From assembly GCA_017395935.1 (NCBI GenBank), contig JAFQNL010000022.1:1-63441 (forward strand): DNA of 63,441 bases. Reading direction: 5' to 3'. The notes beneath the pieces were generated by a model, which made no database searches, had not been told where the DNA came from, and saw only the letters and a list, made by a program, of their open reading frames with translations. Shown piece after piece: positions 1 through 63,441 of the stretch (positions are counted from its first letter, which is position 1; every line of letters begins with the position of its first letter). A program made the translations under genes and the position numbers. Source of the DNA: Oscillospiraceae bacterium (GTDB lineage Bacteria > Bacillota > Clostridia > Oscillospirales > Oscillospiraceae).

Positions 1-2
1 AG

Positions 3-296
3 CGGATCGCTATTGCCCGCGCTCTGGCTATGAAGCCTAAGGTCATGCTCTTTGATGAGCCCACCTCTGCTCTGGACCCCGAGATGGTAGGCGAGGTTCT
101 TGAGATTATGAAGGAACTGGCTGCCGATGGCATGACTATGGTGGTAGTCACTCACGAGATGGGCTTTGCCCGGGAAGTCGCCACTCGAGTCCTCTTTATG
201 GACGGCGGCGGTATCGTGGAGCAGGGCACCCCCGAGGATATCTTTGACCATCCTCAGGAACCCCGTACTCAGAGCTTCCTGTCCAAGGTGCTGTAA
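3..296 (+). CDS. Amino-acid ABC transporter ATP-binding protein, C-terminal part (cut by window edge)
   Basis: The reading frame is open from base 3 and its start lies left of the window. The visible 97 residues hold the end of the ABC signature (RIAIARAL), Walker B with its catalytic glutamate (VMLFDEP), the D-loop SALD and the switch histidine in [10 protein letters not shown]. The wording [24 protein letters not shown] and the ending around IFDHPQ are typical of the GlnQ/HisP-type ATPases that energise import of polar amino acids at the cytoplasmic face of the membrane. The permease and binding protein would be expected further left. A strong hairpin follows the stop. The family is clear; the amino acid carried cannot be told. 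Confidence 0.93.
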
Positions 297-313
297 TTAT
301 TAAACAACCAGAA

Positions 314-343
314 AGCCGACCTGTTCCCCTGAACAGGTCGGCT
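314..343. terminator. Bidirectional intrinsic terminator
   Basis: A 13-bp perfect stem (arms 314-326 and 331-343, loop of 4) with a short T-rich run on the plus side. It sits between the convergent ABC ATPase gene and the flavodoxin-like gene and probably serves both. Confidence 0.8.
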
Positions 344-376
344 CTTTTACTGTCTGCCGTCTCTTCTCTTGTCCGG

Positions 377-802
377 TTACTTCTCCTGCTCCAGCTTCGC
401 CACGACAGAACAGGCCAGCTGGGCAACGTTTTCCAGATCCTGAGCATCCGGCTTTCCCGGATGAACCTTGAAAAAGGAGCCGGGACAATGATACTCCTCC
501 CGAGAGACGCAGATCCCTAGCTTATCTGCTACGCGTTTGAGTGGTTTATACATGGATTTCATCATAGCCGAGGTTCCGACACAGACAATGGTCCCTATTT
601 TGGGGGCGTTTTCTTTCAAAAAGGTCTTCACTGCAGGATCCAGATCAAAGGCATAGTAGGATGCCCCCAGGATCAGCAGCTCGGTCCGTTCCTCCAAAGG
701 CTCTTCTATCGTCCTTGCCTGAACACCAACAGCCTCAGCGGCCGCTCGGGCCAGCTTTTCGGTATTACCGGAACGGGTATAGTATCTGACTGCCACCTTC
801 AC
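377..802 (-). CDS. Flavodoxin-like protein
   Basis: A 141-residue protein beginning KVAVRYYTRSGNTEKLARA, where TRSGNT is the FMN phosphate-binding loop of flavodoxins. The following LLILGASYYAFDLDPAVKTFL and the glycine/alanine-rich strand around IVCVGTSAMMKSMYKPL fit a small flavodoxin fold. It is expected to be a soluble one- or two-electron carrier, or a flavodoxin-domain quinone/menaquinone reductase-like protein. I prefer the GTG at 802, which has a GAGGGG site 8 nt upstream; a GTG at 811 would add three residues but has no properly spaced site. It lies just after the VOC gene, so the two are probably one transcript. The partner is unknown. Confidence 0.8.
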   Translation of the reverse strand: MKVAVRYYTRSGNTEKLARAAAEAVGVQARTIEEPLEERTELLILGASYYAFDLDPAVKTFLKENAPKIGTIVCVGTSAMMKSMYKPLKRVADKLGICVSREEYHCPGSFFKVHPGKPDAQDLENVAQLACSVVAKLEQEK

Positions 803-814
803 TCCTGTCACCCC

Positions 815-1216
815 TCATTCTTTTGGACAAAAAAACTCGATCTCCTCTCCTGCCGCGCCCACGCAAAAGGCGATCCGCGCAGGATAGGGAGGCTGAGAGC
901 TGATCACGATATCCTTAGGTTCTACAATAATCGGATAGCCTGCATCCCGGACAGCCTGAATACAGGCGTCCACATCACCGGTCTCTAACGCGATATGTGC
1001 CCAGACGCCCTTGGGATGCTGACATTGTCCGTCAGCAAAGAGTTCCAAAATACTGTTTCCAGTATCCAGCATGGCACCCGACTTCTCCCCTTCTCCCCAT
1101 GTTCGAAGCAGGGAAAGGCCGAGAACATCCCGGTAAAATGCTATCGTCTCCAGAAACTGCTGTTCGTCCTTGCATTTGATAGCGGCATGGTGCGTGCCGG
1201 AAATGAGCTTGCTCAT
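815..1216 (-). CDS. VOC-family (glyoxalase/bleomycin-resistance fold) protein
   Basis: A 133-residue protein with the paired beta-alpha-beta-beta-beta modules of the vicinal oxygen chelate fold. The first module is HHAAIKCKDEQQFLETIAFYRDVLGL, the second starts at HIALETGDVDACIQAVRDAG, and the C-terminal EEIEFF supplies the usual last glutamate. Histidine and glutamate positions are compatible with a metal site, so it could be a lactoylglutathione-lyase-like or epimerase-type enzyme, but the substrate is not visible. The start ATG at 1216 has an AAGGAGGAT site. The flavodoxin-like gene follows after a few bases, suggesting a two-gene unit. Confidence 0.85.
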   Translation of the reverse strand: MSKLISGTHHAAIKCKDEQQFLETIAFYRDVLGLSLLRTWGEGEKSGAMLDTGNSILELFADGQCQHPKGVWAHIALETGDVDACIQAVRDAGYPIIVEPKDIVISSQPPYPARIAFCVGAAGEEIEFFCPKE

Positions 1217-1264
1217 CCTTTATCCTCCTTATTCAGTGGCAGGATCCCCTGCCGGCTTCCAAAA

Positions 1265-1290
1265 AAGCCTGCCGTTAGGTCGGCAGGCTT
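1265..1290 (-). terminator. Intrinsic terminator of the cytidylate-kinase-like gene
   Basis: Ten-bp stem (1265-1274 with 1281-1290) that, read on the minus strand, ends in a run of T (the A-run at 1261-1266). It follows the stop of the gene at 1304 and also insulates the VOC gene. Confidence 0.82.
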
Positions 1291-1303
1291 TCTCATGCTC
1301 TAC

Positions 1304-1933
1304 TCAGTCCACAGAGTAGTCACGGACGTCAAACCAGCGGCGGGCATAGTCAGCCACGGCAGGGACAATGTCCTTGACCCAGACGTCTGTTGTATTGACA
1401 CAAAGGTCGTAGCCTCTGCGATCTCCCCAGGGAAGATCAGCCAGAAGCGCATGGCTATTGGCTCGGGCCCGGTCCACCTGACGGATCTTCTTCTCCATCT
1501 CTCGATCCGAGAGCTTTTCGTCCTCGGGGGCACGGCGCTTGCAGCGGGCAATCTTGCCCTTCATGTCGGCATAGACAAAGATCTTAAAAGGTTTTTCCCG
1601 GTCCAGAATGCAGTCAGCGTTCTTACCGACAATGACACAGTCACCCTTCTTGGCCAGTTCCCGGACGATCTTCTGCTGCTCAATAAAGAGGCTGGAGGCA
1701 TCGTAGGGCAAAGTAGGAATATAGGCGAAGGTATGTCCAAAGGTCATGGGAACACTGCGGAAGAAATCCTGTTCCAGCGTCTTGTCCACATAGTTCTCAT
1801 CCAGCGAGTTACGCTTGGCAACTGCCGTGATCACTTCTTTATCATAGTAGGCAAAGCCCAGCGCATCTGCAAGGCGCTTACCAAGCTCGCGGCCGCCGCT
1901 GCCAAATTCCCGGCTGACAGTAATAATACGCAT
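1304..1933 (-). CDS. Cytidylate kinase-like family protein
   Basis: A 209-residue P-loop protein starting MRIITVSREFGSGGRELGKRLADALG. This is the variant nucleotide-binding loop of the cytidylate-kinase-like family (PF13189), which is common in clostridia and distinct from Cmk. A LID-like basic segment RCKRRAPEDEKLSDREMEKKIRQVDRAR follows mid-protein, and the YDLCVNTTD stretch near the C-terminus is typical. It probably phosphorylates a nucleotide or similar small molecule, but the substrate of this family is not settled. It is monocistronic: a strong promoter lies at 1971-1999 and a terminator follows the gene. Confidence 0.85.
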   Translation of the reverse strand: MRIITVSREFGSGGRELGKRLADALGFAYYDKEVITAVAKRNSLDENYVDKTLEQDFFRSVPMTFGHTFAYIPTLPYDASSLFIEQQKIVRELAKKGDCVIVGKNADCILDREKPFKIFVYADMKGKIARCKRRAPEDEKLSDREMEKKIRQVDRARANSHALLADLPWGDRRGYDLCVNTTDVWVKDIVPAVADYARRWFDVRDYSVD

Positions 1934-1970
1934 ATAATACAGCTCCTTTCACTAAAAAGGGGGTTACGTT

Positions 1971-1999
1971 ATTATAGGCCGTATTTCTTCATTTGTCAA
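1971..1999 (-). promoter_or_regulatory. Sigma-A promoter of the cytidylate-kinase-like gene
   Basis: On the minus strand: -35 TTGACA (1994-1999), 17-bp spacer, -10 TATAAT (1971-1976). Both hexamers are perfect. The ATG is 38 bases downstream of the -10 with AAAGGAG in between. Confidence 0.88.
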
Positions 2000-2044
2000 T
2001 CTGCTTACCATATGTATCAAGAATTATGTTAACCGAAAAGCAGA

Positions 2045-2072
2045 ACAGAGCTGGCCATCAGGTCAGCTCTGT
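2045..2072. terminator. Terminator hairpin after the GNAT gene
   Basis: Nine-bp stem (2045-2053 with 2064-2072) just downstream of the GNAT stop, followed by a T-rich stretch on the minus strand. Confidence 0.65.
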
Positions 2073-2083
2073 TGGTTTCTGAT

Positions 2084-2584
2084 TCAGTCGATAGAGTCCC
2101 AGAAGGCATCAAACTCCGCCTCACTCAGGTCGCCGCCCTGAGACAGGATCTCATACTCTTCCCGGTTCCACCGATAGCGAACTCGGGTTTCGGCGTAGCC
2201 GTTTCTCAGGTAGAACTCCTTGCGCAGGCGCCGCTGCTCATTATTGACCGCAACGGGAGTCTGTCGCTCAATATCCACAATGATTCGGTGTCCCGGTCGA
2301 TATGCCCGTACCGCCTCCAGCATTCGGCTTCCGACTCCCTGATTACGAAGGGGTTCCTCCACAGCCAGATAGATAATATGAGTAATAGCAAGGCTGGTGA
2401 GCAGGAAGGCAAAGCCGCAGAAGCGCTCCTGCTCATAGAAGGCCAGCAGCTCAATCTTGCCGCCCCAGCCTTCCAGCAACTCGGCAAAGGGTCGGCGCTC
2501 ATGTTCGGGAAAGGAGCGCAGATAGAGTTTTTCCGCTTCACCGGCCTCAGGCAACCCCTCGTCGATCCGCTTCCAGCACAGCAT
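2084..2584 (-). CDS. GNAT-family N-acetyltransferase
   Basis: A 166-residue protein with the acetyl-CoA pyrophosphate-binding motif RNQGVGSRMLEAV (Q/R-x-x-G-x-G/A) after the beta-4 strand THIIYLAVEE, then YLRNGYAETRVRYRW, the C-terminal beta-6/7 region of the fold. This defines a Gcn5-related acetyltransferase; the acceptor (small amine, peptide or antibiotic) cannot be read from sequence. It starts 14 bases after the thioredoxin reductase stop, so the two are almost certainly co-transcribed. Confidence 0.87.
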   Translation of the reverse strand: MLCWKRIDEGLPEAGEAEKLYLRSFPEHERRPFAELLEGWGGKIELLAFYEQERFCGFAFLLTSLAITHIIYLAVEEPLRNQGVGSRMLEAVRAYRPGHRIIVDIERQTPVAVNNEQRRLRKEFYLRNGYAETRVRYRWNREEYEILSQGGDLSEAEFDAFWDSID

Positions 2585-2598
2585 AGGAACTTCGTTCC

Positions 2599-3513
2599 TT
2601 ACATACTGTCCAGATAGCGACAGGCAGCCATTGCGGCAACAGCGCCGTCAGAAGCGGCTGTCACCACCTGACGAATGTGCTTGCTCCGGCAGTCACCGGC
2701 TGTAAAAAGTCCGGCTGTAGCTGTCTGGCAGCTTTCGTCGGTATCAAAATAGCCCCGGCTATCCAGAGCGGCCAGAGCACCAAAGGCTTCGTTCTCAGGC
2801 TCCAGTCCCACGGCCAGAAAAACTCCATCGGCAGAGATTTTCTGTTCTTCCTCTTCTCCTTCCTTTCGGACCCGGAGACCAGTCAGGCTTCCCTCATGGC
2901 TCTCATAGCCGGTAACCAGCGTAGAGAAATGGATCTCCACGTTTTCACGGGCTGCCAACGCATCCTGAAGGGTCTTTTCGCCGGTAAAGAAAGGCAGGTT
3001 CTGGACAATCGTCACCTTATTGCAGACCTCGGCCAGCAGCAGTGCCTCCTGAAGGGCAGAGTTTCCACCGCCTACCATAACAACATCCTGCCCGGTATAG
3101 AAAGCGCCGTCACAGACCGCGCAGAAGGAGATTCCGTTTCCGATCAGTTCCTGCTCCCCTTCCAGACCCAGCATCCGGTGTTTGACACCCAGAGCCAGAA
3201 TGACAGCTCCTGCCTCAAAGGTGCTGCCCTCTTCAGTATGGACCAGGAACATCTTGCCCTGCTTTTCAACAGAGATGACCTTTTCCAGCTCCACCTCAGC
3301 TCCCAGCGCCATCGCCTGCTCAGTGAGGTGGTCGGCAAAGGCGGCTCCGCTGATCTGCTGGGTGCCGGGAATGTTCTCCACCTTGGGAGAGAACGCGATC
3401 TGGCCGCCGAAGCTGTTCTTCTCCACTACCAGAACACTTTTACCGGCCCGGAGCGCATAGATAGCGCCGGTGAGCCCAGCAGGGCCGCCGCCTACGATCA
3501 GAATATCATACAT
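2599..3513 (-). CDS. trxB: Thioredoxin-disulfide reductase (TrxB-type flavoprotein)
   Basis: A 304-residue two-dinucleotide-fold reductase. The FAD loop is GGGPAGLTGAIYALRAG (residues 8-24), the redox-active pair is Cys131-Ala-Val-Cys134 in CAVCDG, the NAD(P)H loop is GGGNSALQEALLL, and the FAD-closing motif is GDCRSKHIRQVVTAASDG. Length fits TrxB (about 310). The usual CATCDG is CAVCDG here. It reduces thioredoxin or a glutaredoxin-like partner with NADPH or reduced ferredoxin-derived electrons. It lies directly downstream of nrdD, whose product carries its own thioredoxin-like tail, so this enzyme is a plausible electron source for it; that link is inference. Confidence 0.93.
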   Translation of the reverse strand: MYDILIVGGGPAGLTGAIYALRAGKSVLVVEKNSFGGQIAFSPKVENIPGTQQISGAAFADHLTEQAMALGAEVELEKVISVEKQGKMFLVHTEEGSTFEAGAVILALGVKHRMLGLEGEQELIGNGISFCAVCDGAFYTGQDVVMVGGGNSALQEALLLAEVCNKVTIVQNLPFFTGEKTLQDALAARENVEIHFSTLVTGYESHEGSLTGLRVRKEGEEEEQKISADGVFLAVGLEPENEAFGALAALDSRGYFDTDESCQTATAGLFTAGDCRSKHIRQVVTAASDGAVAAMAACRYLDSM

Positions 3514-3537
3514 GATGCTTCCTCCTTGTCAGGAAAA

Positions 3538-3562
3538 GAGCCGGGCATAATTGGCCCGGCTC
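3538..3562 (-). terminator. Terminator between nrdD and trxB
   Basis: Nine-bp GC-rich stem (3538-3546 with 3554-3562) followed on the minus strand by TTTTCC. It lies in the 72-bp gap after the nrdD stop and before the trxB ribosome site, so trxB expression depends on read-through or a weak local promoter. Confidence 0.7.
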
Positions 3563-3585
3563 TCAGTCGGTATTAGGTTTTCTCT

Positions 3586-5988
3586 TTACAGGCTGGCCAG
3601 ATATTTTTTAATTTCGGGCACGCTGTAGTAGTTGGCGTGATGCTCACCGTCTGTGATGACCAGAGTAGGCGCGCCCTTGATGCCATACTGGCGGCAGAAG
3701 TCCAGATCTTCCTCCGCAATCCGCTTTTCAAAGCTGACGCCAGCCTTTTTCAGCAGGTTCTCTGCTACCCGGCAGTTGGGGCAGGTAACACGCGAGACCA
3801 AAATAGCCTCAGTCCGGCCGGTTTCCACGGGGGCATCCTGTTCAGCCTCGGGGGCGACATCGGCAACAGGGGCATCCTGCGCCGTCACAGCAGCCTCCTC
3901 AGTCTTCTTGCGCAGGACAGAAGAGTTAATATCGTAAACTTTACGATCCTTATACTCCTGTGCCTTGCCATCGTTCCAGTTCTGGACCGGACGATAGTAG
4001 CCAGTGATCCGGCTGTAGACCTCGGTCTTCTTACCGCAGTGAGGACAGACATACTGCTCACCGGTCAAATAGCCGTGGTCAGCGCAGACAGAATAGGTGG
4101 GAGACATCGTGTAATAAGGCAGCCGATGGTTCTCAGCAATCTTCCGGACCAGAGCGGCAGCGGACTTCCAGTCAGGCAGTTTCTCGCCCAGGAAAGCATG
4201 GAAAACGGTGCCGGAGGTATAGCGGGTCTGGAGCTCATCCTGAATTTCCAGCGCAGAGAAGATATCCTCGGTATAGCCCACGGGCAGATGGGAGGAATTG
4301 GTGTAGTAGGGAGTCCCGTTCTCATTGGCAGTGATAATGTCAGGATAGAGGGCCTTATCGTGCTTGGCAAAGCGGTAGGTGGTAGACTCGGCAGGAGTGG
4401 CTTCCAGATTGTACAGGTCACCATACTTTTCCTGATAGTCGCTCAGCCGCTCACGCATATGATCCAGCACCTGCTTGGCAAATTCCTGAGTCTTCTCCTC
4501 GGTCAGGTCAGCCTTGAGCCACTTGGCGTTCAGACCCACCTCATTCATGCCGATCAGGCCAATAGTGGAAAAATGGTTTGCGAAGGTGCCCAAATAGCGC
4601 TTGGTGTAGGGATAGAGGCCGTTTTCCATGAGCTGAGTGATGACCACCCGCTTGGTCTTCAGGCTGCGGGCAGCAATATCCATCAGCTTGTCCAGCCGGG
4701 CATAGAACTGCTGTTCATTGGCAGCCTCGTAAGCGATCCGGGGCAGGTTGATGGTAACAACACCGATGGAACCGGTAGACTCACCGGAGCCAAAGAAGCC
4801 ACCGGACTTCTTGCGCAGCTCACGCAGATCCAGACGCAGGCGGCAGCACATACTGCGCACATCAGAGGGCTCCATGTCGGAGTTGATATAGTTGGAGAAG
4901 TAGGGAGTGCCGTACTTGGCAGTCATCTCAAAGAGGAGCTTATTGTTCTCGGTCTCGCTCCAGTCAAAGTCACGGGTAATGGAATAGGTGGGAATGGGAT
5001 ACTGGAAACCGCGGCCATTGGCGTCGCCTTCAATCATGATCTCGATAAAGGCCTTATTGACCATATCCATCTCACGCTTGCAATCGCCGTAGGTAAAGTC
5101 CATCTCCTTGCCGCCCACGATAGCGGGCAGATCCTTCAGGTCGGCGGGCACCGTCCAGTCCAAAGTAATATTGGAGAAAGGAGCCTGCGTGCCCCAGCGG
5201 GAGGGCGTATTGACGCCGTAGATGAAGGACTGGATACACTGCTTTACTTCGCTCTGAGACAGGTTGTCCACCTTGACAAAGGGAGCCAGATAAGTATCAA
5301 AGGAGGAGAACGCCTGTGCGCCGGCCCATTCGTTCTGCATAATACCCAGGAAGTTGACCATCTGACTGCAGAGGGTGGACAGATGCTTGGCAGGAGCGGA
5401 GGTAATCTTGCCGGGGACGCCGCCCAGGCCCTCCTGAATGAGCTGCTTCAGACTCCAGCCGGCACAATAGCCGGTAAGCATAGACAGGTCATGAAGATGG
5501 AGCGCCGCACTGCGGTGTGCTTCGGCAATCTCTTCGTCATAGATCTCGCTGAGCCAGTAGTTGGCTGTGATGGCGCCGGAATTGGAGAGAATCAGGCCGC
5601 CCACGGAGTAGGTGACGGTGGAGTTTTCCTTGACACGCCAGTCATTGATCTGCAGATAGTTGTCCACCAGATCCTTATAGTTGAGCAGAGCAGAGTTGAC
5701 ATTACGGATCTTCTCACGCTGCTTGCGGTAGAGAATATAGGCCTTAGCCACATCGGCATAGCCGGCAGCAGACAGGACCCGCTCCACGCTGTCCTGAATA
5801 TCCTCTACAGAGATCTGGTCGTTCTTGATCTTGGGCTCAAAGTCGGCGCTGACCTGAAGAGCCAGCAGGTTGATAACGCTGGGATGGTGCTTCCTGTTCT
5901 GGGCCTCAAAGGCCTTGATCATTGCGGCGCTGATCTTGGAGAGCTCGAACTCTACCATTCCGCCGTCACGTTTGACTACCTGATACAT
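3586..5988 (-). CDS. nrdD: Anaerobic ribonucleoside-triphosphate reductase with C-terminal glutaredoxin-like domain
   Basis: An 800-residue class III ribonucleotide reductase, making deoxynucleoside triphosphates without oxygen. The N-terminal ATP-cone (MYQVVKRDGGMVEFELSKISAAMI) senses ATP/dATP. Near the C-terminus a zinc site (CADHGYLTGEQYVCPHCGKK) precedes the glycyl-radical segment SRITGYYRPVQNW, with the radical glycine near residue 663. After an Ala/Pro/Glu-rich linker (about residues 690-725) comes an extra domain of some 75 residues with VTCPNCRVAENLL and GIKGAPTLVI, a thioredoxin/glutaredoxin fold with a CPNC active site. I chose the ATG at 5988 because GGAGGAG precedes it; the open frame upstream (to 6036) is not preceded by a site and would run through the promoter-proximal palindrome. 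NrdG is encoded just upstream. Confidence 0.96.
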   Translation of the reverse strand: MYQVVKRDGGMVEFELSKISAAMIKAFEAQNRKHHPSVINLLALQVSADFEPKIKNDQISVEDIQDSVERVLSAAGYADVAKAYILYRKQREKIRNVNSALLNYKDLVDNYLQINDWRVKENSTVTYSVGGLILSNSGAITANYWLSEIYDEEIAEAHRSAALHLHDLSMLTGYCAGWSLKQLIQEGLGGVPGKITSAPAKHLSTLCSQMVNFLGIMQNEWAGAQAFSSFDTYLAPFVKVDNLSQSEVKQCIQSFIYGVNTPSRWGTQAPFSNITLDWTVPADLKDLPAIVGGKEMDFTYGDCKREMDMVNKAFIEIMIEGDANGRGFQYPIPTYSITRDFDWSETENNKLLFEMTAKYGTPYFSNYINSDMEPSDVRSMCCRLRLDLRELRKKSGGFFGSGESTGSIGVVTINLPRIAYEAANEQQFYARLDKLMDIAARSLKTKRVVITQLMENGLYPYTKRYLGTFANHFSTIGLIGMNEVGLNAKWLKADLTEEKTQEFAKQVLDHMRERLSDYQEKYGDLYNLEATPAESTTYRFAKHDKALYPDIITANENGTPYYTNSSHLPVGYTEDIFSALEIQDELQTRYTSGTVFHAFLGEKLPDWKSAAALVRKIAENHRLPYYTMSPTYSVCADHGYLTGEQYVCPHCGKKTEVYSRITGYYRPVQNWNDGKAQEYKDRKVYDINSSVLRKKTEEAAVTAQDAPVADVAPEAEQDAPVETGRTEAILVSRVTCPNCRVAENLLKKAGVSFEKRIAEEDLDFCRQYGIKGAPTLVITDGEHHANYYSVPEIKKYLASL

Positions 5989-6010
5989 AAGATCTCCTCC
6001 GAAACAGAAA

Positions 6011-6054
6011 AATACAGGCAATGACTCCGCCTGCAAAGACGCATTGCCTGTATT
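6011..6054 (-). promoter_or_regulatory. 13-bp perfect inverted repeat in the nrdD leader
   Basis: Arms 6011-6023 and 6042-6054 pair without mismatch, with an 18-nt loop. On the minus strand the second arm runs straight into TTTTT, so it would act as an intrinsic terminator for read-through from nrdG. It also overlaps the -10 hexamer of the nrdD promoter, so it could instead be a DNA operator. A transcript begun at the nrdD promoter would lack most of the first arm and would escape this terminator. Confidence 0.65.
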
Positions 6055-6080
6055 ATAGCGAAAAATGGAACTCGTGTCAA
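6052..6080 (-). promoter_or_regulatory. nrdD promoter (sigma-A)
   Basis: Minus strand -35 TTGACA (6075-6080), 17-bp spacer, -10 TATAAT (6052-6057), both perfect. It lies between nrdG and nrdD, so nrdD can be driven independently of nrdG. The -35 sits inside the first NrdR-box-like site. Confidence 0.88.
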
Positions 6081-6123
6081 TATATAGTGGTCATTTTGCA
6101 TTCCATTGCACAAGATATAGTAT
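6075..6123. promoter_or_regulatory. Pair of NrdR-box-like operators
   Basis: Two 16-bp sites, TGTCAATATATAGTGG (6075-6090) and GCACAAGATATAGTAT (6108-6123), match the published NrdR-box consensus ACACWATATATWGTGT at 12 and 13 of 16 positions. Their centres are 33 bp apart, close to three helical turns, as is usual for paired NrdR boxes. The first covers the -35 of nrdD, so bound NrdR would block polymerase when dATP is high. The nrdR gene itself is not in this window. Confidence 0.75.
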
Positions 6124-6127
6124 TATG

Positions 6128-6829
6128 TCACCCTCTGATGAAAATCTGTTCTGCGAAGGGAGCTAAAATAGCCTGATATCGCTCCATTTCCTCCCGGTCA
6201 GGGGGGGTAAGGCCAGCTTGCAGAACGCTGTCCCGGTCGGTAAAAAATTGCAGAAACAGCCGTTTTACCCGGCCATCAGGAGAAAGGGAGGTCAGCCAGC
6301 GACCCATATCCAGTATGGAGGTCTCGTCGTGGAGCTCACGGACAACAGTAGTCCGAAGCTCATAGTCGACACCGGCCGTGAACAGAAAGGAGAGGCTTTC
6401 CTCCAATGCCGCTTGAGGCGCAGTACAGCCCACCGTTTCAGCATAGCGGAGAGGGCCGTTTTTCACATCCATAGCCACATAATCCAGCAATCCCTCCTCT
6501 GCCAAGGCTTTGATTACCTCCGGCCGACTCCCGTTGGTATCCAGTTTGACCAGAAAGCCTCGCTCTTTAATCTGCCGGAGCAGATGAGGGAGATCCCGCT
6601 GAAGGGTAGGTTCACCACCGGTGACGCAAACGCCGTCCAGCAGACCTTTTCGGCGGTCCAAAAAATGCAGCAGACTATCCAGCGATATTTCATCTTCAGC
6701 AGGGCCCTGAAGCAGCCCACTGTTATGGCAGAAGGGGCAGCGGAAATTACAGCCCTGAAGAAAGACCGTACAGGCCACCTTGCCCGGGTAGTCCAACAGG
6801 GTCATCTTTTGCAGTCCGGCAATGGTCAT
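6128..6829 (-). CDS. nrdG: Anaerobic ribonucleotide reductase activating protein
   Basis: A 233-residue radical-SAM enzyme. Cys27-x3-Cys31-x2-Cys34 in GCNFRCPFC binds the 4Fe-4S cluster that cleaves S-adenosylmethionine, followed by CVTGGEPTLQ, the SAM-binding GGE motif, and KLDTNGSRP. It places the glycyl radical on NrdD, whose gene follows 139 bases downstream on the same strand. The ATG at 6829 is preceded by GAGGAGG. A TATAAT at 6858-6863 is a likely -10, but no convincing -35 is seen. The gene ends just inside the NrdR-box region, so nrdG lies upstream of that control point. Confidence 0.94.
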   Translation of the reverse strand: MTIAGLQKMTLLDYPGKVACTVFLQGCNFRCPFCHNSGLLQGPAEDEISLDSLLHFLDRRKGLLDGVCVTGGEPTLQRDLPHLLRQIKERGFLVKLDTNGSRPEVIKALAEEGLLDYVAMDVKNGPLRYAETVGCTAPQAALEESLSFLFTAGVDYELRTTVVRELHDETSILDMGRWLTSLSPDGRVKRLFLQFFTDRDSVLQAGLTPPDREEMERYQAILAPFAEQIFIRG

Positions 6830-6890
6830 GACTAGGCCTCCTCACTTTTTTCTTCATTATAGCACAAGTCCGGGCCGATCAGAAGGAAAA

Positions 6891-6920
6891 AATCCGTCCC
6901 GGATCTTGCCGGGACGGATT
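6891..6920 (-). terminator. Terminator of the SDR gene
   Basis: Twelve-bp perfect stem (6891-6902 with 6909-6920) followed on the minus strand by a six-T run. Confidence 0.88.
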
Positions 6921-6939
6921 AGAGCAACAGGTTCCTGTG

Positions 6940-7686
6940 TCAGCTTCTGGCCATGCCGTCTACGCTGAGGACGACGCCGGTGATATAGGAGGCTTCCTCC
7001 GAGGCAAGGAAGACAAAAGCGTTGGCGATATCTTCAGGCTGGCCCAGCCGACGCAGCGGGATCTGACGGATCATCGGCTCAATAACCTCTTTGGGTACAG
7101 ACTTCATCATATCAGTCTCGGTGATCCCCGGGGCGACCGCATTGACCCGGATTCCCTTGGGACCCAGTTCACGGGCCAGAGAGAGGGTCAGTCCATTGAC
7201 GGCAAACTTGGATGCCGGATAGGCAATTCCGCTGGGCTGGCCATAGATACTGACCATAGAGGAGGTCGAGAGAATGACACCACTTCCCTTTCGCTCCATG
7301 CATTCCACTGCCGCCCGGGTGGCGTTAAAGACACCCTTTACATTCAGGTCCATTACCTTATCAAAATCTTCCTCGGTATACTGCGTGAATGGAGTCCGCT
7401 CGGATACGCCGGCATTGTTGACCAGAATATCCACGCATCCAAAGTGCTCTCTCACATACTGGAAGGCCTCACGAACCTTGACAAGTGAGGACAGGTCCGG
7501 GCTGATTCCACCAACCATTGCATTGGGAAATTCCTCCTTCAGACGGTTGACCGCCTGATCGGCGGAGGATGGGGTGCTGGCGGCAATAACGACAACAGCG
7601 CCCTCTCTCAGAAAGGCTCTCGCGGTGGCAAAGCCGATTCCCCGACTGCCGCCGGTAATCACTGCAACTTTATTTTTGAGTCTCAT
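6940..7686 (-). CDS. Short-chain dehydrogenase/reductase (FabG-like)
   Basis: A 248-residue Rossmann enzyme. The cofactor loop is TGGSRGIGFA (residues 11-20), the structural NNAG is at 90-93, and the catalytic triad is Ser143, Tyr156 and Lys160 (YPASK). This is the classical SDR layout closest to 3-oxoacyl-ACP reductase and related alcohol or sugar dehydrogenases. The residues after the first strand (AASTPSSADQ) lack the usual arginine that favours NADP, so cofactor choice is open. There is no fatty-acid gene nearby, so I would not call it FabG. It has a good AAAGGAGGT site and its own terminator. Confidence 0.88.
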   Translation of the reverse strand: MRLKNKVAVITGGSRGIGFATARAFLREGAVVVIAASTPSSADQAVNRLKEEFPNAMVGGISPDLSSLVKVREAFQYVREHFGCVDILVNNAGVSERTPFTQYTEEDFDKVMDLNVKGVFNATRAAVECMERKGSGVILSTSSMVSIYGQPSGIAYPASKFAVNGLTLSLARELGPKGIRVNAVAPGITETDMMKSVPKEVIEPMIRQIPLRRLGQPEDIANAFVFLASEEASYITGVVLSVDGMARS

Positions 7687-7773
7687 GGGAGTACCTCCTT
7701 TTATCTTAATCTATGGGTTAAGTATACTCGAAGGGAGGCGGTCTTTCCGTGATCTCGTCACAATCGCAAAAAA

Positions 7774-7799
7774 GATCCCCCGACGACTGTCAGGGGATC
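7774..7799 (-). terminator. Terminator after the dipeptidase gene
   Basis: Seven-bp GC-rich stem (7774-7780 with 7793-7799) followed on the minus strand by six T. Confidence 0.82.
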
Positions 7800-7817
7800 A
7801 GTTCAGGCTGAAATTGC

Positions 7818-9191
7818 TTACTGGCCGGCCAGCGCCAGAATGGCCTCAGCCATAATAGTGGCATTGTCTGCCAGACGGCTGAGCTCCATATATTCATCGG
7901 CCTTATGCTCTCTGACCTCGTCGCCGGGGAATACCGGGCCAAAGGCCACTACGTTGGGCAACATTTTTGCATAGGTGCCGCCGCCGATGCTCTTGGGGAA
8001 AGTCGGCAGGCCGGTACAGTCGGCATAGACAGTCAGCAGCTTACGGATCAAGTCACTATCCGGGGAGACATAGAGCCCCTTCTTATGAATGATCATGGTC
8101 TGAACAAAGCCTGCCTCTTCAAACGCAGCACGGACCTGAGGGCCGCATTGCTCAAAGGACTTGGTGACAGGATAACGGTAGCTGAGCTTGACCTCCAAGC
8201 CGGTCTCGTCTCCCCGGACAACCCCCAGATTGAATGTAAACTCACCGGAGACCTCGTCCCGCATGGCGACACCCAGACTTTCTCCATTCCACTCAAGCCC
8301 AATTCGTCCGGCGATCAGGGAGACCGCCTTCTTCAGGTCGCCTTCCAGAGGCAGTCGATCCAGGAAGAGGAAAAGCCGGCCAATGGCGTTGACTCCCTGC
8401 TCAGGCGTTCCGCCATGGGCACTGACGCCAAAGGCTTCCACCAGCAGTCCATCCTCAGTGGCCGTACAGCAGATTTTCTCCGCTTCCAGAGCGCAGAGTT
8501 GAGCCGCCAGCTCAGGGTCGCAGGCAAATCGGGCCTTGGCATAGTCGGGGACGATATTATGCGCAGCGCCGCCGGTGATCTCAGTCAGCTTCAAAGCGCC
8601 AGACTGTTTCAGTTCGCAGCGGAAGCCCTCAGTAATCAGACCCTTTTCACCATTGATGACGGGATACTCGCCGTCAGGGGTAAATCCCATAACAGGCGCC
8701 TCACCGCCGTTGGCATTATAGTACTTCATATCGGCGCTGCCCGTCTCTTCGTTCAGGCCGAAGAGGATCCGAACACGGCGCTTTAAGGGGATACCAGCTT
8801 CCTTGATGGCCAGAAGGGCATAAAGGGCGGCGACCAGTGGTCCCTTGTCGTCCATAGTACCCCGGCCATAGATCCGGCCGTCCTTGACCACACCACCGTA
8901 GGGCGGCACCGTCCATCCGTCTCCTTCCGGAACCACATCCAGATGGCCCAGAACAGCCACCATTTCCTCTCCTTCGCCGTACTCACACCAGCCCAGTTGG
9001 TTATCCATATTCCATGTCTGAAAACCCAGATCTCCCGCAGCCTTGAGCATATACTCCAGACTCTGGTGAACAGCCAGTCCATAGGGATAGCCGCTGTCGT
9101 CGTCAGCGTAGACGCTTGGGATCTGAATGACACCCTGAAGACAGGCTACCAGTTCGTCCAGATGGGATTCGATTCGTTCTCTCAGTGTCAT
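7818..9191 (-). CDS. M20-family dipeptidase (PepV/Sapep type)
   Basis: A 457-residue metallopeptidase. Zinc ligands are visible as VLGHLDVVPEGDGW, GRGTMDDKGP and LNEETGSADMKYY (the catalytic Glu-Glu pair), and a C-terminal histidine-containing segment SIGGGTYAKMLPNVVAFGP closes the site. The large lid between is typical of PepV and Sapep, which cleave dipeptides in the cytoplasm. It is the last gene of what looks like a three-gene unit with the transglutaminase-like and DUF819 proteins, separated from the former by 12 bases, suggesting peptide or amino-acid salvage. Confidence 0.91.
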   Translation of the reverse strand: MTLRERIESHLDELVACLQGVIQIPSVYADDDSGYPYGLAVHQSLEYMLKAAGDLGFQTWNMDNQLGWCEYGEGEEMVAVLGHLDVVPEGDGWTVPPYGGVVKDGRIYGRGTMDDKGPLVAALYALLAIKEAGIPLKRRVRILFGLNEETGSADMKYYNANGGEAPVMGFTPDGEYPVINGEKGLITEGFRCELKQSGALKLTEITGGAAHNIVPDYAKARFACDPELAAQLCALEAEKICCTATEDGLLVEAFGVSAHGGTPEQGVNAIGRLFLFLDRLPLEGDLKKAVSLIAGRIGLEWNGESLGVAMRDEVSGEFTFNLGVVRGDETGLEVKLSYRYPVTKSFEQCGPQVRAAFEEAGFVQTMIIHKKGLYVSPDSDLIRKLLTVYADCTGLPTFPKSIGGGTYAKMLPNVVAFGPVFPGDEVREHKADEYMELSRLADNATIMAEAILALAGQ

Positions 9192-9203
9192 AGCTCAGTC
9201 TCC

Positions 9204-10595
9204 TTAGTCCTCGATCCGCTCGCAGAGCAGGATCTCTTTCCAGCGCTCATACTCGTCAAAGGCATAGCCCTTGTTTTCGCTCTCCAGTTCTCCCAGCTGG
9301 TTGTCATAGGGATCAGCGCGCCAGTGCTGCTTACCCACCTGGAAGTCGGCCTGAAATGCCCGGTTTGCCACCATACGGTAGGCATCAAGGTTACCGAAGT
9401 AGAATCTGCGCCGCTCTTCATTGCCTACACGGACAGCTCCGGTGCCATAGGACGGATCGGCATAAAGCCAACCGTAAGGAGCGATATAGAACCGAACCCA
9501 GTCATGACCACCAATAAATTCAGGCTCGGCAGTCAGGCCACTCTGCCACTGAGCAGGGATACCGGCGCAGCGGCACATGGTAAGGAAGAGCAGAGCAAAT
9601 ACACCGCAGTCACCGGTAAAGCTCCGGGCACAGGTCTCAGCAATATTCTCCAGAGAGAAATAAGCGGGCATATAGGTATACTTCATGTTAATTGTAATAA
9701 AATCGTAGAATCGGCGGGCCTTCTCCAGCGGGTCGTCGGTTCCCTCCGAGAGGGTGGCAACCAGTTCCCGGATGTAGGGCGTAAAGACGATATGGGGCTC
9801 CTCCTCCTGGGTATCGAAGGTAGGCTGAGAGAGATCGGCCTGAATGGCGTCGGTATCGTGATAGACGGCCTTATGGCGATAAGAATAGACCACCGAGAAC
9901 TCATGGTTTTCCTCCATCGTCTCCTCCCAGCAGACAGTTCGCTGGAGTGCGTCAGCCGGAGACAGTTTTCCGGAGGGCGGATAGACAGACTCAATGACGA
10001 TATCGCTCTGCTGATCGCAGGCCGCGGGGATGGGCAGATGGGCCCGAAGGAACATTCCGGGTGTAAACTGCTCGTCCTTCAACTTCAGTCCGGCCTTGAT
10101 CCGGATTCGGGTAGTCATGGAGCCTTTGGACTTCATATGAGCCATGGCATCGTTGAGCAGATCTATGCCGTGGCTGTCCTTTCCGGTACTCTCCACACCT
10201 GCGGTAACCACTCCTGCCCGCTGAGCAAAGGCGGGCTCAGACTTGCACATGGAGGCAAAGAAGCGGTCAAAGATCCGCATCTGGCCTTTCACATAGATCC
10301 AGCGGATCTTGCCTTCATCCACGCGCCGGTCAAATTCCTCCTCAGTAAAGTCAGGAATATGTTCTCTGACCAGAGCGATGGCCTCCTCACGGCTGTAAGG
10401 GAAGTCCTTACCCAAACGAGAGATCATCTCCCGCTGGACACGAAGGCAGGCTGCCAGGCCCTTTGGCGTTGTCTCGGCTGCAAGGCGCTGATCAATGAGG
10501 CGGATCGCACCGTCAAAGTCGCCCCAAAGCTTCCGACGAAGGATATCCTCCGGAAGTCCTACGTTCAGATAACGAAAGTTGTCGTTGATACTCAT
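9204..10595 (-). CDS. Transglutaminase-like domain protein
   Basis: A 463-residue soluble protein with no signal peptide. The catalytic core lies near residues 320-400: FTGDCGVFALLFLTMCRCAGIPAQWQSG supplies the nucleophilic cysteine, GHDWVRFYIAPYGW the histidine and LYADPSYG the aspartate. The fold covers cysteine peptidases and amide-group enzymes. The N-terminal ~200 residues resemble nothing I recognise. I placed the start at the ATG at 10595, with an ACGGAGGGA site; the upstream open frame is Gly/Leu-rich read-through of a GC-rich hairpin. It precedes the dipeptidase gene by 12 bases, so the pair may degrade imported peptides. Confidence 0.88.
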   Translation of the reverse strand: MSINDNFRYLNVGLPEDILRRKLWGDFDGAIRLIDQRLAAETTPKGLAACLRVQREMISRLGKDFPYSREEAIALVREHIPDFTEEEFDRRVDEGKIRWIYVKGQMRIFDRFFASMCKSEPAFAQRAGVVTAGVESTGKDSHGIDLLNDAMAHMKSKGSMTTRIRIKAGLKLKDEQFTPGMFLRAHLPIPAACDQQSDIVIESVYPPSGKLSPADALQRTVCWEETMEENHEFSVVYSYRHKAVYHDTDAIQADLSQPTFDTQEEEPHIVFTPYIRELVATLSEGTDDPLEKARRFYDFITINMKYTYMPAYFSLENIAETCARSFTGDCGVFALLFLTMCRCAGIPAQWQSGLTAEPEFIGGHDWVRFYIAPYGWLYADPSYGTGAVRVGNEERRRFYFGNLDAYRMVANRAFQADFQVGKQHWRADPYDNQLGELESENKGYAFDEYERWKEILLCERIED

Positions 10596-10748
10596 GTTAT
10601 TCCCTCCGTTCAAAACTGCAGACATTGGGAGAGGGCGGAGACCTCCGCCCCTTCCCAACAGCAGCAGGCACAATATGCAAGGTCCCCCGCCCCAGAGCAA
10701 GGAGCGGGGGACACATTGTTCAGATGCAGATTTGGTCAGTACAGGCCA

Positions 10749-11939
10749 TTAGCCAAAGAACTGGAGGATAGCGCCCATGCCCAGACCGCAGAAGTTACCG
10801 ATGGCAGCGCCCAGAACGCCCATCAGAACGCCGATACCGGCATAAGAGGCGTCATAAGCGGTGGCAACGATGGGAGCGGAGGCAGAGCCACCCAGGTTAG
10901 CCAGAGAGGCGGTGGAGACCATGCACAGATCCCAGCGGAACAGCTTGGACATGAGGAACATGAGAACGACATGGATGACCAGGATCACGAAGCCATAGAC
11001 GATCCACATGGGAGCCTCGATCAGGTCGGTCAGGCTGGCAACAGAAGCCAGCAGGGAGACGACGGCGTACAGATAGACGCTGGAAAGCTCCTCGACAGCA
11101 GGCATCTTGCCAAGGGGAGTCATGGCGCAGATCAGGCCAAGGACGGTAACAAAAACGGTGGTGCAGGTGGCGCCGCCGAACATATCCAGACCGATGCTGG
11201 ACAGAGCGTCGTTCATAACGGAGCCCACAACCTGAGAGATAGCGGAGACCATGAGGGAGAGACCAATCATGAAGATCCAGTCGGCAGCGGAGGCCTTCTT
11301 CTTCTCGGCGGCAACTTCCTTGTTGGCAGCCTCAGCAACGGCTTCCAGCTTGGAGGTATCAGCGTTAACGGCCTTGTTCCATGCGGGAGCATAGCGGACA
11401 GCCAGCAGCAGCAGAGCAATCCAGACGGAGTAGCAGACGGTATCCAGAGCCAGAGCAGCGCCGTAAGCGCCCTCGTTGACGGGCAGAGCAGCGCTCATAG
11501 CAGCCATGTTGGCAGAGCCACCAACCCAAGAGGCATACAGAGCGGCGACGGCGCCCCAGGTATCCTCAAAGCCGCCCAGAGAGCTGACAAAGATGGGATA
11601 GCCAATGATGGTGCCGATAGCCAGAGTAGCGGAAGCGCCCAGGAAGATGGCGATCATACGACCGGACAGCTTAGCCAGCTTACGGAAGTCGCAGCGCAGC
11701 AGCATGACGAAAATCATTGCATAGAGCAGATTGTTCTTCAGGCCAGAATAGGCAGCGGAGCAGGCATCAGAGTTGTAGACGCCCATGGTGCAGAAAACCA
11801 TGTTCAGAACATAGATCCAGACCAGAGGGGGAACCAGGTTGAAGACCTTCCACTTGGTGTACTTCTCGAGAGCGAGAAGGCCGCCTGCCAGGAACATCAG
11901 GAACGCGATGTAGGCAAAGCCGTTAGTGATTGTGAACAT
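10749..11939 (-). CDS. DUF819-family integral membrane protein
   Basis: A 396-residue protein with about ten hydrophobic segments and glycine/serine-rich turns such as ASWVGGSANMAAMSAALPVNEG and STASLANLGGSASAPIVATAYD. These two similar halves are the hallmark of the DUF819 (YjcL-like) family, thought to be transporters distantly related to other inverted-repeat carriers. The cytoplasmic loop near residue 230 carries the only strongly charged stretch. The start at 11939 has AAAAGGAGAG upstream. A promoter sits at 12087-12116. It heads a unit with the transglutaminase-like and dipeptidase genes, so an amino-acid or peptide substrate is possible, though unproven. Confidence 0.85.
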   Translation of the reverse strand: MFTITNGFAYIAFLMFLAGGLLALEKYTKWKVFNLVPPLVWIYVLNMVFCTMGVYNSDACSAAYSGLKNNLLYAMIFVMLLRCDFRKLAKLSGRMIAIFLGASATLAIGTIIGYPIFVSSLGGFEDTWGAVAALYASWVGGSANMAAMSAALPVNEGAYGAALALDTVCYSVWIALLLLAVRYAPAWNKAVNADTSKLEAVAEAANKEVAAEKKKASAADWIFMIGLSLMVSAISQVVGSVMNDALSSIGLDMFGGATCTTVFVTVLGLICAMTPLGKMPAVEELSSVYLYAVVSLLASVASLTDLIEAPMWIVYGFVILVIHVVLMFLMSKLFRWDLCMVSTASLANLGGSASAPIVATAYDASYAGIGVLMGVLGAAIGNFCGLGMGAILQFFG

Positions 11940-12086
11940 ATTATTCTCTCCTTTTCTACCGAGCCATAACACACATGCACAAAAAACGAAAAGATATGCA
12001 GGAAATTTTTATATTCCCTGCAAAAACACTTGATCAATCCGCTCCAGTGGGAAAATATTACGCTTTCTCGGTTGAATGTTGCTATA

Positions 12087-12116
12087 ATTATACAATCCCA
12101 CTATGCACTTTGTCAA
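12087..12116 (-). promoter_or_regulatory. Promoter of the DUF819 gene
   Basis: Minus strand -35 TTGACA (12111-12116), 18-bp spacer, -10 TATAAT (12087-12092). The leader to the ATG is about 140 nt, longer than usual, and includes a weak TGCAGG/CCTGCA hairpin near 11999-12024. Confidence 0.82.
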
Positions 12117-12279
12117 GCTAAATTGGAAAATAGGAACCATTGAGCCAAAAAAGTCTCATCTTTTGAAAGGACCTGCCCACTTTCCCGAAAGTTTTTCGGT
12201 CCGGCTCAACTCCCCTCCCGTATGGCTCGTTTGGTCAACCTCCCTTTTTAGTCAAAGTGTACAGTCTGATCCTTTTATA

Positions 12280-12307
12280 TTGACTTGGTATGTAAATTTG
12301 TTATAAT
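12280..12307 (+). promoter_or_regulatory. Promoter of the epimerase gene
   Basis: -35 TTGACT (12280-12285), 16-bp spacer, -10 TATAAT (12302-12307), about 65 bp ahead of the ATG. Otherwise the 430-bp divergent gap 11940-12370 holds only the opposing promoter and AT-rich sequence. Confidence 0.8.
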
Positions 12308-12370
12308 CATATTAGCGTAATAAGAAAATATTTTCTCTTCAATTTATTCGCTGTCAGGAGGGAGCTACAC

Positions 12371-13240
12371 ATGAAGATCGGCATTTACTATTCCTATTGG
12401 GAGCACGAGTGGCGGGGAGACTACCATCGCCATATTGACCGGGTGGCAGATCTGGGATTCGATATTCTGGAGCTGTCCTGCGCCAGTCTGCCCACGGACC
12501 GCGCGGAGCTTATCTCTCTCAGAGACCATGCCAGAGACCGGGGCATCAGTCTTACCGGCGGCCATGGTCCCGGCGTAAACGCCTCGCTCTGTTCCGATGA
12601 TCCGGCTATTGTCAGCAACGCGAAGGCTGAACTGACCGGCCATCTCAAACAGCTTGAGCTGCTGGATGCCCATGTAGTAGGCGGCGGTCTCTACTCTTAC
12701 TGGCCTGTGGATTACAACCGGCCCTTCGACAAGGCCAGAGACTGGGCCAATGCAGTCAGAAATGTTCGCGAGATGTCCTTCGTAGCTGCCGACCACGGGG
12801 TTACACTAGCTCTGGAAGTGCTCAACCGGTTTGAGGGATATCTGATCAATACATCCGCTGAGTGCCGCCGATTTGTGGAAGAGGTGGATCACCCCAATAC
12901 CGGTATCATGCTGGACACCTTCCATATGAACATCGAGGAAGATTCCTTCGCTGGGGCCATTCGTACAGCTGGCAATCTGCTCAAGCACGTTCATCTGGGC
13001 GAAGCCAACCGGCGGGTGCCCGGCAAAGGCCGCCTTCCCTGGCGGGAGATCGGAAACGCGCTCAATGAGATTGGATATGATGGCGCCTGTGTTATGGAGC
13101 CCTTTGTCATGCAGGGCGGCACCGTCGGTCAGCAGATTCGTGTCTGGCGGGAGCTGGAGCAGGATGTATCCGAGCAGGCTCTGGACGCAGACGCAAAAGA
13201 GTCCCTCCAGTTTATGCGCTATATGCTTAAAGAGGTCTGA
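12371..13240 (+). CDS. Sugar 3-epimerase (D-allulose/D-tagatose 3-epimerase family)
   Basis: A 289-residue TIM-barrel protein of the AP-endonuclease-2-like sugar isomerase family. Predicted metal ligands are Glu149 (LALEVLNR), Asp182 (IMLDTFHMNIEE), His208 (KHVHLGEANR) and Glu243 (VMEPF). They sit within one residue of the positions in D-psicose 3-epimerase (Glu150, Asp183, His209, Glu244). HVHLGEANRRVPGKG is also the substrate-binding wording of that group. It interconverts a ketose at C3; which ketose is not certain. The gene stands alone with its own promoter and terminator and has an AGGAGGGAG ribosome site. Confidence 0.9.
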   Translation: MKIGIYYSYWEHEWRGDYHRHIDRVADLGFDILELSCASLPTDRAELISLRDHARDRGISLTGGHGPGVNASLCSDDPAIVSNAKAELTGHLKQLELLDAHVVGGGLYSYWPVDYNRPFDKARDWANAVRNVREMSFVAADHGVTLALEVLNRFEGYLINTSAECRRFVEEVDHPNTGIMLDTFHMNIEEDSFAGAIRTAGNLLKHVHLGEANRRVPGKGRLPWREIGNALNEIGYDGACVMEPFVMQGGTVGQQIRVWRELEQDVSEQALDADAKESLQFMRYMLKEV

Positions 13241-13258
13241 GTTCAGCTTCTTATTTCA

Positions 13259-13285
13259 GCCGCCCGGGCGCCTTGTCCGGGCGGC
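13259..13285 (+). terminator. Terminator of the epimerase gene
   Basis: Nine-bp GC stem (13259-13267 with 13277-13285) followed by TTGTTATTTTTT. Confidence 0.85.
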
Positions 13286-13336
13286 TTGTTATTTTTTCTT
13301 TTTGACCATTTATCCGAAACTTTATATCAAAAGCAT

Positions 13337-13365
13337 TTGACGAACAGCATAATATCCTGTATCAT
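13337..13365 (+). promoter_or_regulatory. Promoter ahead of the acyltransferase
   Basis: -35 TTGACG (13337-13342), 17-bp spacer, -10 TATCAT (13360-13365). The leader to the acyltransferase ATG is about 155 nt and contains a small ORF with its own ribosome site. Confidence 0.7.
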
Positions 13366-13378
13366 ATTTGGAGGAAAT

Positions 13379-13507
13379 ATGGGTTTTTATCCCGTCTCCG
13401 AGGCGCTGCGGCTCTATGCTCCGCAGCTATTTCTGTGTAACCAGGTATTTTCCTGCTTTCCCGGCTGCAGACGGAGTTTTCTCTCCGGAAAACCTGCTTG
13501 CCTCTAA
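13379..13507 (+). CDS. Possible 42-residue small protein in the acyltransferase leader
   Basis: ATG at 13379 is preceded by a strong TTGGAGGAAAT site, only about 14 bases after the -10, so the transcript nearly begins with this ORF. It encodes 42 residues with three basic residues near the end and four cysteines (FLCNQVFSCFPGC near the middle), and stops 18 bases before the acyltransferase ATG. No family is recognised. It may be a leader peptide that couples translation to the acyltransferase, a genuine small protein, or chance; the ribosome site is the only positive evidence. Confidence 0.4.
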   Translation: MGFYPVSEALRLYAPQLFLCNQVFSCFPGCRRSFLSGKPACL

Positions 13508-13525
13508 ACCATTGGAGGTTGAGAT

Positions 13526-14740
13526 ATGGACAAAAAGAGAACGGTCTGGATCCAGAAGCGCCACCGCATCGTGCGCAATATCGCCTGCGCACTGCTTCGC
13601 CCTTACTGCCGCTGGAAATATGGCATCTCGCCGGAACCCTTTCTGGAGCAGGGCGATCGGGCCTATCTGATCCTGGCCAACCATCAAACGCCTTTTGATC
13701 AGTTTTTTATTGGCATCTCTTTTCAAGGCCCTGTGTATTACATGGCCACCGAGGATATTTTCTCCAAAGGCTGGATCTCCTCGCTGATCCGCTGGCTGGT
13801 AGCCCCTATCCCCATCAAGAAGCAGACCAACGATATCAACGCTGTTAAATCCTGTATTAAAGTCGCCCGGGAAGGCGGTACTATCGCTATCTTCCCAGAA
13901 GGCAACCGAACCTATAGCGGCAAGACAGAGTACATGAAATCCTCTATCGGAGGTCTGGCTAAGCGGCTCAAGCTGCCCATTGCCCTGTACCGGATTGAAG
14001 GCGGCTACGGTGTTCAGCCCCGCTGGAGCGATGGCGTCCGAAAAGGTAAGATGCGTTCCTTTGTCTCCCGCGTTATTGAGCCGGAGGAATACTCCGCTCT
14101 GTCCAACGACGAGCTTTTCTCTCTGATTCAGGAAGAACTCATGGTCAACGAAGGCAAACAGGACGGCCTCTACCGCTCGGATAAGCGGGCAGAGTATCTG
14201 GAGCGGGCTATCTATGTCTGCCCCTTCTGCGGACTGAGTGAATTTGAAAGTCACGGCAATGAAGCCCAGTGTCTGAAATGCTGCCGGAAGGTAATCTACG
14301 GCGAGGACAAGAGGGTCTCCGGCGTCGGTTTTGACTTCCCCTTTTCCTACATGACCGAGTGGTATGACTATCAGCAGGAGTACGTCTCCTCTCTGGATAC
14401 TCTCTCTGATACCTCCGTTCCCCTCTATCGGGACAAAGCCAATCTGTCTCAGGTTCTGGTCTATGAGCGGAAGGTCCCTCTTCGGGAGCAGGCAGATTTG
14501 GCCCTCTATGGCGACCGGCTGGTCATTGACGAGGGAACGGCCAACGCGCTTGTCCTTCCCTTTTCTGAGCTGTCTGCCCTTTCCGTACTTGGCCGGAACA
14601 AACTGAACATTTATTCCGGTTCTCAGGTCTATCAGCTCAAGGGCAGCAAGCGGTTCAACGCGCTGAAGTATGTCAATCTCTATTATCATTATCATAACGT
14701 AAGTAAAGGTGACAACCATGGAAAATTTTTGGGACTCTAA
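13526..14740 (+). CDS. PlsC-type lysophospholipid acyltransferase with C-terminal zinc-ribbon extension
   Basis: A 404-residue protein. The first ~210 residues are a 1-acylglycerol-3-phosphate acyltransferase domain: the catalytic His53-x4-Asp58 pair in NHQTPFDQFF, and IFPEGNRTYSG, the substrate phosphate-binding motif, near residues 126-136. Beyond it, about residues 229-256, comes a four-cysteine zinc ribbon (CPFCG ... CLKCC) and a further ~150 residues unlike ordinary PlsC (about 240 residues). It acts at the inner face of the membrane in phospholipid synthesis. Its 3' end overlaps the start of the GltS-like gene by 23 bases, so the two are translationally linked. Confidence 0.86.
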   Translation: MDKKRTVWIQKRHRIVRNIACALLRPYCRWKYGISPEPFLEQGDRAYLILANHQTPFDQFFIGISFQGPVYYMATEDIFSKGWISSLIRWLVAPIPIKKQTNDINAVKSCIKVAREGGTIAIFPEGNRTYSGKTEYMKSSIGGLAKRLKLPIALYRIEGGYGVQPRWSDGVRKGKMRSFVSRVIEPEEYSALSNDELFSLIQEELMVNEGKQDGLYRSDKRAEYLERAIYVCPFCGLSEFESHGNEAQCLKCCRKVIYGEDKRVSGVGFDFPFSYMTEWYDYQQEYVSSLDTLSDTSVPLYRDKANLSQVLVYERKVPLREQADLALYGDRLVIDEGTANALVLPFSELSALSVLGRNKLNIYSGSQVYQLKGSKRFNALKYVNLYYHYHNVSKGDNHGKFLGL

Positions 14741-16103
14741 CGCGTGGGGATTTTTTAATCTTCTGGCAGTACTGCTGTGCAGTCTTTTGTTAGCTAATGT
14801 CGTCAAGAAGACTTTCCGTCCCCTCCAGGATTCTCTTATGCCCACCTCTGTGCTTGGCGGCGGTCTGCTGCTGGTTTTCGCAGGCCTGTTCAAGCTGGTG
14901 ACCGGTGTTGGACTCTTTGATACCGCCTTTTTTGGCGGCAACGGCTCTGCCACGCTGGAACTGCTGACTTATCACGCTCTGGCTTTGGGCTTTATCGCTT
15001 CGGCATTCAAGCCCAACTCGGGGGCTATGACCCGCGAGCGGACAGTAGAGATTTTCAACACCGGTGTAACCACGGTTTCCACTTATCTGCTCCAGGCCAT
15101 TTTTGGCATGGTCATCTCTATGATTGCCGCTCTGATCATAGCCGACTTCTTCCCCGCCGCTGGCATCCTTCTGCCCTTTGGCTACGGTCAGGGCACCGGA
15201 CAAGCTCTCAACTATGGCACCATCTTTGAAAATGACTTTGGTTTTCTCGGAGGAAAGAGCTTCGGTCTGACGATTGCTGCCATGGGCTTCGTCAGCGCCA
15301 GCATTGGCGGCGTAGTCCATCTGAACATCCTTCGCCGCCGGGGCAAGCTGAAAAACGTTCACCATGAGGAGCATCTGCTCCGCTCGGAAGATATCGAGTC
15401 GGCTGATGAGATCCCTATGCAGGAGAGTATTGACAAGATGACCATTCAGATCGCTCTGATCGCTCTGTCCTATCTGCTTGCCTATTTCCTGATGTATCTG
15501 CTGGGCTGTCTGCTGCCGGGTATGCGCTCGGTCATCTACGGATTCAATTTCCTTCTGGGCGTTTTGACCGCCACGCTTGTCAAGGTTACTCTCAACGTGT
15601 TGAAAAAGAAGGGAATTGTCAAGAAGGAGTACACCAACAGCTTCCTGATGACCCGTGCCTGCAACTTCTTCTTTGATATTATGGTGGTGGCCGGTATTGC
15701 CGCCATTCGTCTGAGCGTACTGCAGAACTACTGGATTGTAATTCTGATCATGGGTCTGGTCGGTCTGGTAGTTACCTTTAAGTACAATCACTTTGTCGCC
15801 CACACTCTCTTCCCCAAATATGCCGAGGAACAGTTCCTGACCATGTTTGGTATGCTGACCGGCACCGCCAGTACCGGTGTCATCCTGCTTCGAGAAATCG
15901 ACGGCGACTTCTGTACGCCTGCCTCAGACAATATGGTCTACCAGAACTTCCCCGCCATTGTCTTTGGCTTCCCGCTGATGCTCCTTGCCACACTGGCTCC
16001 CAAGGCTCCGGTTCTGACACTGGGCATTCTGGTGATCTTCTTCCTGGTAATGAATCTGATTCTCTTCCGGAGCAAGATCTTCAAGCAAAAAGTAAAAGGC
16101 TGA
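14718..16103 (+). CDS. GltS-like sodium:glutamate symporter family protein
   Basis: A 461-residue membrane protein with about eleven hydrophobic segments. The fold marker LLPFGYGQGTGQALNYGTIFENDFG resembles the GltS pore loop (GHGTGTA-like), and a second glycine-rich re-entrant segment FGMLTGTASTGVILLREID lies in the C-terminal half. A charged cytoplasmic loop of about 45 residues separates the halves. It is expected to import a dicarboxylic amino acid with sodium. I chose the ATG at 14718, behind AAAGGTG; a GTG at 14709 would add three residues. The first 23 bases overlap the acyltransferase gene. Confidence 0.86.
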   Translation: MENFWDSNAWGFFNLLAVLLCSLLLANVVKKTFRPLQDSLMPTSVLGGGLLLVFAGLFKLVTGVGLFDTAFFGGNGSATLELLTYHALALGFIASAFKPNSGAMTRERTVEIFNTGVTTVSTYLLQAIFGMVISMIAALIIADFFPAAGILLPFGYGQGTGQALNYGTIFENDFGFLGGKSFGLTIAAMGFVSASIGGVVHLNILRRRGKLKNVHHEEHLLRSEDIESADEIPMQESIDKMTIQIALIALSYLLAYFLMYLLGCLLPGMRSVIYGFNFLLGVLTATLVKVTLNVLKKKGIVKKEYTNSFLMTRACNFFFDIMVVAGIAAIRLSVLQNYWIVILIMGLVGLVVTFKYNHFVAHTLFPKYAEEQFLTMFGMLTGTASTGVILLREIDGDFCTPASDNMVYQNFPAIVFGFPLMLLATLAPKAPVLTLGILVIFFLVMNLILFRSKIFKQKVKG

Positions 16104-16137
16104 CATCTGTCCCCGCTGACTGGGTTTAGCCAGAATA

Positions 16138-16185
16138 AGAACCACGGCCCGCTCTGTACCGGAGCGAAGGCCGTGGTTCTTTTTT
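16138..16185. terminator. Bidirectional terminator between gltS-like and M56 genes
   Basis: Twelve-bp stem (16138-16149 with 16169-16180) then six T on the plus side. The minus-strand M56 gene stop lies inside the T-run, and A-rich sequence follows the left arm, so both convergent genes can use it. Confidence 0.87.
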
Positions 16186-18103
16186 AGGGAAGGATTTCAC
16201 TGAGTTCCGCCTGCTCCTGCTGACTGAGTGAGCAGCTGCAGTCCCGATAGATGTCGATCAGAGTGCCGCAATCGGAGTGGTAGAAGAGGGAGTCATCGCC
16301 CAGTGCAATCTGGTAGTCCGGATCGCAGGCCGGCGCCCCCTCAGCCCACCAGTCGGTGAGAAACAGATCCAGAATGATTCGGCGCTCCCGGTCAGTGGTG
16401 ACCAACCGCTCCTCTCCATTTTTCAGGTTGATAACCGAAATGGGGGCAGACTGGTCTGCTTCAATGGGTGCGACAGCTGCCTGTTCACCATTGGAGGTAT
16501 TATCCTCAGCAGGCAATTCAGGCAAGCGCTGGGTGGACAGCTGGATCTGTTCCGCCTGCGCTGAGCCATTGAGCGCGCTCTGTTTCTGGCTGTGGGTCAG
16601 TGCAAGGATGACGGCGTCACCCGTCCGAAGGTCAGATAATTCGATCTCAGTTATCTGGTTAGAGTCGTCATAGGGGACATATATGATCTGACGCTCTTCA
16701 ATGGCCCGGCTGCAATCAATCACGCAGCGGTCTCCAAATACCCGTTCCTGTCCAAAATCTCTGACGTAAAGAAGCTTCTCTTCTTCGTCCATTCCGATCA
16801 CTTCGGCATTCAGACCAAGATACAACACCTCTTCTCTCTCGCCGGCAGCGATTCGGATTTCCACGTCTTCTACCGTCAGATAGACCTCGATCTCTTCCTC
16901 CGTTGCGTTCTGCACGTTTACGCCCAGCCGATACCAGCTGCCTTGCTCTGCCTCCAGTTCTACCGGCAGACCCGGAGTCAAATACTCAGGGACATAGGCT
17001 CTCTCTGTCTCTGTCTGAACAGGCAGAAGAACCACCTCGGTATCTCCCAGGCCTCGTTCGGAAGAAACTGTTATCCGTCCTTTCAGAGGAGAGATCTCCT
17101 CCTCTGTATAGACAAACCGGGCCTCGCTTCCCGCCGGAATACATACCCGAAGGGTGAAAGCTGCCTCCTTCGGATCCGTCAGAAAGCAGATTCCAGCACA
17201 CACGCAGATCAGGCCGGCAAGAACAGTCAGCCAAAAGGCCGGCCGCCGATAATTCAGGACCGCGCGTACCCGCTGCTTTACCCCCACTTCGCCGAAGGCA
17301 AGCGGGCAGGCAGACAACGCCGACTGATGAACACTGCAGACCAGCAGCGCTTGAGTATAGTCAGCCCGCTCCTCTGACCCCAGATCCCGGATCACCCGCT
17401 CATCACAGGCCAGTTCCACATCCCGGCAAAAGAGCCAGTAGGCCAGCCACATCAGAGGATTGAACCAGTGGATAGTCAGGACAAGAAAGCCCAAAGGCTT
17501 CCACCAGTGATCTTTCCGGACGATATGAGCACGCTCATGGGCCACTACATACTCTAACTCCTGGTCAGGTAAATCAAAGGGCAGGTAGATCCTCGGCCGC
17601 AGAATACCGAGGACAAAGGGCGAATCCGCCCTGTCACTCCGATAAATCTGCCCCTCAATACGCACTGCAGTCTCCATCCGGCGATACAGCCGTAGATAAC
17701 TGAACGCACTATAGAGCAGGAGAAGTCCCATGCCAACGATCCAGATCCGGGCACCGAACTTAACCAGAAGCAGAAACAAGTTTCCGCTCTTTTCCGTTCC
17801 CACAGCAACGGTTGCGCTGCTGATCATTGGATTGACAGTCTGATCCACCACATCAATGCCGGTTCGAATCCCCTCAAAAGGCTCGATCAGGATCTGCGGA
17901 CTGATAGTCTGGCTGCTGGGGATTAAACTAAGCCCACTCTGAATGGAGAAGGGCCAGATCAGGCGCAAGGCCACCAGGCCCCAAAGAAGGACGCGAAATC
18001 TCTTTGGCCCCCGTCTCAGTACCAGTCTCAACAGCAAAACGGCAAGGACCAGCCAGCTTGCCGAAATACTCATATTCAGCACATGGACAAAGAGACCGGT
18101 CAT
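16184..18103 (-). CDS. BlaR1/MecR1-like M56 membrane metallopeptidase sensor
   Basis: A 639-residue protein with transmembrane segments near residues 12-30, 38-55 and 108-135, the M56 zinc peptidase motif His189-Glu-Arg-Ala-His193 (VVAHERAHIVRKDHWW), a third ligand region DVELACDERVIRDLG, and a fourth membrane segment near 290-308. The remaining ~330 residues lie outside but are not a penicillin-binding domain: no SxxK and KTG set is seen. On signal it should cleave the BlaI-type repressor, whose gene precedes it and overlaps by 4 bases. The signal is therefore probably not a classical beta-lactam acylation. Confidence 0.9.
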   Translation of the reverse strand: MTGLFVHVLNMSISASWLVLAVLLLRLVLRRGPKRFRVLLWGLVALRLIWPFSIQSGLSLIPSSQTISPQILIEPFEGIRTGIDVVDQTVNPMISSATVAVGTEKSGNLFLLLVKFGARIWIVGMGLLLLYSAFSYLRLYRRMETAVRIEGQIYRSDRADSPFVLGILRPRIYLPFDLPDQELEYVVAHERAHIVRKDHWWKPLGFLVLTIHWFNPLMWLAYWLFCRDVELACDERVIRDLGSEERADYTQALLVCSVHQSALSACPLAFGEVGVKQRVRAVLNYRRPAFWLTVLAGLICVCAGICFLTDPKEAAFTLRVCIPAGSEARFVYTEEEISPLKGRITVSSERGLGDTEVVLLPVQTETERAYVPEYLTPGLPVELEAEQGSWYRLGVNVQNATEEEIEVYLTVEDVEIRIAAGEREEVLYLGLNAEVIGMDEEEKLLYVRDFGQERVFGDRCVIDCSRAIEERQIIYVPYDDSNQITEIELSDLRTGDAVILALTHSQKQSALNGSAQAEQIQLSTQRLPELPAEDNTSNGEQAAVAPIEADQSAPISVINLKNGEERLVTTDRERRIILDLFLTDWWAEGAPACDPDYQIALGDDSLFYHSDCGTLIDIYRDCSCSLSQQEQAELSEILP

Positions 18104-18471
18104 GGCTGCTCCCCCCTTCGGATTCGGTCGATCATACGCTGGACCTCGTCCAGATCACGATCAGAAAGCTTCTGGCGCCGGGTAAAAGCGGCGACAAAAG
18201 CGGGCAGGGATCCCTCAAACTTTTTTTCCAGCAGCTCGTCAATTTCCAGTTCCTGCGCCGCATCCTTGGAGATCAGAGACGTGATTGTCCCTGAATCATT
18301 TTTCAGCACGCCCCTCTGACCCAGTCGCTTTATGACCGTATAGGTAGTAGTCCGCTTCCAACCCAGTCTATCCTGACACAACCGGGCTAGTTCGGCTGCC
18401 GTCACCGGTTCATACTCCCAGAGAATCAGGCAGAACCGATATTCGCTCTCGTAAATCTTGGGGAAATCCAT
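18100..18471 (-). CDS. BlaI/MecI-family transcriptional repressor
   Basis: A 123-residue winged-helix repressor. WEYEPVTAAELARLCQDRLGWKRTTTYTVIKRLGQRGVL is the helix-turn-helix, and VIKRLGQRGVLKND is the wing entry typical of BlaI. The C-terminal half is the dimer region that the partner protease cuts. The gene overlaps the M56 sensor by 4 bases (ATGA). The promoter upstream lies within a large palindrome, so the pair is autoregulated. Regulated targets other than the operon are unknown. Confidence 0.92.
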   Translation of the reverse strand: MDFPKIYESEYRFCLILWEYEPVTAAELARLCQDRLGWKRTTTYTVIKRLGQRGVLKNDSGTITSLISKDAAQELEIDELLEKKFEGSLPAFVAAFTRRQKLSDRDLDEVQRMIDRIRRGEQP

Positions 18472-18485
18472 AGGAACGCCTCCTT

Positions 18486-18539
18486 GTCTAATACAGTAGA
18501 CTCTAATATCAGTCTACTGCATTAGACAAGCTTTGTCAA
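18486..18539 (-). promoter_or_regulatory. BlaI operon promoter inside a large palindromic operator
   Basis: Arms 18486-18502 and 18511-18527 are 17 bp each with a single mismatch and an 8-bp centre. On the minus strand -35 TTGACA (18534-18539), 17-bp spacer and -10 TAGACT (18511-18516) place the -10 in the operator arm, so bound repressor would block polymerase. The half-site core is CAGTAGACT/AGTCTACTG. Confidence 0.82.
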
Positions 18540-18593
18540 GCTCTTCCCCACCTTTCCTCACCAGCTCATTACCGGCCGGAAACATATGAAAAA

Positions 18594-18623
18594 CCGCCCC
18601 GAACACGTCTGCGTTCGGGGCGG
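18594..18623 (-). terminator. Terminator of the alaS-HIT unit
   Basis: Eleven-bp GC stem (18594-18604 with 18613-18623) followed on the minus strand by five T, just after the HIT stop. Confidence 0.88.
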
Positions 18624-18641
18624 AAGAGAATGATAGGCAAA

Positions 18642-18977
18642 TCAGCCGGGAGGCCAGGTCATGTCCCGTCCGGACAGCACATGAAAGTGCAGATGGGGAA
18701 CGGTCTGTCCGGCCTGCTGGCCACAGTTGGAGACCACGCGGAAATCGGAGATTCCCAGTTCACGGGTCACTTTGCTGATGACCTGGAAGCAATGGGCTAC
18801 GATATCGGCGTTGGATTCGTCAATGGCGCCGCAGGACTGAATATGCGTCTTGGGGATGACCAGAAAATGGACAGGGGCCTGAGGGGCGATATCATAGAAG
18901 GCGAGAACCTTCTCGTCCTCATAGACCTTATTGGAGGGAATGTCGCCGGCGGCGATGCTGCAGAAGAGACAGCCCAT
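18642..18977 (-). CDS. HIT-family (histidine triad) nucleotide-binding protein
   Basis: A 111-residue protein of the Hint type. CLFCSIAAGDIPSNKVYEDEKVLAFYDI is the classic N-terminus and VPHLHFHVLSG the His-x-His-x-His triad that hydrolyses purine nucleoside phosphoramidates. Hint proteins act on aminoacyl-adenylates made by tRNA synthetases, and this gene directly follows alaS, 39 bases downstream. I chose the second ATG (18977), 8 bases from AAAGGAG, over the one at 18983, which sits too close to that site. Confidence 0.93.
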   Translation of the reverse strand: MGCLFCSIAAGDIPSNKVYEDEKVLAFYDIAPQAPVHFLVIPKTHIQSCGAIDESNADIVAHCFQVISKVTRELGISDFRVVSNCGQQAGQTVPHLHFHVLSGRDMTWPPG

Positions 18978-19016
18978 TGTCATTTCTCCTTTCGACTATA
19001 CAGATCTTTCTTGGGA

Positions 19017-21671
19017 TCAGAGGCCCAGCTTGCCGGCGACAAAATCGTCCACGGAAGCCAGAGCATCGTCCAGCTTCAGAACGTTCTTACCGCCGCCCAT
19101 AGCGGAGTCAGGCTTACCGCCACCGGATCCGCCACAGATCTGGGTAACATTCTTGATGATCTCACCGGCCTTGATACCAGCCTTGACAGCGCCCTTGCCG
19201 CAGACAGCCAGGAAGGTGATCTTCTCGCCGTTGGAAGCGGCCAGAACGGCGACCACATTCTGCTCCTTATCCCGGAGGAAGTCGCCCATCTTGCGCAGGT
19301 CATTGGCACCCTTGTCGCCCACGGCAGCGGTAATAACCTTCAGCTCACCCACGTTCTTTGCAGCCATGAGGAACTGCTGGATTGCGCCCAGTTCTTCCTT
19401 GCTCTTGTAGCCTTCCACGGTCTTCTTGAGCTCCTTGATCTGCTCTACATGGGCTTTGGCCTTGACGGCCAGCTCGGCAGGCTTGACCTTCAGCTCAGCA
19501 GCCAGAGTCAGGAAGTCATGCTCAAACTTGAGCAGGTTTTCCAGAGAGAGTTTGCCAGTGGTGGCCTCGATCCGGCGGATACCGGAGGCAACGGAGCCTT
19601 CGCTGACGATGTGGAAGGCACCGGCCTTGGCGGTATTGTTCAGATGGGTACCGCCGCAGAGCTCTACGGAGTAGCCTTCCATATCCACCACACGGACTGT
19701 ATCGCCGTACTTTTCGGTGAAGAGTGCCATAGCGCCCTTCTCCTTTGCCTCGGCCATAGACATTTCCTGAGTGGTAATGGTATAGCCTTCCAGAATGGCC
19801 TCGTTGACCAGCTTCTGGATCTCGGTCATCTCATCATTGGTGATAGCGGCAAAGTGAGTGAAGTCAAAGCGGAGACGGTCGGGCTCCACCAGAGAGCCGG
19901 CCTGCTGCACATGCTCGCCCAGCACCTTCTGCAGCGCGGTCTGAAGCAGATGGGTTGCCGAGTGGGCACGGGCAATGGCACTGCGGCGCTCCATGTCCAG
20001 CGTAGCGACCACTTCGCTGCCCACCATGAGGGAGCCGGAGGCCATATGGCCGTGGTGGAGATACTTACCAGCCTTGGTCTTCTGGGTATCAGTGACCACA
20101 AAGGTGGCCTCGCCCAGGCTGATCAGACCGTGGTCGCCCACCTGACCGCCCATTTCGGCATAGAAGGGAGTCTGATTGAGGACGATAATGCCCTGCTTGC
20201 CTTCATGGATGATGCCAGCCAGCTCACCGTCTTCGATAATAGCCTCAACAACAGCAGAAGAGGCAGTCTCGGTATAGCCGAGGAACTTGGTGGGAGTCTT
20301 ATCAATGTCACCCAGATCGATACGCTCCCAGCCCAGATCACCAAGAGCCTTACGGGCCTCACGGGCACGCTCCTTCTGAGCCTGCATCTCAGCTTTGAAG
20401 CCTTCTTCGTCCACGCTCATACCCTCGTCCTCACACATCTCGATGGTCAGGTCGATGGGGAAGCCGTAGGTATCATAGAGCTTGAAGGCATCGGAGCCGG
20501 AGAACACGGTCTCGCCCTTGGCCTTGTGGTCAGCCAGCAGCTCGGCAAAGATGCGCAGGCCGCCATCGATGGTCCGGGAGAAGTTTTCCTCTTCCACCTT
20601 AATGACCTTCGTGATATAGTCCTGACGCTCCAGCAGCTCGGGATAAGCGGTCTTGTTTTCCTGAATCACGGTATCGCAGACCTGATAGAGGAAGGGGTCG
20701 GTAACACCCAGCAGACGGCCATGACGGGCAGCGCGGCGAAGCAGACGGCGCAGAACATAGCCGCGGCCCTCATTGGAGGGACGGACGCCGTCAGCGATCA
20801 TCATAGTGGCAGAGCGGATATGGTCGGTAATAATACGCAGAGAGACGTCGGTCTTAACGCTGTCGCCGTAGTGGGCGCCGGTAATCTGGCTGACCTTATT
20901 GGTGATGTTCATGACGGTATCCACGTCAAACAGAGAGTCCACTTCCTGACAGACGCAGGCCAGACGCTCCAGACCCATACCGGTATCAATATTCTTCTGC
21001 TTGAGCTCGGTATAGTTGTTGTTGCCGTCGTTGTTGAACTGGGAGAAGACGTTGTTCCAGACCTCAATATAACGGTCACAGTCGCAGCCCACAGTACAGT
21101 CGGGCTTGCCGCAGCCCTTCTCGGGACCACGGTCATAATAGATCTCAGAGCAGGGGCCGCAGGGACCGGATCCATGCTCCCAGAAGTTATCGCCCTTGCC
21201 GAAGCGGAAAATACGCTCGGCGGGGATACCCATTTCCTTATTCCAGATTTCAAAGGCCTCGTCGTCCTCCACATAGATGGAGGGATACAGCCGCTCGGGA
21301 TCCAGACCCACCCACTCAGGGCTGGTCAGGAACTCCCAGCTCCATGCGATCGCTTCCCGCTTGAAATAGTCACCGAAGGAGAAGTTGCCCAGCATCTCGA
21401 AATAGGTGCCGTGGCGGGCGGTCTTACCAATATTTTCAATGTCACCGGTACGGATGCACTTCTGGCAAGTGGTCACCCGGCGACGGGGAGGGATCTGATC
21501 TCCGGTGAACCAGGGCTTCATAGGAGCCATGCCGGAATTGATCAGCAGCAGGGATGCGTCATTCTGAGGAATGAGGGAGAAGCTGGGCAGACGCAGATGC
21601 TCTTTGGTCTCAAAAAAGCGCAGGAACATCTCGCGCAGCTCGTTTACGCCATAGGGAGTGGGCTTTTTCAT
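19017..21671 (-). CDS. alaS: Alanyl-tRNA synthetase
   Basis: An 884-residue enzyme of full length. The class II catalytic core is at the N-terminus (FFETKEHLRLPSFSLIPQNDASLLLINSGMAPMKPWF; motif 2 FGDYFKREAIAWSWE). Editing motifs HSATHLLQTALQKVLG and ELCGGTHLNNT lie near residues 565 and 665, and the C-terminal glycine-rich GGSGGGKPDSAMGGG oligomerisation region is present. A cysteine-rich insertion (GCGKPDCTVGCDCDRY, near 185) is also normal. It charges tRNA-Ala and edits Ser/Gly mischarging. Expression is controlled by the upstream T-box leader. The gene is followed by the HIT protein. Confidence 0.97.
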   Translation of the reverse strand: MKKPTPYGVNELREMFLRFFETKEHLRLPSFSLIPQNDASLLLINSGMAPMKPWFTGDQIPPRRRVTTCQKCIRTGDIENIGKTARHGTYFEMLGNFSFGDYFKREAIAWSWEFLTSPEWVGLDPERLYPSIYVEDDEAFEIWNKEMGIPAERIFRFGKGDNFWEHGSGPCGPCSEIYYDRGPEKGCGKPDCTVGCDCDRYIEVWNNVFSQFNNDGNNNYTELKQKNIDTGMGLERLACVCQEVDSLFDVDTVMNITNKVSQITGAHYGDSVKTDVSLRIITDHIRSATMMIADGVRPSNEGRGYVLRRLLRRAARHGRLLGVTDPFLYQVCDTVIQENKTAYPELLERQDYITKVIKVEEENFSRTIDGGLRIFAELLADHKAKGETVFSGSDAFKLYDTYGFPIDLTIEMCEDEGMSVDEEGFKAEMQAQKERAREARKALGDLGWERIDLGDIDKTPTKFLGYTETASSAVVEAIIEDGELAGIIHEGKQGIIVLNQTPFYAEMGGQVGDHGLISLGEATFVVTDTQKTKAGKYLHHGHMASGSLMVGSEVVATLDMERRSAIARAHSATHLLQTALQKVLGEHVQQAGSLVEPDRLRFDFTHFAAITNDEMTEIQKLVNEAILEGYTITTQEMSMAEAKEKGAMALFTEKYGDTVRVVDMEGYSVELCGGTHLNNTAKAGAFHIVSEGSVASGIRRIEATTGKLSLENLLKFEHDFLTLAAELKVKPAELAVKAKAHVEQIKELKKTVEGYKSKEELGAIQQFLMAAKNVGELKVITAAVGDKGANDLRKMGDFLRDKEQNVVAVLAASNGEKITFLAVCGKGAVKAGIKAGEIIKNVTQICGGSGGGKPDSAMGGGKNVLKLDDALASVDDFVAGKLGL

Positions 21672-21734
21672 AACATTGTACCTCCATAGGAGCCTGATCG
21701 CTCCTCTAAATTAACAGACAGTAACTGATGGCCG

Positions 21735-21973
21735 AAAAAGAAAAAACGCCCCGCCCATTCAGGGGCGAAGCGAACACTTCACGGTACCACCCTGATTTGT
21801 CCTCACAGGGAGAACGTCTCAGTTCATCGGATAACGCTGATGAGGCGTACTGCTCGTCACAGTCAGCTTGGAAGTGGCGCTCGGGCGGCTACACTTGCAG
21901 GGCTCTCACCGTTATTCCCCGCTCGCTGAAAGGTTCCGTTCCCGATTGGCTTCCGCACAGCCAGTTTCACACA
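21735..21973 (-). ncRNA. T-box leader of alaS
   Basis: The leader carries the T-box antiterminator signature AGGGTGGTACCGTG (minus strand, about 21781-21795) followed by a terminator stem (21747-21752 with 21762-21767, GC-rich) and TTTTTT. Further 5' the string GGTGAGAGCC after AGCGAGCGGGG is typical T-box Stem I wording. A GCC alanine codon at 21844-21846 sits where a specifier could be, but I could not fold the RNA to confirm it. Uncharged tRNA-Ala would stabilise the antiterminator and permit alaS transcription. Confidence 0.88.
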
Positions 21974-21979
21974 ACTGTC

Positions 21980-22007
21980 ATTTTATCACGTTTTCGTTCC
22001 TTGTCAA
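21980..22007 (-). promoter_or_regulatory. Promoter of the alaS T-box leader
   Basis: Minus strand -35 TTGACA (22002-22007), 16-bp spacer, -10 TAAAAT (21980-21985). Confidence 0.82.
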
Positions 22008-22035
22008 CAGGGAAAACCGTCTTTCTTTTCCCTGT
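22007..22035. repeat. 10-bp perfect inverted repeat beside the alaS promoter
   Basis: Arms 22007-22016 (ACAGGGAAAA) and 22026-22035 (TTTTCCCTGT), loop of 9. It abuts the -35 of the alaS promoter and lies about 10 bp ahead of a weak plus-strand promoter (TTGACG at 22045-22050, 17 bp, TAGAGT at 22068-22073) for the EamA gene. Confidence 0.6.
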
Positions 22036-22286
22036 CCGGCCAGATTGACGGAAATAGGATAATCTGGTAGAGTAGGATGGAAACAAAACAGAGCGAGCGT
22101 ATTTCTTTTTCAGATCCGCTTTGCATCGACCCGATCTCTCCTGTCCGGCAGTGGGCCAGGCAGGATTGTAATGTCAGCGCATCTCTTCTGATCCTGCGCA
22201 TTTACAGAGTAAGCAGAACGGCTCCCTTCTCTTTGGAAGAAGAGGCCAGCTTCTCATTCAAATCCCACCTGCCGGAGGCATTTTTC

Positions 22287-23174
22287 ATGAAACGACTGTT
22301 TTCCTACCGTTTTCAGTTTATTTTTTCTATGGCCATCTTTGGCACCATGGGCCTTTTCAGCCGCTATGTCCCTCTTCCTTCCAGTGTGATCTCCATGGTG
22401 AGGGGTATTCTGGGCTCCGTCTTTCTTCTGCTTCTGCTCAAACTTCAAGGGAAAGGACTTAACTGGGCAGCGATTCGGAAGAATCTGCTTCCGCTCTGCT
22501 TCTCCGGTGTCTGTCTGGCCTGTGACTGGATCCTGTTTTTGGAAGCCTATCGCTATACTACCGTAGCGGTAGCCACGCTGTGTTACTATCTGGCGCCAGC
22601 TTTCGTCGTCCTGCTCTCCCCTTTCCTACTCAAAGAGCGTCTTACCGCCCTGAAAGTAGCCTGCGTGGGGGTAGCCGTTTTTGGTATGGTGCTGGTCTCC
22701 GGGGTAATTCAGTCCGGAGGCGCGGCCAATGTAGATCTTCGGGGCGTTATCTGCGCGCTGATCGCCGCCTGCTTCTACGCTACCATTGTGATTCTGAACA
22801 AGAAGCTCACCGATCTCGGTCCCATGGACCGGACGGTGATGCAGCTGACCGTCTGCGCTCTTGTTCTGATCCCCTACAACTTCGTCAACCATGACATGAC
22901 CGCTCTGCATCTGGACGGAGTGGGACTGGCCGCTCTGCTGACGCTGGCCATTGTTCATACCGGTGTCTCTTACGCCCTCTATTTCGGCTCCTTCCAGCAC
23001 CTGTCCGCTCAGGCGGTGGCTTTGTTTAGCTATGTAGACCCGGTGGTCGCCGTCTTTGTCTCCGCTCTTCTGCTTCATGAGCCTATGGACGCGCTGTGCG
23101 CACTGGGCGCGGTGCTGGTACTGGGCTCCACTATGTTCGGCGAGCTTTGGGAGGAGCGCCACGCCCCCTCCTAA
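22287..23174 (+). CDS. EamA/DMT-superfamily transporter
   Basis: A 295-residue protein with ten predicted membrane helices in two EamA repeats (for example FSMAIFGTMGLFSRYVPLPS for the first and GVICALIAACFYATIVILNKKLTD for the second). Families with this layout export metabolites, often amino acids, or act as permeases of unknown substrate. The start at 22287 has CCGGAGGC upstream; the open frame that runs further upstream (from 22077) is out of keeping in composition and lacks a site. It is monocistronic and ends at a strong terminator. Confidence 0.88.
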   Translation: MKRLFSYRFQFIFSMAIFGTMGLFSRYVPLPSSVISMVRGILGSVFLLLLLKLQGKGLNWAAIRKNLLPLCFSGVCLACDWILFLEAYRYTTVAVATLCYYLAPAFVVLLSPFLLKERLTALKVACVGVAVFGMVLVSGVIQSGGAANVDLRGVICALIAACFYATIVILNKKLTDLGPMDRTVMQLTVCALVLIPYNFVNHDMTALHLDGVGLAALLTLAIVHTGVSYALYFGSFQHLSAQAVALFSYVDPVVAVFVSALLLHEPMDALCALGAVLVLGSTMFGELWEERHAPS

Positions 23175-23205
23175 ACACCCCGGAACCAGATTCCCGTCAG
23201 ATGGT

Positions 23206-23235
23206 AAAAGGCAGTGCCTTACGGCACTGCCTTTT
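23206..23235. terminator. Bidirectional terminator between EamA and the BMP permease
   Basis: Thirteen-bp stem (23206-23218 with 23223-23235), A-run on one side and T-run on the other, between convergent genes. Confidence 0.9.
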
Positions 23236-23253
23236 TGCTTTGTTTCAGAGCGC

Positions 23254-24195
23254 TTATCTCTGTCCCTTGTCGTAGGGGATGCCCTCTGCCTTGGGTGCTC
23301 TGGACTTCTTGGAAGTGAAGGCCAGCACCAGCAGGGAGATAATATAGGGCAGCATATTATACACACTGCTGGGGAGGTTCAGGGCCATGAGCACATCAAA
23401 GCCGGTATAGACATTGGACAGGGCCCGGAACAGGCCGAAGAGCAGCGCCGTCAGGGCAATCCGCTGAGGTTTCCACTGACCGAAAATCATAACAGCCAGA
23501 GCAAGGAAACCGAAGCCCGCCACGCCATGCTCAAACTTCCATTCGCTGACGCCTGCGGTAATATATACAATACCACCCAGACCGCCCAGCAGACCGGAGA
23601 TGAGGACGCCGGCATAGCGCATTTTGTAGACATTGATACCCACAGAGTCAGCTGCCTGAGGATGCTCGCCGCAGGCCATCAGCCGGAGACCAAAGCGGGT
23701 ACGGTAGAGGATAATGACCGAGGCGATCAGGGCGATCAGGGCAACGGCCATAAACCAGTTGAACTCAAAGCTGCCAATATTGGTGATAAACGCCTTCTTA
23801 GTCTCGATATACTGGATCGAAGAGGAGACGTTGTCGGGGTTCTCGGCGGTGTTAACAGCCTTGACAATAACAGTAGCGGCAGCAGTGCCCAGCAGATTCA
23901 TAGCGGTACCTACCAGCGTCTGGTCAGCCTTAAAGTTAATGGCTGCCACAGCCAGAAGCAGGGAGTAGAGTACGCCGCAGACAATACTGGCCAGAGCAGT
24001 AGCCAGGAAGATAAGGACGGGAGCTGCAGAAGGATCAATGAACTTCATCATCAGAGCACCGCCCAGAGCGCCCATGACCATGATGCCCTCCAGACCGATA
24101 TTGATGACGCCGCTGTGCTCAGAGAAGCAGCCGCCCAGTGCCACCAGCATCAGGACGGAGGCAAAAATGAGGGTATACTGTACCAGAAGCACCAT
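23254..24195 (-). CDS. ABC transporter permease, BMP/nucleoside family (second permease)
   Basis: A 313-residue membrane protein with about nine helices. ALGGCFSEHSGVINIGLEGIMVMGALGGALM is the characteristic EAA-like segment of the BmpA-dependent importer permeases (NupC/YufQ type), and MACGEHPQAADSVGINVYKMRYAGVLISG is the conserved coupling loop to the ATPase. With the partner permease, double ATPase and lipoprotein upstream it should import purine or pyrimidine nucleosides. It overlaps the preceding permease gene by one base. Confidence 0.92.
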   Translation of the reverse strand: MVLLVQYTLIFASVLMLVALGGCFSEHSGVINIGLEGIMVMGALGGALMMKFIDPSAAPVLIFLATALASIVCGVLYSLLLAVAAINFKADQTLVGTAMNLLGTAAATVIVKAVNTAENPDNVSSSIQYIETKKAFITNIGSFEFNWFMAVALIALIASVIILYRTRFGLRLMACGEHPQAADSVGINVYKMRYAGVLISGLLGGLGGIVYITAGVSEWKFEHGVAGFGFLALAVMIFGQWKPQRIALTALLFGLFRALSNVYTGFDVLMALNLPSSVYNMLPYIISLLVLAFTSKKSRAPKAEGIPYDKGQR

Positions 24196-25322
24196 TATGC
24201 CTTGCCTCCTTTCTTGGCCTTGGCCTTTTCATCACGCTTGTCCAGGCCCCGGTTCATGCTGACCTTGACAAAGAGGACGAAGCCGCAGAGATAGATGATG
24301 ATGGAAGAGATCAGATCGGAAATCTGTGCACAGTACATACTGGTGTCGATATAGGAACCACCGCTGGTAATGTGCTGGATAAAGTAGGAGGAGAAAATTG
24401 TTCCGATGGGGTTCAGGCCACCCAGGAAGGCAGCGGCAATGCCATTGAAGCCCATAGCGGGAACGCTGGCCTGCATACAGTTCCACTGCTCCACGCCGGT
24501 CAGGTAGAAGCAGGCGGCGCCCATGCCAGCGAGTGCACCGGAAATAACCATGGTCAGAATGATATTGCGCTTTTCACGCATACCGCAGTACTTGGCGGCG
24601 TCCTTGTTCAGGCCGGTAGCCTTGAGCTCATAGCCCAGCTTGGTCTTTTCCAGAATAACCCAGACCAGAATAGCGGCCAGCACGGCCAGAGGCAGGGCCA
24701 GAGTAACGTACTTATTATTGTTAAACAGCTGATCCAGACCCATATTGGGCAGCTGGGCATTGGGATTGCCGGCTTTCAGGGTGATCGTATAGGGACTGGT
24801 CTCCTCTTTGACGCCGGAGAGCAGGATATTGACGGCATAGAGGCCAATCCAGTTGAGCATGATGCAGGAGATAACCTCATTGACGTTTTGGTAAGCCTTG
24901 AGCGCGCCGGAGATGGCCCCCATCAGGCCGCCGGCTACCATAGCCGCGAACAGGCAGACATACCAGGGCATATTCAGGGCCAGCGCACAGTAAAGAGACG
25001 CACCCACGCCTGCCACATACTGACCGGCAGCACCAATATTGAACAGGCCTACCTTATAAGCAAAGAGGACAGACAGAGAGCACAGCAGCAGAGGAGCTGC
25101 CTTGACCAAAGTGGAGCCGAAATATTTCAGAGCGGCCGCCTCACTGGGATAGTAGAGGAAGTTCTTCATCACGGTGACGATGGCTTCCCATGCGCCTACA
25201 GGATTGATGATCAGCAGGACAATATATCCTACAAACAGACCCAGCAGGATACACAGCAGGGAGGCGATCAGCGACTGGAGACCGTTGCTGCGCAGCAGAC
25301 TCTTCTTAGGTTCGTTGTTCAT
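24195..25322 (-). CDS. ABC transporter permease, BMP/nucleoside family (first permease)
   Basis: A 375-residue membrane protein, NupB/YufP type, with the coupling motif YELKATGLNKDAAKYCGMREKRNIILTMVISGALAG and the pore segment LSVLFAYKVGLFNIGAAGQYVAGV. It is longer than its partner because of an extra N-terminal helix and the insertion VLTPYT-like region around residue 185. It starts 2 bases after the ATPase stop and overlaps the next permease by one base, so the three cytoplasmic/membrane components are translationally coupled. Confidence 0.92.
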   Translation of the reverse strand: MNNEPKKSLLRSNGLQSLIASLLCILLGLFVGYIVLLIINPVGAWEAIVTVMKNFLYYPSEAAALKYFGSTLVKAAPLLLCSLSVLFAYKVGLFNIGAAGQYVAGVGASLYCALALNMPWYVCLFAAMVAGGLMGAISGALKAYQNVNEVISCIMLNWIGLYAVNILLSGVKEETSPYTITLKAGNPNAQLPNMGLDQLFNNNKYVTLALPLAVLAAILVWVILEKTKLGYELKATGLNKDAAKYCGMREKRNIILTMVISGALAGMGAACFYLTGVEQWNCMQASVPAMGFNGIAAAFLGGLNPIGTIFSSYFIQHITSGGSYIDTSMYCAQISDLISSIIIYLCGFVLFVKVSMNRGLDKRDEKAKAKKGGKA

Positions 25323-25324
25323 CC

Positions 25325-26863
25325 TCAGTCCTCCTTTCCATCGTCCCGCTTGGCACCGGCCATATACAGACCCAGCTCTTCCACGGTGACCTTCTTGGGA
25401 TCAAATTCGCCGACAATCTCGCCCTCGTACATAACAAGGATCCGGTCGGAGACATTCATGACCTCGTCCAGCTCCAGACTGACCAGCAGGACGCCCTTGC
25501 CGGCGTCACGCTGGGCTACCAGCTGCTTGTGGATATATTCGATAGCGCCTACGTCCAGACCACGGGTGGGCTGAACTGCCACCAGAAGCTCGGGAGCCTT
25601 GTCGATTTCGCGGGCAATGATCGCCTTCTGCTGGTTACCGCCGGACATGGATCGGGCCGTAGTGACAGGACCCTGACCGGAGCGGACGTCGTACTGTTCG
25701 ATCAGGCTGGAGGCATAGGAGCGGATATTCTTCCGCTTCAGGAAGCCACCTTTGCCGGTAAACTGGGGCTCAAAGTAGCGCTGAAGAATCATATTGTCCT
25801 CCAGCGTGTAGTCCAGCACCAGACCATGCTTATGGCGATCCTCAGGAATATGGCTCATACCGAGCAGGGAACGGCGGCGGATAGGAGCTTTGGTAATATC
25901 CTCACCGCAGAGGGTGACAGTACCGCTCTTGGCAGGCTCCAGGCCGGTAATGCCGTGAACAAACTCCGTCTGTCCATTGCCATCAATACCGGCGATACAG
26001 ACGATCTCGCCCCGGCGGACCTGCAGAGAGACATTGGAGACAGCGTCGTTCTTATGCCGCTTGGAGGCGATCGTCAGTCCCTTGACGTCCAGCACCACAT
26101 CACTGGGCTGGGCCGGCTTCTTCTCTACAGCAAAGGTAACGTCACGGCCCACCATCATGGCAGACAGGGCCTCGGCAGTGGTATCTTTGATATCCACAGT
26201 ACCGATATATTTACCCTTGCGCAGGACGGAGCAGCGATCGGCTACGGCCATAATTTCGGCCAGTTTATGGGAGATAAAGAGGATGCTCTTGCCCTCGGCA
26301 GCCAGATTCTTCATGATCTGGATCAGCTCCTGAATCTCCTGGGGGGTGAGCACTGCAGTGGGTTCATCGAAGATAAGGATTTCGTTGTCCCGGTAGAGCA
26401 TCTTGAGGATCTCGGTGCGCTGCTGCATACCGACGGTAATGTCCTCGATGAGAGCATCGGGTTCAACGTGCAGGCCATAGCGCTGGCTCAGCTCGATTAC
26501 TTTCTTCCGGGCCTCGTCCTTCTGCAGGAAGCCACCTTTGACCGGTTCTACGCCCAGAATGATATTATCCAGAACAGAGAAACACTCAACCAGCTTAAAA
26601 TGCTGATGGACCATGCCGATCCCCAGATCATTGGCATCGTTGGGGTCTTTGATCTCTACTCTTTTTCCGTCCTTACGGATCTCACCTTCCTCAGGCTGAT
26701 ACAGGCCGAAGAGCACGCTCATCAGCGTACTTTTTCCGGCGCCATTTTCACCCAGCAGCGCGTGGATCTCGCCCTTTCGCAGCTGCAGGGTAATGTTGTC
26801 GTTGGCGATGATGCCGGGGAAACGCTTGGTAATATTGAGCATCTCAATGGCATAATTCTCCAA
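25325..26863 (-). CDS. ABC transporter ATP-binding protein with two nucleotide-binding domains (BMP/nucleoside family)
   Basis: A 512-residue tandem ATPase of the RbsA/NupA type. Domain 1 has Walker A GENGAGKSTLMSVL, the signature-equivalent DITVGMQQRTEILKML, and Walker B ILIFDEPTAVLTP. Domain 2 has a degenerate Walker A (CIAGIDGNGQTEFVHGI), signature MSGGNQQKAIIAREI, and VAVQPTRGLDVGAIEY in place of a normal Walker B. This asymmetry is normal for the family. The start is a TTG at 26863 behind AGAGGGGGCGG; an ATG seven codons in (26842) is possible. It follows the binding-protein gene after a strong terminator. Confidence 0.92.
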   Translation of the reverse strand: MENYAIEMLNITKRFPGIIANDNITLQLRKGEIHALLGENGAGKSTLMSVLFGLYQPEEGEIRKDGKRVEIKDPNDANDLGIGMVHQHFKLVECFSVLDNIILGVEPVKGGFLQKDEARKKVIELSQRYGLHVEPDALIEDITVGMQQRTEILKMLYRDNEILIFDEPTAVLTPQEIQELIQIMKNLAAEGKSILFISHKLAEIMAVADRCSVLRKGKYIGTVDIKDTTAEALSAMMVGRDVTFAVEKKPAQPSDVVLDVKGLTIASKRHKNDAVSNVSLQVRRGEIVCIAGIDGNGQTEFVHGITGLEPAKSGTVTLCGEDITKAPIRRRSLLGMSHIPEDRHKHGLVLDYTLEDNMILQRYFEPQFTGKGGFLKRKNIRSYASSLIEQYDVRSGQGPVTTARSMSGGNQQKAIIAREIDKAPELLVAVQPTRGLDVGAIEYIHKQLVAQRDAGKGVLLVSLELDEVMNVSDRILVMYEGEIVGEFDPKKVTVEELGLYMAGAKRDDGKED

Positions 26864-27013
26864 CTGTTCCGCCCCCTCTCTTATATTTTACAGGTAATTT
26901 GCGCCCGCTTTTCCACTATGGAACAGGGTCAAACCAATACATGATGAGTATACCATACAGGCAGACAAAAGGAAAGAAGTTTTGTTGATGTAGTCCGATT
27001 TTAGAGACAAAAA

Positions 27014-27039
27014 GGGGGCAGGCCGTTTGGCCTGCCCCC
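27014..27039 (-). terminator. Strong terminator between the binding protein and the ATPase genes
   Basis: Eleven-bp GC-rich stem (27014-27024 with 27029-27039) followed on the minus strand by five T. It lies inside the importer operon, so it probably sets a high binding-protein to membrane-component ratio by partial read-through. Confidence 0.88.
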
Positions 27040-27061
27040 ATGGGCGCAAATTCAGATGAAA

Positions 27062-28300
27062 TTACTTGATGCTGCCGTACTCGTTGAAGGTGATGTCCAG
27101 AGCGGGCAGTTCGGTGGTGCTGTTGGAAACGGTGATCTCGCCGCTGTACAGCTTGGCAACCAGCTCCTTGTAGTCTTCCTGAGTGAAGGAGTCAGACCAC
27201 TGGGTGTTCTCCATGGGCAGCTGGACATAGTTGACAGTGGGATCCTCGCCGGAAGCCAGACCCAGGTTGTCGATCTTGCCAACATAGCTGTCCCAGTTGC
27301 CGGTAGCAATCTGATTCAGGATATTGGTAACAGTGGGGCCCAGAGCCTTCATGGCGGAGGTGATGGTCATGCCCTCGCCGTAGGCATTGATGATGTGAGA
27401 CTGGTCGGAGTCGACGCCGATGACCTTGCCGCCCACCTTGGCAGCGGCCTCAGCAGCGGAGGTGTAGATGCCGCCGCCGCAGGCAAAGACAGCCTCAACG
27501 CCCATGGTCTGATACCAGTTGTCCATGTAAGCAGTGAAGTCGGGATCGCCATAGAACAGGCCGCCGTAGACGTACTCGATGGCCACTTCGTCAGCAATGC
27601 CCAGTTCCTTGGCAGCGTCGTTAGCGCCCTGAACGAAGCCGTAGCCGAAGCGCATAACAGCAGGGACAGCCATGCCGCCCAGGAAGCCCAGGTGCTTGTA
27701 GCCCAGCTTGACAGCAGCCTGACCGGCCATGTAGCCGGAGAGCTCTTCCTGATAGATGGCAATGTAGGTATTCTCGGTGTTGTAGTATTCAGAGACATCC
27801 CAGTTGTCAGGGTTGTAGTCATACTCAGCACCCAGAGCAGCTTCCAGAATGTCGCCGGCAGCGATGTCCAGACCGATGAACTTGACGTCGGGATACAGGC
27901 CGGTCACTTCCACCAGAGTAGCCTTGAACAGGAAGCCGGGCATAACGATGACGTTGTGGCCGTCAGCGATGGCTGCGTCCACCTTGGCGATACGAGCTTC
28001 GTCGCTATCGCTGTCGGGCTTATAGTAGTTGAAGTCAACGCCGTTGGCATCGCACCAAGCCTTGGCAGCCTCATAAGTGGTCTGGTTGAAGGACTGGTCG
28101 GTGATGTCGCCGGAGTCGGTGATCATGGCGACCTTCATGTCGAGAGCGGAAGGTTCCTCATCCTCGGCAGGGGTCTCCTCGGCAGGCTCTTCGGCAGCGG
28201 GCTCCTCAGCGGGCTCCTCAGCGGGTTCCTCAGAACCGCCGCAGGCGACCAGAGAGAGCATCATAGCCAGAGCCAGGAGCAGAGACAGCAGCTTCTTCAT
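27062..28300 (-). CDS. BMP-family nucleoside-binding lipoprotein
   Basis: A 412-residue substrate-binding protein. The N-terminus MKKLLSLLLALAMMLSLVAC is a lipoprotein signal with Cys20 as lipidation site, then an unusually long Glu/Pro/Ala tether (roughly residues 24-46) to the PnrA/BmpA fold. DSGDITDQSFNQTTYEAA and PGFLFKATLVEV carry the nucleoside-contacting residues, and VFACGGGIYTSAAEAAAKVGGKVIGVDSDQ is the family motif. It captures nucleosides outside for the neighbouring importer. The promoter is at 28367-28395 and a terminator follows the gene. Confidence 0.93.
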   Translation of the reverse strand: MKKLLSLLLALAMMLSLVACGGSEEPAEEPAEEPAAEEPAEETPAEDEEPSALDMKVAMITDSGDITDQSFNQTTYEAAKAWCDANGVDFNYYKPDSDSDEARIAKVDAAIADGHNVIVMPGFLFKATLVEVTGLYPDVKFIGLDIAAGDILEAALGAEYDYNPDNWDVSEYYNTENTYIAIYQEELSGYMAGQAAVKLGYKHLGFLGGMAVPAVMRFGYGFVQGANDAAKELGIADEVAIEYVYGGLFYGDPDFTAYMDNWYQTMGVEAVFACGGGIYTSAAEAAAKVGGKVIGVDSDQSHIINAYGEGMTITSAMKALGPTVTNILNQIATGNWDSYVGKIDNLGLASGEDPTVNYVQLPMENTQWSDSFTQEDYKELVAKLYSGEITVSNSTTELPALDITFNEYGSIK

Positions 28301-28336
28301 AGTTGTTTACCTCATTTCCCTTTGTTTTATTTTTTG

Positions 28337-28359
28337 CCGCTTTCTGCGGCAAAATTAAC
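28337..28359 (-). promoter_or_regulatory. Leader hairpin ahead of the binding protein
   Basis: A stem TTTTGCCGC/GCGGCAAAA with a short loop lies about 40 nt upstream of the binding-protein ATG. No T-run follows it on the minus strand, so it is more likely to stabilise the message or affect translation than to terminate. Confidence 0.45.
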
Positions 28360-28366
28360 ATCTTTT

Positions 28367-28395
28367 AGTATAACGACTTTTACCAATGATTGCAA
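28367..28395 (-). promoter_or_regulatory. Promoter of the nucleoside importer operon
   Basis: Minus strand -35 TTGCAA (28390-28395), 17-bp spacer, -10 TATACT (28367-28372), in the gap after deoC. Confidence 0.78.
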
Positions 28396-28421
28396 GACCA
28401 TGCAGCTATTTTGTCTGAATA

Positions 28422-29087
28422 TCAATAGCCCTGGGCTTCCTGTCCCTTGACCAGCTTAACGATCCGGGAGGTGCCCAGACGATCGGCACCCAGCGCCAGG
28501 AAGTCTTCGGCGTCCTGCAGACTGGCAATGCCGCCGGCAGCCTTAATCTTCAGGTGAGATTCCACGTGGGCAGCAAAGAGGGCCACATCCTCGCGGGTAG
28601 CGCCGGCAGTAGAGAAGCCGGTGGAGGTCTTGATATAGTCGGCACCGGACTTGGAGACGATCTGGCAGAGCTTGATCTTTTCCTCGTCGGTGAGCAGGCA
28701 GGTCTCAATAATGACCTTCAGGATCTTGTCGCCGCAGGCGGCCTTGATCCGGCGGATCTCATCCAGCATCTCATCCCAGCGGCCATCCTTGGCCCAGCCG
28801 ATATTGATGACCATGTCCACTTCATCAGCCCCGTTCTTGACTGCATCAGCAGCCTCAAAGACCTTGGTCTCAGTGGTAGAATAGCCATTCGGGAAACCGA
28901 TCACGGTACAGACAGCGCACTTGCCCTGAAGATACTCGGCAGCCTGTCTGACATAGCTTGCAGGGATACAGACGCTGGCACAGCCGTACTTGGCGCCGTC
29001 GTCACAGATCTGACGGATCTCAGCCCACGTGGCAGTCTGAGTCAGCAGCGTGTGGTCCACGTGAGAGAGCAGTTTGTTGAGTTCCAT
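28422..29087 (-). CDS. deoC: Deoxyribose-phosphate aldolase
   Basis: A 221-residue class I aldolase. The Schiff-base lysine lies in [18 protein letters not shown], and the second essential lysine in [27 protein letters not shown] at the N-terminus is a DeoC marker. It splits 2-deoxyribose-5-phosphate to glyceraldehyde-3-phosphate and acetaldehyde, the last step of deoxynucleoside catabolism. Its place right ahead of a nucleoside importer supports that role. The start at 29087 has AAAAGGAGGAT. Confidence 0.95.
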
Positions 29088-29141
29088 AGTGATCCTCCTT
29101 TTATTCTCTTTCGGCAGTCCGGCTGCCGTAGTTGACCATTC

Positions 29142-29624
29142 TTATCGTTTCAGCGCGTCCCGGTCGTGCCAGTAGCGCTTCATGCGGATACCCGCTTCAT
29201 GGGTGGTCTCCCGTCCAAGAGCGGGATGAGGGGTCCAGGCATCCGCCTGCTGTTCGGTAGCAAACTCCACCTCGGCATAGGAAAAGACACCTCCGTCCAC
29301 CACAGAGCACTCCAGTTCCAGTCCGCCGCCCAGATCATAGACCCGCTGATCTTTATGGATAAGGGGTTTCCCTTCCTCCAGCAGCAGGCAGAGCTCTTCA
29401 AACTGCTCTTTGCTCAGCGGAGTCTCTACTTCATGGCGCTTGAGCGTGCCGTCACTTTTGACGCAGAGACGGAAATACTCTTCACCGGTGATCACATTCA
29501 GGCTCCGGCGGATCCTCACCTCGTTGGGGTCGGTATACAGGTAGCCCTGCCAGGTCTCCAGATGCTTCTTTTCCGGCAGGTCCTCAGGAAACCGGTCCAG
29601 CCAGAATTTACGTTCGATCTCCAT
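29142..29624 (-). CDS. CYTH-domain (triphosphate tunnel) protein
   Basis: A 160-residue protein opening with MEIERKFWL, the ExExK signature of the CYTH superfamily. Further basic and acidic tunnel residues are visible in NEVRIRRSLN, YFRLCVKSDGTLKRHEVETPL and LELECSVVDGGVFSYAEVEF. Members hydrolyse inorganic triphosphate or nucleoside triphosphates, or are thiamine triphosphatases or class IV adenylate cyclases; the small bacterial form is usually a triphosphatase. It lies between the HAD phosphatase (15 bases upstream) and deoC, so it is probably in the same transcript. Confidence 0.88.
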   Translation of the reverse strand: MEIERKFWLDRFPEDLPEKKHLETWQGYLYTDPNEVRIRRSLNVITGEEYFRLCVKSDGTLKRHEVETPLSKEQFEELCLLLEEGKPLIHKDQRVYDLGGGLELECSVVDGGVFSYAEVEFATEQQADAWTPHPALGRETTHEAGIRMKRYWHDRDALKR

Positions 29625-29639
29625 TGTCCTCTTCTCCCC

Positions 29640-30422
29640 TCAGCAGTGTCTCAGTATCTCCTCCAGCACCTCTTCCACCCGCTGGCAGCGGGCAAAGTGG
29701 TCAGGGATGTCTTTCATGGTGGAGCGGTTGACCACATACGGCATACCGACCAGCTCCAGCATGGGCATATCGTTATAATTATCGCCAAAGGCCATAATCT
29801 CGTCCAGTCGGATATCAAGTGCCCGGGCCAGTGCGCGGATTCCTACCCCCTTGTCGGCCAGAGCGGTGTCCAGCCAGCAGGGGCCCCCAATGGCCACTTG
29901 GAAGATATCACCCCACTTGTCCCGGATCCGATCAAAATAGTTTACAGCTCCCCGGGGACAGTAGGCTGACAGCTTCAGAATCTCCTCCGGCATCTCCTCT
30001 GGAGACTGAATCACAGCTACATGATTGCCGGTAAAGTTCCGAAGCTGCTCATCCAGACCGGGTCCCTTCAGCACAGCATAAGTGGTATTTTCTCCGGAGA
30101 AGATGATTTCACAGTCGTCCATGGCCAGCATATTCCGGGCAAGGGCCATTGCCAGTTTCCGATCCATGACCGTCTTATCCAGCACCCTCCCCTTTTCATC
30201 GTAAAGGATCCCTCCGTTTTCACACAGACAGACCAGCTGCTCCTTTACCGGATCAAACAGGCGCAGCAGACTGGAATATTGCCGGCCGCTGGCCGGGCAA
30301 AATCGAATCCCCCGCTCTATCAGTCTGTCGATCAGGGGAAAGAGCTCCGGAGAGAGAGAGGACTGGTTATAGTCCATCAGCGTGCCGTCAATATCGCAGG
30401 CAATCAGCTTTGGAATGGTCAT
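29640..30422 (-). CDS. Cof-type HAD hydrolase
   Basis: A 260-residue phosphatase. The nucleophile motif is ACDIDGTLM (Asp at residues 10 and 12), motif II lies near PASGRQYSS, the lysine of motif III is in ALADKGVGIRALAR, and motif IV is MAFGDNYNDMPML. The Cof-type cap fold sits between. Members dephosphorylate sugar phosphates, FMN or pyridoxal phosphate; the substrate here is unknown. The position at the head of a unit with CYTH and deoC is compatible with a sugar phosphate. AAGGAGGGACT precedes the ATG. Confidence 0.9.
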   Translation of the reverse strand: MTIPKLIACDIDGTLMDYNQSSLSPELFPLIDRLIERGIRFCPASGRQYSSLLRLFDPVKEQLVCLCENGGILYDEKGRVLDKTVMDRKLAMALARNMLAMDDCEIIFSGENTTYAVLKGPGLDEQLRNFTGNHVAVIQSPEEMPEEILKLSAYCPRGAVNYFDRIRDKWGDIFQVAIGGPCWLDTALADKGVGIRALARALDIRLDEIMAFGDNYNDMPMLELVGMPYVVNRSTMKDIPDHFARCQRVEEVLEEILRHC

Positions 30423-30561
30423 AGGCAGTCCCTCCTTTCATGTTGATTTATTATAGCACGACTTCCGGACGATTGCCAGACAGAAAGTAGCCGCAGGCAT
30501 CTTGCAGGTTCTAATTGGCAGACAGAATTCACCCGGCAAAGTTTACAATATTTGTTATTAT

Positions 30562-30628
30562 GTTAATTCAAAATGATCAGAAACACCCCTTCCTTCCGGA
30601 AGGGGTGTTTCTGATCATTTTGATTAAC
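30562..30628. terminator. Long inverted repeat / terminator at the exonuclease 3' end
   Basis: Arms 30562-30591 and 30600-30628 pair over about 29 bases with a single one-base bulge; an alternative inner fold CCCCTTCC/GGAAGGGG exists. The exonuclease stop codon (30624-30626) lies inside the right arm. Its length exceeds that of an ordinary terminator. Confidence 0.75.
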
Positions 30629-31649
30629 TTTCTTCCCGCTTAACAATGGTAGCCTTGCCCCGGCGGGTACGGCGGCGCTTTCTGGGCATCTGGCGAACCT
30701 CGATGACCTGACCGCCCAGCTTGGTGAGCTGGAAAAGGGGCTGAGGGAAGCTCACTTCCGGGAACACAGAGAGAATACCCTGAAGTTTTTCTTCTCCCTC
30801 CGGTTCTACGGTCATGACGCTGTAAAACCGGCCATGATCCAGACAGCGGCTTCGAGCCACATAGAACCGGCCCACATGGTACCAGTTTCCGTTACAGAGC
30901 CAACTTTCACACTCGGGACAGTGGAAAACCCGGGCACTCCGGCTCTTGAGGCAGTCGTGGACACTATCAAAGTGACTGCACTTCCGGCGGAGAATCGGCT
31001 CTTGCTGGTTCAGAAATTCTTCCAGGCCCTGCGCGGCCTCTACGGCAGCTTCCTGCCGGCGCTGGATACGAAGCTCTTCCTCCATCCGGTCCATCTCCTC
31101 AGGAGTGGGGAGCGCCCCATACCGGCGGACCAGCTCAGCGCCGATGAGGGCGGTATAGACCGCGTCGTTTCCGGCATCGTGATAGGTCAGCTGAGAGTCC
31201 AGACCCAGCTCAGTGACGGCAGTCTCCAGAGAGGTCTGGTGGATCGTTCGGAGGACCAGCAGGTCAAAGGCCCGCTGAAGGTCATAGATCTCAATATCCA
31301 GATACTCCTCCATACCGTACCAGCACAGGTTCAGGTCCAGTACCCGGGCATCACAGGTGCCCCAAGTAAAGAAGCTGGCCCCAGCTCCGCACCAATGGAA
31401 AAAGTCGGCTGCCACTTTTTTGAAGGGATCGGCTTTCTTCAGCCTGTTCTGATCCAGAGGAAGCATCTTTTTCACCTGATGGTGGAGCTTTTTATGAATA
31501 GATGGGCGCACGTAAGCGGAGAAGGGCTTGCCCTCCTCCTGCCAGCTGTCCAGACGGCAGGCACCGATCTGGATGATCTCATCTATTTTTTCTGCCTCAT
31601 TGCGAGGATAGCCCTGGTTCCATTCCAGGTCAAAGAAAACGTAACTCAT
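30624..31649 (-). CDS. DEDDh 3'-5' exonuclease domain protein
   Basis: A 341-residue protein. The N-terminal exonuclease domain shows YVFFDLEWNQGYPRN (the Asp-x-Glu pair), a second acidic region around DARVLDLNL, and the His-x4-Asp pair in YHDAGNDAVYTALIGAELV, as in exonucleases of the KapD/ERI type. The C-terminal ~120 residues contain a CxHFDSVHDC ... CPECESWLC zinc-finger-like region and a basic tail (RKRRRTRRGK) that may bind nucleic acid. It is likely to trim RNA or DNA ends. I chose the ATG at 31649; a TTG at 31685 would add twelve residues. Confidence 0.86.
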   Translation of the reverse strand: MSYVFFDLEWNQGYPRNEAEKIDEIIQIGACRLDSWQEEGKPFSAYVRPSIHKKLHHQVKKMLPLDQNRLKKADPFKKVAADFFHWCGAGASFFTWGTCDARVLDLNLCWYGMEEYLDIEIYDLQRAFDLLVLRTIHQTSLETAVTELGLDSQLTYHDAGNDAVYTALIGAELVRRYGALPTPEEMDRMEEELRIQRRQEAAVEAAQGLEEFLNQQEPILRRKCSHFDSVHDCLKSRSARVFHCPECESWLCNGNWYHVGRFYVARSRCLDHGRFYSVMTVEPEGEEKLQGILSVFPEVSFPQPLFQLTKLGGQVIEVRQMPRKRRRTRRGKATIVKREES

Positions 31650-31777
31650 GGACAAAATTTTATAACAATTCCCTGCCGCTGTCAATGAAGAGGCAAGGAA
31701 AATGTAAAACTTTCCCCCAGAATCCCTCTATCCGGCAGTCATTTCATCCATTTCTTTCCCGGGGACAGGATTTGCTC

Positions 31778-31806
31778 TTGCATTGAAGGTGGTTGCATGA
31801 TAGACT
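31778..31806 (+). promoter_or_regulatory. Promoter of the DEAD-box helicase gene
   Basis: -35 TTGCAT (31778-31783), 17-bp spacer, -10 TAGACT (31801-31806). The leader to the ATG at 31912 is about 100 nt and pyrimidine-rich, which is common for cold-regulated helicase genes. Confidence 0.7.
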
Positions 31807-31911
31807 AAGCTGATGTTTTGTGGGGTTTTGGCCTTATATTTGCCGCCGCCTCCTCCATCCTGACTTTATCTTCTCATTTCAATAGATATCCCAATCGGAA
31901 AGGAACGACAC

Positions 31912-33093
31912 ATGGAAATCAACGGTGTTGAGCACAGCGAGGACATTCGCTACAGCCAACTGAATCTGTCCGAGCCCATTCTCCGGGCACTGGAGAAAAA
32001 GGGCTACGAAACGGCCACCCCCATTCAGGGCGGCTCTATCCCCTATCTGCTGGACTGGAAAGACGTGGTAGCAAAAGCTCCCACCGGTACCGGCAAAACG
32101 TTCGCCTTCGGCATCCCCATCCTTGAGCATATTGATCAGCAAGCTCAGCACGTGCAGGCTCTGATTCTGGCTCCTACCCGCGAGTTAGCCATTCAGATCC
32201 GGGACGAACTGAGAGAGCTCTGTGCGTTTCAGGAGGGTATCCGCTCCGTCTGCCTTTATGGCGGTCAGCCCATTGAAAAACAGATCAAGCAGCTCAAAAG
32301 CAAGCCTCAGATCGTAGTCGCCACTCCTGGCCGTCTCATGGACCACCAGAAGCGCCGCACCGTCCGGCTGGACAAAGTAGAGACGGTAGTACTGGACGAA
32401 GCAGACCGGATGCTGGACATGGGCTTCATTGATGATGTCGTCAAGATTCTGGACTCTATGCCCGCCAGACGAAATCTGGCCCTGTTTTCCGCCACCATCA
32501 GCCGGGAGGTCATGGACATCTCCTGGGTCTATCAGCGTGACCCTGTGGAGATCACGGTCCGCCCCGTAGCCGAAAGCCGTCCCGATATCCAGCAGTACCA
32601 GCTGCTCCTGTCCGACCGGAGCCAGAAGTTTGATACCCTGCTGGGGCTGCTCGAGGGCGGAAACTATGAACGAGCCATTGCCTTCTGCAACACTAAGAAT
32701 ATGACCGATCGTCTGGCCGGCATGCTCCAGCATCATCATATTTCCGCCCAGCCCATTCATGGTGATATCCCCCAGAAGAGCCGTGAGCAGACCCTCACCG
32801 CATTCCGCCAGGGCAAGCTTCGGGTACTGGTAGCCACTGACGTAGCCGCCAGAGGCCTGGATATCGACGATGTTGACGTGGTATTCAACTATGACGTTCC
32901 TGACGAGAACGAGTATTACATCCACCGGATTGGCCGTACCGGCCGGGCCAAGCGCCACGGCGTGGCGTACACTTTTATAGCCACTGTCACCGAGGAAATC
33001 AAACTGGGCGAAATCATCCGCAGCCAGAAATTTGACGTCCAGACCCTCAAATACGACGAGGACGGATGTCTGATGCTGGTAGAAAAGCAGTAA
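31912..33093 (+). CDS. DEAD-box RNA helicase
   Basis: A 393-residue helicase with all core motifs: the Q motif near LSEPILRALEKKGYETATPIQ, motif I APTGTGKTFAFG, Ia PTRELAIQ, II VLDEADRMLD, III FSATI, IV AIAFCNTK, V VATDVAARGLDIDDVDVVFNYD and VI HRIGRTGRA. Only about 25 residues follow the core, so it lacks the long RNA-binding tails of CsdA or DbpA. It unwinds short RNA duplexes in ribosome assembly or RNA decay. A terminator hairpin follows at once. Confidence 0.95.
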   Translation: MEINGVEHSEDIRYSQLNLSEPILRALEKKGYETATPIQGGSIPYLLDWKDVVAKAPTGTGKTFAFGIPILEHIDQQAQHVQALILAPTRELAIQIRDELRELCAFQEGIRSVCLYGGQPIEKQIKQLKSKPQIVVATPGRLMDHQKRRTVRLDKVETVVLDEADRMLDMGFIDDVVKILDSMPARRNLALFSATISREVMDISWVYQRDPVEITVRPVAESRPDIQQYQLLLSDRSQKFDTLLGLLEGGNYERAIAFCNTKNMTDRLAGMLQHHHISAQPIHGDIPQKSREQTLTAFRQGKLRVLVATDVAARGLDIDDVDVVFNYDVPDENEYYIHRIGRTGRAKRHGVAYTFIATVTEEIKLGEIIRSQKFDVQTLKYDEDGCLMLVEKQ

Positions 33094-33115
33094 CTACCAT
33101 CTCCCTTTCTATTTA

Positions 33116-33137
33116 TCAGCCTGCTTCGGCAGGCTGA
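33116..33137 (+). terminator. Terminator of the DEAD-box helicase gene
   Basis: Nine-bp stem with a TTCG tetraloop (33116-33124 with 33129-33137) followed by TTTCTTTTT. Confidence 0.88.
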
Positions 33138-33150
33138 TTTCTTTTTACCT

Positions 33151-33340
33151 AAATTACATAACACTTTATTATGTATACCTCATCTCAAACAATCTACATA
33201 ACAATTGCATTATGTAAATATAAACCGTCTGCCTCAGTTTTCATAATACATAATTATGTAACTTCATTCCGTTCTAGATTACATAATCTTTATTATCGTC
33301 ATCTTAAACTAGATTACATAATCATGTTTTATGTCTCCTT
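33151..33340. repeat. Array of AT-rich palindromes with core TACATAA/TTATGTA
   Basis: Five copies in about 190 bp: at 33155-33175, 33195-33216, 33247-33260 (TACATAATTATGTA, perfect), 33280-33297 and 33315-33334. The first three are well paired and the last two have degraded right arms. Spacing is 33-52 bp. A sixth, larger copy lies at 51604-51642. Nothing in the gap is coding. The function is unknown; the pattern suggests a binding site or a small dispersed repeat. Confidence 0.75.
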
Positions 33341-33353
33341 CTGCCCGTAAAAT

Positions 33354-33385
33354 AGCCCTGACGGCCACTAGGGGTCGTCAGGGCT
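33354..33385 (-). terminator. Terminator of the large helicase gene
   Basis: Ten-bp stem (33354-33363 AGCCCTGACG with 33376-33385) followed on the minus strand by ATTTTAC. The stem sequence is identical to that of the terminator at 38650-38675. Confidence 0.75.
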
Positions 33386-33393
33386 TTGCTTTG

Positions 33394-36300
33394 TCAGGCA
33401 GGCTGATCCTCCCTCTCCCCTTCCGGGGACGCAGGTGAGTGAGTGGCCGTGCGCAGGTCTTCCAGATGGGCCAGGATCCGGTTCAGTTCCCGATCCCGGT
33501 CATCCCACCAATCCATGGTCCAGAGTCGGTGCGTCTCCCAGCCCAGACCGCGCAGAATACCAATCTGGGCATACTCCCGGTCCCGGGTAGTCCGTGCCTT
33601 CCAATAGCCCTCACCATCCAGCAGGATGGCCAGCAGATATCGGTCGGGTGCTTCCGGGTCGGCTACTGCCAGATCGATCCGGTAGGCCGAATGGCCCACA
33701 CCCAGACTGCACTGATATCCCTTTTCTTCCAGCGCAGCCGCTACCTCGCCGGCAATCCCGCCCTGAGGCAGCTGCCGGGCGGAAACCGCGTTAAGGGCAA
33801 GTTCCCTACCCTGAGCATATTCAAGGAAACGGCGCAGTTCGGCAACGCCCCGGGCACTGGTCCGGGAAAGGTCGATCTGCTCGGGATCCATAGAGGAGTA
33901 AACTACCATTTCCTGCCGGGCTCGGGTAACGGCCACGTTCAGTCGCCGCCAGCCGCCGTCCCGATTCAGCGGGCCGAAGTTCATCATAATCCGTCCATCC
34001 TGATCCGGTCCATAGCTTACCGAGAAGAGGATTACGTCTCGCTCATCACCCTGCACATTTTCCAGATTCTTGATAAAGAGCGGCTCCGGTCCTCCAAAGC
34101 ACCACGCTTCCAGTTCTCTGTCTGCTGCGCAGGCTTCTGCCAGAAGGTCTTCGATCAGATGCTGCTGAGAGATATTAAATGTGACCACACCAAGACTCTG
34201 TTCCCGACAGCCGGAATCCTTGGCCCGGCGGCGAATCTCTTCCAGAACCGCCTTGGCTTCCTCCCTGTTATACCGCCTGCCCGACCGCTCAAAGACGCCG
34301 TCCACCCGGACAAAGCTCACCTTAGAGATCCGGTCGTCAGCCGAGGGGAAGGTGTAGAGCCGGTTGTCGTAGAACTGGCTATTGCTGAAGGCAATCAGGC
34401 TCTCATGGCAGCTCCGGTAATGCCAGAGCAGATGAGCCTGCGGCATATTCAGAGCAAGGCAATCGTCCAGAATGCTCTCCAGATCTTCCAGATCCAGATT
34501 GTCCTCGTCCACCGTGCTGGTGGCAAAGAAGGCAGTGGGCGGCATCTGGTTGGGATCGCCTACGATGACCGCGTCCCGGCCCCGGGCCAGCGCGCCCACG
34601 GCCTTACAGGTAGGCAGCTGGGAAGCCTCGTCAAAGACAACCAAATCAAAGGGTTCCCGCTTTGGATCCAGATACTGGGCCGCAGAGATCGGGCTCATAA
34701 GCATACAGGGGGCCAGGCGAGGCAGCAGATCGGGAATCTGCTCAAAGAGAGATCGGATACTCTGTCCACGTCCACCGGAGCGGATGGCCTTTTGAAGAAT
34801 ATTGAGTTCAGAGCTCTGTGCTGCCTCCTTGGAGAAGTTGGGCAAGCGGGCGGCCAGCCGGCAGAAGATCTCCTTTTGGGTCAGTCGAGTATGTTCCTCG
34901 TCCATTCGGCGGAACTGCTCTATCTTTTCATTGAACAGGGGGCCGGAGAAGGCGGAGAGCACTTCGCTCTTATCAATGGCTCGCACCGCCAGCGTCCGGC
35001 AGAGCGTCTTTTGCCACGCAGGAATCACCGTCTCATGAGCCATACCGTTCTCATAAGCGTCAACTACCACTTCCAAACCATGGCTCCGGGCCTCTTGCGC
35101 CACCGCCTGATAGGCCATCCAAGCCTTCAGCTGCCCAAGATGGGCCGTGATCTGGCCGAGGCGGAGGTTTTCTCCCACAATATAGTTGGCATCCTCCGGA
35201 AGCTGTTCCAGACCCAGCAGACTGTAGACCTCCTCCTTCAGACTCTGAAGCTTTTCCCAGCTCTCAGTGAGCAGGCCGGAGGCGCGTCTGGCCTCGGCAG
35301 AGCCGGCGAAACGGATCCGGATATTCTCACCGTTCGGCAGCAGGGCAAAGCGAAGAGCGCTTTCCTTAGCTTTTCGGATCTTCTCTTCCAGCGCCTTCCA
35401 TCCCTGACCGCCATCTTCCAGCAGAGGGAGAATACTCTTTCCGTAGACCTTAAAGCCTTCCGTGGCCTTCTTCATCATCAGCTGCCAGGCTGCCAGATTA
35501 TTCAGGTGGCTGCCCAGCTCATGGCGCTCCAGATGTCCCTTGGCATGACCGGAAAGCTCTCTGGTCATTTCATTGAGTCCCATCATCTTGCCCAGTGCCC
35601 AGCGACTTTTCGTCTGCTGATATTGAGCCAGCAGAGCCTCACCCTCCAGTTGGAGGAAGGAGGGATGGAAGTTCTTGAGGAGATTTGCCTTCATCTGGTT
35701 GGCAGTCTGCAGATTCCGAAGCGTCTCCTGAAGCTTACGGAAATACTGCTCCAGATCTCTGGCCTGCGCCCAGTCACGGGGCAGTTCCTCCCAACACTTC
35801 AGCTCTTCAGCCAGAGCCGCCGACTGCTCAAAGTCTTTCAGCCGGTCTCCGGTTACGTGTTCAATCAGACGATCAAATTCCGCCTGAGCCCGCTGATGGT
35901 CCTCCATGGCATCGTAGTATTCTTTCAACAGCTCGGGCAGCTCCATGCGAAGCCGCTGGCTGTATTTCGAGCAGCCAACCATAAGCAGTGGGTGATCCTT
36001 GGGATGACCCACGCCCTGTCCGGCAGCTACCAGCCGTTCCAAAATCAGATTCTGTCGGCGCAGCGCCTCCCCATCCAGCTCCTCTGCCCCTTTAAGTCGG
36101 CCGGGCAGATCAAGGGCATGCTTAGCGCTTTCATAGCCGTCCAACAGCTGGAAAAGTGTCTTTCCGCAGGGGAGCTTCTGGTGCAGCGCCAGAACGTATT
36201 CATCCAGCTCTCCCCTCAAGTCCGCCAGTTGCTGGGCACGTTTCTGATATTCCTCCGGCGGCAAATCCCGGGTAACTTCGGTAGCCCGCTTAAGCTGCTC

Positions 36301-38556
36301 CAGCACATCCCGCTTCCGGGATTTATTGGAGTGGAGTTCCAGGCAGAAGGGGGCAAGTCCGATCGCGGACAGGCGGCGCTGGACCACTTCCAGCGCGGCC
36401 CTTTTCTCGGCCACAAAGAGAACTGTCCTTCCCTGAGCCAGCGCGTTGGCAATCAGGGCGGTAATGGTCTGGCTCTTGCCGGTGCCGGGAGGGCCATGGA
36501 GGACAAAGCTCTCTCCCCGGGCGGCCGCCTGAATCGCAAACAGCTGAGAGGCATCGGCCGGGATAGGAATCAGGGCCTGATCCTCGCTGACCTGTGCCGG
36601 CGGCGTCAGTTCCTCCGCCTCCCAAGTCAGGCGACCGGCCACCAGACTGGCCACAATTTTATTGCGCAGCAGCTCCTCTCCCCGGTTTCTCATATCATTC
36701 CACATGACAAACTGGGTAAAGGAGAAAATGCCCAGATAGGCAGACTCCAGAATATCCCATCGGTTCTGGCTCATGACCGCCTTACGCAGAAGGGTAAAGA
36801 CCTTTCGGGTGTCAATACCCCGCTTGTCCCGGGGCAAGGGATCCAGCCCGGTAACCGTGATATCGAAATCCTGCTTGAGCTTTTCCAGCATGGTGATATT
36901 GATCTGTGCTTCCTCGTCCCGGATCCGGATCTGATAGCTCTGATTGGCCCCTCTCCGGCTCACATCCACCGGGATAAGAATAATCGGGGCGTAACGGGCC
37001 TTTCCGTCTTTCTCTTTCTCGTACCATCGCAGCAGGCCCATAGCCAGGTAGAGCGTATTGGCGCCATTCTCTTCCAGAGAGGCACGGGCGGCTCGGAAGA
37101 GTTCCTTCATCGCCTTACCCAGTTCCTTCTCACTCAGCGCCGATCTCAGACGACTGTTTTCAAACTCAGATCGGAGAAGATCGGCAATCTCGTCCAGAGA
37201 ATGGAGGTTTTCAAAGCTGACCTCTTTGGCCGGCAGCATCCATTCACTGGGCCGATAGGTAATCAGCAGCTCTTTCCCGCTGGAGAGCACGTCTTCCAGT
37301 TCGTCCAGAGAATGGGCCAGCAGAGGGACCATATTCTTGCTCATACGCAGATTGATCAGCGCATTGCGCAGGCCCAGATCCAGAAGCTTTCTCTCCCATT
37401 GAGCCATTTTGGAAGCCGCCTCCGCTTTCAGCGTCTCATCCACCTCAAGACGCTGAGCAAGTTTCTCCGGCGCTCCGGTAAGCTCTTCCTCCGGGCGCTC
37501 CTGCTGGAAGATCTTCCAGCCCTCTTCGGTTGCTATCCGCTGAGGCAGAGGAGTGATCCGACTGAGCCGGGCACGGCGGATATCGACGATATATTCAATC
37601 GGCTCCTCTCCTACCAACTGGCGCTCTCCGGCCTTTCTGGCCTCGTCGAAGCTGATATTGCGGCCGGAAACCAGCGACGTGCACTCGCATACCGCCACCT
37701 CACCCACACCGCCGGCAAGGCGCTTGGTGAGCAGCGTACTGTCATACTGGACAGCCTCAAGGAAGGTCCGTGATTCCAACCAAAGACCTGCAAAGGCATG
37801 GCCGGACTTGATCACCACAAGCGGGTTCAAACCGCTGGCCTCCAGACAGGCGGCATACAGCAGAGTCAGTTCCAGACAGTTGCCCAGTTTTTTCTCCAGC
37901 ACGTCATTACAGAGTCTCACCCGCTGACCGCTGGTCTCAAAGCTGGCCGGGCTGACCGAGTAGACGATATTCTGCTCCTGCAGGGCAGCATAGATAGCTC
38001 CGGCCTGTCGGAGAACCACATCCGGGTCGCCGAAGAGATAGCCGGTCAGAGAGGGCTCTCCTCCCCACTGCTCCTGAAGCTGGGCAGCTCGAAGGAGGAT
38101 TGGCGCGATCGAGGGATGGTTGGGCGTAACAAAGCTGGCCAGCAGCTCTGGATAACAATTACTGCCCATCCACTCGTCAAACGCCAGCACTTCCACCTGC
38201 GCGCAGGCAGAGGACAGCTCCTGCTCTCCATCCATAAGACGAAAAGTCAGCTCTCCCCGGGTCTTCTCCGTCAGCCCAGCCAGCCAGCTTCCATCCAGCC
38301 GCAGATCCAGATCCCGGACATCAAACCGGCTGTCGGCCGGGATACGGTCTATGGTCTGCTTTGCCTCCCGGCAGAAGGGAGGCTGAGCGGAAACCGTAAG
38401 GGTAAGACCATTCCGCTCTTCTCCCCCGCTGTTATCCAACACCAGAGAGCGAAGCAAAGGCAGACGGTTCTGCTCCAGAGCGTAGTTTACCACAGGCAGC
38501 AGATCGGCCAGAATAGCCGGAGCACAATTAAGCTTGTCAGTTTTGTCGGGAGTCAT
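33394..38556 (-). CDS. Large superfamily 1 helicase (DUF4011 type) with C-terminal nuclease-like domain
   Basis: A 1720-residue protein. Residues ~215-270 (GNCLELTLLYAACLEASGLNP ... IKSGHAFAGLWLES) look like a transglutaminase core with its Cys and His. A DUF4011-like region follows (KLLDLGLRNALINLRMSKN, near 390-410). Walker A is HGPPGTGKSQTITALIANAL (near 690), Walker B VVFDEASQLPT (near 1305), motif III GDPNQMPPT, motif IV WHYRSCHESLIAFSN, motif V VQGDERDVILFSVSYG and motif VI VTRARQEMVVYSS. The last ~100 residues (YRIDLAVADP ... LLAILLDGEGYW ... LGWETHRLWTMDWW) fit the Vsr/MTES_1575-type endonuclease fold. COG1112-type proteins like this occur in phage-defence islands, but no partner gene is present here. 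Confidence 0.85.
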   Translation of the reverse strand: MTPDKTDKLNCAPAILADLLPVVNYALEQNRLPLLRSLVLDNSGGEERNGLTLTVSAQPPFCREAKQTIDRIPADSRFDVRDLDLRLDGSWLAGLTEKTRGELTFRLMDGEQELSSACAQVEVLAFDEWMGSNCYPELLASFVTPNHPSIAPILLRAAQLQEQWGGEPSLTGYLFGDPDVVLRQAGAIYAALQEQNIVYSVSPASFETSGQRVRLCNDVLEKKLGNCLELTLLYAACLEASGLNPLVVIKSGHAFAGLWLESRTFLEAVQYDSTLLTKRLAGGVGEVAVCECTSLVSGRNISFDEARKAGERQLVGEEPIEYIVDIRRARLSRITPLPQRIATEEGWKIFQQERPEEELTGAPEKLAQRLEVDETLKAEAASKMAQWERKLLDLGLRNALINLRMSKNMVPLLAHSLDELEDVLSSGKELLITYRPSEWMLPAKEVSFENLHSLDEIADLLRSEFENSRLRSALSEKELGKAMKELFRAARASLEENGANTLYLAMGLLRWYEKEKDGKARYAPIILIPVDVSRRGANQSYQIRIRDEEAQINITMLEKLKQDFDITVTGLDPLPRDKRGIDTRKVFTLLRKAVMSQNRWDILESAYLGIFSFTQFVMWNDMRNRGEELLRNKIVASLVAGRLTWEAEELTPPAQVSEDQALIPIPADASQLFAIQAAARGESFVLHGPPGTGKSQTITALIANALAQGRTVLFVAEKRAALEVVQRRLSAIGLAPFCLELHSNKSRKRDVLEQLKRATEVTRDLPPEEYQKRAQQLADLRGELDEYVLALHQKLPCGKTLFQLLDGYESAKHALDLPGRLKGAEELDGEALRRQNLILERLVAAGQGVGHPKDHPLLMVGCSKYSQRLRMELPELLKEYYDAMEDHQRAQAEFDRLIEHVTGDRLKDFEQSAALAEELKCWEELPRDWAQARDLEQYFRKLQETLRNLQTANQMKANLLKNFHPSFLQLEGEALLAQYQQTKSRWALGKMMGLNEMTRELSGHAKGHLERHELGSHLNNLAAWQLMMKKATEGFKVYGKSILPLLEDGGQGWKALEEKIRKAKESALRFALLPNGENIRIRFAGSAEARRASGLLTESWEKLQSLKEEVYSLLGLEQLPEDANYIVGENLRLGQITAHLGQLKAWMAYQAVAQEARSHGLEVVVDAYENGMAHETVIPAWQKTLCRTLAVRAIDKSEVLSAFSGPLFNEKIEQFRRMDEEHTRLTQKEIFCRLAARLPNFSKEAAQSSELNILQKAIRSGGRGQSIRSLFEQIPDLLPRLAPCMLMSPISAAQYLDPKREPFDLVVFDEASQLPTCKAVGALARGRDAVIVGDPNQMPPTAFFATSTVDEDNLDLEDLESILDDCLALNMPQAHLLWHYRSCHESLIAFSNSQFYDNRLYTFPSADDRISKVSFVRVDGVFERSGRRYNREEAKAVLEEIRRRAKDSGCREQSLGVVTFNISQQHLIEDLLAEACAADRELEAWCFGGPEPLFIKNLENVQGDERDVILFSVSYGPDQDGRIMMNFGPLNRDGGWRRLNVAVTRARQEMVVYSSMDPEQIDLSRTSARGVAELRRFLEYAQGRELALNAVSARQLPQGGIAGEVAAALEEKGYQCSLGVGHSAYRIDLAVADPEAPDRYLLAILLDGEGYWKARTTRDREYAQIGILRGLGWETHRLWTMDWWDDRDRELNRILAHLEDLRTATHSPASPEGEREDQPA

Positions 38557-38591
38557 AGGGCATCCTCCTGATTTGCAGTCTAATTTATCTT

Positions 38592-38620
38592 AGGATACAA
38601 TATTAACCGATCGTTTTCAA
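38592..38620 (-). promoter_or_regulatory. Promoter of the large helicase gene
   Basis: Minus strand -35 TTGAAA (38615-38620), 17-bp spacer, -10 TATCCT (38592-38597), 35 bases ahead of the ATG. Confidence 0.68.
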
Positions 38621-38649
38621 TCTTTTAGAACTATCTCTGTCAAAAAAGC

Positions 38650-38675
38650 AGCCCTGACGCTGACGCGTCAGGGCT
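38650..38675 (-). terminator. Terminator of the leucine-rich repeat gene
   Basis: Ten-bp stem (38650-38659 with 38666-38675), followed on the minus strand by GCTTTTTTG. Confidence 0.85.
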
Positions 38676-38687
38676 ATTGCTGTCCGT

Positions 38688-40523
38688 TTAAGGTTCCAAA
38701 GCTTCAAATCGAAGGCCAAGACGGGACGCGCATTTCTCAGCAAGTCCATTGTCCTGTCCACGCAGGATCATAGGCCGGCTGTCGCCCTCATGCCAGGGCA
38801 GCGCGTCGGCGGCCAAGTAGGCCAGATCACCAGCCAGCGTGACCTCAGTCAGATCCACATAGGGGGCAATGGGGCCATAGATCCGGGTAACTGTAGAAGG
38901 TATAGAGATGGTGGTCATCTCGTGGCAGTTTGCAAAGGCCTCCCGTCCAAGATAGATCAGTCCTTCCGGCAGGTTCAGCGGCATCAGACTGACACACTGA
39001 GCAAACGCTCGGTCTCCCAGGTAGGTAAGCTGGCTGCTGTCAGACAGACGGACAGAAGAGATACCCGCGAAGAGAAAGGCCTCCGGCTCAATGGTGACCA
39101 CACTGTCAGGCAGCGCCACTCGCTGGGTACGGACATTGTAGTAGAAGGCATAGCTGCCTATGGTAGTAACCCCCCTGGGAACTGTAAGGTCCCGTTCCCG
39201 TCCCGCCGGGCAGCAAATGAGAGTGGATCCATCGGCAGAATAAAGCACGCCGTCCTCACTTTTTAGTGTGGGGTGATTCTCATCCACAGTTATGGAGCGG
39301 AGTCCAAAAGTATCCAGGAAGGTCCGGGCATCGGCATTGGTCACCGAGGCGGGGATATGGATGGTGGTAATGCCCACTGTCTCGCCAAAGACACTCTTGC
39401 CAATGGTAGTCAGCTTATCCGGCAGAGTGAGATCGGTAAGTTTATCGCAGAGCTGAAAGGCGTAGTCTTCAATCACAGTGACGCTCTGAGGAATGCTCAG
39501 CTCAGACAGCCGCCGACAGCCCCAGAGAACGCCCTCCCGCAGACGGGTAATCCCCTCAGGAAAAAGAACTTCCCGCAGATTATCACACTCATAAAAGGCA
39601 TAGGCTCCTACGGAGCGGGTCCGGGAGGAAAACTGAATATTACGCAGATAGTCACAGCCGGCAAAAGCGTATTCACCGATCACAGTACAGTTCTCCGGGA
39701 GATAGAGCTTCCACAACTCACCGTTGCCGGCGAAGGCATAGGGCCCGATTTGACGAACGCTGGCAGGAAGGGTCAACTCCTCCTGCTGACCCTGATAGGC
39801 CACCAGAATACCGTTGACCATGGGAAACTCCCCCTGCTCGGCCAGCCATGCCGTTCCGGCAAAGGCTTCGCCGCCCACATAGGTGATTCCGGCGGGGAAG
39901 AGAATATCGCTGACCTGAGGACTGTCGGCAAAACATCTGCGGCCAATGGCGGTAATGCCGCTGGGAATGGTCACTGCCGTATCAGAGCCCAGATAGCGCA
40001 GCAGCGTATGGTCGCTGGCAATGAAATCAGTCTGATTATCCAGATAAGCTGTTCCGTCCAGCGCGTTCCCGGCCAGATAGGTCAGACTATCCGGCAGCCA
40101 GAGCTGACGCAGTGCGGAGCAGGAGGCAAAGGCTCCCTCCTCCACCGTCCGGACCCCTTCCGGTATTAGCAGCTGCGCCAACGATACGCAGCCGGCAAAG
40201 GCTTCACGGCCAATATGGTCCAGCGAGGAAGGCAGCATCACTTCAGACAAGTCAGCACAGCCGGCAAAGGCACGGAAGCCGATCGAGGTAATCCCCTCCC
40301 CAACTATGATCCGGCGAACGGGAAGCTCTCGCCCCCTTTCCTCCCAGCGCCACTGCTCCAGATCACCTGAGCCGTAGACGTTGAGCGTTCCGTCCTGCTC
40401 CAGAGAAAATCGGATGGTATCCGTACATTTTCCCGACAGAAGCAGGTTTTCTCCCCGGGCAGAGACGGGACTGACAAAGAGCAGCAGTACCAGCACGAGG
40501 GCGAAGATCCGTTTCATTGTCAT
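38688..40523 (-). CDS. Secreted BspA-like leucine-rich repeat protein
   Basis: A 611-residue protein with a signal peptide (MKRIFALVLVLLLFVSPVSARG, cut near residue 24) and then about twenty LRR_5 repeats of the BspA type, recognised by recurring I-x-x-I-G-x-x-A-F-x-x-C phrases such as SIGFRAFAGCADLSEVMLP and HIGREAFAGCVSLAQLLIP. No LPxTG motif, SLH domain or membrane anchor is seen at the C-terminus, so it is probably released or held non-covalently. Such proteins bind host or community surface ligands in gut and oral bacteria. The ATG at 40523 is 7 bases from GGAGG. It is monocistronic. Confidence 0.92.
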   Translation of the reverse strand: MTMKRIFALVLVLLLFVSPVSARGENLLLSGKCTDTIRFSLEQDGTLNVYGSGDLEQWRWEERGRELPVRRIIVGEGITSIGFRAFAGCADLSEVMLPSSLDHIGREAFAGCVSLAQLLIPEGVRTVEEGAFASCSALRQLWLPDSLTYLAGNALDGTAYLDNQTDFIASDHTLLRYLGSDTAVTIPSGITAIGRRCFADSPQVSDILFPAGITYVGGEAFAGTAWLAEQGEFPMVNGILVAYQGQQEELTLPASVRQIGPYAFAGNGELWKLYLPENCTVIGEYAFAGCDYLRNIQFSSRTRSVGAYAFYECDNLREVLFPEGITRLREGVLWGCRRLSELSIPQSVTVIEDYAFQLCDKLTDLTLPDKLTTIGKSVFGETVGITTIHIPASVTNADARTFLDTFGLRSITVDENHPTLKSEDGVLYSADGSTLICCPAGRERDLTVPRGVTTIGSYAFYYNVRTQRVALPDSVVTIEPEAFLFAGISSVRLSDSSQLTYLGDRAFAQCVSLMPLNLPEGLIYLGREAFANCHEMTTISIPSTVTRIYGPIAPYVDLTEVTLAGDLAYLAADALPWHEGDSRPMILRGQDNGLAEKCASRLGLRFEALEP

Positions 40524-40809
40524 ACATCTCCCTCCTTACCCATATTTTTTCTCATTTTACTACATTTTGACCTGTTTTGTCCAGTATTTTTAGCGTTTTG
40601 TTATCCGTTTCAGAGCAAAAAGTCCTCTTCTCACCTGAAATAACCGTCAGGAGGGGCGATTTGACTACTTTACTCATTCCAACTGGCGGCAGGACAATCT
40701 CCCTTTCGGCCATGGAGGATGATCTTCCTCTGCTTAACCGATTCCTACTGGAAAATCCCTGCCGAATCAGCTATAATCAGACCATATCACCGGCAAGGAG
40801 CAAGCGGAT

Positions 40810-41313
40810 ATGTACGATGAACTGACAAAGAATGATCTGGAACAGATGCAGAAGGAGTTAGACTGGCGGCGGATCCAGCTGCGGCCCCAGCTTTTGGAAG
40901 AGGTCAAGACAGCCCGTGCCTTTGGCGATCTGAGCGAAAACTTTGAATACAAGGCGGCAAAGCAGGATAAGAACAAGAACGAGAGCCGGATTCGGTATCT
41001 GGAGAATATGATCCGGACAGCCCGGGTCATTGACGAGCGTTCAGAAGAGGGCGTTGTCGGTATGTTTGACAAGGTCACAGTCTGGTTCGAAGAGGACGAG
41101 GAGGAAGATACCTTTCAAATCGTCACAACGGTTAAAGAGGACGCGCTGAAGAATCGGATCAGCAACCGTTCCCCCGCCGGAAAGGCCATGCTGGGACATC
41201 GGGTGGGCGACCGGGTGATGGTGACAGTGAATGAGCACTACAGCTATCCTCTGATCATCCGGGCCATTGAAAAGTGCCGGGACGACGGTTCCATTGAAAT
41301 CAGTTCTTACTAA
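40810..41313 (+). CDS. GreA/GreB-family transcript cleavage factor
   Basis: A 167-residue protein. The N-terminal coiled-coil is LTKNDLEQMQKELDWRR ... TARAFGDLSENFEYKAAKQDKNKNESRIRYLENMIRTARVI, with the acidic tip residues (Gly-Asp-Leu-Ser-Glu-Asn) that enter RNA polymerase. The C-terminal FKBP-like domain ends with RSPAGKAMLGHRVGDRVMVTVN. It rescues backtracked polymerase by stimulating transcript cleavage. It is slightly longer than Escherichia GreA (158) and has an acidic EEDEEEDT loop. A TATAAT at 40772-40777 is a probable -10 with a weak TGGAAA at -35. Since many clostridia carry more than one Gre protein, I leave the symbol open. Confidence 0.9.
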   Translation: MYDELTKNDLEQMQKELDWRRIQLRPQLLEEVKTARAFGDLSENFEYKAAKQDKNKNESRIRYLENMIRTARVIDERSEEGVVGMFDKVTVWFEEDEEEDTFQIVTTVKEDALKNRISNRSPAGKAMLGHRVGDRVMVTVNEHYSYPLIIRAIEKCRDDGSIEISSY

Positions 41314-41319
41314 GCAGAA

Positions 41320-41353
41320 ACAGGAGGAGGGTATTCCGATACCCTCCTCCTGT
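41320..41353. terminator. Bidirectional terminator between the Gre factor and tex
   Basis: Fourteen-bp perfect stem (41320-41333 with 41340-41353), T-run on the plus side. Confidence 0.9.
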
Positions 41354-41356
41354 TTT

Positions 41357-43528
41357 TTATTCCTTCACCTGCTTCATGGACAAGGAGATACGCTTTTTAT
41401 TCACATCCACGTCCAGTACAACCACCCGGACCACATCGCCCACCCGGACCGCCTCACTGGGATGGCGGATGAACTTGTCCGAAATCTGGCTCACATGGAC
41501 CAGGCCGTCCTGATGGACGCCGATATCTACAAAGGCTCCAAAGTCGATCACATTGCGCACGGTTCCTGAGAGGATCATGCCCGGCTTCAAATCCTTCATC
41601 TCCAGTACGTCAGTCCGGAGAATGGGCTTAGGCAGTTCATCTCGGGGATCACGGCCCGGCTTGAGCAGTTCCTTGACGATATCCACCAACGTGGCAGCCC
41701 CTGCTCCGCAATAGGCTTCAGCCTCTTTGACCTTCAGCCGGCTGAACCGGGGAATCAGCTGGGACAGTTCACCCCGCTCCACGTCCTCTATCCGGTAATC
41801 ACAGAGCTCCAGCAGTTTCTTAGCTGCCGGGTAACTCTCCGGATGAACGCCGGTATGGTCCAGAATATCATCGCTCTCCGGGACACGAAGGAAACCGGCG
41901 CACTGCTGAAATGCCTTGGGGCCCAAACGGGGGACTTTCTTCAGTTCATTCCGGCTGGTAAAAGCACCGTTGGCTTCCCGGTAGGCCACAATATTTTTGG
42001 CCGTCACCGCATTGAGTCCGGCCACCCGCTGAAGCAGCGAGGCCGAGGCGGTATTCACATCCACGCCCACAGCGTTGACACAGTCCTCCACCACGCCGGA
42101 GAGGGCCTCATCCAGACGGGCCTGAGGCATATCGTGCTGATACTGGCCGACGCCGATGGCTTTGGGGTCAATTTTAACCAGCTCAGCCAGAGGATCCTGA
42201 AGGCGGCGGGCAATAGAGACGGCGCTTCTGAGGTTGACGTCATACTGAGGAAACTCCTCGGCAGCCAGCTTGGATGCGGAGTAGACGCTGGCTCCGGCCT
42301 CATTGACCATCATATAGCTCACCTTGCCTGCCATGGAAGTTCCGGCCAGCGACTGGATCAGCTCCACTGCCATAGCCTCCGTTTCCCGGGAGGCAGTGCC
42401 GTTACCAATGGCCAGATGACGAACACGATATTTCAGGATCAGTTTTTTCAGCTCGGCAATGGCCTCCTGCTTCCGGCGCTGGCCGAATGTGGGATAGACC
42501 ACGGTGGTATCAAGTACCTTTCCGGTCCCATCCACCACGGCGATCTTGCAGCCATGGGAATAGCCGGGATCAAGACCCATAGTGACAGCACCCTTTACCG
42601 GCGGCTGCATAAGCAGAGGGCGGAGATTGAGAGCAAACATTCGAATAGCTCCCTCGCTGGCCGTTTCCGTCAAGCCAGCTCTCACCTCCCGCTCCAGAGA
42701 GGGGAAAATAAGCCGCCCGTAGCTATCTTCAGCGGCAGCGCGGACAAAGTCGGTGCATTTACCCCGGCCGGAGAGAACCTCGCGGCCAATGTCGTTCATG
42801 GCCAGATCCCGATCCAGATCCAGCCCCACTTTCAGATAGCCCTCCTTCTCTCCCCGATTGATGGCCAGCACCTGATGGCCCTGCATCCGGTTTACCGGCT
42901 GGCGGAAGGAGTAATACAGGCTATAGACGCTGTCCTCGTCAGACTTGGCAGCCTCAGTACCCACTCTGCCCTGTTTGCCCGCTGTATCACGAAGTCTGGC
43001 CCGGACAGCGGCATTGTCGCTGATGGCCTCGGCGATTACATCGCTGGCCCCTTGAAGCGCGGTGTCAACATCAGGCACCTCCTTCTCCGGGTCCACAAAG
43101 TCCTTTGCCAGCTGGGCAGGGTCCAGGTCACGATTCTGCTCCAGAATCCGAAGGGCCAGCGGCTCCAGTCCCCGCTCCTTTGCCACGGTGGCGCGGGTAC
43201 GGCGCTTGAGCTTATAGGGGCGGTAGATATCCTCCACAGCCGTCTGGGTCAGCGCGCTGTCAATGGCTGTTTCCAGTTCCGGGGTAAGCTTGCCCTGATT
43301 TTCAATCGAGCGTTTAACCTCCATCTTTCTGGTCTCAAGAGCCCGGAGGCTATTCAGCCGGTCGGCCAGTTCACGGAGCTTTGTATCGTCCATACCGCCA
43401 TGGGCTTCCTTCCGGTAGCGGGCAATAAATGGAATGGTATTTCCCTCATCCAGCAGCACAATAACATTTCGAACGTGCTCTTCCGGGAGAGACAGCTCGG
43501 CAGCAAGGCGCTTAATCATCGTATCCAT
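41357..43528 (-). CDS. tex: Tex-like S1 RNA-binding protein
   Basis: A 723-residue protein with the Tex order: N-terminal helical region with VDEGNTIPFIARYRKEAHGGMDDTKLRELADRL, a YqgF/RNase H-like domain (MGLDPGYSHGCKIAVVDGTGKVLDTTVVYP, near residue 325), helix-hairpin-helix motifs (LNAVTAKNIVAYREANGAF and a second near DDILDHTG), and a C-terminal S1 domain (LKPGMILSGTVRNVIDFGAFVDIGVHQDGLVHVSQIS). It binds nucleic acid and is linked with transcription. The ATG at 43528 has AAAAGGAG upstream, with a promoter at 43570-43597. Confidence 0.95.
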   Translation of the reverse strand: MDTMIKRLAAELSLPEEHVRNVIVLLDEGNTIPFIARYRKEAHGGMDDTKLRELADRLNSLRALETRKMEVKRSIENQGKLTPELETAIDSALTQTAVEDIYRPYKLKRRTRATVAKERGLEPLALRILEQNRDLDPAQLAKDFVDPEKEVPDVDTALQGASDVIAEAISDNAAVRARLRDTAGKQGRVGTEAAKSDEDSVYSLYYSFRQPVNRMQGHQVLAINRGEKEGYLKVGLDLDRDLAMNDIGREVLSGRGKCTDFVRAAAEDSYGRLIFPSLEREVRAGLTETASEGAIRMFALNLRPLLMQPPVKGAVTMGLDPGYSHGCKIAVVDGTGKVLDTTVVYPTFGQRRKQEAIAELKKLILKYRVRHLAIGNGTASRETEAMAVELIQSLAGTSMAGKVSYMMVNEAGASVYSASKLAAEEFPQYDVNLRSAVSIARRLQDPLAELVKIDPKAIGVGQYQHDMPQARLDEALSGVVEDCVNAVGVDVNTASASLLQRVAGLNAVTAKNIVAYREANGAFTSRNELKKVPRLGPKAFQQCAGFLRVPESDDILDHTGVHPESYPAAKKLLELCDYRIEDVERGELSQLIPRFSRLKVKEAEAYCGAGAATLVDIVKELLKPGRDPRDELPKPILRTDVLEMKDLKPGMILSGTVRNVIDFGAFVDIGVHQDGLVHVSQISDKFIRHPSEAVRVGDVVRVVVLDVDVNKKRISLSMKQVKE

Positions 43529-44040
43529 AGGCACTCCTTTTCAGTCGTTGGAACATTACTGTACCGGAAATCATACCACAAAACGCCAAAATTGCAAGTC
43601 AAAGCCCCCGACCGGCAATGCCGTCTGGTCGGAGAAGGATCTAACAGGTCCAATTCCAGCAGTTTCAGAACACACACAGAGCTCCACAACACCTCGTCAA
43701 CAAGATCCTGTCGCAGGAAAGGAGCGCATTTTCATAGCACCGGTCTTTCCCCCACTCTTCACTGCCAGCAGAGAGAATTATTCCTTCTGCTGAATTTCCA
43801 ATCCGGGTCTGTCCACGGCAGCCAGGGTCTTAAACCGCTAAACGAGGTCTATCGCTTTCGTTGTCCGCCCTTACATTGCCTTCTATTCCATTTTTATTTT
43901 GCAAGCTCATTCTGCAAAAGAAAGGAACTCGGATGATTTCTGGCTGTCCGGTCATTTCTGAGGGCTGACCACTCAACAGGCAAACAGGCGACACCTGTCT
44001 TAAAAGAGCAGATGTTGCCTGGTTTTCCGTCCGGCAGGCT
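43529..44040. other. 512-bp gap without a gene I can support
   Basis: Besides the tex promoter it holds a hairpin 43608-43613 with 43627-43632 and no ORF with a usable ribosome site and plausible composition. Base composition is like the coding DNA around it, so it could be a decayed gene, but I see no family. Confidence 0.4.
43570..43597 (-). promoter_or_regulatory. Promoter of tex
   Basis: Minus strand -35 TTGCAA (43592-43597), 16-bp spacer, -10 TATGAT (43570-43575), 41 bp ahead of the ATG. Confidence 0.65.
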
Positions 44041-45960
44041 TTATTCCAGTTCAAAGGCACCAGTATAAAGCTGGCAATAGACGCCGCCGGCAGCAATCAA
44101 CTGGTCGTGGCTGCCCCGCTCGATGATTCGTCCATGATCCAGAACCATGATCACGTCTGAGTTCATAACCGTAGACAGGCGGTGAGCGATCACAAAGGTG
44201 CTGCGGCCTTCCATAAGCTTATCCATACCCTTCTGGACGATTGCCTCAGTCCGGGTGTCAATGGAGGAGGTAGCTTCGTCCATGATCATGACAGGAGGAT
44301 CTGCCACAGCAGCCCGGGCAATGGCAATCAGCTGGCGCTGGCCCTGAGAGAGGTTGGCGCCGTTGTTGGTCAGCATAGTGTCATAGCCCTTGGGCAGACG
44401 GGTGATGAAGTCATGGGCGCCGGCCAGTCTGGCGGCCTTGATACAAGCCTCGTCTGTAGCCTCCAGCTTTCCGTAGCGGATATTGTCCATTACGGTTCCG
44501 GTAAAGAGGTTGGTCTCCTGAAGGACCAGACCCAGAGAACGGCGAAGATCGGATTTTTTGATCTTATTGATATTGATACCGTCAAATCGGATCTTACCGT
44601 CCTCAATGTCATAGAATCGGTTGATCAGGTTGGTAATCGTAGTCTTGCCTGCGCCGGTAGCGCCTACGAAAGCTACCTTATCTCCAGGCTCGGCATAAAC
44701 GGAGACATCGTGGAGAACGTTCTTTCCGGGCACATAGCCGAAGTCCACCTCATGCAGACGGATATCCCCCTCCAGCAAGGTATAGGTCAGCGTACCGTCA
44801 TGGTGCGGGTGGCGCCAGGCCCACCAGCCGGTAAACTCCTCGCACTCTACGATCTCATCGTTCTCCCCCGCCTTACAGTTGACCAGCGTTACATAGCCCT
44901 CGTCGGTTTCCGGCTGTTCATCCATGAGCCGGAAGATACGGCCGGCGCCAGCCAGACCCATAACGATGGAGTTCATCTGCTGGGAGAGCTGATTGACGTT
45001 GCCAGTGAACTGCTTGGTCATGTTCAGGAAGGGAATGACGATATCAATGGTGAGCACGGTCAGCGATCCGGCAGCCAGAGCCCCCAGGCTCAGGTTGGGC
45101 ACCTGTGCAATCAGCAGGATACCTCCCACAGTGGCAATAATAACGTAGAGGATATTGCCGATATTCTGGATCAGAGGGCCAAGGCAGTTGGCAAAGGCAT
45201 TGGCCCGGAAGCTGTCCTGAAAGAGTTCTTCGTTAATCTGGTCAAAGTCCTTCTGGCATTCCTCTTCATGGCAGAAAACCTTGATGACCTTCTGTCCGTT
45301 CATCATTTCCTGAATGAATCCCTCGGTCTTGCCGATAGCCGCCTGCTGGCGCATAAAGTATTTGGCAGAGCCGCCGCCGATCTTTCTGGTCACAAAGATC
45401 ATAAAGCAGACTCCCAGCAGCACGACCAGCGTCATCCAGATACTGTAATAGAGCATAATGCAGGTAACGCTGACAACGATAATGGACGCCCGGATCAAAG
45501 TGGGAAACGCCTGAGAGATGAGCTGGCGGAGAGTGTCGATATCATTGGTATAGTGGCTCATAATGTCGCCATGTTTATGGGTGTCAAAGTAGCTGATCGG
45601 CAGATCCTGCATCTTCTTAAACATGGCGCAGCGCATCTTATTCAAAAAGCCCTGCGTGATAGTCGCCATAAGTTGGGTCTCAGCAGTAATGGTAAGCAGA
45701 GAAATCACATAGAGGCCGGCCAAAACGGCAATCTTAGGCAGAATGACCTGAGAGGCAGCGGTCCAGTCTCCACTCTGATACCAGATCTCGATCTGGGCGA
45801 TAACCTGTTGCTGGAAGATGGCAGGCATGGTAGCGGTCACGGCGGAGAATACGATACAGCACACCGTCACCGGAAGCAGCACAGGATAGGCGGCAAAGAG
45901 CATTTTCAGCAGTCTGAGCAGGATCTTTCCCTGACCGGTGGGGCCTTTTCTCTGTTTCAC
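44041..45960 (-). CDS. ABC exporter half-transporter with complete catalytic site (second of heterodimer)
   Basis: A 639-residue protein: six membrane helices in the first ~330 residues, then an ATPase with Walker A VGATGAGKTTITNLI, signature LSQGQRQLIAIARA, Walker B VMIMDEATSSIDTRTEAIV with the full Asp-Glu pair and H-loop VIAHRLST. A ~45-residue insertion (GWWAWRHPHHDGTL) precedes the ATPase domain. It should pair with the degenerate partner upstream, as in BmrCD or TM287/288. It starts at a GTG that overlaps the partner's stop (GTGA). The MarR gene leads the operon, so it is probably a drug or metabolite exporter. Confidence 0.93.
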   Translation of the reverse strand: MKQRKGPTGQGKILLRLLKMLFAAYPVLLPVTVCCIVFSAVTATMPAIFQQQVIAQIEIWYQSGDWTAASQVILPKIAVLAGLYVISLLTITAETQLMATITQGFLNKMRCAMFKKMQDLPISYFDTHKHGDIMSHYTNDIDTLRQLISQAFPTLIRASIIVVSVTCIMLYYSIWMTLVVLLGVCFMIFVTRKIGGGSAKYFMRQQAAIGKTEGFIQEMMNGQKVIKVFCHEEECQKDFDQINEELFQDSFRANAFANCLGPLIQNIGNILYVIIATVGGILLIAQVPNLSLGALAAGSLTVLTIDIVIPFLNMTKQFTGNVNQLSQQMNSIVMGLAGAGRIFRLMDEQPETDEGYVTLVNCKAGENDEIVECEEFTGWWAWRHPHHDGTLTYTLLEGDIRLHEVDFGYVPGKNVLHDVSVYAEPGDKVAFVGATGAGKTTITNLINRFYDIEDGKIRFDGININKIKKSDLRRSLGLVLQETNLFTGTVMDNIRYGKLEATDEACIKAARLAGAHDFITRLPKGYDTMLTNNGANLSQGQRQLIAIARAAVADPPVMIMDEATSSIDTRTEAIVQKGMDKLMEGRSTFVIAHRLSTVMNSDVIMVLDHGRIIERGSHDQLIAAGGVYCQLYTGAFELE

Positions 45961-47696
45961 TGGTCCTTACCTCCCTTCGTCTGCTGGCGGTAGATATCCT
46001 GATAGATCTCACAGCGCTCCATAAGCTGATCATGGGTACCGGCATCGGAGATAGCGCCGCCTTCCATGACCACGATCAGGTCAGCCTCTTCCACCGAGGC
46101 AATACGCTGGGCAATGATAATCTTGGTGGTCTCGGGTATAAACTCCCGGAAGCCCTTTCGAATCAGAGCGTCCGTTTTGGTGTCCACGGCAGACGTCGAG
46201 TCGTCCAGAATGAGAATTCTGGGTTTTTTCAGCAGCGCGCGGGCAATACACAGCCGCTGCTTCTGACCTCCGGAGACGTTGGAGCCGCCCTGCTCAATAT
46301 AGGTATCGTAACCCTCGGGGAAGGTCGAGACAAACTCATGGGCCTGAGCCAGACGGCAGGCCTCCTCCAGTTGGGCATCGGTAGCCTGCTCGTTGCCCCA
46401 GCGGAGATTGTCCTTGATGGTACCGGAGAAAAGCTGGTTTTTCTGCAGCACCATAGCTACACTGTTTCGAAGGCTCTTGATATCGTAGTTCCGGACATCC
46501 ACGCCGCCCACTTTGACGCAGCCGGTGGTGGCGTCATAGAGCCGTGGGATCAGCTGGACCAGTGTGGTCTTACTGGAGCCGGTACCGCCAATAATGCCTA
46601 CGGTCATGCCGGAGTCAATATGCAGCTCTACATTGGACAGAGCATACTGCTCTGCCGTTTGAGCGTATTTGAAATTGACTCCTTCAAAGTCAATGGAGCC
46701 ATCAGCTACTTCCATAACTGGCTCTTCCGGATTCCGGAGGGCCGGCTCTTCTACCAGCACCTCATGAATACGCTTCATAGACTCGGCCGACATGGTGAGC
46801 ATGACATAGATCATGGACAGCATCATCAGCGACATGAGGATCTGCATACCATAGGTCAGCATGGCAGAGATCTGGCCTACGTCCAGATCCAGACCCATGG
46901 AGGAAATAACCGTCTGGGAACCGACAGTAAGGACGAAAATCATGGTGAAGTAAAGGCAAATCTGCATGAGTGGGGTATTAAAGGCCACAATCCGCTCAGC
47001 CTTGGTAAAGTCGGTGCAGATATCACCGGCCGCCCGCTCAAACTTCTCCTTCTCGTAGTCCTCCCGGGCAAAGCCCTTGACTACCCGCATGCCACGGACA
47101 TTCTCTTCAATGGACTCGTTTAGCCGGTCATACTTGCGGAAGACCCGTCGGAAGGCAGGCATCGCTTTCCGGCTTACCATCAACAGGCCAAAGGTCAGGA
47201 AGGGAATGGTGAAGACAAAGGCACCGGCCAGCTTTCCGCCCATCAGGTAGGCCATAATAACAGAGAAAACCAGCATCAGCGGACTGCGCACGGCAGTTCG
47301 GATAACCATCATGTAGGACATCTGTATATTGGTGATATCCGTGGTCAGCCGGGTAACCAGAGAAGAGGAAGAGAACTTATCAATATTCTCAAAGGTATAG
47401 GTCTGAATTCTGGAAAAGACCTCTCTGCGCAGGTTTTTGGCAAAGCCTGCCGAGGCCTTGGCACTGGTATAGCCGGCCAGGCCACCGAAACAGAGAGAGG
47501 TGATGGCCATAAGGGCCAGGCAGAGACCTGTAAAGAGGATAAAACGGATCTCCGCGCCAGCCTTAATCCGGTTGACCAGTTCGGCAGTGATAAACGGGAT
47601 CAAGCACTCGATCACCGCCTCACCGACCATAAAGAAAAAGGTAAGGATAGTGGGCTTTTTATACTCGCCCACCGAAGATAACAGTCGTTTAATCAT
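45957..47696 (-). CDS. ABC exporter half-transporter with degenerate catalytic site (first of heterodimer)
   Basis: A 579-residue protein: six helices, then Walker A GGTGSSKTTLVQL, signature VSGGQKQRLCIARA, and Walker B ILILDDSTSAVD, where the catalytic glutamate is replaced by aspartate (DD in place of DE). The H-loop is also altered: IIAQRIAS in place of histidine. This is exactly the pattern of the non-catalytic subunit of heterodimeric exporters. It overlaps the MarR gene by 8 bases and the second subunit by 2-4 bases, so all three are translated together. Confidence 0.93.
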   Translation of the reverse strand: MIKRLLSSVGEYKKPTILTFFFMVGEAVIECLIPFITAELVNRIKAGAEIRFILFTGLCLALMAITSLCFGGLAGYTSAKASAGFAKNLRREVFSRIQTYTFENIDKFSSSSLVTRLTTDITNIQMSYMMVIRTAVRSPLMLVFSVIMAYLMGGKLAGAFVFTIPFLTFGLLMVSRKAMPAFRRVFRKYDRLNESIEENVRGMRVVKGFAREDYEKEKFERAAGDICTDFTKAERIVAFNTPLMQICLYFTMIFVLTVGSQTVISSMGLDLDVGQISAMLTYGMQILMSLMMLSMIYVMLTMSAESMKRIHEVLVEEPALRNPEEPVMEVADGSIDFEGVNFKYAQTAEQYALSNVELHIDSGMTVGIIGGTGSSKTTLVQLIPRLYDATTGCVKVGGVDVRNYDIKSLRNSVAMVLQKNQLFSGTIKDNLRWGNEQATDAQLEEACRLAQAHEFVSTFPEGYDTYIEQGGSNVSGGQKQRLCIARALLKKPRILILDDSTSAVDTKTDALIRKGFREFIPETTKIIIAQRIASVEEADLIVVMEGGAISDAGTHDQLMERCEIYQDIYRQQTKGGKDQ

Positions 47697-48132
47697 TGTT
47701 TACCTCCAGATTGGCTTTGATCTTGTCAAGGATCCGGAAAAAGATCATCTGCTCCTCCGGGCTGATGCCCTGAGCCAACTCCCGCTCCAGCCGTCCGATG
47801 TCTTTGGTAATAATCTCGTGGATTCGGACCGCCTTTTCCGTCAGGCAAATCCGCTTCAGTCGGGCATCCCGTGGAACGCTTTGCCGGGTAATGAGCCCCT
47901 TTTTCTCCATGAGCTTGAGGATATTGGTCGCCGTGGACCTTCGGATGGAGAAGTAGGCTTCGAAGTCCCGCTGAAATATTTCCTCCTCCCGATGGTCATA
48001 AAAGTAGCCAATGGCCCAGCCGTGGATGGAATTCTGATCTTCCAGCTCAGGCGGACGGGTCTTTGCCACATATCGTTTGATCAGATTGTTGACCGCCCTG
48101 AGTTCAAATCCAATATGCCGTTCTGTCGTCAT
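47689..48132 (-). CDS. MarR-family transcriptional regulator
   Basis: A 147-residue winged-helix protein. DFEAYFSIRRSTATNILKLMEKKGLITRQSVPRDARLKRICLTEKA is the recognition helix plus the basic wing with the conserved Asp-Ala-Arg of MarR proteins. It heads the operon with the ABC exporter, overlapping it by 8 bases. Its promoter carries a GTTAG/CTAAC palindrome immediately after the -10, the likely autoregulatory operator. Ligand release of the repressor would then induce the exporter; the ligand is unknown. Confidence 0.93.
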   Translation of the reverse strand: MTTERHIGFELRAVNNLIKRYVAKTRPPELEDQNSIHGWAIGYFYDHREEEIFQRDFEAYFSIRRSTATNILKLMEKKGLITRQSVPRDARLKRICLTEKAVRIHEIITKDIGRLERELAQGISPEEQMIFFRILDKIKANLEVNND

Positions 48133-48161
48133 AGCAGGCTCCTTTCATAAGCAGCAAGTCT

Positions 48162-48204
48162 GTTAGCCTACTAACATTATAGCCTTTGCGTATTTTTCCC
48201 GCAA
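48162..48204 (-). promoter_or_regulatory. MarR operon promoter and operator
   Basis: Minus strand -35 TTGCGG (48199-48204), 17-bp spacer, -10 TATAAT (48176-48181). The palindrome GTTAG-CCTA-CTAAC at 48162-48175 follows the -10 directly, where a bound dimer would cover the start site. Confidence 0.78.
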
Positions 48205-48312
48205 TGGCTGATGCAACAAAATTCCACCCGAAGGACTAGGAATTTTTCTCCCTCTTTGGTACACTGTATGAAACTGGTATGCTCCGGACTGTTGTCCGGG
48301 AAGGAGGGCCCC

Positions 48313-49137
48313 ATGGCCAATCTGATCGAGATCACCGATTTTCTTGCCCCCGAACTGGATATCTATGCCCGGCTCACCGAGGTACAGCTGCTCAACCGGT
48401 TCCAGCCGGAAAAAGGGCTCTTTATTGCCGAAAGTCCCAAAGTGATTGAGCGGGCACTGGACGCCGGATGTCAGCCGGTCTCTATGCTGGTAGAACGAGC
48501 TCATCTGGAGACACAGGCCGCTCAGCTTATCCGCCGCTGCGGGGATGTCCCGGTATACACGGCGGACTTTGATGTGCTTACTCAGCTCACCGGCTTTAAG
48601 CTGACCCGGGGTATGCTCTGTGCCATGCGCCGAGCCCCTCTCCCCTCTCTGGAAACCGTCTGCGCCGGTGCCCGGCGGGTGGCAGTGCTGGAAAACGTAA
48701 TGAATCCCACCAATATCGGCGCCATTTTCCGTTCAGCGGCCGCGCTGAATATGGATGCTATTTTGCTCACTCCCGGCTGCAGCGATCCCCTCTACCGGCG
48801 GGCCATCCGGGTCAGCATGGGTACCGTCTTTCAGATTCCCTGGACCTATCTGGCCCGGGAAGAGGATGACTCCGTTCAGTTTGGCGTAGACCATCTGAAA
48901 GCCCTTGGATTTAAGACAGCGGCCATGGCCCTTACTGAGCAGTCTCTCCCTATTGACCACCCTGAGCTCACAAAAGCTGAAAAGCTGGCCATCGTTCTGG
49001 GCACCGAAGGTGACGGACTGGCAGACGGAACCATTGCTCAGTGCGACTACACAGTCCGTATTCCCATGTCCCACGGTGTAGACTCTCTGAACGTGGCCGC
49101 CGCCAGCGCAGTTGCCTTCTGGCAGTTGGGACGATAA
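48313..49137 (+). CDS. TrmH/SpoU-family RNA 2'-O-methyltransferase
   Basis: A 274-residue SPOUT enzyme. The N-terminal substrate-binding part (YARLTEVQLLNRFQPEKGLFIAESPKVIERAL) is followed by the trefoil-knot methyltransferase: motif 1 NVMNPTNIGAIFRSAAAL, motif 2 IVLGTEGDGL, motif 3 IPMSHGVDSLNVAAASAVAFWQL. It methylates ribose in 23S rRNA or tRNA; the target is not clear. I placed the start at 48313, seven bases after AAGGAGGG; the open frame from 48211 is leader. A terminator follows, with the next promoter in its loop. Confidence 0.94.
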   Translation: MANLIEITDFLAPELDIYARLTEVQLLNRFQPEKGLFIAESPKVIERALDAGCQPVSMLVERAHLETQAAQLIRRCGDVPVYTADFDVLTQLTGFKLTRGMLCAMRRAPLPSLETVCAGARRVAVLENVMNPTNIGAIFRSAAALNMDAILLTPGCSDPLYRRAIRVSMGTVFQIPWTYLAREEDDSVQFGVDHLKALGFKTAAMALTEQSLPIDHPELTKAEKLAIVLGTEGDGLADGTIAQCDYTVRIPMSHGVDSLNVAAASAVAFWQLGR

Positions 49138-49171
49138 TCCGCTCCCCATTCCACAGAGACTTCATTTTGAT

Positions 49172-49199
49172 CCTCCGGCCCGCCTTGACAGGCCGGAGG
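49172..49199 (+). terminator. Terminator of the methyltransferase gene
   Basis: Nine-bp perfect GC stem (49172-49180 with 49191-49199) followed by GCATCTTTTATAAT. The loop (49181-49190) contains TTGACA, the -35 of the next gene. Confidence 0.82.
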
Positions 49200-49232
49200 G
49201 CATCTTTTATAATTTATATGAACACGTTCATA
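49185..49232 (+). promoter_or_regulatory. TetR operon promoter with palindromic operator
   Basis: -35 TTGACA (49185-49190), 17-bp spacer, -10 TATAAT (49208-49213), both perfect. TATGAAC-AC-GTTCATA (49217-49232) lies right after the -10, in a position for repression by the TetR protein whose gene starts at 49247. Confidence 0.87.
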
Positions 49233-49246
49233 AAGGAGGATAGACC

Positions 49247-49765
49247 ATGCCTAAGATCATTGAGCACCTCCCCCAGCGACTGGCGGACGAGGCCCGGCGG
49301 CAGACGGAGGAAGGCGGCTTCAGCGCCCTTACCATCCGTTCTGTAGCCTCTGCCTGCGGCGTCGGTGTGGGCACAGTATACAACTATTATCCCTCCAAGG
49401 AGGCGCTGGTGGCTACCTATTTGCTGGAGGACTGGCAGACTGCCATGGCTGATCTGAAGGCTGAGGCCAGTGCTGCCCAAAAGGCGGAGCAGGCTCTTCT
49501 GGCCATTTGTCGGATGCTCCGGCAATATCTGGACAGTCATCAGTCGGTCTTTGGTGATCAGGGTGCCGCTGCCGGTTTCACTGGCGCTGTCGGCCGCTAC
49601 CACAGTCTGCTCCGCAGCCAGTTGGCAGAGCCCATCCGCCCCTTCTGTCCTGACGAATTCACTGCTCTGTTCATTGCCGAGTCTCTACTGACCTGGACTG
49701 TGGCCGGAACTGAGGCCAATCAGCTGCTTCGGGTCTTGAGTCCTATGTTGAGAAAGGAGAATTGA
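49247..49765 (+). CDS. TetR/AcrR-family transcriptional regulator
   Basis: A 172-residue regulator. The N-terminal helix-turn-helix is FSALTIRSVASACGVGVGTVYNYYPSKEALVATYL, which is the standard TetR DNA-binding domain with its GTVYNYYPSKE recognition helix. The ligand-binding C-terminal half is short (about 125 residues). It is the first gene of a three-gene unit with a flavin-reductase-like protein and a DUF1295 membrane enzyme, starting 14 bases after its operator, so self-repression with induction by a small hydrophobic ligand is likely. Confidence 0.92.
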   Translation: MPKIIEHLPQRLADEARRQTEEGGFSALTIRSVASACGVGVGTVYNYYPSKEALVATYLLEDWQTAMADLKAEASAAQKAEQALLAICRMLRQYLDSHQSVFGDQGAAAGFTGAVGRYHSLLRSQLAEPIRPFCPDEFTALFIAESLLTWTVAGTEANQLLRVLSPMLRKEN

Positions 49766-49768
49766 ACC

Positions 49769-50695
49769 ATGTCCAGCTTTGAAAATCTTCGCGTGGTAGA
49801 TAATTTCTACCAGACTTCCCTCTTCTTCCCCATGCCCACCGTAGTTATCAGCACCCTTTCGGAAGACGGCACCACCACTCTGGGTCCCTACTCTCTTGTC
49901 CAGCCCTATTACATCGCCGGCAAGGACTACTATGCCATGCTCCTCTGCTGTCGCAACAGCTCCAACACGGCCCAGAACATTCTCAGAAACGGCAAGTGCG
50001 CGCTGAACTTTGTGGATGACAAGCCCAAGACCTTCAAAGAGTGTGTCAAGCTCTCCTGGCCCGGCGATAAGCCGGAGGACAAAATGCCCAAGTGCCAGTT
50101 CAATCTGGAAAAGAGCCTGCTGGAAGAGGAAACCGGAGAGGCTCGCCCTCAGGTTCTGTCTGAGGCCATTCAGGTTATTGAGTGCACCTGGGTCCGGGAA
50201 TTGGACCACGCGCAGGACGATCTGCCCGGCCAGCTGACCGGCTACGAGCCTCCCTATCACGACTTCAACGGCATCACTTCCAAGTTCGGCGCTCACTTCA
50301 TTCTCAGAGTGGATAAAATCCTCATGAAGAAGAAGTATCGGGACGCCATTATCAATGGAGTCAAGGCCAAGGACTTCCCTCCCCTTCCTGTAGACTACGG
50401 TTATCGTGACAGCAAGAATTTCTGGTTCCATCGCAAAAGCAAGATGAGAGCCGAACTGCTTCCCGTCCGCAAGGCCAGCCTGGAGTCGGTTCGCTACGCC
50501 GCTCAGCGGGCTGACGACAAGGTGAAGTTCACAGACGAAGCGCTGGAAACTATTCTGAATGTCCCCCGCGTCTTCCTGCCTGCCGTGCTCAAGGGCTGCG
50601 TAGAATGGGCGAAGGAAAACGGCGTAGAGCTTGTTACCGCCGAGCACATGAAGATCATCAACGACAAGCGTTCCAAGGAAAAGAATAAGAAATAA
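49769..50695 (+). CDS. Flavin-reductase-like FMN-binding protein with PCP_red-like tail
   Basis: A 308-residue protein. The first ~210 residues (PMPTVVISTLSEDGTTTLGPYSLVQPYYIAGKDYYAMLLCCRNSSNTAQNILRNGKCALNFV) are a flavin-reductase-type split barrel that binds FMN. The C-terminal ~55 residues (FTDEALETILNVPRVFLPAVLKGCVEWAKENGVELVTAEHM) look like a PCP_red domain, a small helical module found in protochlorophyllide reductase subunits and some iron-sulfur proteins. It starts 3 bases after the TetR stop. The pairing with a DUF1295 membrane reductase suggests reduction of a lipophilic compound, but that is inference. Confidence 0.83.
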   Translation: MSSFENLRVVDNFYQTSLFFPMPTVVISTLSEDGTTTLGPYSLVQPYYIAGKDYYAMLLCCRNSSNTAQNILRNGKCALNFVDDKPKTFKECVKLSWPGDKPEDKMPKCQFNLEKSLLEEETGEARPQVLSEAIQVIECTWVRELDHAQDDLPGQLTGYEPPYHDFNGITSKFGAHFILRVDKILMKKKYRDAIINGVKAKDFPPLPVDYGYRDSKNFWFHRKSKMRAELLPVRKASLESVRYAAQRADDKVKFTDEALETILNVPRVFLPAVLKGCVEWAKENGVELVTAEHMKIINDKRSKEKNKK

Positions 50696-50723
50696 TACTC
50701 ATCATCGGAAAGGAGTTCTCCCC

Positions 50724-51527
50724 ATGGTATTCCCTCTGAATTTCTGGCTGCTGTTTGCAGCAGCTATGATCATTAGCTCCATCGGCTTTAAGAACTATGT
50801 CTGGTTTATCTCGCTGGGTTATGGTTTCTCCATCGCCGGCGAAGGTCTGCTCATGCTGCTGCTCTACGGCAAGACACTGACACTGGGTACCGCTCTCTGT
50901 GCCCTGCTGTTTATCGTCTATGGATGCCGACTGGGCGGCTATCTGGCCTACCGTGAGCTCAAGAGCGCTTCTTACAAGAAAAATATGAAGGGCGAGATCA
51001 AGGAAGGCAGCACCGTTCCCTTCGGCGTCAAGATCGCCATCTGGGTCACTTGTGCCGCTCTCTATGTCACTCAGGTCCTGCCCGTCTTCTATCGTCTTCA
51101 CAACAACAGCGGCAGCAATATCTGGACCTATGTGGGCGCCGCTGTCATGGCCTTTGGCGTCATTTTTGAATCGGCCGCCGACCTGCAGAAAAACGCGGCA
51201 AAGAAGATCAATCCTCGCCGTTTTGTGGATACCGGCCTCTACCGGATTGTCCGCTGCCCCAACTACCTGGGCGAAATGATTTTCTGGACCGGCGTTCTGC
51301 TCTCCGGTATCGGCGCCCTTACCGGCGCGGGCCAGTGGATTATGGCTCTGATCGGCTATGTGGGCATTATCTTCGTCATGTTCAGCGGCGCCCGCCGTCT
51401 GGAAATCCGCCAGAACAAGAACTATGGCTCTGACCCCGAGTATCAGTCCTATGTGAAGTCGGTGCCCATTCTGCTCCCCTTCATCCCCCTGTATAGCGTT
51501 GAAAAGCATAAATGGCTGGTCGCCTGA
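50724..51527 (+). CDS. DUF1295/steroid 5-alpha-reductase-like membrane protein
   Basis: A 267-residue protein with about six membrane helices. The C-terminal motif RRFVDTGLYRIVRCPNYLGEMIFWTGVLLSG ... KNYGSDPEYQSYVKSVPILLPFIPL is the DUF1295 signature, shared with steroid 5-alpha-reductases and isoprenylcysteine methyltransferases, where it binds NADPH or SAM. It follows the flavin-reductase-like gene by 28 bases and probably modifies a lipid or steroid, perhaps the ligand that the TetR protein senses. A terminator follows. Confidence 0.86.
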   Translation: MVFPLNFWLLFAAAMIISSIGFKNYVWFISLGYGFSIAGEGLLMLLLYGKTLTLGTALCALLFIVYGCRLGGYLAYRELKSASYKKNMKGEIKEGSTVPFGVKIAIWVTCAALYVTQVLPVFYRLHNNSGSNIWTYVGAAVMAFGVIFESAADLQKNAAKKINPRRFVDTGLYRIVRCPNYLGEMIFWTGVLLSGIGALTGAGQWIMALIGYVGIIFVMFSGARRLEIRQNKNYGSDPEYQSYVKSVPILLPFIPLYSVEKHKWLVA

Positions 51528-51540
51528 TATTCTGGAACCG

Positions 51541-51572
51541 AACCGCCCCGGAGATATAGCTCCGGGGCGGTT
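51541..51572 (+). terminator. Terminator of the TetR operon
   Basis: Eleven-bp stem (51541-51551 with 51562-51572) followed by TTTT. Confidence 0.86.
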
Positions 51573-51603
51573 TTCATAATTTTGCGTTATGTCAATTTTA
51601 ATG

Positions 51604-51642
51604 TGCAACATTTACATAATCAATCATTATGTAAATGTTGCA
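51604..51642. repeat. 17-bp perfect palindrome carrying the TACATAA/TTATGTA core
   Basis: Arms 51604-51620 (TGCAACATTTACATAAT) and 51626-51642 (ATTATGTAAATGTTGCA), loop of 5. The inner TACATAAT/ATTATGTA is the same core as the array at 33151-33340. It sits downstream of the DUF1295 terminator in AT-rich DNA, unlike its surroundings. Confidence 0.75.
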
Positions 51643-51684
51643 TTGTTATATCAGAAGCTCTTATCATCGTCTGGCAAAACAGGA

Positions 51685-51714
51685 ACAGGGACAGCCGGTA
51701 TCCGCTGTCCCTGT
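51685..51714 (-). terminator. Terminator of the dehydratase operon
   Basis: Eleven-bp stem (51685-51695 with 51704-51714), followed on the minus strand by TCCTGTTTTG. It lies beyond the duplicated segment at 51745-51829. Confidence 0.75.
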
Positions 51715-51744
51715 CAATCTGATTTATGATTTCGGTTGGTAAAG

Positions 51745-51829
51745 CTTACACCGGAGCTGCCTCCCGGGCCTTTTCTTCCTTGGCCAGTGCTTTGGCGTTG
51801 GCCAGCATGAGTTTGATGCGGTTCTCCTG
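51745..51829 (-). pseudogene. Detached copy of the 3' end of the dehydratase-like gene
   Basis: An 85-bp exact duplicate of 51897-51981, the last 28 codons of the gene, lying 152 bp further downstream on the minus strand. Between the two copies is a 67-bp GC-rich spacer (51830-51896) with two hairpins. The copy still encodes the ending QENRIKLMLANAKALAKEEK and its stop, but has no start or ribosome site, so it is a fragment. It was most likely made by a local duplication. Confidence 0.85.
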
Positions 51830-51897
51830 TCGGAGACTCCGGCTCCGAGTCCAATCTTTCCGACCTGCCGGGGGCAGGTCGCTCCTTGCAGGAGAAC

Positions 51898-53190
51898 TTA
51901 CACCGGAGCTGCCTCCCGGGCCTTTTCTTCCTTGGCCAGTGCTTTGGCGTTGGCCAGCATGAGTTTGATGCGGTTCTCCTGATTGATCTTCGTCGCACTG
52001 GGATCATAGTCGATCGCTACCACATTGGAGTTGGGGTAGTTATCCTTCAGGGCCCGGATCATACCTTTGCCCACAATGTGGTTGGGCAAGCAGCCGAAGG
52101 GCTGAGCACAGACGATATTATTGGTTCCGGAATGGATAAGTTCCAGCATCTCGGCCGTCAGCAGCCAACCCTCACCCATCTTACAGCCTTCACCCAGATA
52201 GTCCTTTGCCAGCTCACGCAACTGGTTGAAGTCGCCGGGAGCGCGGAAGCGTCCGGACTTTTCTAAGGCACGGATCATGTCATTCTGACACTTAATGATG
52301 TACTCCACAGCCATCGAGCAGAGCGCCTTCTTAATGGGATTTCCGCCGTAAATATTCACGTCGGTAACCCGATTGAAAACCTTGAAGATCACAAAGTCCG
52401 TAAGGCCGGGAACCACCGGCTCAGCGCCTTCGCCGAGCAGGAACTGCTCCAAATAGTTATTGCCAAGCTCAGAGAACTTGACGTAGATCTCGCCTACCAC
52501 ACCGACGCGGACCTTATCGGTGATCCGGACAGGAATGGTTTTGAATTCTTCGACAATCTCATCGAAGCCCCGCTGCATTTCCTTCCGGCTCATACCCTTG
52601 CCCTGAGTAAAGCGGTCTACCAGACGATCAATCCAATCGGCCACCATCTGATCGGTCTGGCCGGGCTCGATCTCATAGGGGCGGACCTGATTGGCCACAT
52701 TCATAATAATGTCGCCATACATCATGCCGTAGATCAGCTTCCGGATCAGAGACAGACCGATAGAGAATCCGGGATTGGACTCCAGACCGAAGCTGACAGA
52801 GATGACAGGGATATACTCCATGCCGGCCTTCTTCAGGGCCTTACGCAGAAGGTGGATATAGTTGGAGGCTCGGCAGCCGCCGCCGGTCTGGGTGATCAGC
52901 AGAGCTACCTTATGGGGATCATAGCCGCCGTTTTTCAGCGCGTCCATGAACTGTCCGATGACCAGCAGCGCGGGATAGCAGGTATCGTTATGGACATATT
53001 TCAGTCCTTCGTCCACCACGTTCCGCCCGCTGTTGTTGAGCTGATCCACCTTGTAGCCCTCCAGCTCCAGGAATTTCCGGAACATAGAGAAATGGATGGG
53101 CAGCATCTGGGGCATAAGAAGGGTGTACTCCTTCTTCATCTCCTTGGTAAAGAGGAGACGTCCCTGTTCGTTATATACCAGTTCAGCCAT
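51898..53190 (-). CDS. 2-hydroxyacyl-CoA-dehydratase-related protein (HgdB-like part of a split activase system)
   Basis: A 430-residue protein of the HgdB/FldBC-related type. Characteristic segments are LYVHNDTCYPALLVIGQFMDALKNGGY, LLITQTGGGCRASNYIHLLRKALKKAG and AQPFGCLPNHIVGKGMIRALKDNYPNSNVVAIDYDPS. The conserved cysteines in these (NDTCYPA, GGGCRAS, PFGCLPN) can bind an iron-sulfur cluster. Its stop lies in the copy of a segment that is duplicated downstream. It follows the partner activase by 13 bases and together they match the large single-chain activase-dehydratase proteins of clostridia, about 1400 residues. Confidence 0.85.
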   Translation of the reverse strand: MAELVYNEQGRLLFTKEMKKEYTLLMPQMLPIHFSMFRKFLELEGYKVDQLNNSGRNVVDEGLKYVHNDTCYPALLVIGQFMDALKNGGYDPHKVALLITQTGGGCRASNYIHLLRKALKKAGMEYIPVISVSFGLESNPGFSIGLSLIRKLIYGMMYGDIIMNVANQVRPYEIEPGQTDQMVADWIDRLVDRFTQGKGMSRKEMQRGFDEIVEEFKTIPVRITDKVRVGVVGEIYVKFSELGNNYLEQFLLGEGAEPVVPGLTDFVIFKVFNRVTDVNIYGGNPIKKALCSMAVEYIIKCQNDMIRALEKSGRFRAPGDFNQLRELAKDYLGEGCKMGEGWLLTAEMLELIHSGTNNIVCAQPFGCLPNHIVGKGMIRALKDNYPNSNVVAIDYDPSATKINQENRIKLMLANAKALAKEEKAREAAPV

Positions 53191-53203
53191 ATCGTTTCCT
53201 TTC

Positions 53204-56146
53204 TCACTTGCCCTTGTTCTGTTTACGGGCCTCGATGGCAGCGATCAGGCTGCGGACACGGATCTTAACAGCGCCCAGATTACTGATATCGTCGATCTTC
53301 AGCTGGGTATAGAGCTTGCCGCCTTCTTCCAGAATAGTCCGCATCTCGTCGCCGGTAATGGCGTCTACGCCGCAGCCGAAGGAGACCAGCTGAATCAGCT
53401 CCATGTCCTCCTGCGTGCAGACATACCGGGCAGCATTGTACATTCGGGCATGGTAGGTCCACTGGTTCAAAACAGTACGGCTCTGCTTGTCCATCTCATC
53501 GGAGATGGCGTCCTCGGTGATGAGGACGAAGCCAAATCCGGTAACCAGATCATTGATACCATGGTTGATCTCCGGATCCATATGATAGGGACGGCCGGCG
53601 ATAACCATAATCGGCATATCCTTTTCCCGGGCAATACGGACATACTCTCTGGCAGTCTCTTTCAGATCCTTCCGGTAGTCCTCATAGGCCTGATAGGCAA
53701 AGCGGACGGCGGCCACCGTCTCTTTTTTGGCAATTCCAAACTCCTTCAGGAAGTATTCACCGGCAAACTTCTCAAAGTCCTTGGGACGATGGAGACCAAA
53801 ATAGGGATGGAGGAAGCGCTTGTCCCGGAGCGCGGGAATATTGGTGGCAATCAAGTCGGGATAGTAGGCCACCACAGGGCAGTTGTAGTTCTTGTCACTG
53901 ATACCCTCATCAAAGTTGTAGCTCATGCAGGGATAGAAGATAGCAGTCAGGTTTTCTTCCATAAGTGCCTCCACATGGCCGTGGAGCAGCTTCGCCGGAT
54001 AGCAGACAGTATCGGAAGGGATTGTCCGCTGACCCTTAATGTAGAGCTTGCGGCTGGATTCAGGAGAGATAACCACTTCAAAGTTGAGCTTGGTAAAGAA
54101 CGCATACCAGAAAGGCAGGTTCTCGTACATATTCAGTCCGAAAGGCAGTCCGATCTTTCCGCGTGCTCCGGTACCTTCTCCTTTTCCGGTCATGGAGCGG
54201 AGCTTATTGTACTTGTACTTCATCAGATCAGGATTCTCCACCTTTTCCTTGCCCAGAGGCTTGGAGCAGCGGTTGCCGGAGATGAAGCGGCGGCCACCCT
54301 GGAAGGTATTCACCGTCAGTGCGCAGTGGTTGGTACAGCCATTGCAGGTGACCGGCCGGACGGCGTGGGTGAAGCCTTTCAGCTCCTCAGGGGTAAGAAT
54401 GGCAGAGCGTTCCAGGCCCAGCTCCCGGGCGGCCAGAGCGGCACCGAACGCACCCATAATACCGGCAATGGTCGGCCGGGTAACCTCCTTACCCAGTTCC
54501 AGCTCGAAGGAGCGCAGAACAGCGTCGTTATGGAAGGTGCCGCCCTGAACCACCACCTGCTTACCCAGATCATCGGCAGAGGCTGCACGAATAACCTTGT
54601 AGATAGCGTTCTTGACGATGGAAATGGAGAGGCCGGCGGAGATTGCCTCCACAGAGGCGCCCTCCTTCTGGGCTTGCTTGACCGAGGAGTTCATAAAGAC
54701 GGTGCAGCGGCTGCCCAGATTGACAGGATGCTCGGCGAAGAGACCCATCTTGGCAAAGTCGGCAATCTCATAGCCCAGAGCTCGAGCAAAGGTCTCAATG
54801 AAAGATCCGCAGCCGGAGGAACAGGCTTCGTTGAGCATAATAGAATCCACGGCGCCGTTACGGATCTTAAAGCACTTCATATCCTGACCGCCGATGTCAA
54901 TAATAAAGTCGACCGCAGGGTTAAAGTGAGCTGCCGCCTTGTAGTGGGCCATAGTTTCAACCAGACCCAGATCGCAGCCGAAGGCGTTCTTGATCAGGTC
55001 CTCACCGTAGCCAGTGACAGCGCTGCCCCGGATCTTGATATGATCTCCGCAAAGGCGATAGATCACATCCAGTTGCTCCCGGACAACAGCGACAGGGTTG
55101 CCCTTATTAGACTGATAATAGGTATAAAGCAGTCCGCCATCAGGGGCAATAAGAGCCAGCTTGGTAGTGGTGGAGCCGGCATCAATACCCAGATAGGCAT
55201 CGCCGGTATAGCCGGCAGGGTCAATCACAGGAGGATGATTGGCGTTGTGCCGGTCACAAAAGGCCTGATAGTCCGCCTCGGACTCAAAAAGAGGAGGCAT
55301 GGTATCTACCATGGTGGTATTGTCCACGCTCTCTTCCAGCTTTTTCAGCGCCTCGTCAAAGCCAATCGTCTCGTAGTCGGTAGCGCAAAGCGCGGCGCCC
55401 ATAGCGGCAAAGCAGTCGCCGTCCTCCGGGAAGATGGCATGCTCCTCGTCCAGCTTCAGGGTTTCTACAAAGCGCTCCCGGAGCCCCATGAGGAAGTGGA
55501 GGGGGCCGCCAAGGAAGACGATCTTACCCTTGAGCTCACGGCCCTGAGTCAGGCCGGCAATGGTCTGATCCACAACCGCCTGAAAGATGGAGGCTGCCAC
55601 GTCTTCCTTTCTGCCACCCTGATTCAGGATGGGCTGAATATCGCTCTTGGCAAAGACACCGCAGCGAGAAGCGATGGGGTAAAGCTTCTCATGTCTGAGT
55701 GCCAGTTTGTCCAGCTCATCGGCAGTAACATTCATCAGCGTGGCCATCTGGTCGATGAACGCGCCGGTACCGCCGGCGCAGGAGCCGTTCATTCGCTCCT
55801 CCAAAGCGCCGCCGAAGAAGATGATCTTAGCATCTTCACCGCCCAGCTCAATGACGGCGTCAGTGCCCGGGACATATGTATTGACAGCCGCGGCAGTGGC
55901 GTAGACTTCCTGAACGAAGTCAATGCCGCTGGCTTTGGAAACGCCCAGACCGGCAGAGCCGGTGATAACCATCTTTACCTGATGGCCGCCAAATTGGGGC
56001 GCAATGGAGCGAAGCGTCTCGCAGGTCCGCTCGCGAACCTTGGAAAAATGGCGCTCGTATGAACGGAAAAGAAGCTGATCCCTCTCGTCCAGAACCACTA
56101 CCTTGACAGTAGTGGAGCCAATATCGATACCTACACGATAGTTCAT
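53204..56146 (-). CDS. BadF/BadG-type CoA-dehydratase activase with two ATPase domains and a DUF2229-like region
   Basis: A 980-residue protein with two actin-fold activase repeats: GIDIGSTTVKVVVLDE at residues ~5-20 and GIDAGSTTTKLALIAPDG near 325. Each has an associated VITGSAG/VTGYGE phosphate loop and a paired-cysteine cluster region (GSCAGGTGAF, CSSGCGSFIE) where a 4Fe-4S cluster bridges the subunits. The C-terminal ~330 residues (PFGLNMYENLPFWYAFFTKLNFEVVISPESSRKLYIKG) match DUF2229. It should use ATP to drive electron transfer to a dehydratase. The start at 56146 follows GAGG at a normal distance; codons upstream to 56185 are not needed. Confidence 0.9.
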   Translation of the reverse strand: MNYRVGIDIGSTTVKVVVLDERDQLLFRSYERHFSKVRERTCETLRSIAPQFGGHQVKMVITGSAGLGVSKASGIDFVQEVYATAAAVNTYVPGTDAVIELGGEDAKIIFFGGALEERMNGSCAGGTGAFIDQMATLMNVTADELDKLALRHEKLYPIASRCGVFAKSDIQPILNQGGRKEDVAASIFQAVVDQTIAGLTQGRELKGKIVFLGGPLHFLMGLRERFVETLKLDEEHAIFPEDGDCFAAMGAALCATDYETIGFDEALKKLEESVDNTTMVDTMPPLFESEADYQAFCDRHNANHPPVIDPAGYTGDAYLGIDAGSTTTKLALIAPDGGLLYTYYQSNKGNPVAVVREQLDVIYRLCGDHIKIRGSAVTGYGEDLIKNAFGCDLGLVETMAHYKAAAHFNPAVDFIIDIGGQDMKCFKIRNGAVDSIMLNEACSSGCGSFIETFARALGYEIADFAKMGLFAEHPVNLGSRCTVFMNSSVKQAQKEGASVEAISAGLSISIVKNAIYKVIRAASADDLGKQVVVQGGTFHNDAVLRSFELELGKEVTRPTIAGIMGAFGAALAARELGLERSAILTPEELKGFTHAVRPVTCNGCTNHCALTVNTFQGGRRFISGNRCSKPLGKEKVENPDLMKYKYNKLRSMTGKGEGTGARGKIGLPFGLNMYENLPFWYAFFTKLNFEVVISPESSRKLYIKGQRTIPSDTVCYPAKLLHGHVEALMEENLTAIFYPCMSYNFDEGISDKNYNCPVVAYYPDLIATNIPALRDKRFLHPYFGLHRPKDFEKFAGEYFLKEFGIAKKETVAAVRFAYQAYEDYRKDLKETAREYVRIAREKDMPIMVIAGRPYHMDPEINHGINDLVTGFGFVLITEDAISDEMDKQSRTVLNQWTYHARMYNAARYVCTQEDMELIQLVSFGCGVDAITGDEMRTILEEGGKLYTQLKIDDISNLGAVKIRVRSLIAAIEARKQNKGK

Positions 56147-56200
56147 AGAATTACCTCGTTTTCTGCAAAAGGAGAAAGTGCGCATAAACGTTCACTGTCT

Positions 56201-56228
56201 ATTTTAGCACAAAGATTTCAATTGGCAA
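56201..56228 (-). promoter_or_regulatory. Promoter of the activase operon
   Basis: Minus strand -35 TTGCCA (56223-56228), 16-bp spacer, -10 TAAAAT (56201-56206). The rest of the 280-bp divergent gap is AT-rich (long A and T runs, 56240-56340). Confidence 0.68.
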
Positions 56229-56367
56229 GAAAAAACGTCCCCGTCAAATGTGAATTTTTCAAAAACTTCAAAAATTCAAAAGTTTAATCAAATTTTCTGC
56301 AAAACTTTATATACAAAATTGTAAAACTGTCCAACACAAGATTTTAATGTTTATTTTCTAAAAGTTA

Positions 56368-56396
56368 TTGCATTTTCTATAAGCCCGCGGTATAAT
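56368..56396 (+). promoter_or_regulatory. Promoter of the phosphoribosyltransferase-like gene
   Basis: -35 TTGCAT (56368-56373), 17-bp spacer, -10 TATAAT (56391-56396). Confidence 0.8.
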
Positions 56397-56426
56397 ATTT
56401 CTATTAAAGCAGAGGAGGTACATCTT

Positions 56427-57083
56427 ATGTCTCTGGAAAACAAAGTTCAGCTCTTCTATACCAAAACCAAGAATACCAATCTGGCACTCAAGGCCATCCC
56501 CGGCCATTTCGTCACCAACCACTCTCATATCAATTATTATATGGATCTGACCTCCATGAAAACCATCTATCGGGAGGCCAAGAAAGTGGCGGATGTTCTG
56601 AGCCAGCGCTATAAGAATCAGATCCCTGTGGACACTATCCTCTGTATGGACGGCACCGAGGTTATCGGTACACTGCTGGCAGAGAAACTGGCAGACTCCC
56701 ATCTGGCCCGTGGTCTGAACGCCAAGAAAGAAGTTGCTATTGTAACGCCCGAACAGCACGCCAATACCAGCCAGCTCATCTTCCGGGACAACTATAAAAA
56801 TCTGATCAAGAATCGGGACTGCATCGTACTTATGGCTTCCATCACCACCGGTTATACCGTGCATAAGGCAATCGAGACCATTCAGTTCTACGGCGGCGTT
56901 CCCCGCGGCGTGTCCGCCATTTTCAGCAACATCAGTCAGCAGGACGGTGTGAAGATTGATGCCATTTATGATGTCGGTGTACTGCCTGAGTATCGGAGCT
57001 ATGACTACACCAACTGCCCCTACTGCAAGAAGGGCGTTAAGATCGACGCTCTAGTCAATAGCATGGGTTATTCCACCTACTGA
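56427..57083 (+). CDS. Phosphoribosyltransferase-like protein with altered PRPP loop
   Basis: A 218-residue protein of type I PRTase fold, resembling orotate phosphoribosyltransferase: the first domain has ADVLSQRYKNQIPVDTILCMDGTEVIGTLLAEKLA, and the PRPP-loop position reads IVLMASITTGYTVHKAIE. In ordinary PRTases this loop is hydrophobic-x-Asp-Asp/Glu-x-x-Thr-Thr-Gly; here the acidic pair is Ala-Ser, so PRPP catalysis or magnesium binding is doubtful. A CPYCKKG sequence near the C-terminus could bind metal. It may be a regulatory PRPP or nucleotide sensor. It has its own promoter and terminator. Confidence 0.82.
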   Translation: MSLENKVQLFYTKTKNTNLALKAIPGHFVTNHSHINYYMDLTSMKTIYREAKKVADVLSQRYKNQIPVDTILCMDGTEVIGTLLAEKLADSHLARGLNAKKEVAIVTPEQHANTSQLIFRDNYKNLIKNRDCIVLMASITTGYTVHKAIETIQFYGGVPRGVSAIFSNISQQDGVKIDAIYDVGVLPEYRSYDYTNCPYCKKGVKIDALVNSMGYSTY

Positions 57084-57099
57084 TCCTTTTTCAGTTTAC

Positions 57100-57128
57100 G
57101 CCCGTACCGGAGTGTCTTCGGTACGGGC
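57100..57128 (+). terminator. Terminator of the phosphoribosyltransferase-like gene
   Basis: Ten-bp stem (57100-57109 with 57119-57128) followed by TTTTCTTTTCCC. Confidence 0.88.
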
Positions 57129-57246
57129 TTTTCTTTTCCCTTCAAGCAGCCGTTTTACATGTATTTTACATATTTTTTATATTCACATGGTAGCGTCACA
57201 TCTATGGTATGCGTTATCATGATGATGTCAATCTTTTTCATTTTTT

Positions 57247-57280
57247 CGGAGCGGACACCGGTTTTTTCAGATTCGCTCCG
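57247..57280 (+). promoter_or_regulatory. Leader hairpin ahead of sigI
   Basis: CGGAGCG (57247-57253) pairs with CGCTCCG (57274-57280) over a T-rich 20-nt loop, 35 bp upstream of the ATG. No T-run follows, so it may affect mRNA stability or translation. A plausible sigma-A-like promoter (TTTACA near 57155, TATATT near 57178) lies further upstream. Confidence 0.4.
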
Positions 57281-57314
57281 TATTCTATCTTTGTCAGGAG
57301 AAGGGGTGATAGAC

Positions 57315-58046
57315 ATGAAGGAAGAACACCGGATCGTATCCCTCGTTCAGGCTGCCCGACAGGATATGCGCAAAGCTGACGAGCTGATCCGCGCCTATCT
57401 ACCTTTCATCCGGTCTGAAGCTGCAAAATTTCTTGCCCGTATCTGCACCGATCAGGACGACGAATATAGCATCGCCATGATCGCTTTCTATGAGGCAATC
57501 AACAACTATAATAAGGAACGGGGAAGCTTTCTCAATTATGCTGCCATGCTTATCCGCAGCCGTCTTATTGATTACCAGCGCAAAGAGGCCCGCCATCAAG
57601 GACACCTGTCTCTTGACGAGCCATCCGGCGAAGAGGATGACCGCTCTCTAATGGACAGCATCGCCGACCACAGGGATCTCATAGGAGAGGCCTCTAATCT
57701 GGAGGCAACTGAGCAGGAGATCCGCGAGTTGGGTGAGGTAATGAAAGGCTTTGGCGTTAGCTTTACCGACGTGTCTGCCAACGCTCCCCGTCAGGATCGG
57801 ACTATGGAAGCCTGCGGAAAGGCAATCCGCTACGCCGCGGCCCATAAAGAGATCCTTGACGAGCTGCTGCGGACGAAAAAACTACCTTTGGCCCGGTTGG
57901 CTCTGGGCTCCGGTGTCGAACGCAAAACACTGGAGCGGCACAGAAAGTACATCCTCGTCATGCTCCTGATCCTGACCAACGGTTACGAGATCATTCGAGG
58001 ACACCTTTATCATGTCCTCAGAAAGAAAGGAGGTGGGTCGGCATGA
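57315..58046 (+). CDS. sigI: RNA polymerase sigma factor SigI
   Basis: A 243-residue sigma-70-type factor of the SigI group. Region 2 reads DDEYSIAMIAFYEAINNYNKERGSFLNYAAMLIRSRLIDYQRKE, and the SigI C-terminal domain KEILDELLRTKKLPLARLALGSGVERKTLERHRKYILVMLLILTNGYEIIRGHL provides -35 recognition. SigI factors answer to outer-surface signals relayed by RsgI anti-sigma factors, in Bacillus subtilis heat stress and in Clostridium thermocellum polysaccharide sensing. The start has AGGAGAAGGGG upstream. It overlaps rsgI by 4 bases, so the two are made in balance. Confidence 0.95.
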   Translation: MKEEHRIVSLVQAARQDMRKADELIRAYLPFIRSEAAKFLARICTDQDDEYSIAMIAFYEAINNYNKERGSFLNYAAMLIRSRLIDYQRKEARHQGHLSLDEPSGEEDDRSLMDSIADHRDLIGEASNLEATEQEIRELGEVMKGFGVSFTDVSANAPRQDRTMEACGKAIRYAAAHKEILDELLRTKKLPLARLALGSGVERKTLERHRKYILVMLLILTNGYEIIRGHLYHVLRKKGGGSA

Positions 58047-58999
58047 AGTATATGGTCATGGAATGCGGTACAAGCTATGCTGTCGTACTGGACGAAGAAG
58101 GTCAATTCCGAAACGTAGTCAACCGGGGATACCAGGTTGGCCAAACCGTGACTCAAGTCTTCCCGCTGCCCGAGCTGCAGAAACCGGAAAAGAGCGGCAG
58201 TCGTACCCTCATCCGGACTCTGACCTCTCTGGCTGCCTGTCTGGCCCTTGTGATCACCGCCTTCTTCCACTTCCAATCCGTGCCCTTCGCCTCGGTCTAT
58301 CTGTCCATCAACCCCGAGGTTCGGATCGATATTGACCGACATGATACGGTTGTCGGTCTGGCCGGCGTCAACGAAGACGGAGCAAACCTCATCGCGGAGT
58401 ATGACTTCCAGAGAAAGCATTTGGATCTGGTCATGGATGAGCTGGTAGATCTGGCCATCGAGATGGGATATCTCCACGAGGGCGGCACCATCACCCTGAT
58501 GCTGGACGGCAATAACGAGTGGATCGTCACCCATGGCGACCAGCTCAGCCATCACCTTCAGGACTATATGACGCAGAAACTAAGTGTCACAATTGAGGTG
58601 GGCGCCAAAGGCTCGGAGTCTGATTACGGTGCTGTCTATCACGATATTGCTATCCCCGTTTACGGTGAGAGCGACTACGGTGAGAGCAACTATGACGATG
58701 ACGACCAAGACGACGGCGCTTCCGGTTATGACGATGACGACCGGGACGATGGCGCTTCCGGTTATGACGATGACGACCGGGACGATGGCATTACCGACTA
58801 CGATTCTGACAGCGATGTCGACAGTTCTGGTTATGATTCCGACCAGGACGATGACGACCGGGATGACAGCGCTTCCGCCTATGACGATGACGACCGGAAT
58901 GACGGCATCACCGACTACGATTCAGACAACGATGACGACAGTTCTGGCTATGATTCCGACCAGGACGATGATGGCGATGACGATGATGACGATGACTGA
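58043..58999 (+). CDS. rsgI: Anti-sigma factor RsgI with highly acidic outer repeat tail
   Basis: A 318-residue single-pass membrane protein. Residues 1-50 form the cytoplasmic SigI-binding domain (KYMVMECGTSYAVVLDEEGQF), residues ~55-77 a membrane helix, and SVYLSINPEVRIDID contains the Asn90-Pro91 junction where RsgI proteins self-cleave outside the membrane. The outer module continues to about residue 190 and ends in a tail (about 208-318) of YDDDDRDDGASG and YDSDxDDDSSG repeats, almost entirely Asp, Gly, Ser and Tyr. In C. thermocellum this place is taken by carbohydrate-binding domains. The tail is probably a metal, polyamine or surface-charge sensor. Start ATG at 58043 has AAAGGAGGTG. 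Confidence 0.9.
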   Translation: MKYMVMECGTSYAVVLDEEGQFRNVVNRGYQVGQTVTQVFPLPELQKPEKSGSRTLIRTLTSLAACLALVITAFFHFQSVPFASVYLSINPEVRIDIDRHDTVVGLAGVNEDGANLIAEYDFQRKHLDLVMDELVDLAIEMGYLHEGGTITLMLDGNNEWIVTHGDQLSHHLQDYMTQKLSVTIEVGAKGSESDYGAVYHDIAIPVYGESDYGESNYDDDDQDDGASGYDDDDRDDGASGYDDDDRDDGITDYDSDSDVDSSGYDSDQDDDDRDDSASAYDDDDRNDGITDYDSDNDDDSSGYDSDQDDDGDDDDDDD

Positions 59000-59007
59000 G
59001 CGCATCG

Positions 59008-59064
59008 AAAAAAAATTTTGAAAGATTTCCCTTTCGACCCCGATTTCATCCTCCACGCTGCGTA
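59008..59064 (+). promoter_or_regulatory. Candidate SigI-dependent promoter of the lipoprotein operon
   Basis: An A8 tract (59008-59015) is followed by CGACCCCGATT with ACCCC at 59037-59041, and CGTA at 59061-59064, 19 nt further on. SigI promoters are described with an upstream A-tract, an ACCC(CC) -35 and a CGWA -10. The spacing is the weak point. No TTGACA/TATAAT-type sigma-A promoter is seen in this 175-bp gap. Confidence 0.5.
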
Positions 59065-59174
59065 ATCTGATACATAAGCTTCCAGAGAGGCAGACAGCAA
59101 AAGCCTCCTGAGGCGGGACGTCCGATCCAATTCACCACTAACTATCATTCATTTAAATAAAAAGGAGAAATAAA

Positions 59175-60173
59175 ATGAAGCACATGAAATCTATTTTTGG
59201 AGTTATTCTCTCACTGGTCCTCTCTCTCTCTCTCGTGGCCTGTGGCCAGGGTGTGACTGCTCCTTCCGGCGAGACGGCTCTGGCAGAAGGCGGTGTCCTC
59301 TACCTCAAGGTCAACCCCGAGATCGCCGTGGCTTATGACGCCGACGGCAACGTTACCTCCGTTAACAGCCGCAACGCTGACGCCTCCGCTCTGCTGGAAG
59401 GATACACCGGTTTTGAAGGCAAGTCCACCCGCGAAGTTGTCTCCGAGCTGGTCACTCTGATCGGAGATGCCGGTTATTTCGTGGAAGAGATTGAAGGCGA
59501 AAAGCGGCAGATCACCATCGAGATTGAGTCCGGCTCTGTTCTTCCCAGCGAGACCTTCCTGGATGAGGTAGTAGCCGACGTCAAGCTCTGCATCAGCACC
59601 AACGATTGGTCCAACCCCATCGCTCTGGAAGGCACCACCATCTACGGTATGTCCGACTACGTTGATACCGACTACGGTCCCAACAATGACGGCGTCACCG
59701 ACTTCGGTCCCACCGACTACAATGATACCGACTACGGTCCCAACAATGACGGCGTCACCGACTTCGGTCCCACCGACTACAATGATACCGACTATGGCCC
59801 CAACAATGACGGCGTCACCGACTTTGGTCCCACCGATTACGACGATACCGACTACGGCCCCAACAATGACGGCGTCACCGACTTCGGTCCCACCGACTAC
59901 AATGATACCGACTACGGCCCCAACAATGACGGCGTCACCGACTATGACGACACCGACTACGGCCCCAACAACGACGGTGTCACCGACTATGACGACACCG
60001 ACTACGGCCCCAACAACGACGGTGTCACCGACTACGACGATACCGACTACGGCCCCAACAACGACGGCGTCACCGACTACGACAAGGCTTCCGACTACGA
60101 CAAGGCTTCCGACTACGGAAACTCTGGCTATGACAAGTCTTCTGACTACGGAGACTCTGACTATGACGATTAA
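59175..60173 (+). CDS. Lipoprotein with RsgI-type outer domain and DTDYGPNNDGVTD repeats
   Basis: A 332-residue protein. MKHMKSIFGVILSLVLSLSLVAC is a lipoprotein signal with Cys23 lipidated. Residues ~40-155 match the outer domain of RsgI: VLYLKVNPEIAVAYDADGNV with Asn47-Pro48, then NSRNADASALLEGYTGF, without any sigma-binding domain. From about residue 163 come tandem repeats: DTDYGPNNDGVTDFGPTDYN (20 residues, four or so copies), then DTDYGPNNDGVTDYD (15 residues, three or four copies) and a DYDKAS tail. NNDGVTD resembles the calcium loops of thrombospondin type 3 repeats. The ATG has AAAAAGGAGAA. Its last bases overlap the VTC gene. Confidence 0.85.
   Translation: MKHMKSIFGVILSLVLSLSLVACGQGVTAPSGETALAEGGVLYLKVNPEIAVAYDADGNVTSVNSRNADASALLEGYTGFEGKSTREVVSELVTLIGDAGYFVEEIEGEKRQITIEIESGSVLPSETFLDEVVADVKLCISTNDWSNPIALEGTTIYGMSDYVDTDYGPNNDGVTDFGPTDYNDTDYGPNNDGVTDFGPTDYNDTDYGPNNDGVTDFGPTDYDDTDYGPNNDGVTDFGPTDYNDTDYGPNNDGVTDYDDTDYGPNNDGVTDYDDTDYGPNNDGVTDYDDTDYGPNNDGVTDYDKASDYDKASDYGNSGYDKSSDYGDSDYDD
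59664..60081 (+). repeat. Tandem 60-bp then 45-bp coding repeats
   Basis: Four or so nearly identical 60-bp units (59664 to about 59940), then three to four 45-bp units that lack the 15-bp FGPTD portion. Codons are mostly identical between units, which points to recent expansion by slippage or unequal exchange. Confidence 0.88.
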
Positions 60174-60861
60174 AGAGAAAGCTCCCCTTCGGTTTCGCCA
60201 TGAATGGAAGCATCTCATCTCTCCTCAGGACGATCTCTTAATCAGCCAGCGGCTGAGAAAACTCTTCCCCCATGATCCCCATGCTGGCTCACACGGTTTC
60301 TACCGTGTGAGCAGCCTTTATTTTGACACTCCTTATGATAAGGCTCTACGGGAAAAGGTGGACGGCGTAAACCGGCGAGAGAAGTTCCGCCTGCGCCACT
60401 ACAACGATGATCTGTCCTTTATTCGTCTGGAGCGAAAGATGAAGTCCTCTGGACTCTGCGCAAAACAGAGTGCCAGACTCTCATTGGAAGAAACCCGGCG
60501 TCTTCTGGAAGGAGATTATGACTTTCTCCTTCAGCGGGAAGAGCCTCTGCTGATCGATTTCTATAGCAAACTCAAGGGACAGATGCTCCGGCCTCGGACG
60601 CTGGTTGTCTATGACCGCGAGCCCTTCCTCTATGCGCCCGGAAATGTCCGGATCACCTTGGACAGAAATCTTCGCACCGGTCTCGCTTCGACCGACTTTC
60701 TCTCTCCTCCACCCTTCCCCGCTCCGGTTTCTGACGGATTGACGGTTCTGGAGGTTAAATACGACAATTTTCTGCCTGAGATCGTTCAAATGACAGTACA
60801 GACGCCTGACAGACGTGCAGGCGCTTATTCCAAATACGCCGTCTGCCGGCGTTACGACTGA
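60163..60861 (+). CDS. VTC-domain polyphosphate polymerase-like protein
   Basis: A 232-residue protein with the tunnel fold of the VTC domain. FRHEWKHLISPQDDLLISQRLRKLF is the N-terminal Lys/Arg-rich strand, SLYFDTPYDKALREKVDGVNRREKFRLRHYN and LERKMKSSGLCAKQSARL provide the phosphate-binding basic residues, VRITLDRNLRTG and LTVLEVKYDNFLPEIV the acidic metal ligands. In yeast, VTC polymerises phosphate from ATP; in bacteria small VTC proteins of this kind occur next to DUF4956 and CotH. The start at 60163 overlaps the lipoprotein gene by 11 bases; the open frame further up is a shadow of the repeats. Confidence 0.87.
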   Translation: MTIKEKAPLRFRHEWKHLISPQDDLLISQRLRKLFPHDPHAGSHGFYRVSSLYFDTPYDKALREKVDGVNRREKFRLRHYNDDLSFIRLERKMKSSGLCAKQSARLSLEETRRLLEGDYDFLLQREEPLLIDFYSKLKGQMLRPRTLVVYDREPFLYAPGNVRITLDRNLRTGLASTDFLSPPPFPAPVSDGLTVLEVKYDNFLPEIVQMTVQTPDRRAGAYSKYAVCRRYD

Positions 60862-60884
60862 CAAGTCGAAAAGGAGGTTCCCTT

Positions 60885-61565
60885 ATGACGGCATTTACCT
60901 TTCAGGATATTTTTAAGTCCAGTTTTCTGGAACAGGCAAACGCTATCTCTCTGTTGGATATGGTGCTGACGCTGCTGCTGTCCTTTGCGCTGGGCCTGTT
61001 CATCTTCTTTATTTACCGCAAATGCTATTCAGGTGTCATGTATTCCGCCAGCTTTGGAGTGACTCTGATTGCCCTGACTATGATCACCGCACTGCTTATT
61101 CTGGCTGTGACCAGCAATATCGTTCTCTCTCTGGGTATGGTGGGCGCTCTCTCCATCGTCAGATTCCGGACCGCCATCAAAGACCCATCAGATATTGCCT
61201 TTCTCTTCTGGGCGATTGCTGCAGGCATCGTGCTGGCCGCAGGTTTTCTCCCGCTGGCCGTCGTCGGAAGTCTTCTGATCGGCCTGATGATGCTCTTTTT
61301 CTCTTCCCGGGACAGCAGCGACCGGCCTTATATCCTTATTCTTCACTGCGACAGTCCTGCTTCGGAGCAGGCTGCCCGGAAATATGTCAGTCAGCAGGTG
61401 AAGAAGCTTTCTCTCAAGAGCAAGAGCGTATCTCCCAATCTCATCGAGCTCAACTATGAGATTCGACTGAACGAGGGAGTTACCGACTTTATCAATGAGT
61501 TGGCTGCCATGGATGGCGTGAGCCATACTGTCATGGTCTCCTATAACGGAGACTATATGAGCTAA
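60885..61565 (+). CDS. DUF4956-family membrane protein
   Basis: A 226-residue protein with four membrane helices in the first ~145 residues (LTLLLSFALGLFIFFIYRKCY, ASFGVTLIALTMITALLILAVTS, LGMVGALSIVRFRTAIKDPSDIAFLFWAIAAG) and a cytoplasmic alpha/beta domain afterwards. GMVGALSIVRFRTAIKDPSD is the DUF4956 hallmark. The family almost always lies beside VTC genes and is likely the membrane channel or scaffold for polyphosphate made by VTC. It is preceded by AAAAGGAGG and ends 4 bases before the CotH gene. Confidence 0.88.
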   Translation: MTAFTFQDIFKSSFLEQANAISLLDMVLTLLLSFALGLFIFFIYRKCYSGVMYSASFGVTLIALTMITALLILAVTSNIVLSLGMVGALSIVRFRTAIKDPSDIAFLFWAIAAGIVLAAGFLPLAVVGSLLIGLMMLFFSSRDSSDRPYILILHCDSPASEQAARKYVSQQVKKLSLKSKSVSPNLIELNYEIRLNEGVTDFINELAAMDGVSHTVMVSYNGDYMS

Positions 61566-61569
61566 CGCT

Positions 61570-62964
61570 ATGATCCTCCACAAATGGATTGACCGGCTCT
61601 GTGCCGGCGTTATGGCATTAGCTGTGATCGCCGCGCTGCTGTTTATGAACGGTGAGCGGTTGGGTATTACTCCCTCCAGCAGTGCGCCGGGCTACGAGAG
61701 GAGGCTCTTTGACCCCTCCTATGTCCATCAGATCGACATCATAATAGACGATTGGCCGGGATTTCTGGCTGAGGCCTCAGAGGAGAATTACCATTCCTGC
61801 ACGCTGGTCATTGACGGAGAGCAGTTTTCCAACGTAGGCCTCCGGGTCAAGGGTAACAACTCCAGGCGGCTGACAGAAAAATATGGCCACGAGCGATACA
61901 GCCTGAAGGTAGAGTTCGATCAATACCAGTACTCCAGTTACTATGGGCTGGATAAATTCTCGCTGGATTCCTCCTTTCAGGACAACAGCTATCTGAAAAG
62001 CTGGATCGTCTATGACATGATGGAGTATATGGATGTGCCCACACCTCTGCGCAGCTACACCTGGGTCCGGGTAAATGGTCAGGACTGGGGGCTTTTCCTG
62101 GCCATCGAAGAGCCGGAAGAGGCCTTCGCCCGGAGAAATTTCGGTCGCAATCACGGCCAGCTCTATAAGCCAGACTATAGAAGACTGGATGATGAGAACG
62201 CAGACGTAGCTCTGAAGTACATTGATGACAATCCGGAAAGCTATGACAACATTTTCCGAAACGCCAAATTCAAGCCCACAGAAGAGGATATGGCCCGGCT
62301 GATCCGGGCCCTCGAGATTCTTTCCACCGGCGAAGAATTGGAGCAGGCAGTCAATGTGGAAGAAGTTTTACGCTACTTTACCGTTCAGGTCTTTGTCGTC
62401 AATCTTGACAGCTATCTGGGCAAGACAGGACACAATTACTTTCTTTACGAAGAGGACGGCAAGCTTTCCATTCTCCCCTGGGACTACAATCTGGCTTTTG
62501 CCACCTATTCGCTTGGGATGCCAGATCCTATCAACGACGCCGAGCTCTACGTCAACTACCCAATAAACACCCCCGCCAGCGGCGAAGTTATGAGAAACCG
62601 GCCGCTATATCACAATCTGATGAAGAATAACACCATCTTCCATCGGTATCACCAGCTCTTTGATCTGCTCATCTCCAGTTACTTTGAAAGCGGGCATTTT
62701 GAAGAAATGGTGACCGAGACCAGAGCGCTCATTGATCCCTACGTCCAGAAGGATCCTACTGCCTTCTGCAGCTTTGAAGATTATCAGCTGGCCGCTGACA
62801 CCATCACCCGGTTCTGCCTCCTCCGGGCCGAGAGTGTCCGGGGCCAGTTGGAGGGAACTATTCCAGCCACCATTGCCGCTCAGGCAAATGACAAGAGTTC
62901 CTTTATTGATGCCTCCTCAATTTGGCTGCCGGATATAGGTGAGATCGCGGATTTGGAAGACTAA
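61570..62964 (+). CDS. CotH-family secreted/membrane-anchored protein kinase
   Basis: A 464-residue protein with an uncleaved signal anchor (residues ~10-28, LCAGVMALAVIAALLFM). GLRVKGNNSRRLTEKYGHERYSLKVEFDQY provides the N-lobe lysine region. NSYLKSWIVYDMMEYMDVPTPLRSYTWVRVNGQDWGLFLAIEEPEEAFARRNF is the CotH core, and LSILPWDYNLAFATY carries the DxN-type metal site. CotH in Bacillus is an atypical kinase that phosphorylates spore coat proteins. Here the outside domain could phosphorylate the repeat proteins of the locus; that is inference. There is no clear ribosome site: the ATG follows the DUF4956 stop by 4 bases, suggesting coupling. Confidence 0.88.
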   Translation: MILHKWIDRLCAGVMALAVIAALLFMNGERLGITPSSSAPGYERRLFDPSYVHQIDIIIDDWPGFLAEASEENYHSCTLVIDGEQFSNVGLRVKGNNSRRLTEKYGHERYSLKVEFDQYQYSSYYGLDKFSLDSSFQDNSYLKSWIVYDMMEYMDVPTPLRSYTWVRVNGQDWGLFLAIEEPEEAFARRNFGRNHGQLYKPDYRRLDDENADVALKYIDDNPESYDNIFRNAKFKPTEEDMARLIRALEILSTGEELEQAVNVEEVLRYFTVQVFVVNLDSYLGKTGHNYFLYEEDGKLSILPWDYNLAFATYSLGMPDPINDAELYVNYPINTPASGEVMRNRPLYHNLMKNNTIFHRYHQLFDLLISSYFESGHFEEMVTETRALIDPYVQKDPTAFCSFEDYQLAADTITRFCLLRAESVRGQLEGTIPATIAAQANDKSSFIDASSIWLPDIGEIADLED

Positions 62965-63038
62965 ACAGCCTAACAGACAGAACAAAAGCCCCCAGCCGTT
63001 TCCGTGATGTTCTTAACGGAGAATTAGTGGGTGGTATG

Positions 63039-63068
63039 TAACCGGAAGGTGTAAAAACCTTCCGGTTA
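63039..63068. terminator. Terminator between the CotH operon and the recombinase
   Basis: Twelve-bp perfect stem (63039-63050 with 63057-63068) followed on the plus strand by TTACTTTTT, close to the recombinase stop codon. It can end both convergent transcripts. Confidence 0.78.
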
Positions 63069-63075
63069 TTACTTT

Positions 63076-63441
63076 TTATGCTGTTTTCGCTGTGGACCGT
63101 GCGAGAACTTCCATTGCGGGGACACCTTCCTGTTCGGGAAGTCGGAAGGCGTAGTGTATGCGGATCGGGTTTCCTGCTGTTCGTGAGTATTTCTCGAACT
63201 TTTCGTACACCTCTATCCTGCGGATGAATACTCGCAGCAGTTCGGGTGTCAGCTCCGTCATCTTAATATACTGCTTGGCATTGCGGATAAATTCTTGTAT
63301 GCATTGATCTCGCATATCCATTCTTTCGATGCTCTCCGCAAGCTCCTGCAACTCCCGTTTCTTCTCCGCCTGCTCCTGTTCATATCCGTTTGCCATCGAG
63401 TCGTAGCGTTCGGGAGTGATTCTTCCCGATACTCTGTCCTC
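63076..63441 (-). CDS. Large serine recombinase, C-terminal part (cut by window edge)
   Basis: The frame is open through the right edge; the visible 121 residues begin EDRVSGRITPERYDSMANGYEQEQ and run through a coiled, charged stretch AEKKRELQELAESIERMD. They end with TELTPELLRVFIRRIEVYEKF ... IRIHYAFRLPEQEG. This is the C-terminal domain (DUF4368 type) of large serine site-specific recombinases such as those of Tn4451/Tn916-like elements in clostridia. The catalytic N-terminal domain lies beyond the window. It probably excises or integrates a mobile element whose left end is near here. Confidence 0.85.
   Translation of the reverse strand, partial: EDRVSGRITPERYDSMANGYEQEQAEKKRELQELAESIERMDMRDQCIQEFIRNAKQYIKMTELTPELLRVFIRRIEVYEKFEKYSRTAGNPIRIHYAFRLPEQEGVPAMEVLARSTAKTA

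Follow-up and report, generated by a model that had tools for sequence, protein, structure and literature searches.

The DNA analysed here (the window, 63,441 nucleotides from an Oscillospiraceae bacterium) carries six genes on the forward strand that probably constitute a dedicated SigI circuit, that is a self-contained set in which a kinase acting at the surface, the protein that it likely modifies and a putative polyphosphate-making apparatus serve the production of a modified cell-surface protein. The carrier is a gut bacterium, and the same gene order is found in many related gut bacteria. The set starts with sigI (57315-58046), encoding a sigma-I-type factor of 243 aa, and rsgI (58043-58999), encoding the anti-sigma factor, continues with a lipoprotein gene (59175-60173) and ends with a trio encoding a VTC domain protein, a putative polyphosphate polymerase (60163-60861), a DUF4956 membrane protein (60885-61565) and a CotH-family kinase with an N-terminal signal anchor (61570-62964). 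The open reading frame coordinates confirmed the positions and order reported in the first-pass annotation, as well as the spacing: sigI and rsgI overlap by 4 bp, a gap of 175 bp separates them from the lipoprotein gene, which overlaps the VTC gene by 11 bp, and gaps of 23 and 4 bp separate VTC from DUF4956 and DUF4956 from CotH.

In the sigma factor, Pfam reports Sigma70_r2 (44.6 bits, cut-off 24) and, at E values up to 0.1, no region 4 family. Its best NCBIfam matches are SigI models, and we call it a divergent SigI-type factor; spore_sigI scores 161.6 against a cut-off of 185 and the other models shown are also below their curated cut-offs, which counts against the SigI-circuit reading. The reading frame stays open further 5' (mechanical start, 57159), and the start at 57315 is favoured because of a promoter site at 57254-57286 and because of the relatives. 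This site, GACACC-N19-CGTATTCT (+ strand, one mismatch to the pattern GACCCC-N19-CGTA), precedes sigI-rsgI, and a second, GACCCC-N19-CGTAATCT (59036-59068, + strand, no mismatches), precedes the lipoprotein-VTC-DUF4956-CotH unit; both had been overlooked in the first-pass annotation. SigI promoters of Clostridium thermocellum are described in the accessible parts of the reports as having a CCC-type region and an A-tract at -35 and CGWA at -10, a reporter-tested target being the CotH-dockerin gene cseP (PMC6056542, PMC4711584, PMC10575876), and both predicted sites fit these features (CCC, A/T-tract, CGWA). With the pattern defined, like the tail motif considered below, after inspection of these loci, the 2.07-Mb genome gave two matches at up to three mismatches, both in the locus, and three matches to a reversed control pattern. 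In 15 chosen SigI-bearing relatives, all 27 matches at up to two mismatches fell at SigI loci, the reversed control giving one. A site scoring at least 15 of 19 lies ahead of 31 of the 40 sigI genes of the clade and in 34 of 37 regions upstream of the lipoprotein gene, compared with none of 58 upstream of VTC genes without SigI; the three lipoprotein upstreams below the threshold (L114, L135 and L166) were kept in the count, the ORF starts of L114 and L135 probably being placed too early. A spacing of 19 nt was best for the pattern, and 10 of the 37 lipoprotein upstreams have two sites scoring at least 15. On these sequence grounds the promoter logic of a SigI circuit is well supported, and the earlier suggestion that SigI switches on a surface system gains from the SigI-type promoters before both units while being, as a whole, partly supported. 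A sigma-70-like site, TTTACA-18-TATATT, is also present before sigI (57154-57183) and a weaker one within VTC, which also contains a terminator-like stem (60287-60312); these features count against the SigI-circuit reading.

The gene order recurs well beyond the source genome. Among 250 genomes of the family, the six genes are collinear in nine others and split across contigs in two more. A single scan placed DUF4956 relatives at no fewer than 587 positions, and among the best 80 of these at least 587 the collinear order was present in 13 named loci from Lachnospiraceae, Oscillospiraceae and Erysipelotrichia, three more having a divergent sigI-rsgI beside the rest of the set. Culturable carriers include Flavonifractor sp. 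An306 and Mordavella massiliensis An420c. Recurrence in nine family genomes and 13 named loci is more than chance would give and rules out an order unique to the source genome. VTC plus CotH or a beta-helix protein adjoins DUF4956 in 77 of these best 80. No SigI, RsgI or lipoprotein is shown at 62 of them (four of which group with the six-gene loci in the tree and are cut by contig ends), and VTC-DUF4956 therefore functions independently of SigI in other settings. Within the genus (32 genomes), the whole set occurs in the window species only. The SigI-less loci and the presence of the whole set in a single species of this genus point against the SigI-circuit reading. Simple vertical inheritance within the genus is unlikely: G025, G027 and G002 pair VTC-DUF4956 with a beta-helix protein instead (Cthe_2159 by Pfam in G025), and a quick tree places their DUF4956 in a large group and that of the window closest to six-gene loci from different genera and families.

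The anti-sigma factor contains RsgI_N (marginal, 25.6 against a Pfam cut-off of 25), one transmembrane segment, RsgI_M (68.1 against 25.3) with the Asn-Pro motif INPE, and an acidic [S/T]xY tail. Asn-Pro is present in 39 of 40 RsgI proteins (35 by pattern and four by eye), the remaining one being cut by a contig end. The lipoprotein, which has a lipobox, its own RsgI_M (45.7 against 25.3) with VNPE and a tail of DxTDYGPNNDGVTD-type repeats, is by domain content a paralogue of the outer part of RsgI, a relationship overlooked earlier. The lipoprotein family profile matches the solved RsgI 8t9n at 2e-5; the single RsgI sequence found nothing in the PDB. At the window locus, the RsgI tail holds 9 [ST]xY motifs (1.3 in shuffles) and the lipoprotein 26 (2.5 in shuffles). 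The earlier annotation had also missed that these repeats covary with the trio: tails contain 9-28 motifs in the lipoprotein (n=29) and 3-15 in RsgI (n=28) where the trio is present, and 0-2 (n=8) and 0 (n=9) where it is absent; several of the rows are near-copies, and on the SigI tree the covariation amounts to four changes, two pairs of which fall on well-supported branches, not enough for a significant result. The contig of L120 ends too early to show the trio, and its RsgI tail has seven motifs; in the same genome L266 has an unassigned trio at the contig start with repeat codons directly 5' of VTC. Joining of these two contigs is not established, and the L266 DUF4956 fragment had already been found in an earlier search. 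From this covariation we infer a pairing of the CotH kinase with an [S/T]xY-repeat substrate, and it lends some support to the earlier proposal that the acidic repeat protein is a phosphorylation target.

The same proteins could be read in two other ways, each of which we consider improbable. The locus might build a structural surface coat, in which the lipoprotein repeats would form a calcium-binding or self-assembling acidic layer, VTC-DUF4956 polyphosphate would provide a second polyanion and CotH would act on an unlinked protein. By eye the repeats resemble D-x-D-x-D-G calcium-binding repeats, the C-terminal 170 aa of the lipoproteins have a periodic sequence with 15-60% D+E, and in the available part of one report B. 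subtilis CotH has separate coat proteins as its targets (PMC7821199). However, Pfam reports no calcium-repeat family in the lipoprotein at E values up to 0.1, and tails of the eight trio-less loci are still acidic (21-60% D+E) but have lost [ST]xY, and the presence of CotH is thus not mirrored by acidity as such. Sought across its own genome, the repeat region matched itself only. There is likewise a small chance that the lipoprotein serves chiefly as a feedback decoy titrating the signal or the protease, and the trio a later passenger downstream of a SigI promoter. The lipoprotein shares the outer domain of RsgI and would be made when SigI is active; SigI-RsgI-lipoprotein occurs without the trio in six loci (two ending at a contig end, in genomes where VTC was not found) and lipoprotein-SigI-RsgI in two; and the promoter precedes the lipoprotein gene in seven of these eight, the exception, L135, probably having a wrong ORF start. 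A decoy nevertheless leaves unexplained the association of the [ST]xY repeats with the trio, as well as L193, where an ECF-type sigma factor and an RsgI_M anti-sigma factor lie beside an RsgI_M lipoprotein and the trio.

CotH (Pfam 195.9 bits, cut-off 23.8), found as a single copy in the genome, matches 5jd9 (1.4e-13) in an alignment that includes the HNYxLY...PWDY segment, and PWD[YFL][ND] is present in 52 of 55 CotH proteins. Its anchor is common to Cthe_2159-type beta-helix proteins, which are other partners of VTC-DUF4956, with 45% mean identity over 33 aa (55 CotH against 32 beta-helix proteins) and 6% over the next 15; the predicted topology suggests that CotH is probably extracytoplasmic. 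Repeats in cis on CotH outside SigI loci were considered and rejected, 21 tails with any length (34 ORFs listed) having 0-2 [ST]xY.

The VTC protein scores 118 bits (cut-off 23), with VTC the only domain reported by Pfam, and DUF4956 47.1 bits (cut-off 30.6). Family knowledge suggests that VTC makes polyphosphate. Rather unlikely, in our estimate, is that VTC is instead a triphosphate-processing enzyme and the trio a general envelope-phosphate module recruited by SigI by chance, a reading helped by the 62 loci without SigI shown among the best 80 of at least 587 and by the weak match of the VTC family profile to yeast Vtc4 (3g3q, 4.5e-5); the single sequence found nothing in the PDB. Against it stand the Pfam score far above cut-off, the absence of PPK1 from the genome in a search for PPK1 alone and a set of R, K and E columns invariant in 13 sequences, the basic ones being what we take to be catalytic tunnel-type residues. 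In DUF4956, R93 and R95 are invariant in 100 of 100 sequences. The yeast VTC complex likewise combines a tunnel-domain polymerase with a membrane partner (PMC9911596, as far as available); it differs in that DUF4956 of the window has no detected solved relative and the window VTC protein is a VTC domain only (Pfam). Polyphosphate export through DUF4956 is thus solely an analogy to yeast VTC, because no solved relative was detected for DUF4956.

Elsewhere, RsgI proteins with an autocleaving RsgI_M undergo regulated proteolysis, by which SigI is freed. In the SigI circuit that we favour, RsgI would hold SigI until an envelope signal and RsgI_M autocleavage led to proteolysis. SigI would then transcribe its own operon and, from the second predicted promoter, lipoprotein-VTC-DUF4956-CotH. 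The lipoprotein is a membrane-tethered copy of the outer part of RsgI, both bearing [S/T]-x-Tyr repeats, whose Ser/Thr residues the membrane-anchored CotH may phosphorylate, as the covariation suggests, while VTC would make polyphosphate that DUF4956 might pass to the membrane, or keep there, in the vicinity of CotH. Since repeats of this type are also present on RsgI, their modification could conceivably feed back on the RsgI sensor. In an extension that we consider improbable, CotH would draw its phosphoryl groups from polyphosphate, made by VTC and passed through DUF4956, in an extracellular setting poor in ATP, and would hyperphosphorylate the [S/T]xY repeats both on the tethered lipoprotein and on the tail of RsgI. 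A sigma factor would thereby induce a kinase that modifies its own anti-sigma sensor, in an autonomous extracytoplasmic phospho-feedback loop.

Parts of this arrangement have been reported, and the first-pass statement that no report links SigI/RsgI with the trio is not supported. The NELoc-2 gene table of C. perfringens from 2010 places SigI, VTC and CotH side by side without interpretation, and in the available part no SigI-controlled system is proposed (PMC2879425). In its row, SigI is followed by a hypothetical protein of 348 aa with a predicted cell-wall location, by VTC with a membrane protein of 226 aa, by a resolvase, and by a second VTC with a membrane protein of 222 aa, ahead of CotH; the membrane proteins are annotated as tubulin/FtsZ. 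Our guess from the table alone is that RsgI corresponds to the 348-aa protein and DUF4956 to the two membrane proteins. Unlike the window, NELoc-2 doubles VTC and its neighbour around a resolvase and lists no lipoprotein between. For C. thermocellum, a reporter assay showed SigI6 to drive a CotH gene promoter (PMC4711584). As far as these sources go, the SigI/RsgI regulons of this species share with the window the SigI-RsgI pair and promoter type, but control dispersed cellulosome genes, whereas the only sites found here belong to the two operons of the locus itself, which also differs in its RsgI-like lipoprotein with VTC-DUF4956. Accessory CotH, polyphosphate polymerase and DUF4956 adjoin in Gram-positive Pel operons (PMC7112168, PMC12345266), and in the accessible text the authors of the latter did not find the arrangement outside Pel loci. 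The window has the same three families beside SigI-RsgI-lipoprotein instead, with neither pelDEADAFG nor DUF4832 among the immediate neighbours looked at. The CotH-CotB-CotG spore coat likewise has a CotH-family kinase and a repeat protein as substrate (PMC7821199, as far as available), whereas at the window locus CotH has a membrane anchor and a SigI-type promoter, and the repeats are of the acidic [S/T]xY type.

The available portions of the literature give neither substrate nor signal for VTC-linked DUF4956 families. The locus offers a candidate signal input for DUF4956/VTC systems (SigI/RsgI) and, in the [S/T]xY lipoprotein encoded alongside the kinase, a candidate substrate, to which RsgI itself can be added; the predicted regulon is very small, two units of one locus. 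If true, this would be a bacterial surface-phosphoprotein system under an anti-sigma factor sharing the repeats of the substrate, and would suggest a testable explanation of what fuels a kinase outside the cell. At the borders of the locus, a terminator-like stem-loop follows CotH (63038-63069, + strand; consensus match only) and a stem-loop with a T-rich tail precedes sigI (57100-57128), T-tailed stem-loops numbering 10 against 4.9 in shuffles. The immediate neighbours are a CoA-enzyme activase, an ORF whose sole match, to UPRTase, is below threshold, and the end of a DUF4368 recombinase.

The six genes at window positions 57315..62964 (plus strand), encoding SigI, RsgI, a lipoprotein, VTC, DUF4956 and CotH, were re-read, and their open reading frames, overlaps and gaps match those of the first-pass annotation exactly. 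In gene order, the products carry Sigma70_r2, RsgI_N plus RsgI_M, RsgI_M, VTC, DUF4956 and CotH, all above the Pfam cut-off, RsgI_N barely so. Because the NCBIfam SigI models rank top for the first product yet all those shown score below their cut-offs (spore_sigI, 161.6 versus 185), this gene appears to encode a SigI-type factor that has diverged. Three stem-loops resemble terminators: one 5' of sigI (57100-57128), one within VTC (60287-60312) and one after CotH (63038-63069). A sigma-70-like site precedes sigI (57154-57183); the gap 5' of the lipoprotein gene has no such site listed on the plus strand. Just past the operon's terminator-like site, the C-terminal part of a DUF4368 recombinase (63079-63441, minus strand) reaches the window edge and would fit a mobile past or horizontal movement of the locus. 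Upstream of the region, 53207-56185 (minus strand) encodes a large CoA-enzyme activase (BcrAD_BadFG plus DUF2229).

Promoter motifs and synteny make a strong sequence-based case that the locus is a real, conserved and apparently self-dedicated SigI circuit. The stretches before sigI (57254-57286) and before the lipoprotein gene (59036-59068) are similar by eye, and the motif is found again at both genes in relatives: GACCCC, a T- or A-run, and CGTA 19 bases past GACCCC, 19 also being the best spacing. This agrees with the SigI promoter plan of a CCC-type region, an A-tract and CGWA, as published (PMC6056542, PMC10575876). At up to three mismatches, the pattern matches the window's own genome (97% complete) twice, both times at the locus (0 and 1 mismatch), and a reversed control pattern matches three times. 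Across 15 genomes picked for carrying this SigI, the pattern gave 27 matches at up to two mismatches versus 1 for the control. Compared with the locus annotation, 26 of the 27 precede sigI or the lipoprotein gene; for the other (genome G079, contig C89), the distance to a second copy of sigI equals that of its twin on contig C55. A score of at least 15 of 19, which about 0.1% of mononucleotide shuffles reach, was attained by 34/37 lipoprotein upstreams, by 31/55 sigI upstreams (31/40 of this clade, 0/15 of distant SigI) and by 0/58 upstreams of VTC at loci without SigI, some of the latter being short, at contig ends. The pattern was derived from these loci, and therefore its absence elsewhere is the informative part; the regulon claim is limited to this pattern because A-run sites, found before several sigI genes, escape it at two mismatches. 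Two SigI-type sites lie 5' of the lipoprotein gene in 10/37 upstreams (L119, L124, L125, L128, L130, L133, L156, L159, L168 and L170).

SigI and DUF4956 were both sought in one set of 250 family genomes, own genome included, and fetched stretches were annotated with profiles built for this analysis. The first-pass annotation had proposed a genome search for the six-gene order, and the order recurs: it is collinear in nine other family genomes (L114, L117, L119, L122, L124, L125, L128, L130, L133) and split over contigs in two (G088, G265). A DUF4956-alignment scan of named genomes, with the best 80 of at least 587 relatives examined, found the full order at 13 of those 80 loci, including Lachnospiraceae, Oscillospiraceae and Erysipelotrichia (for example, Mordavella massiliensis An420c, Flavonifractor An306 and Lachnoclostridium An14); some genomes may belong to both sets, and the counts are not additive. 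Also among the best 80 of at least 587, sigI-rsgI and the lipoprotein unit are divergently oriented at L157 (CotH cut off), L175 and L179, and the L188 contig starts just before the lipoprotein gene. Within the genus, the whole set occurs in the window species only, among 32 genomes. G001 and G031 carry SigI-RsgI-lipoprotein, the lipoprotein running into the contig end, and no VTC was found in either; in G028 the VTC gene is cut by the contig end. A link to SigI is apparently not general, since 62 of the best 80 DUF4956 loci (of at least 587) show neither SigI, RsgI nor lipoprotein on either strand. In a quick DUF4956 tree, a single well-supported branch gathers 61 rows, none of which belongs to a SigI locus, and the SigI-locus rows fall outside it. 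Also outside are L160, L165, L169 and L171, loci classed as CotH without SigI, where VTC starts 120-248 bases from the contig end and the genes upstream are therefore not visible.

Two further arrangements were seen. At L193 (4546-10065, Massilimicrobiota timonensis An13), VTC-DUF4956-CotH is preceded by a TNY-repeat lipoprotein carrying RsgI_M, an ECF-type sigma factor, and an anti-sigma factor that has RsgI_M and lacks RsgI_N; the sigma factor is of another class, yet the lipoprotein and trio are of the same kinds. A distant SigI lineage adjoins VTC-DUF4956 in several orders (L137, L138, L139, L140) or VTC alone (L145), a second SigI-VTC link; neither lipoprotein, CotH nor RsgI tail repeats were found at these loci. 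In the literature, the gene table of C. perfringens NELoc-2 lists SigI, VTC and CotH adjoining, and its authors, in the portion available, treat tubulin and CotH and no SigI system (PMC2879425). The promoter of cseP, a CotH-dockerin gene, is SigI6-driven in a B. subtilis reporter (PMC4711584). Pel operons are flanked by CotH, a polyphosphate polymerase and DUF4956 (PMC7112168, PMC12345266), a trio for which the authors of PMC12345266 report no case outside Pel loci. The open-licence papers searched included none recognised as describing this SigI-trio system.

The first-pass annotation called the third product a repeat lipoprotein and overlooked that its lipobox is followed by the RsgI central domain, RsgI_M (45.7 bits, Pfam cut-off 25.3). 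This domain is reported to autocleave in RsgI (PMC12203970). A profile of 13 lipoproteins matches solved RsgI 8t9n (2e-5) in an alignment starting at Asn-Pro, which is present in 37/38 lipoproteins (pattern matching found 36, and L158 was read by eye; the exception is L118) and 39/40 RsgI (35 by pattern, four by eye; L126 is cut by the contig). The second operon thus begins with a gene for the outer part of the sensor itself in tethered form; feedback within the circuit is speculative.

Lipoprotein tails are built of DDTDYGPNxDG[VI]TDY units or simpler SDY/SNY. Counted as [ST][DNGAS][YF], a motif defined after inspection of the tails, repeats number 9-28 per lipoprotein (median 17, n=29) and 3-15 per RsgI (median 6, n=28) with the trio, rows that take in split or cut loci (L115, L131, L132, L157, L188) and near-copies (e.g. 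L161/L162), versus 0-2 (n=8) and 0 (n=9) without it; shuffled tails average 0-3.7. L120, L126 and L129 were excluded, their contigs being too short at the end. The L120 RsgI tail has 7 motifs, and a second contig of its genome, perhaps the continuation of L120, has an unassigned trio at its start (L266), [S/T]DY codons lying immediately 5' of VTC; its DUF4956 fragment was already in the earlier DUF4956 listing of family genomes, before the L120 tail count. The SigI tree has four changes of trio status, and the repeats change likewise in the two pairs on supported branches, too few for a test. A kinase-substrate pairing of CotH with the repeat tails is suggestive.

Certain R, K and E columns, presumably catalytic, are invariant across 13 VTC sequences, and the family profile matches yeast Vtc4. 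A search limited to PPK1 found none in the window's own genome. In DUF4956, R93 and R95 are invariant (100/100 sequences). Because the coupling of polyphosphate synthesis to membrane passage is known from yeast (PMC9911596) and no solved relative of DUF4956 was found, polyphosphate export by the locus is a speculative analogy. As the genome has Spo0A, the locus may have a role in spores.

CotH aligns to solved CotH 5jd9 (1.4e-13), HNYxLY...PWDY included; B. subtilis CotH activity requires D228 (PMC7821199). The basic N-terminus predicts a kinase domain outside the cell. Over the N-terminal 33 residues, 55 CotH and 32 Cthe_2159-type beta-helix proteins share 45% mean identity, falling to 6% over the next 15; this anchor, common to both protein types in VTC-DUF4956 operons, was noted at L024 (6555-8591, minus strand) and in the third genes of L156-L235. 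A hand-typed 33-residue anchor consensus scores a mean of 21.5 matches in beta-helix proteins (lowest 13) and 18.8 in CotH (lowest 10), versus 6.6 (highest 12) in 248 other hydrophobic N-termini. The ectodomain thus seems to have been swapped and the anchor kept, which suggests that the shared anchor binds a common partner, DUF4956 or VTC. CotH reading frames at SigI loci span 454-528 residues, with one exception of 652 (several starts being too early), and 16/34 of those outside SigI loci have a hydrophobic stretch at the end.
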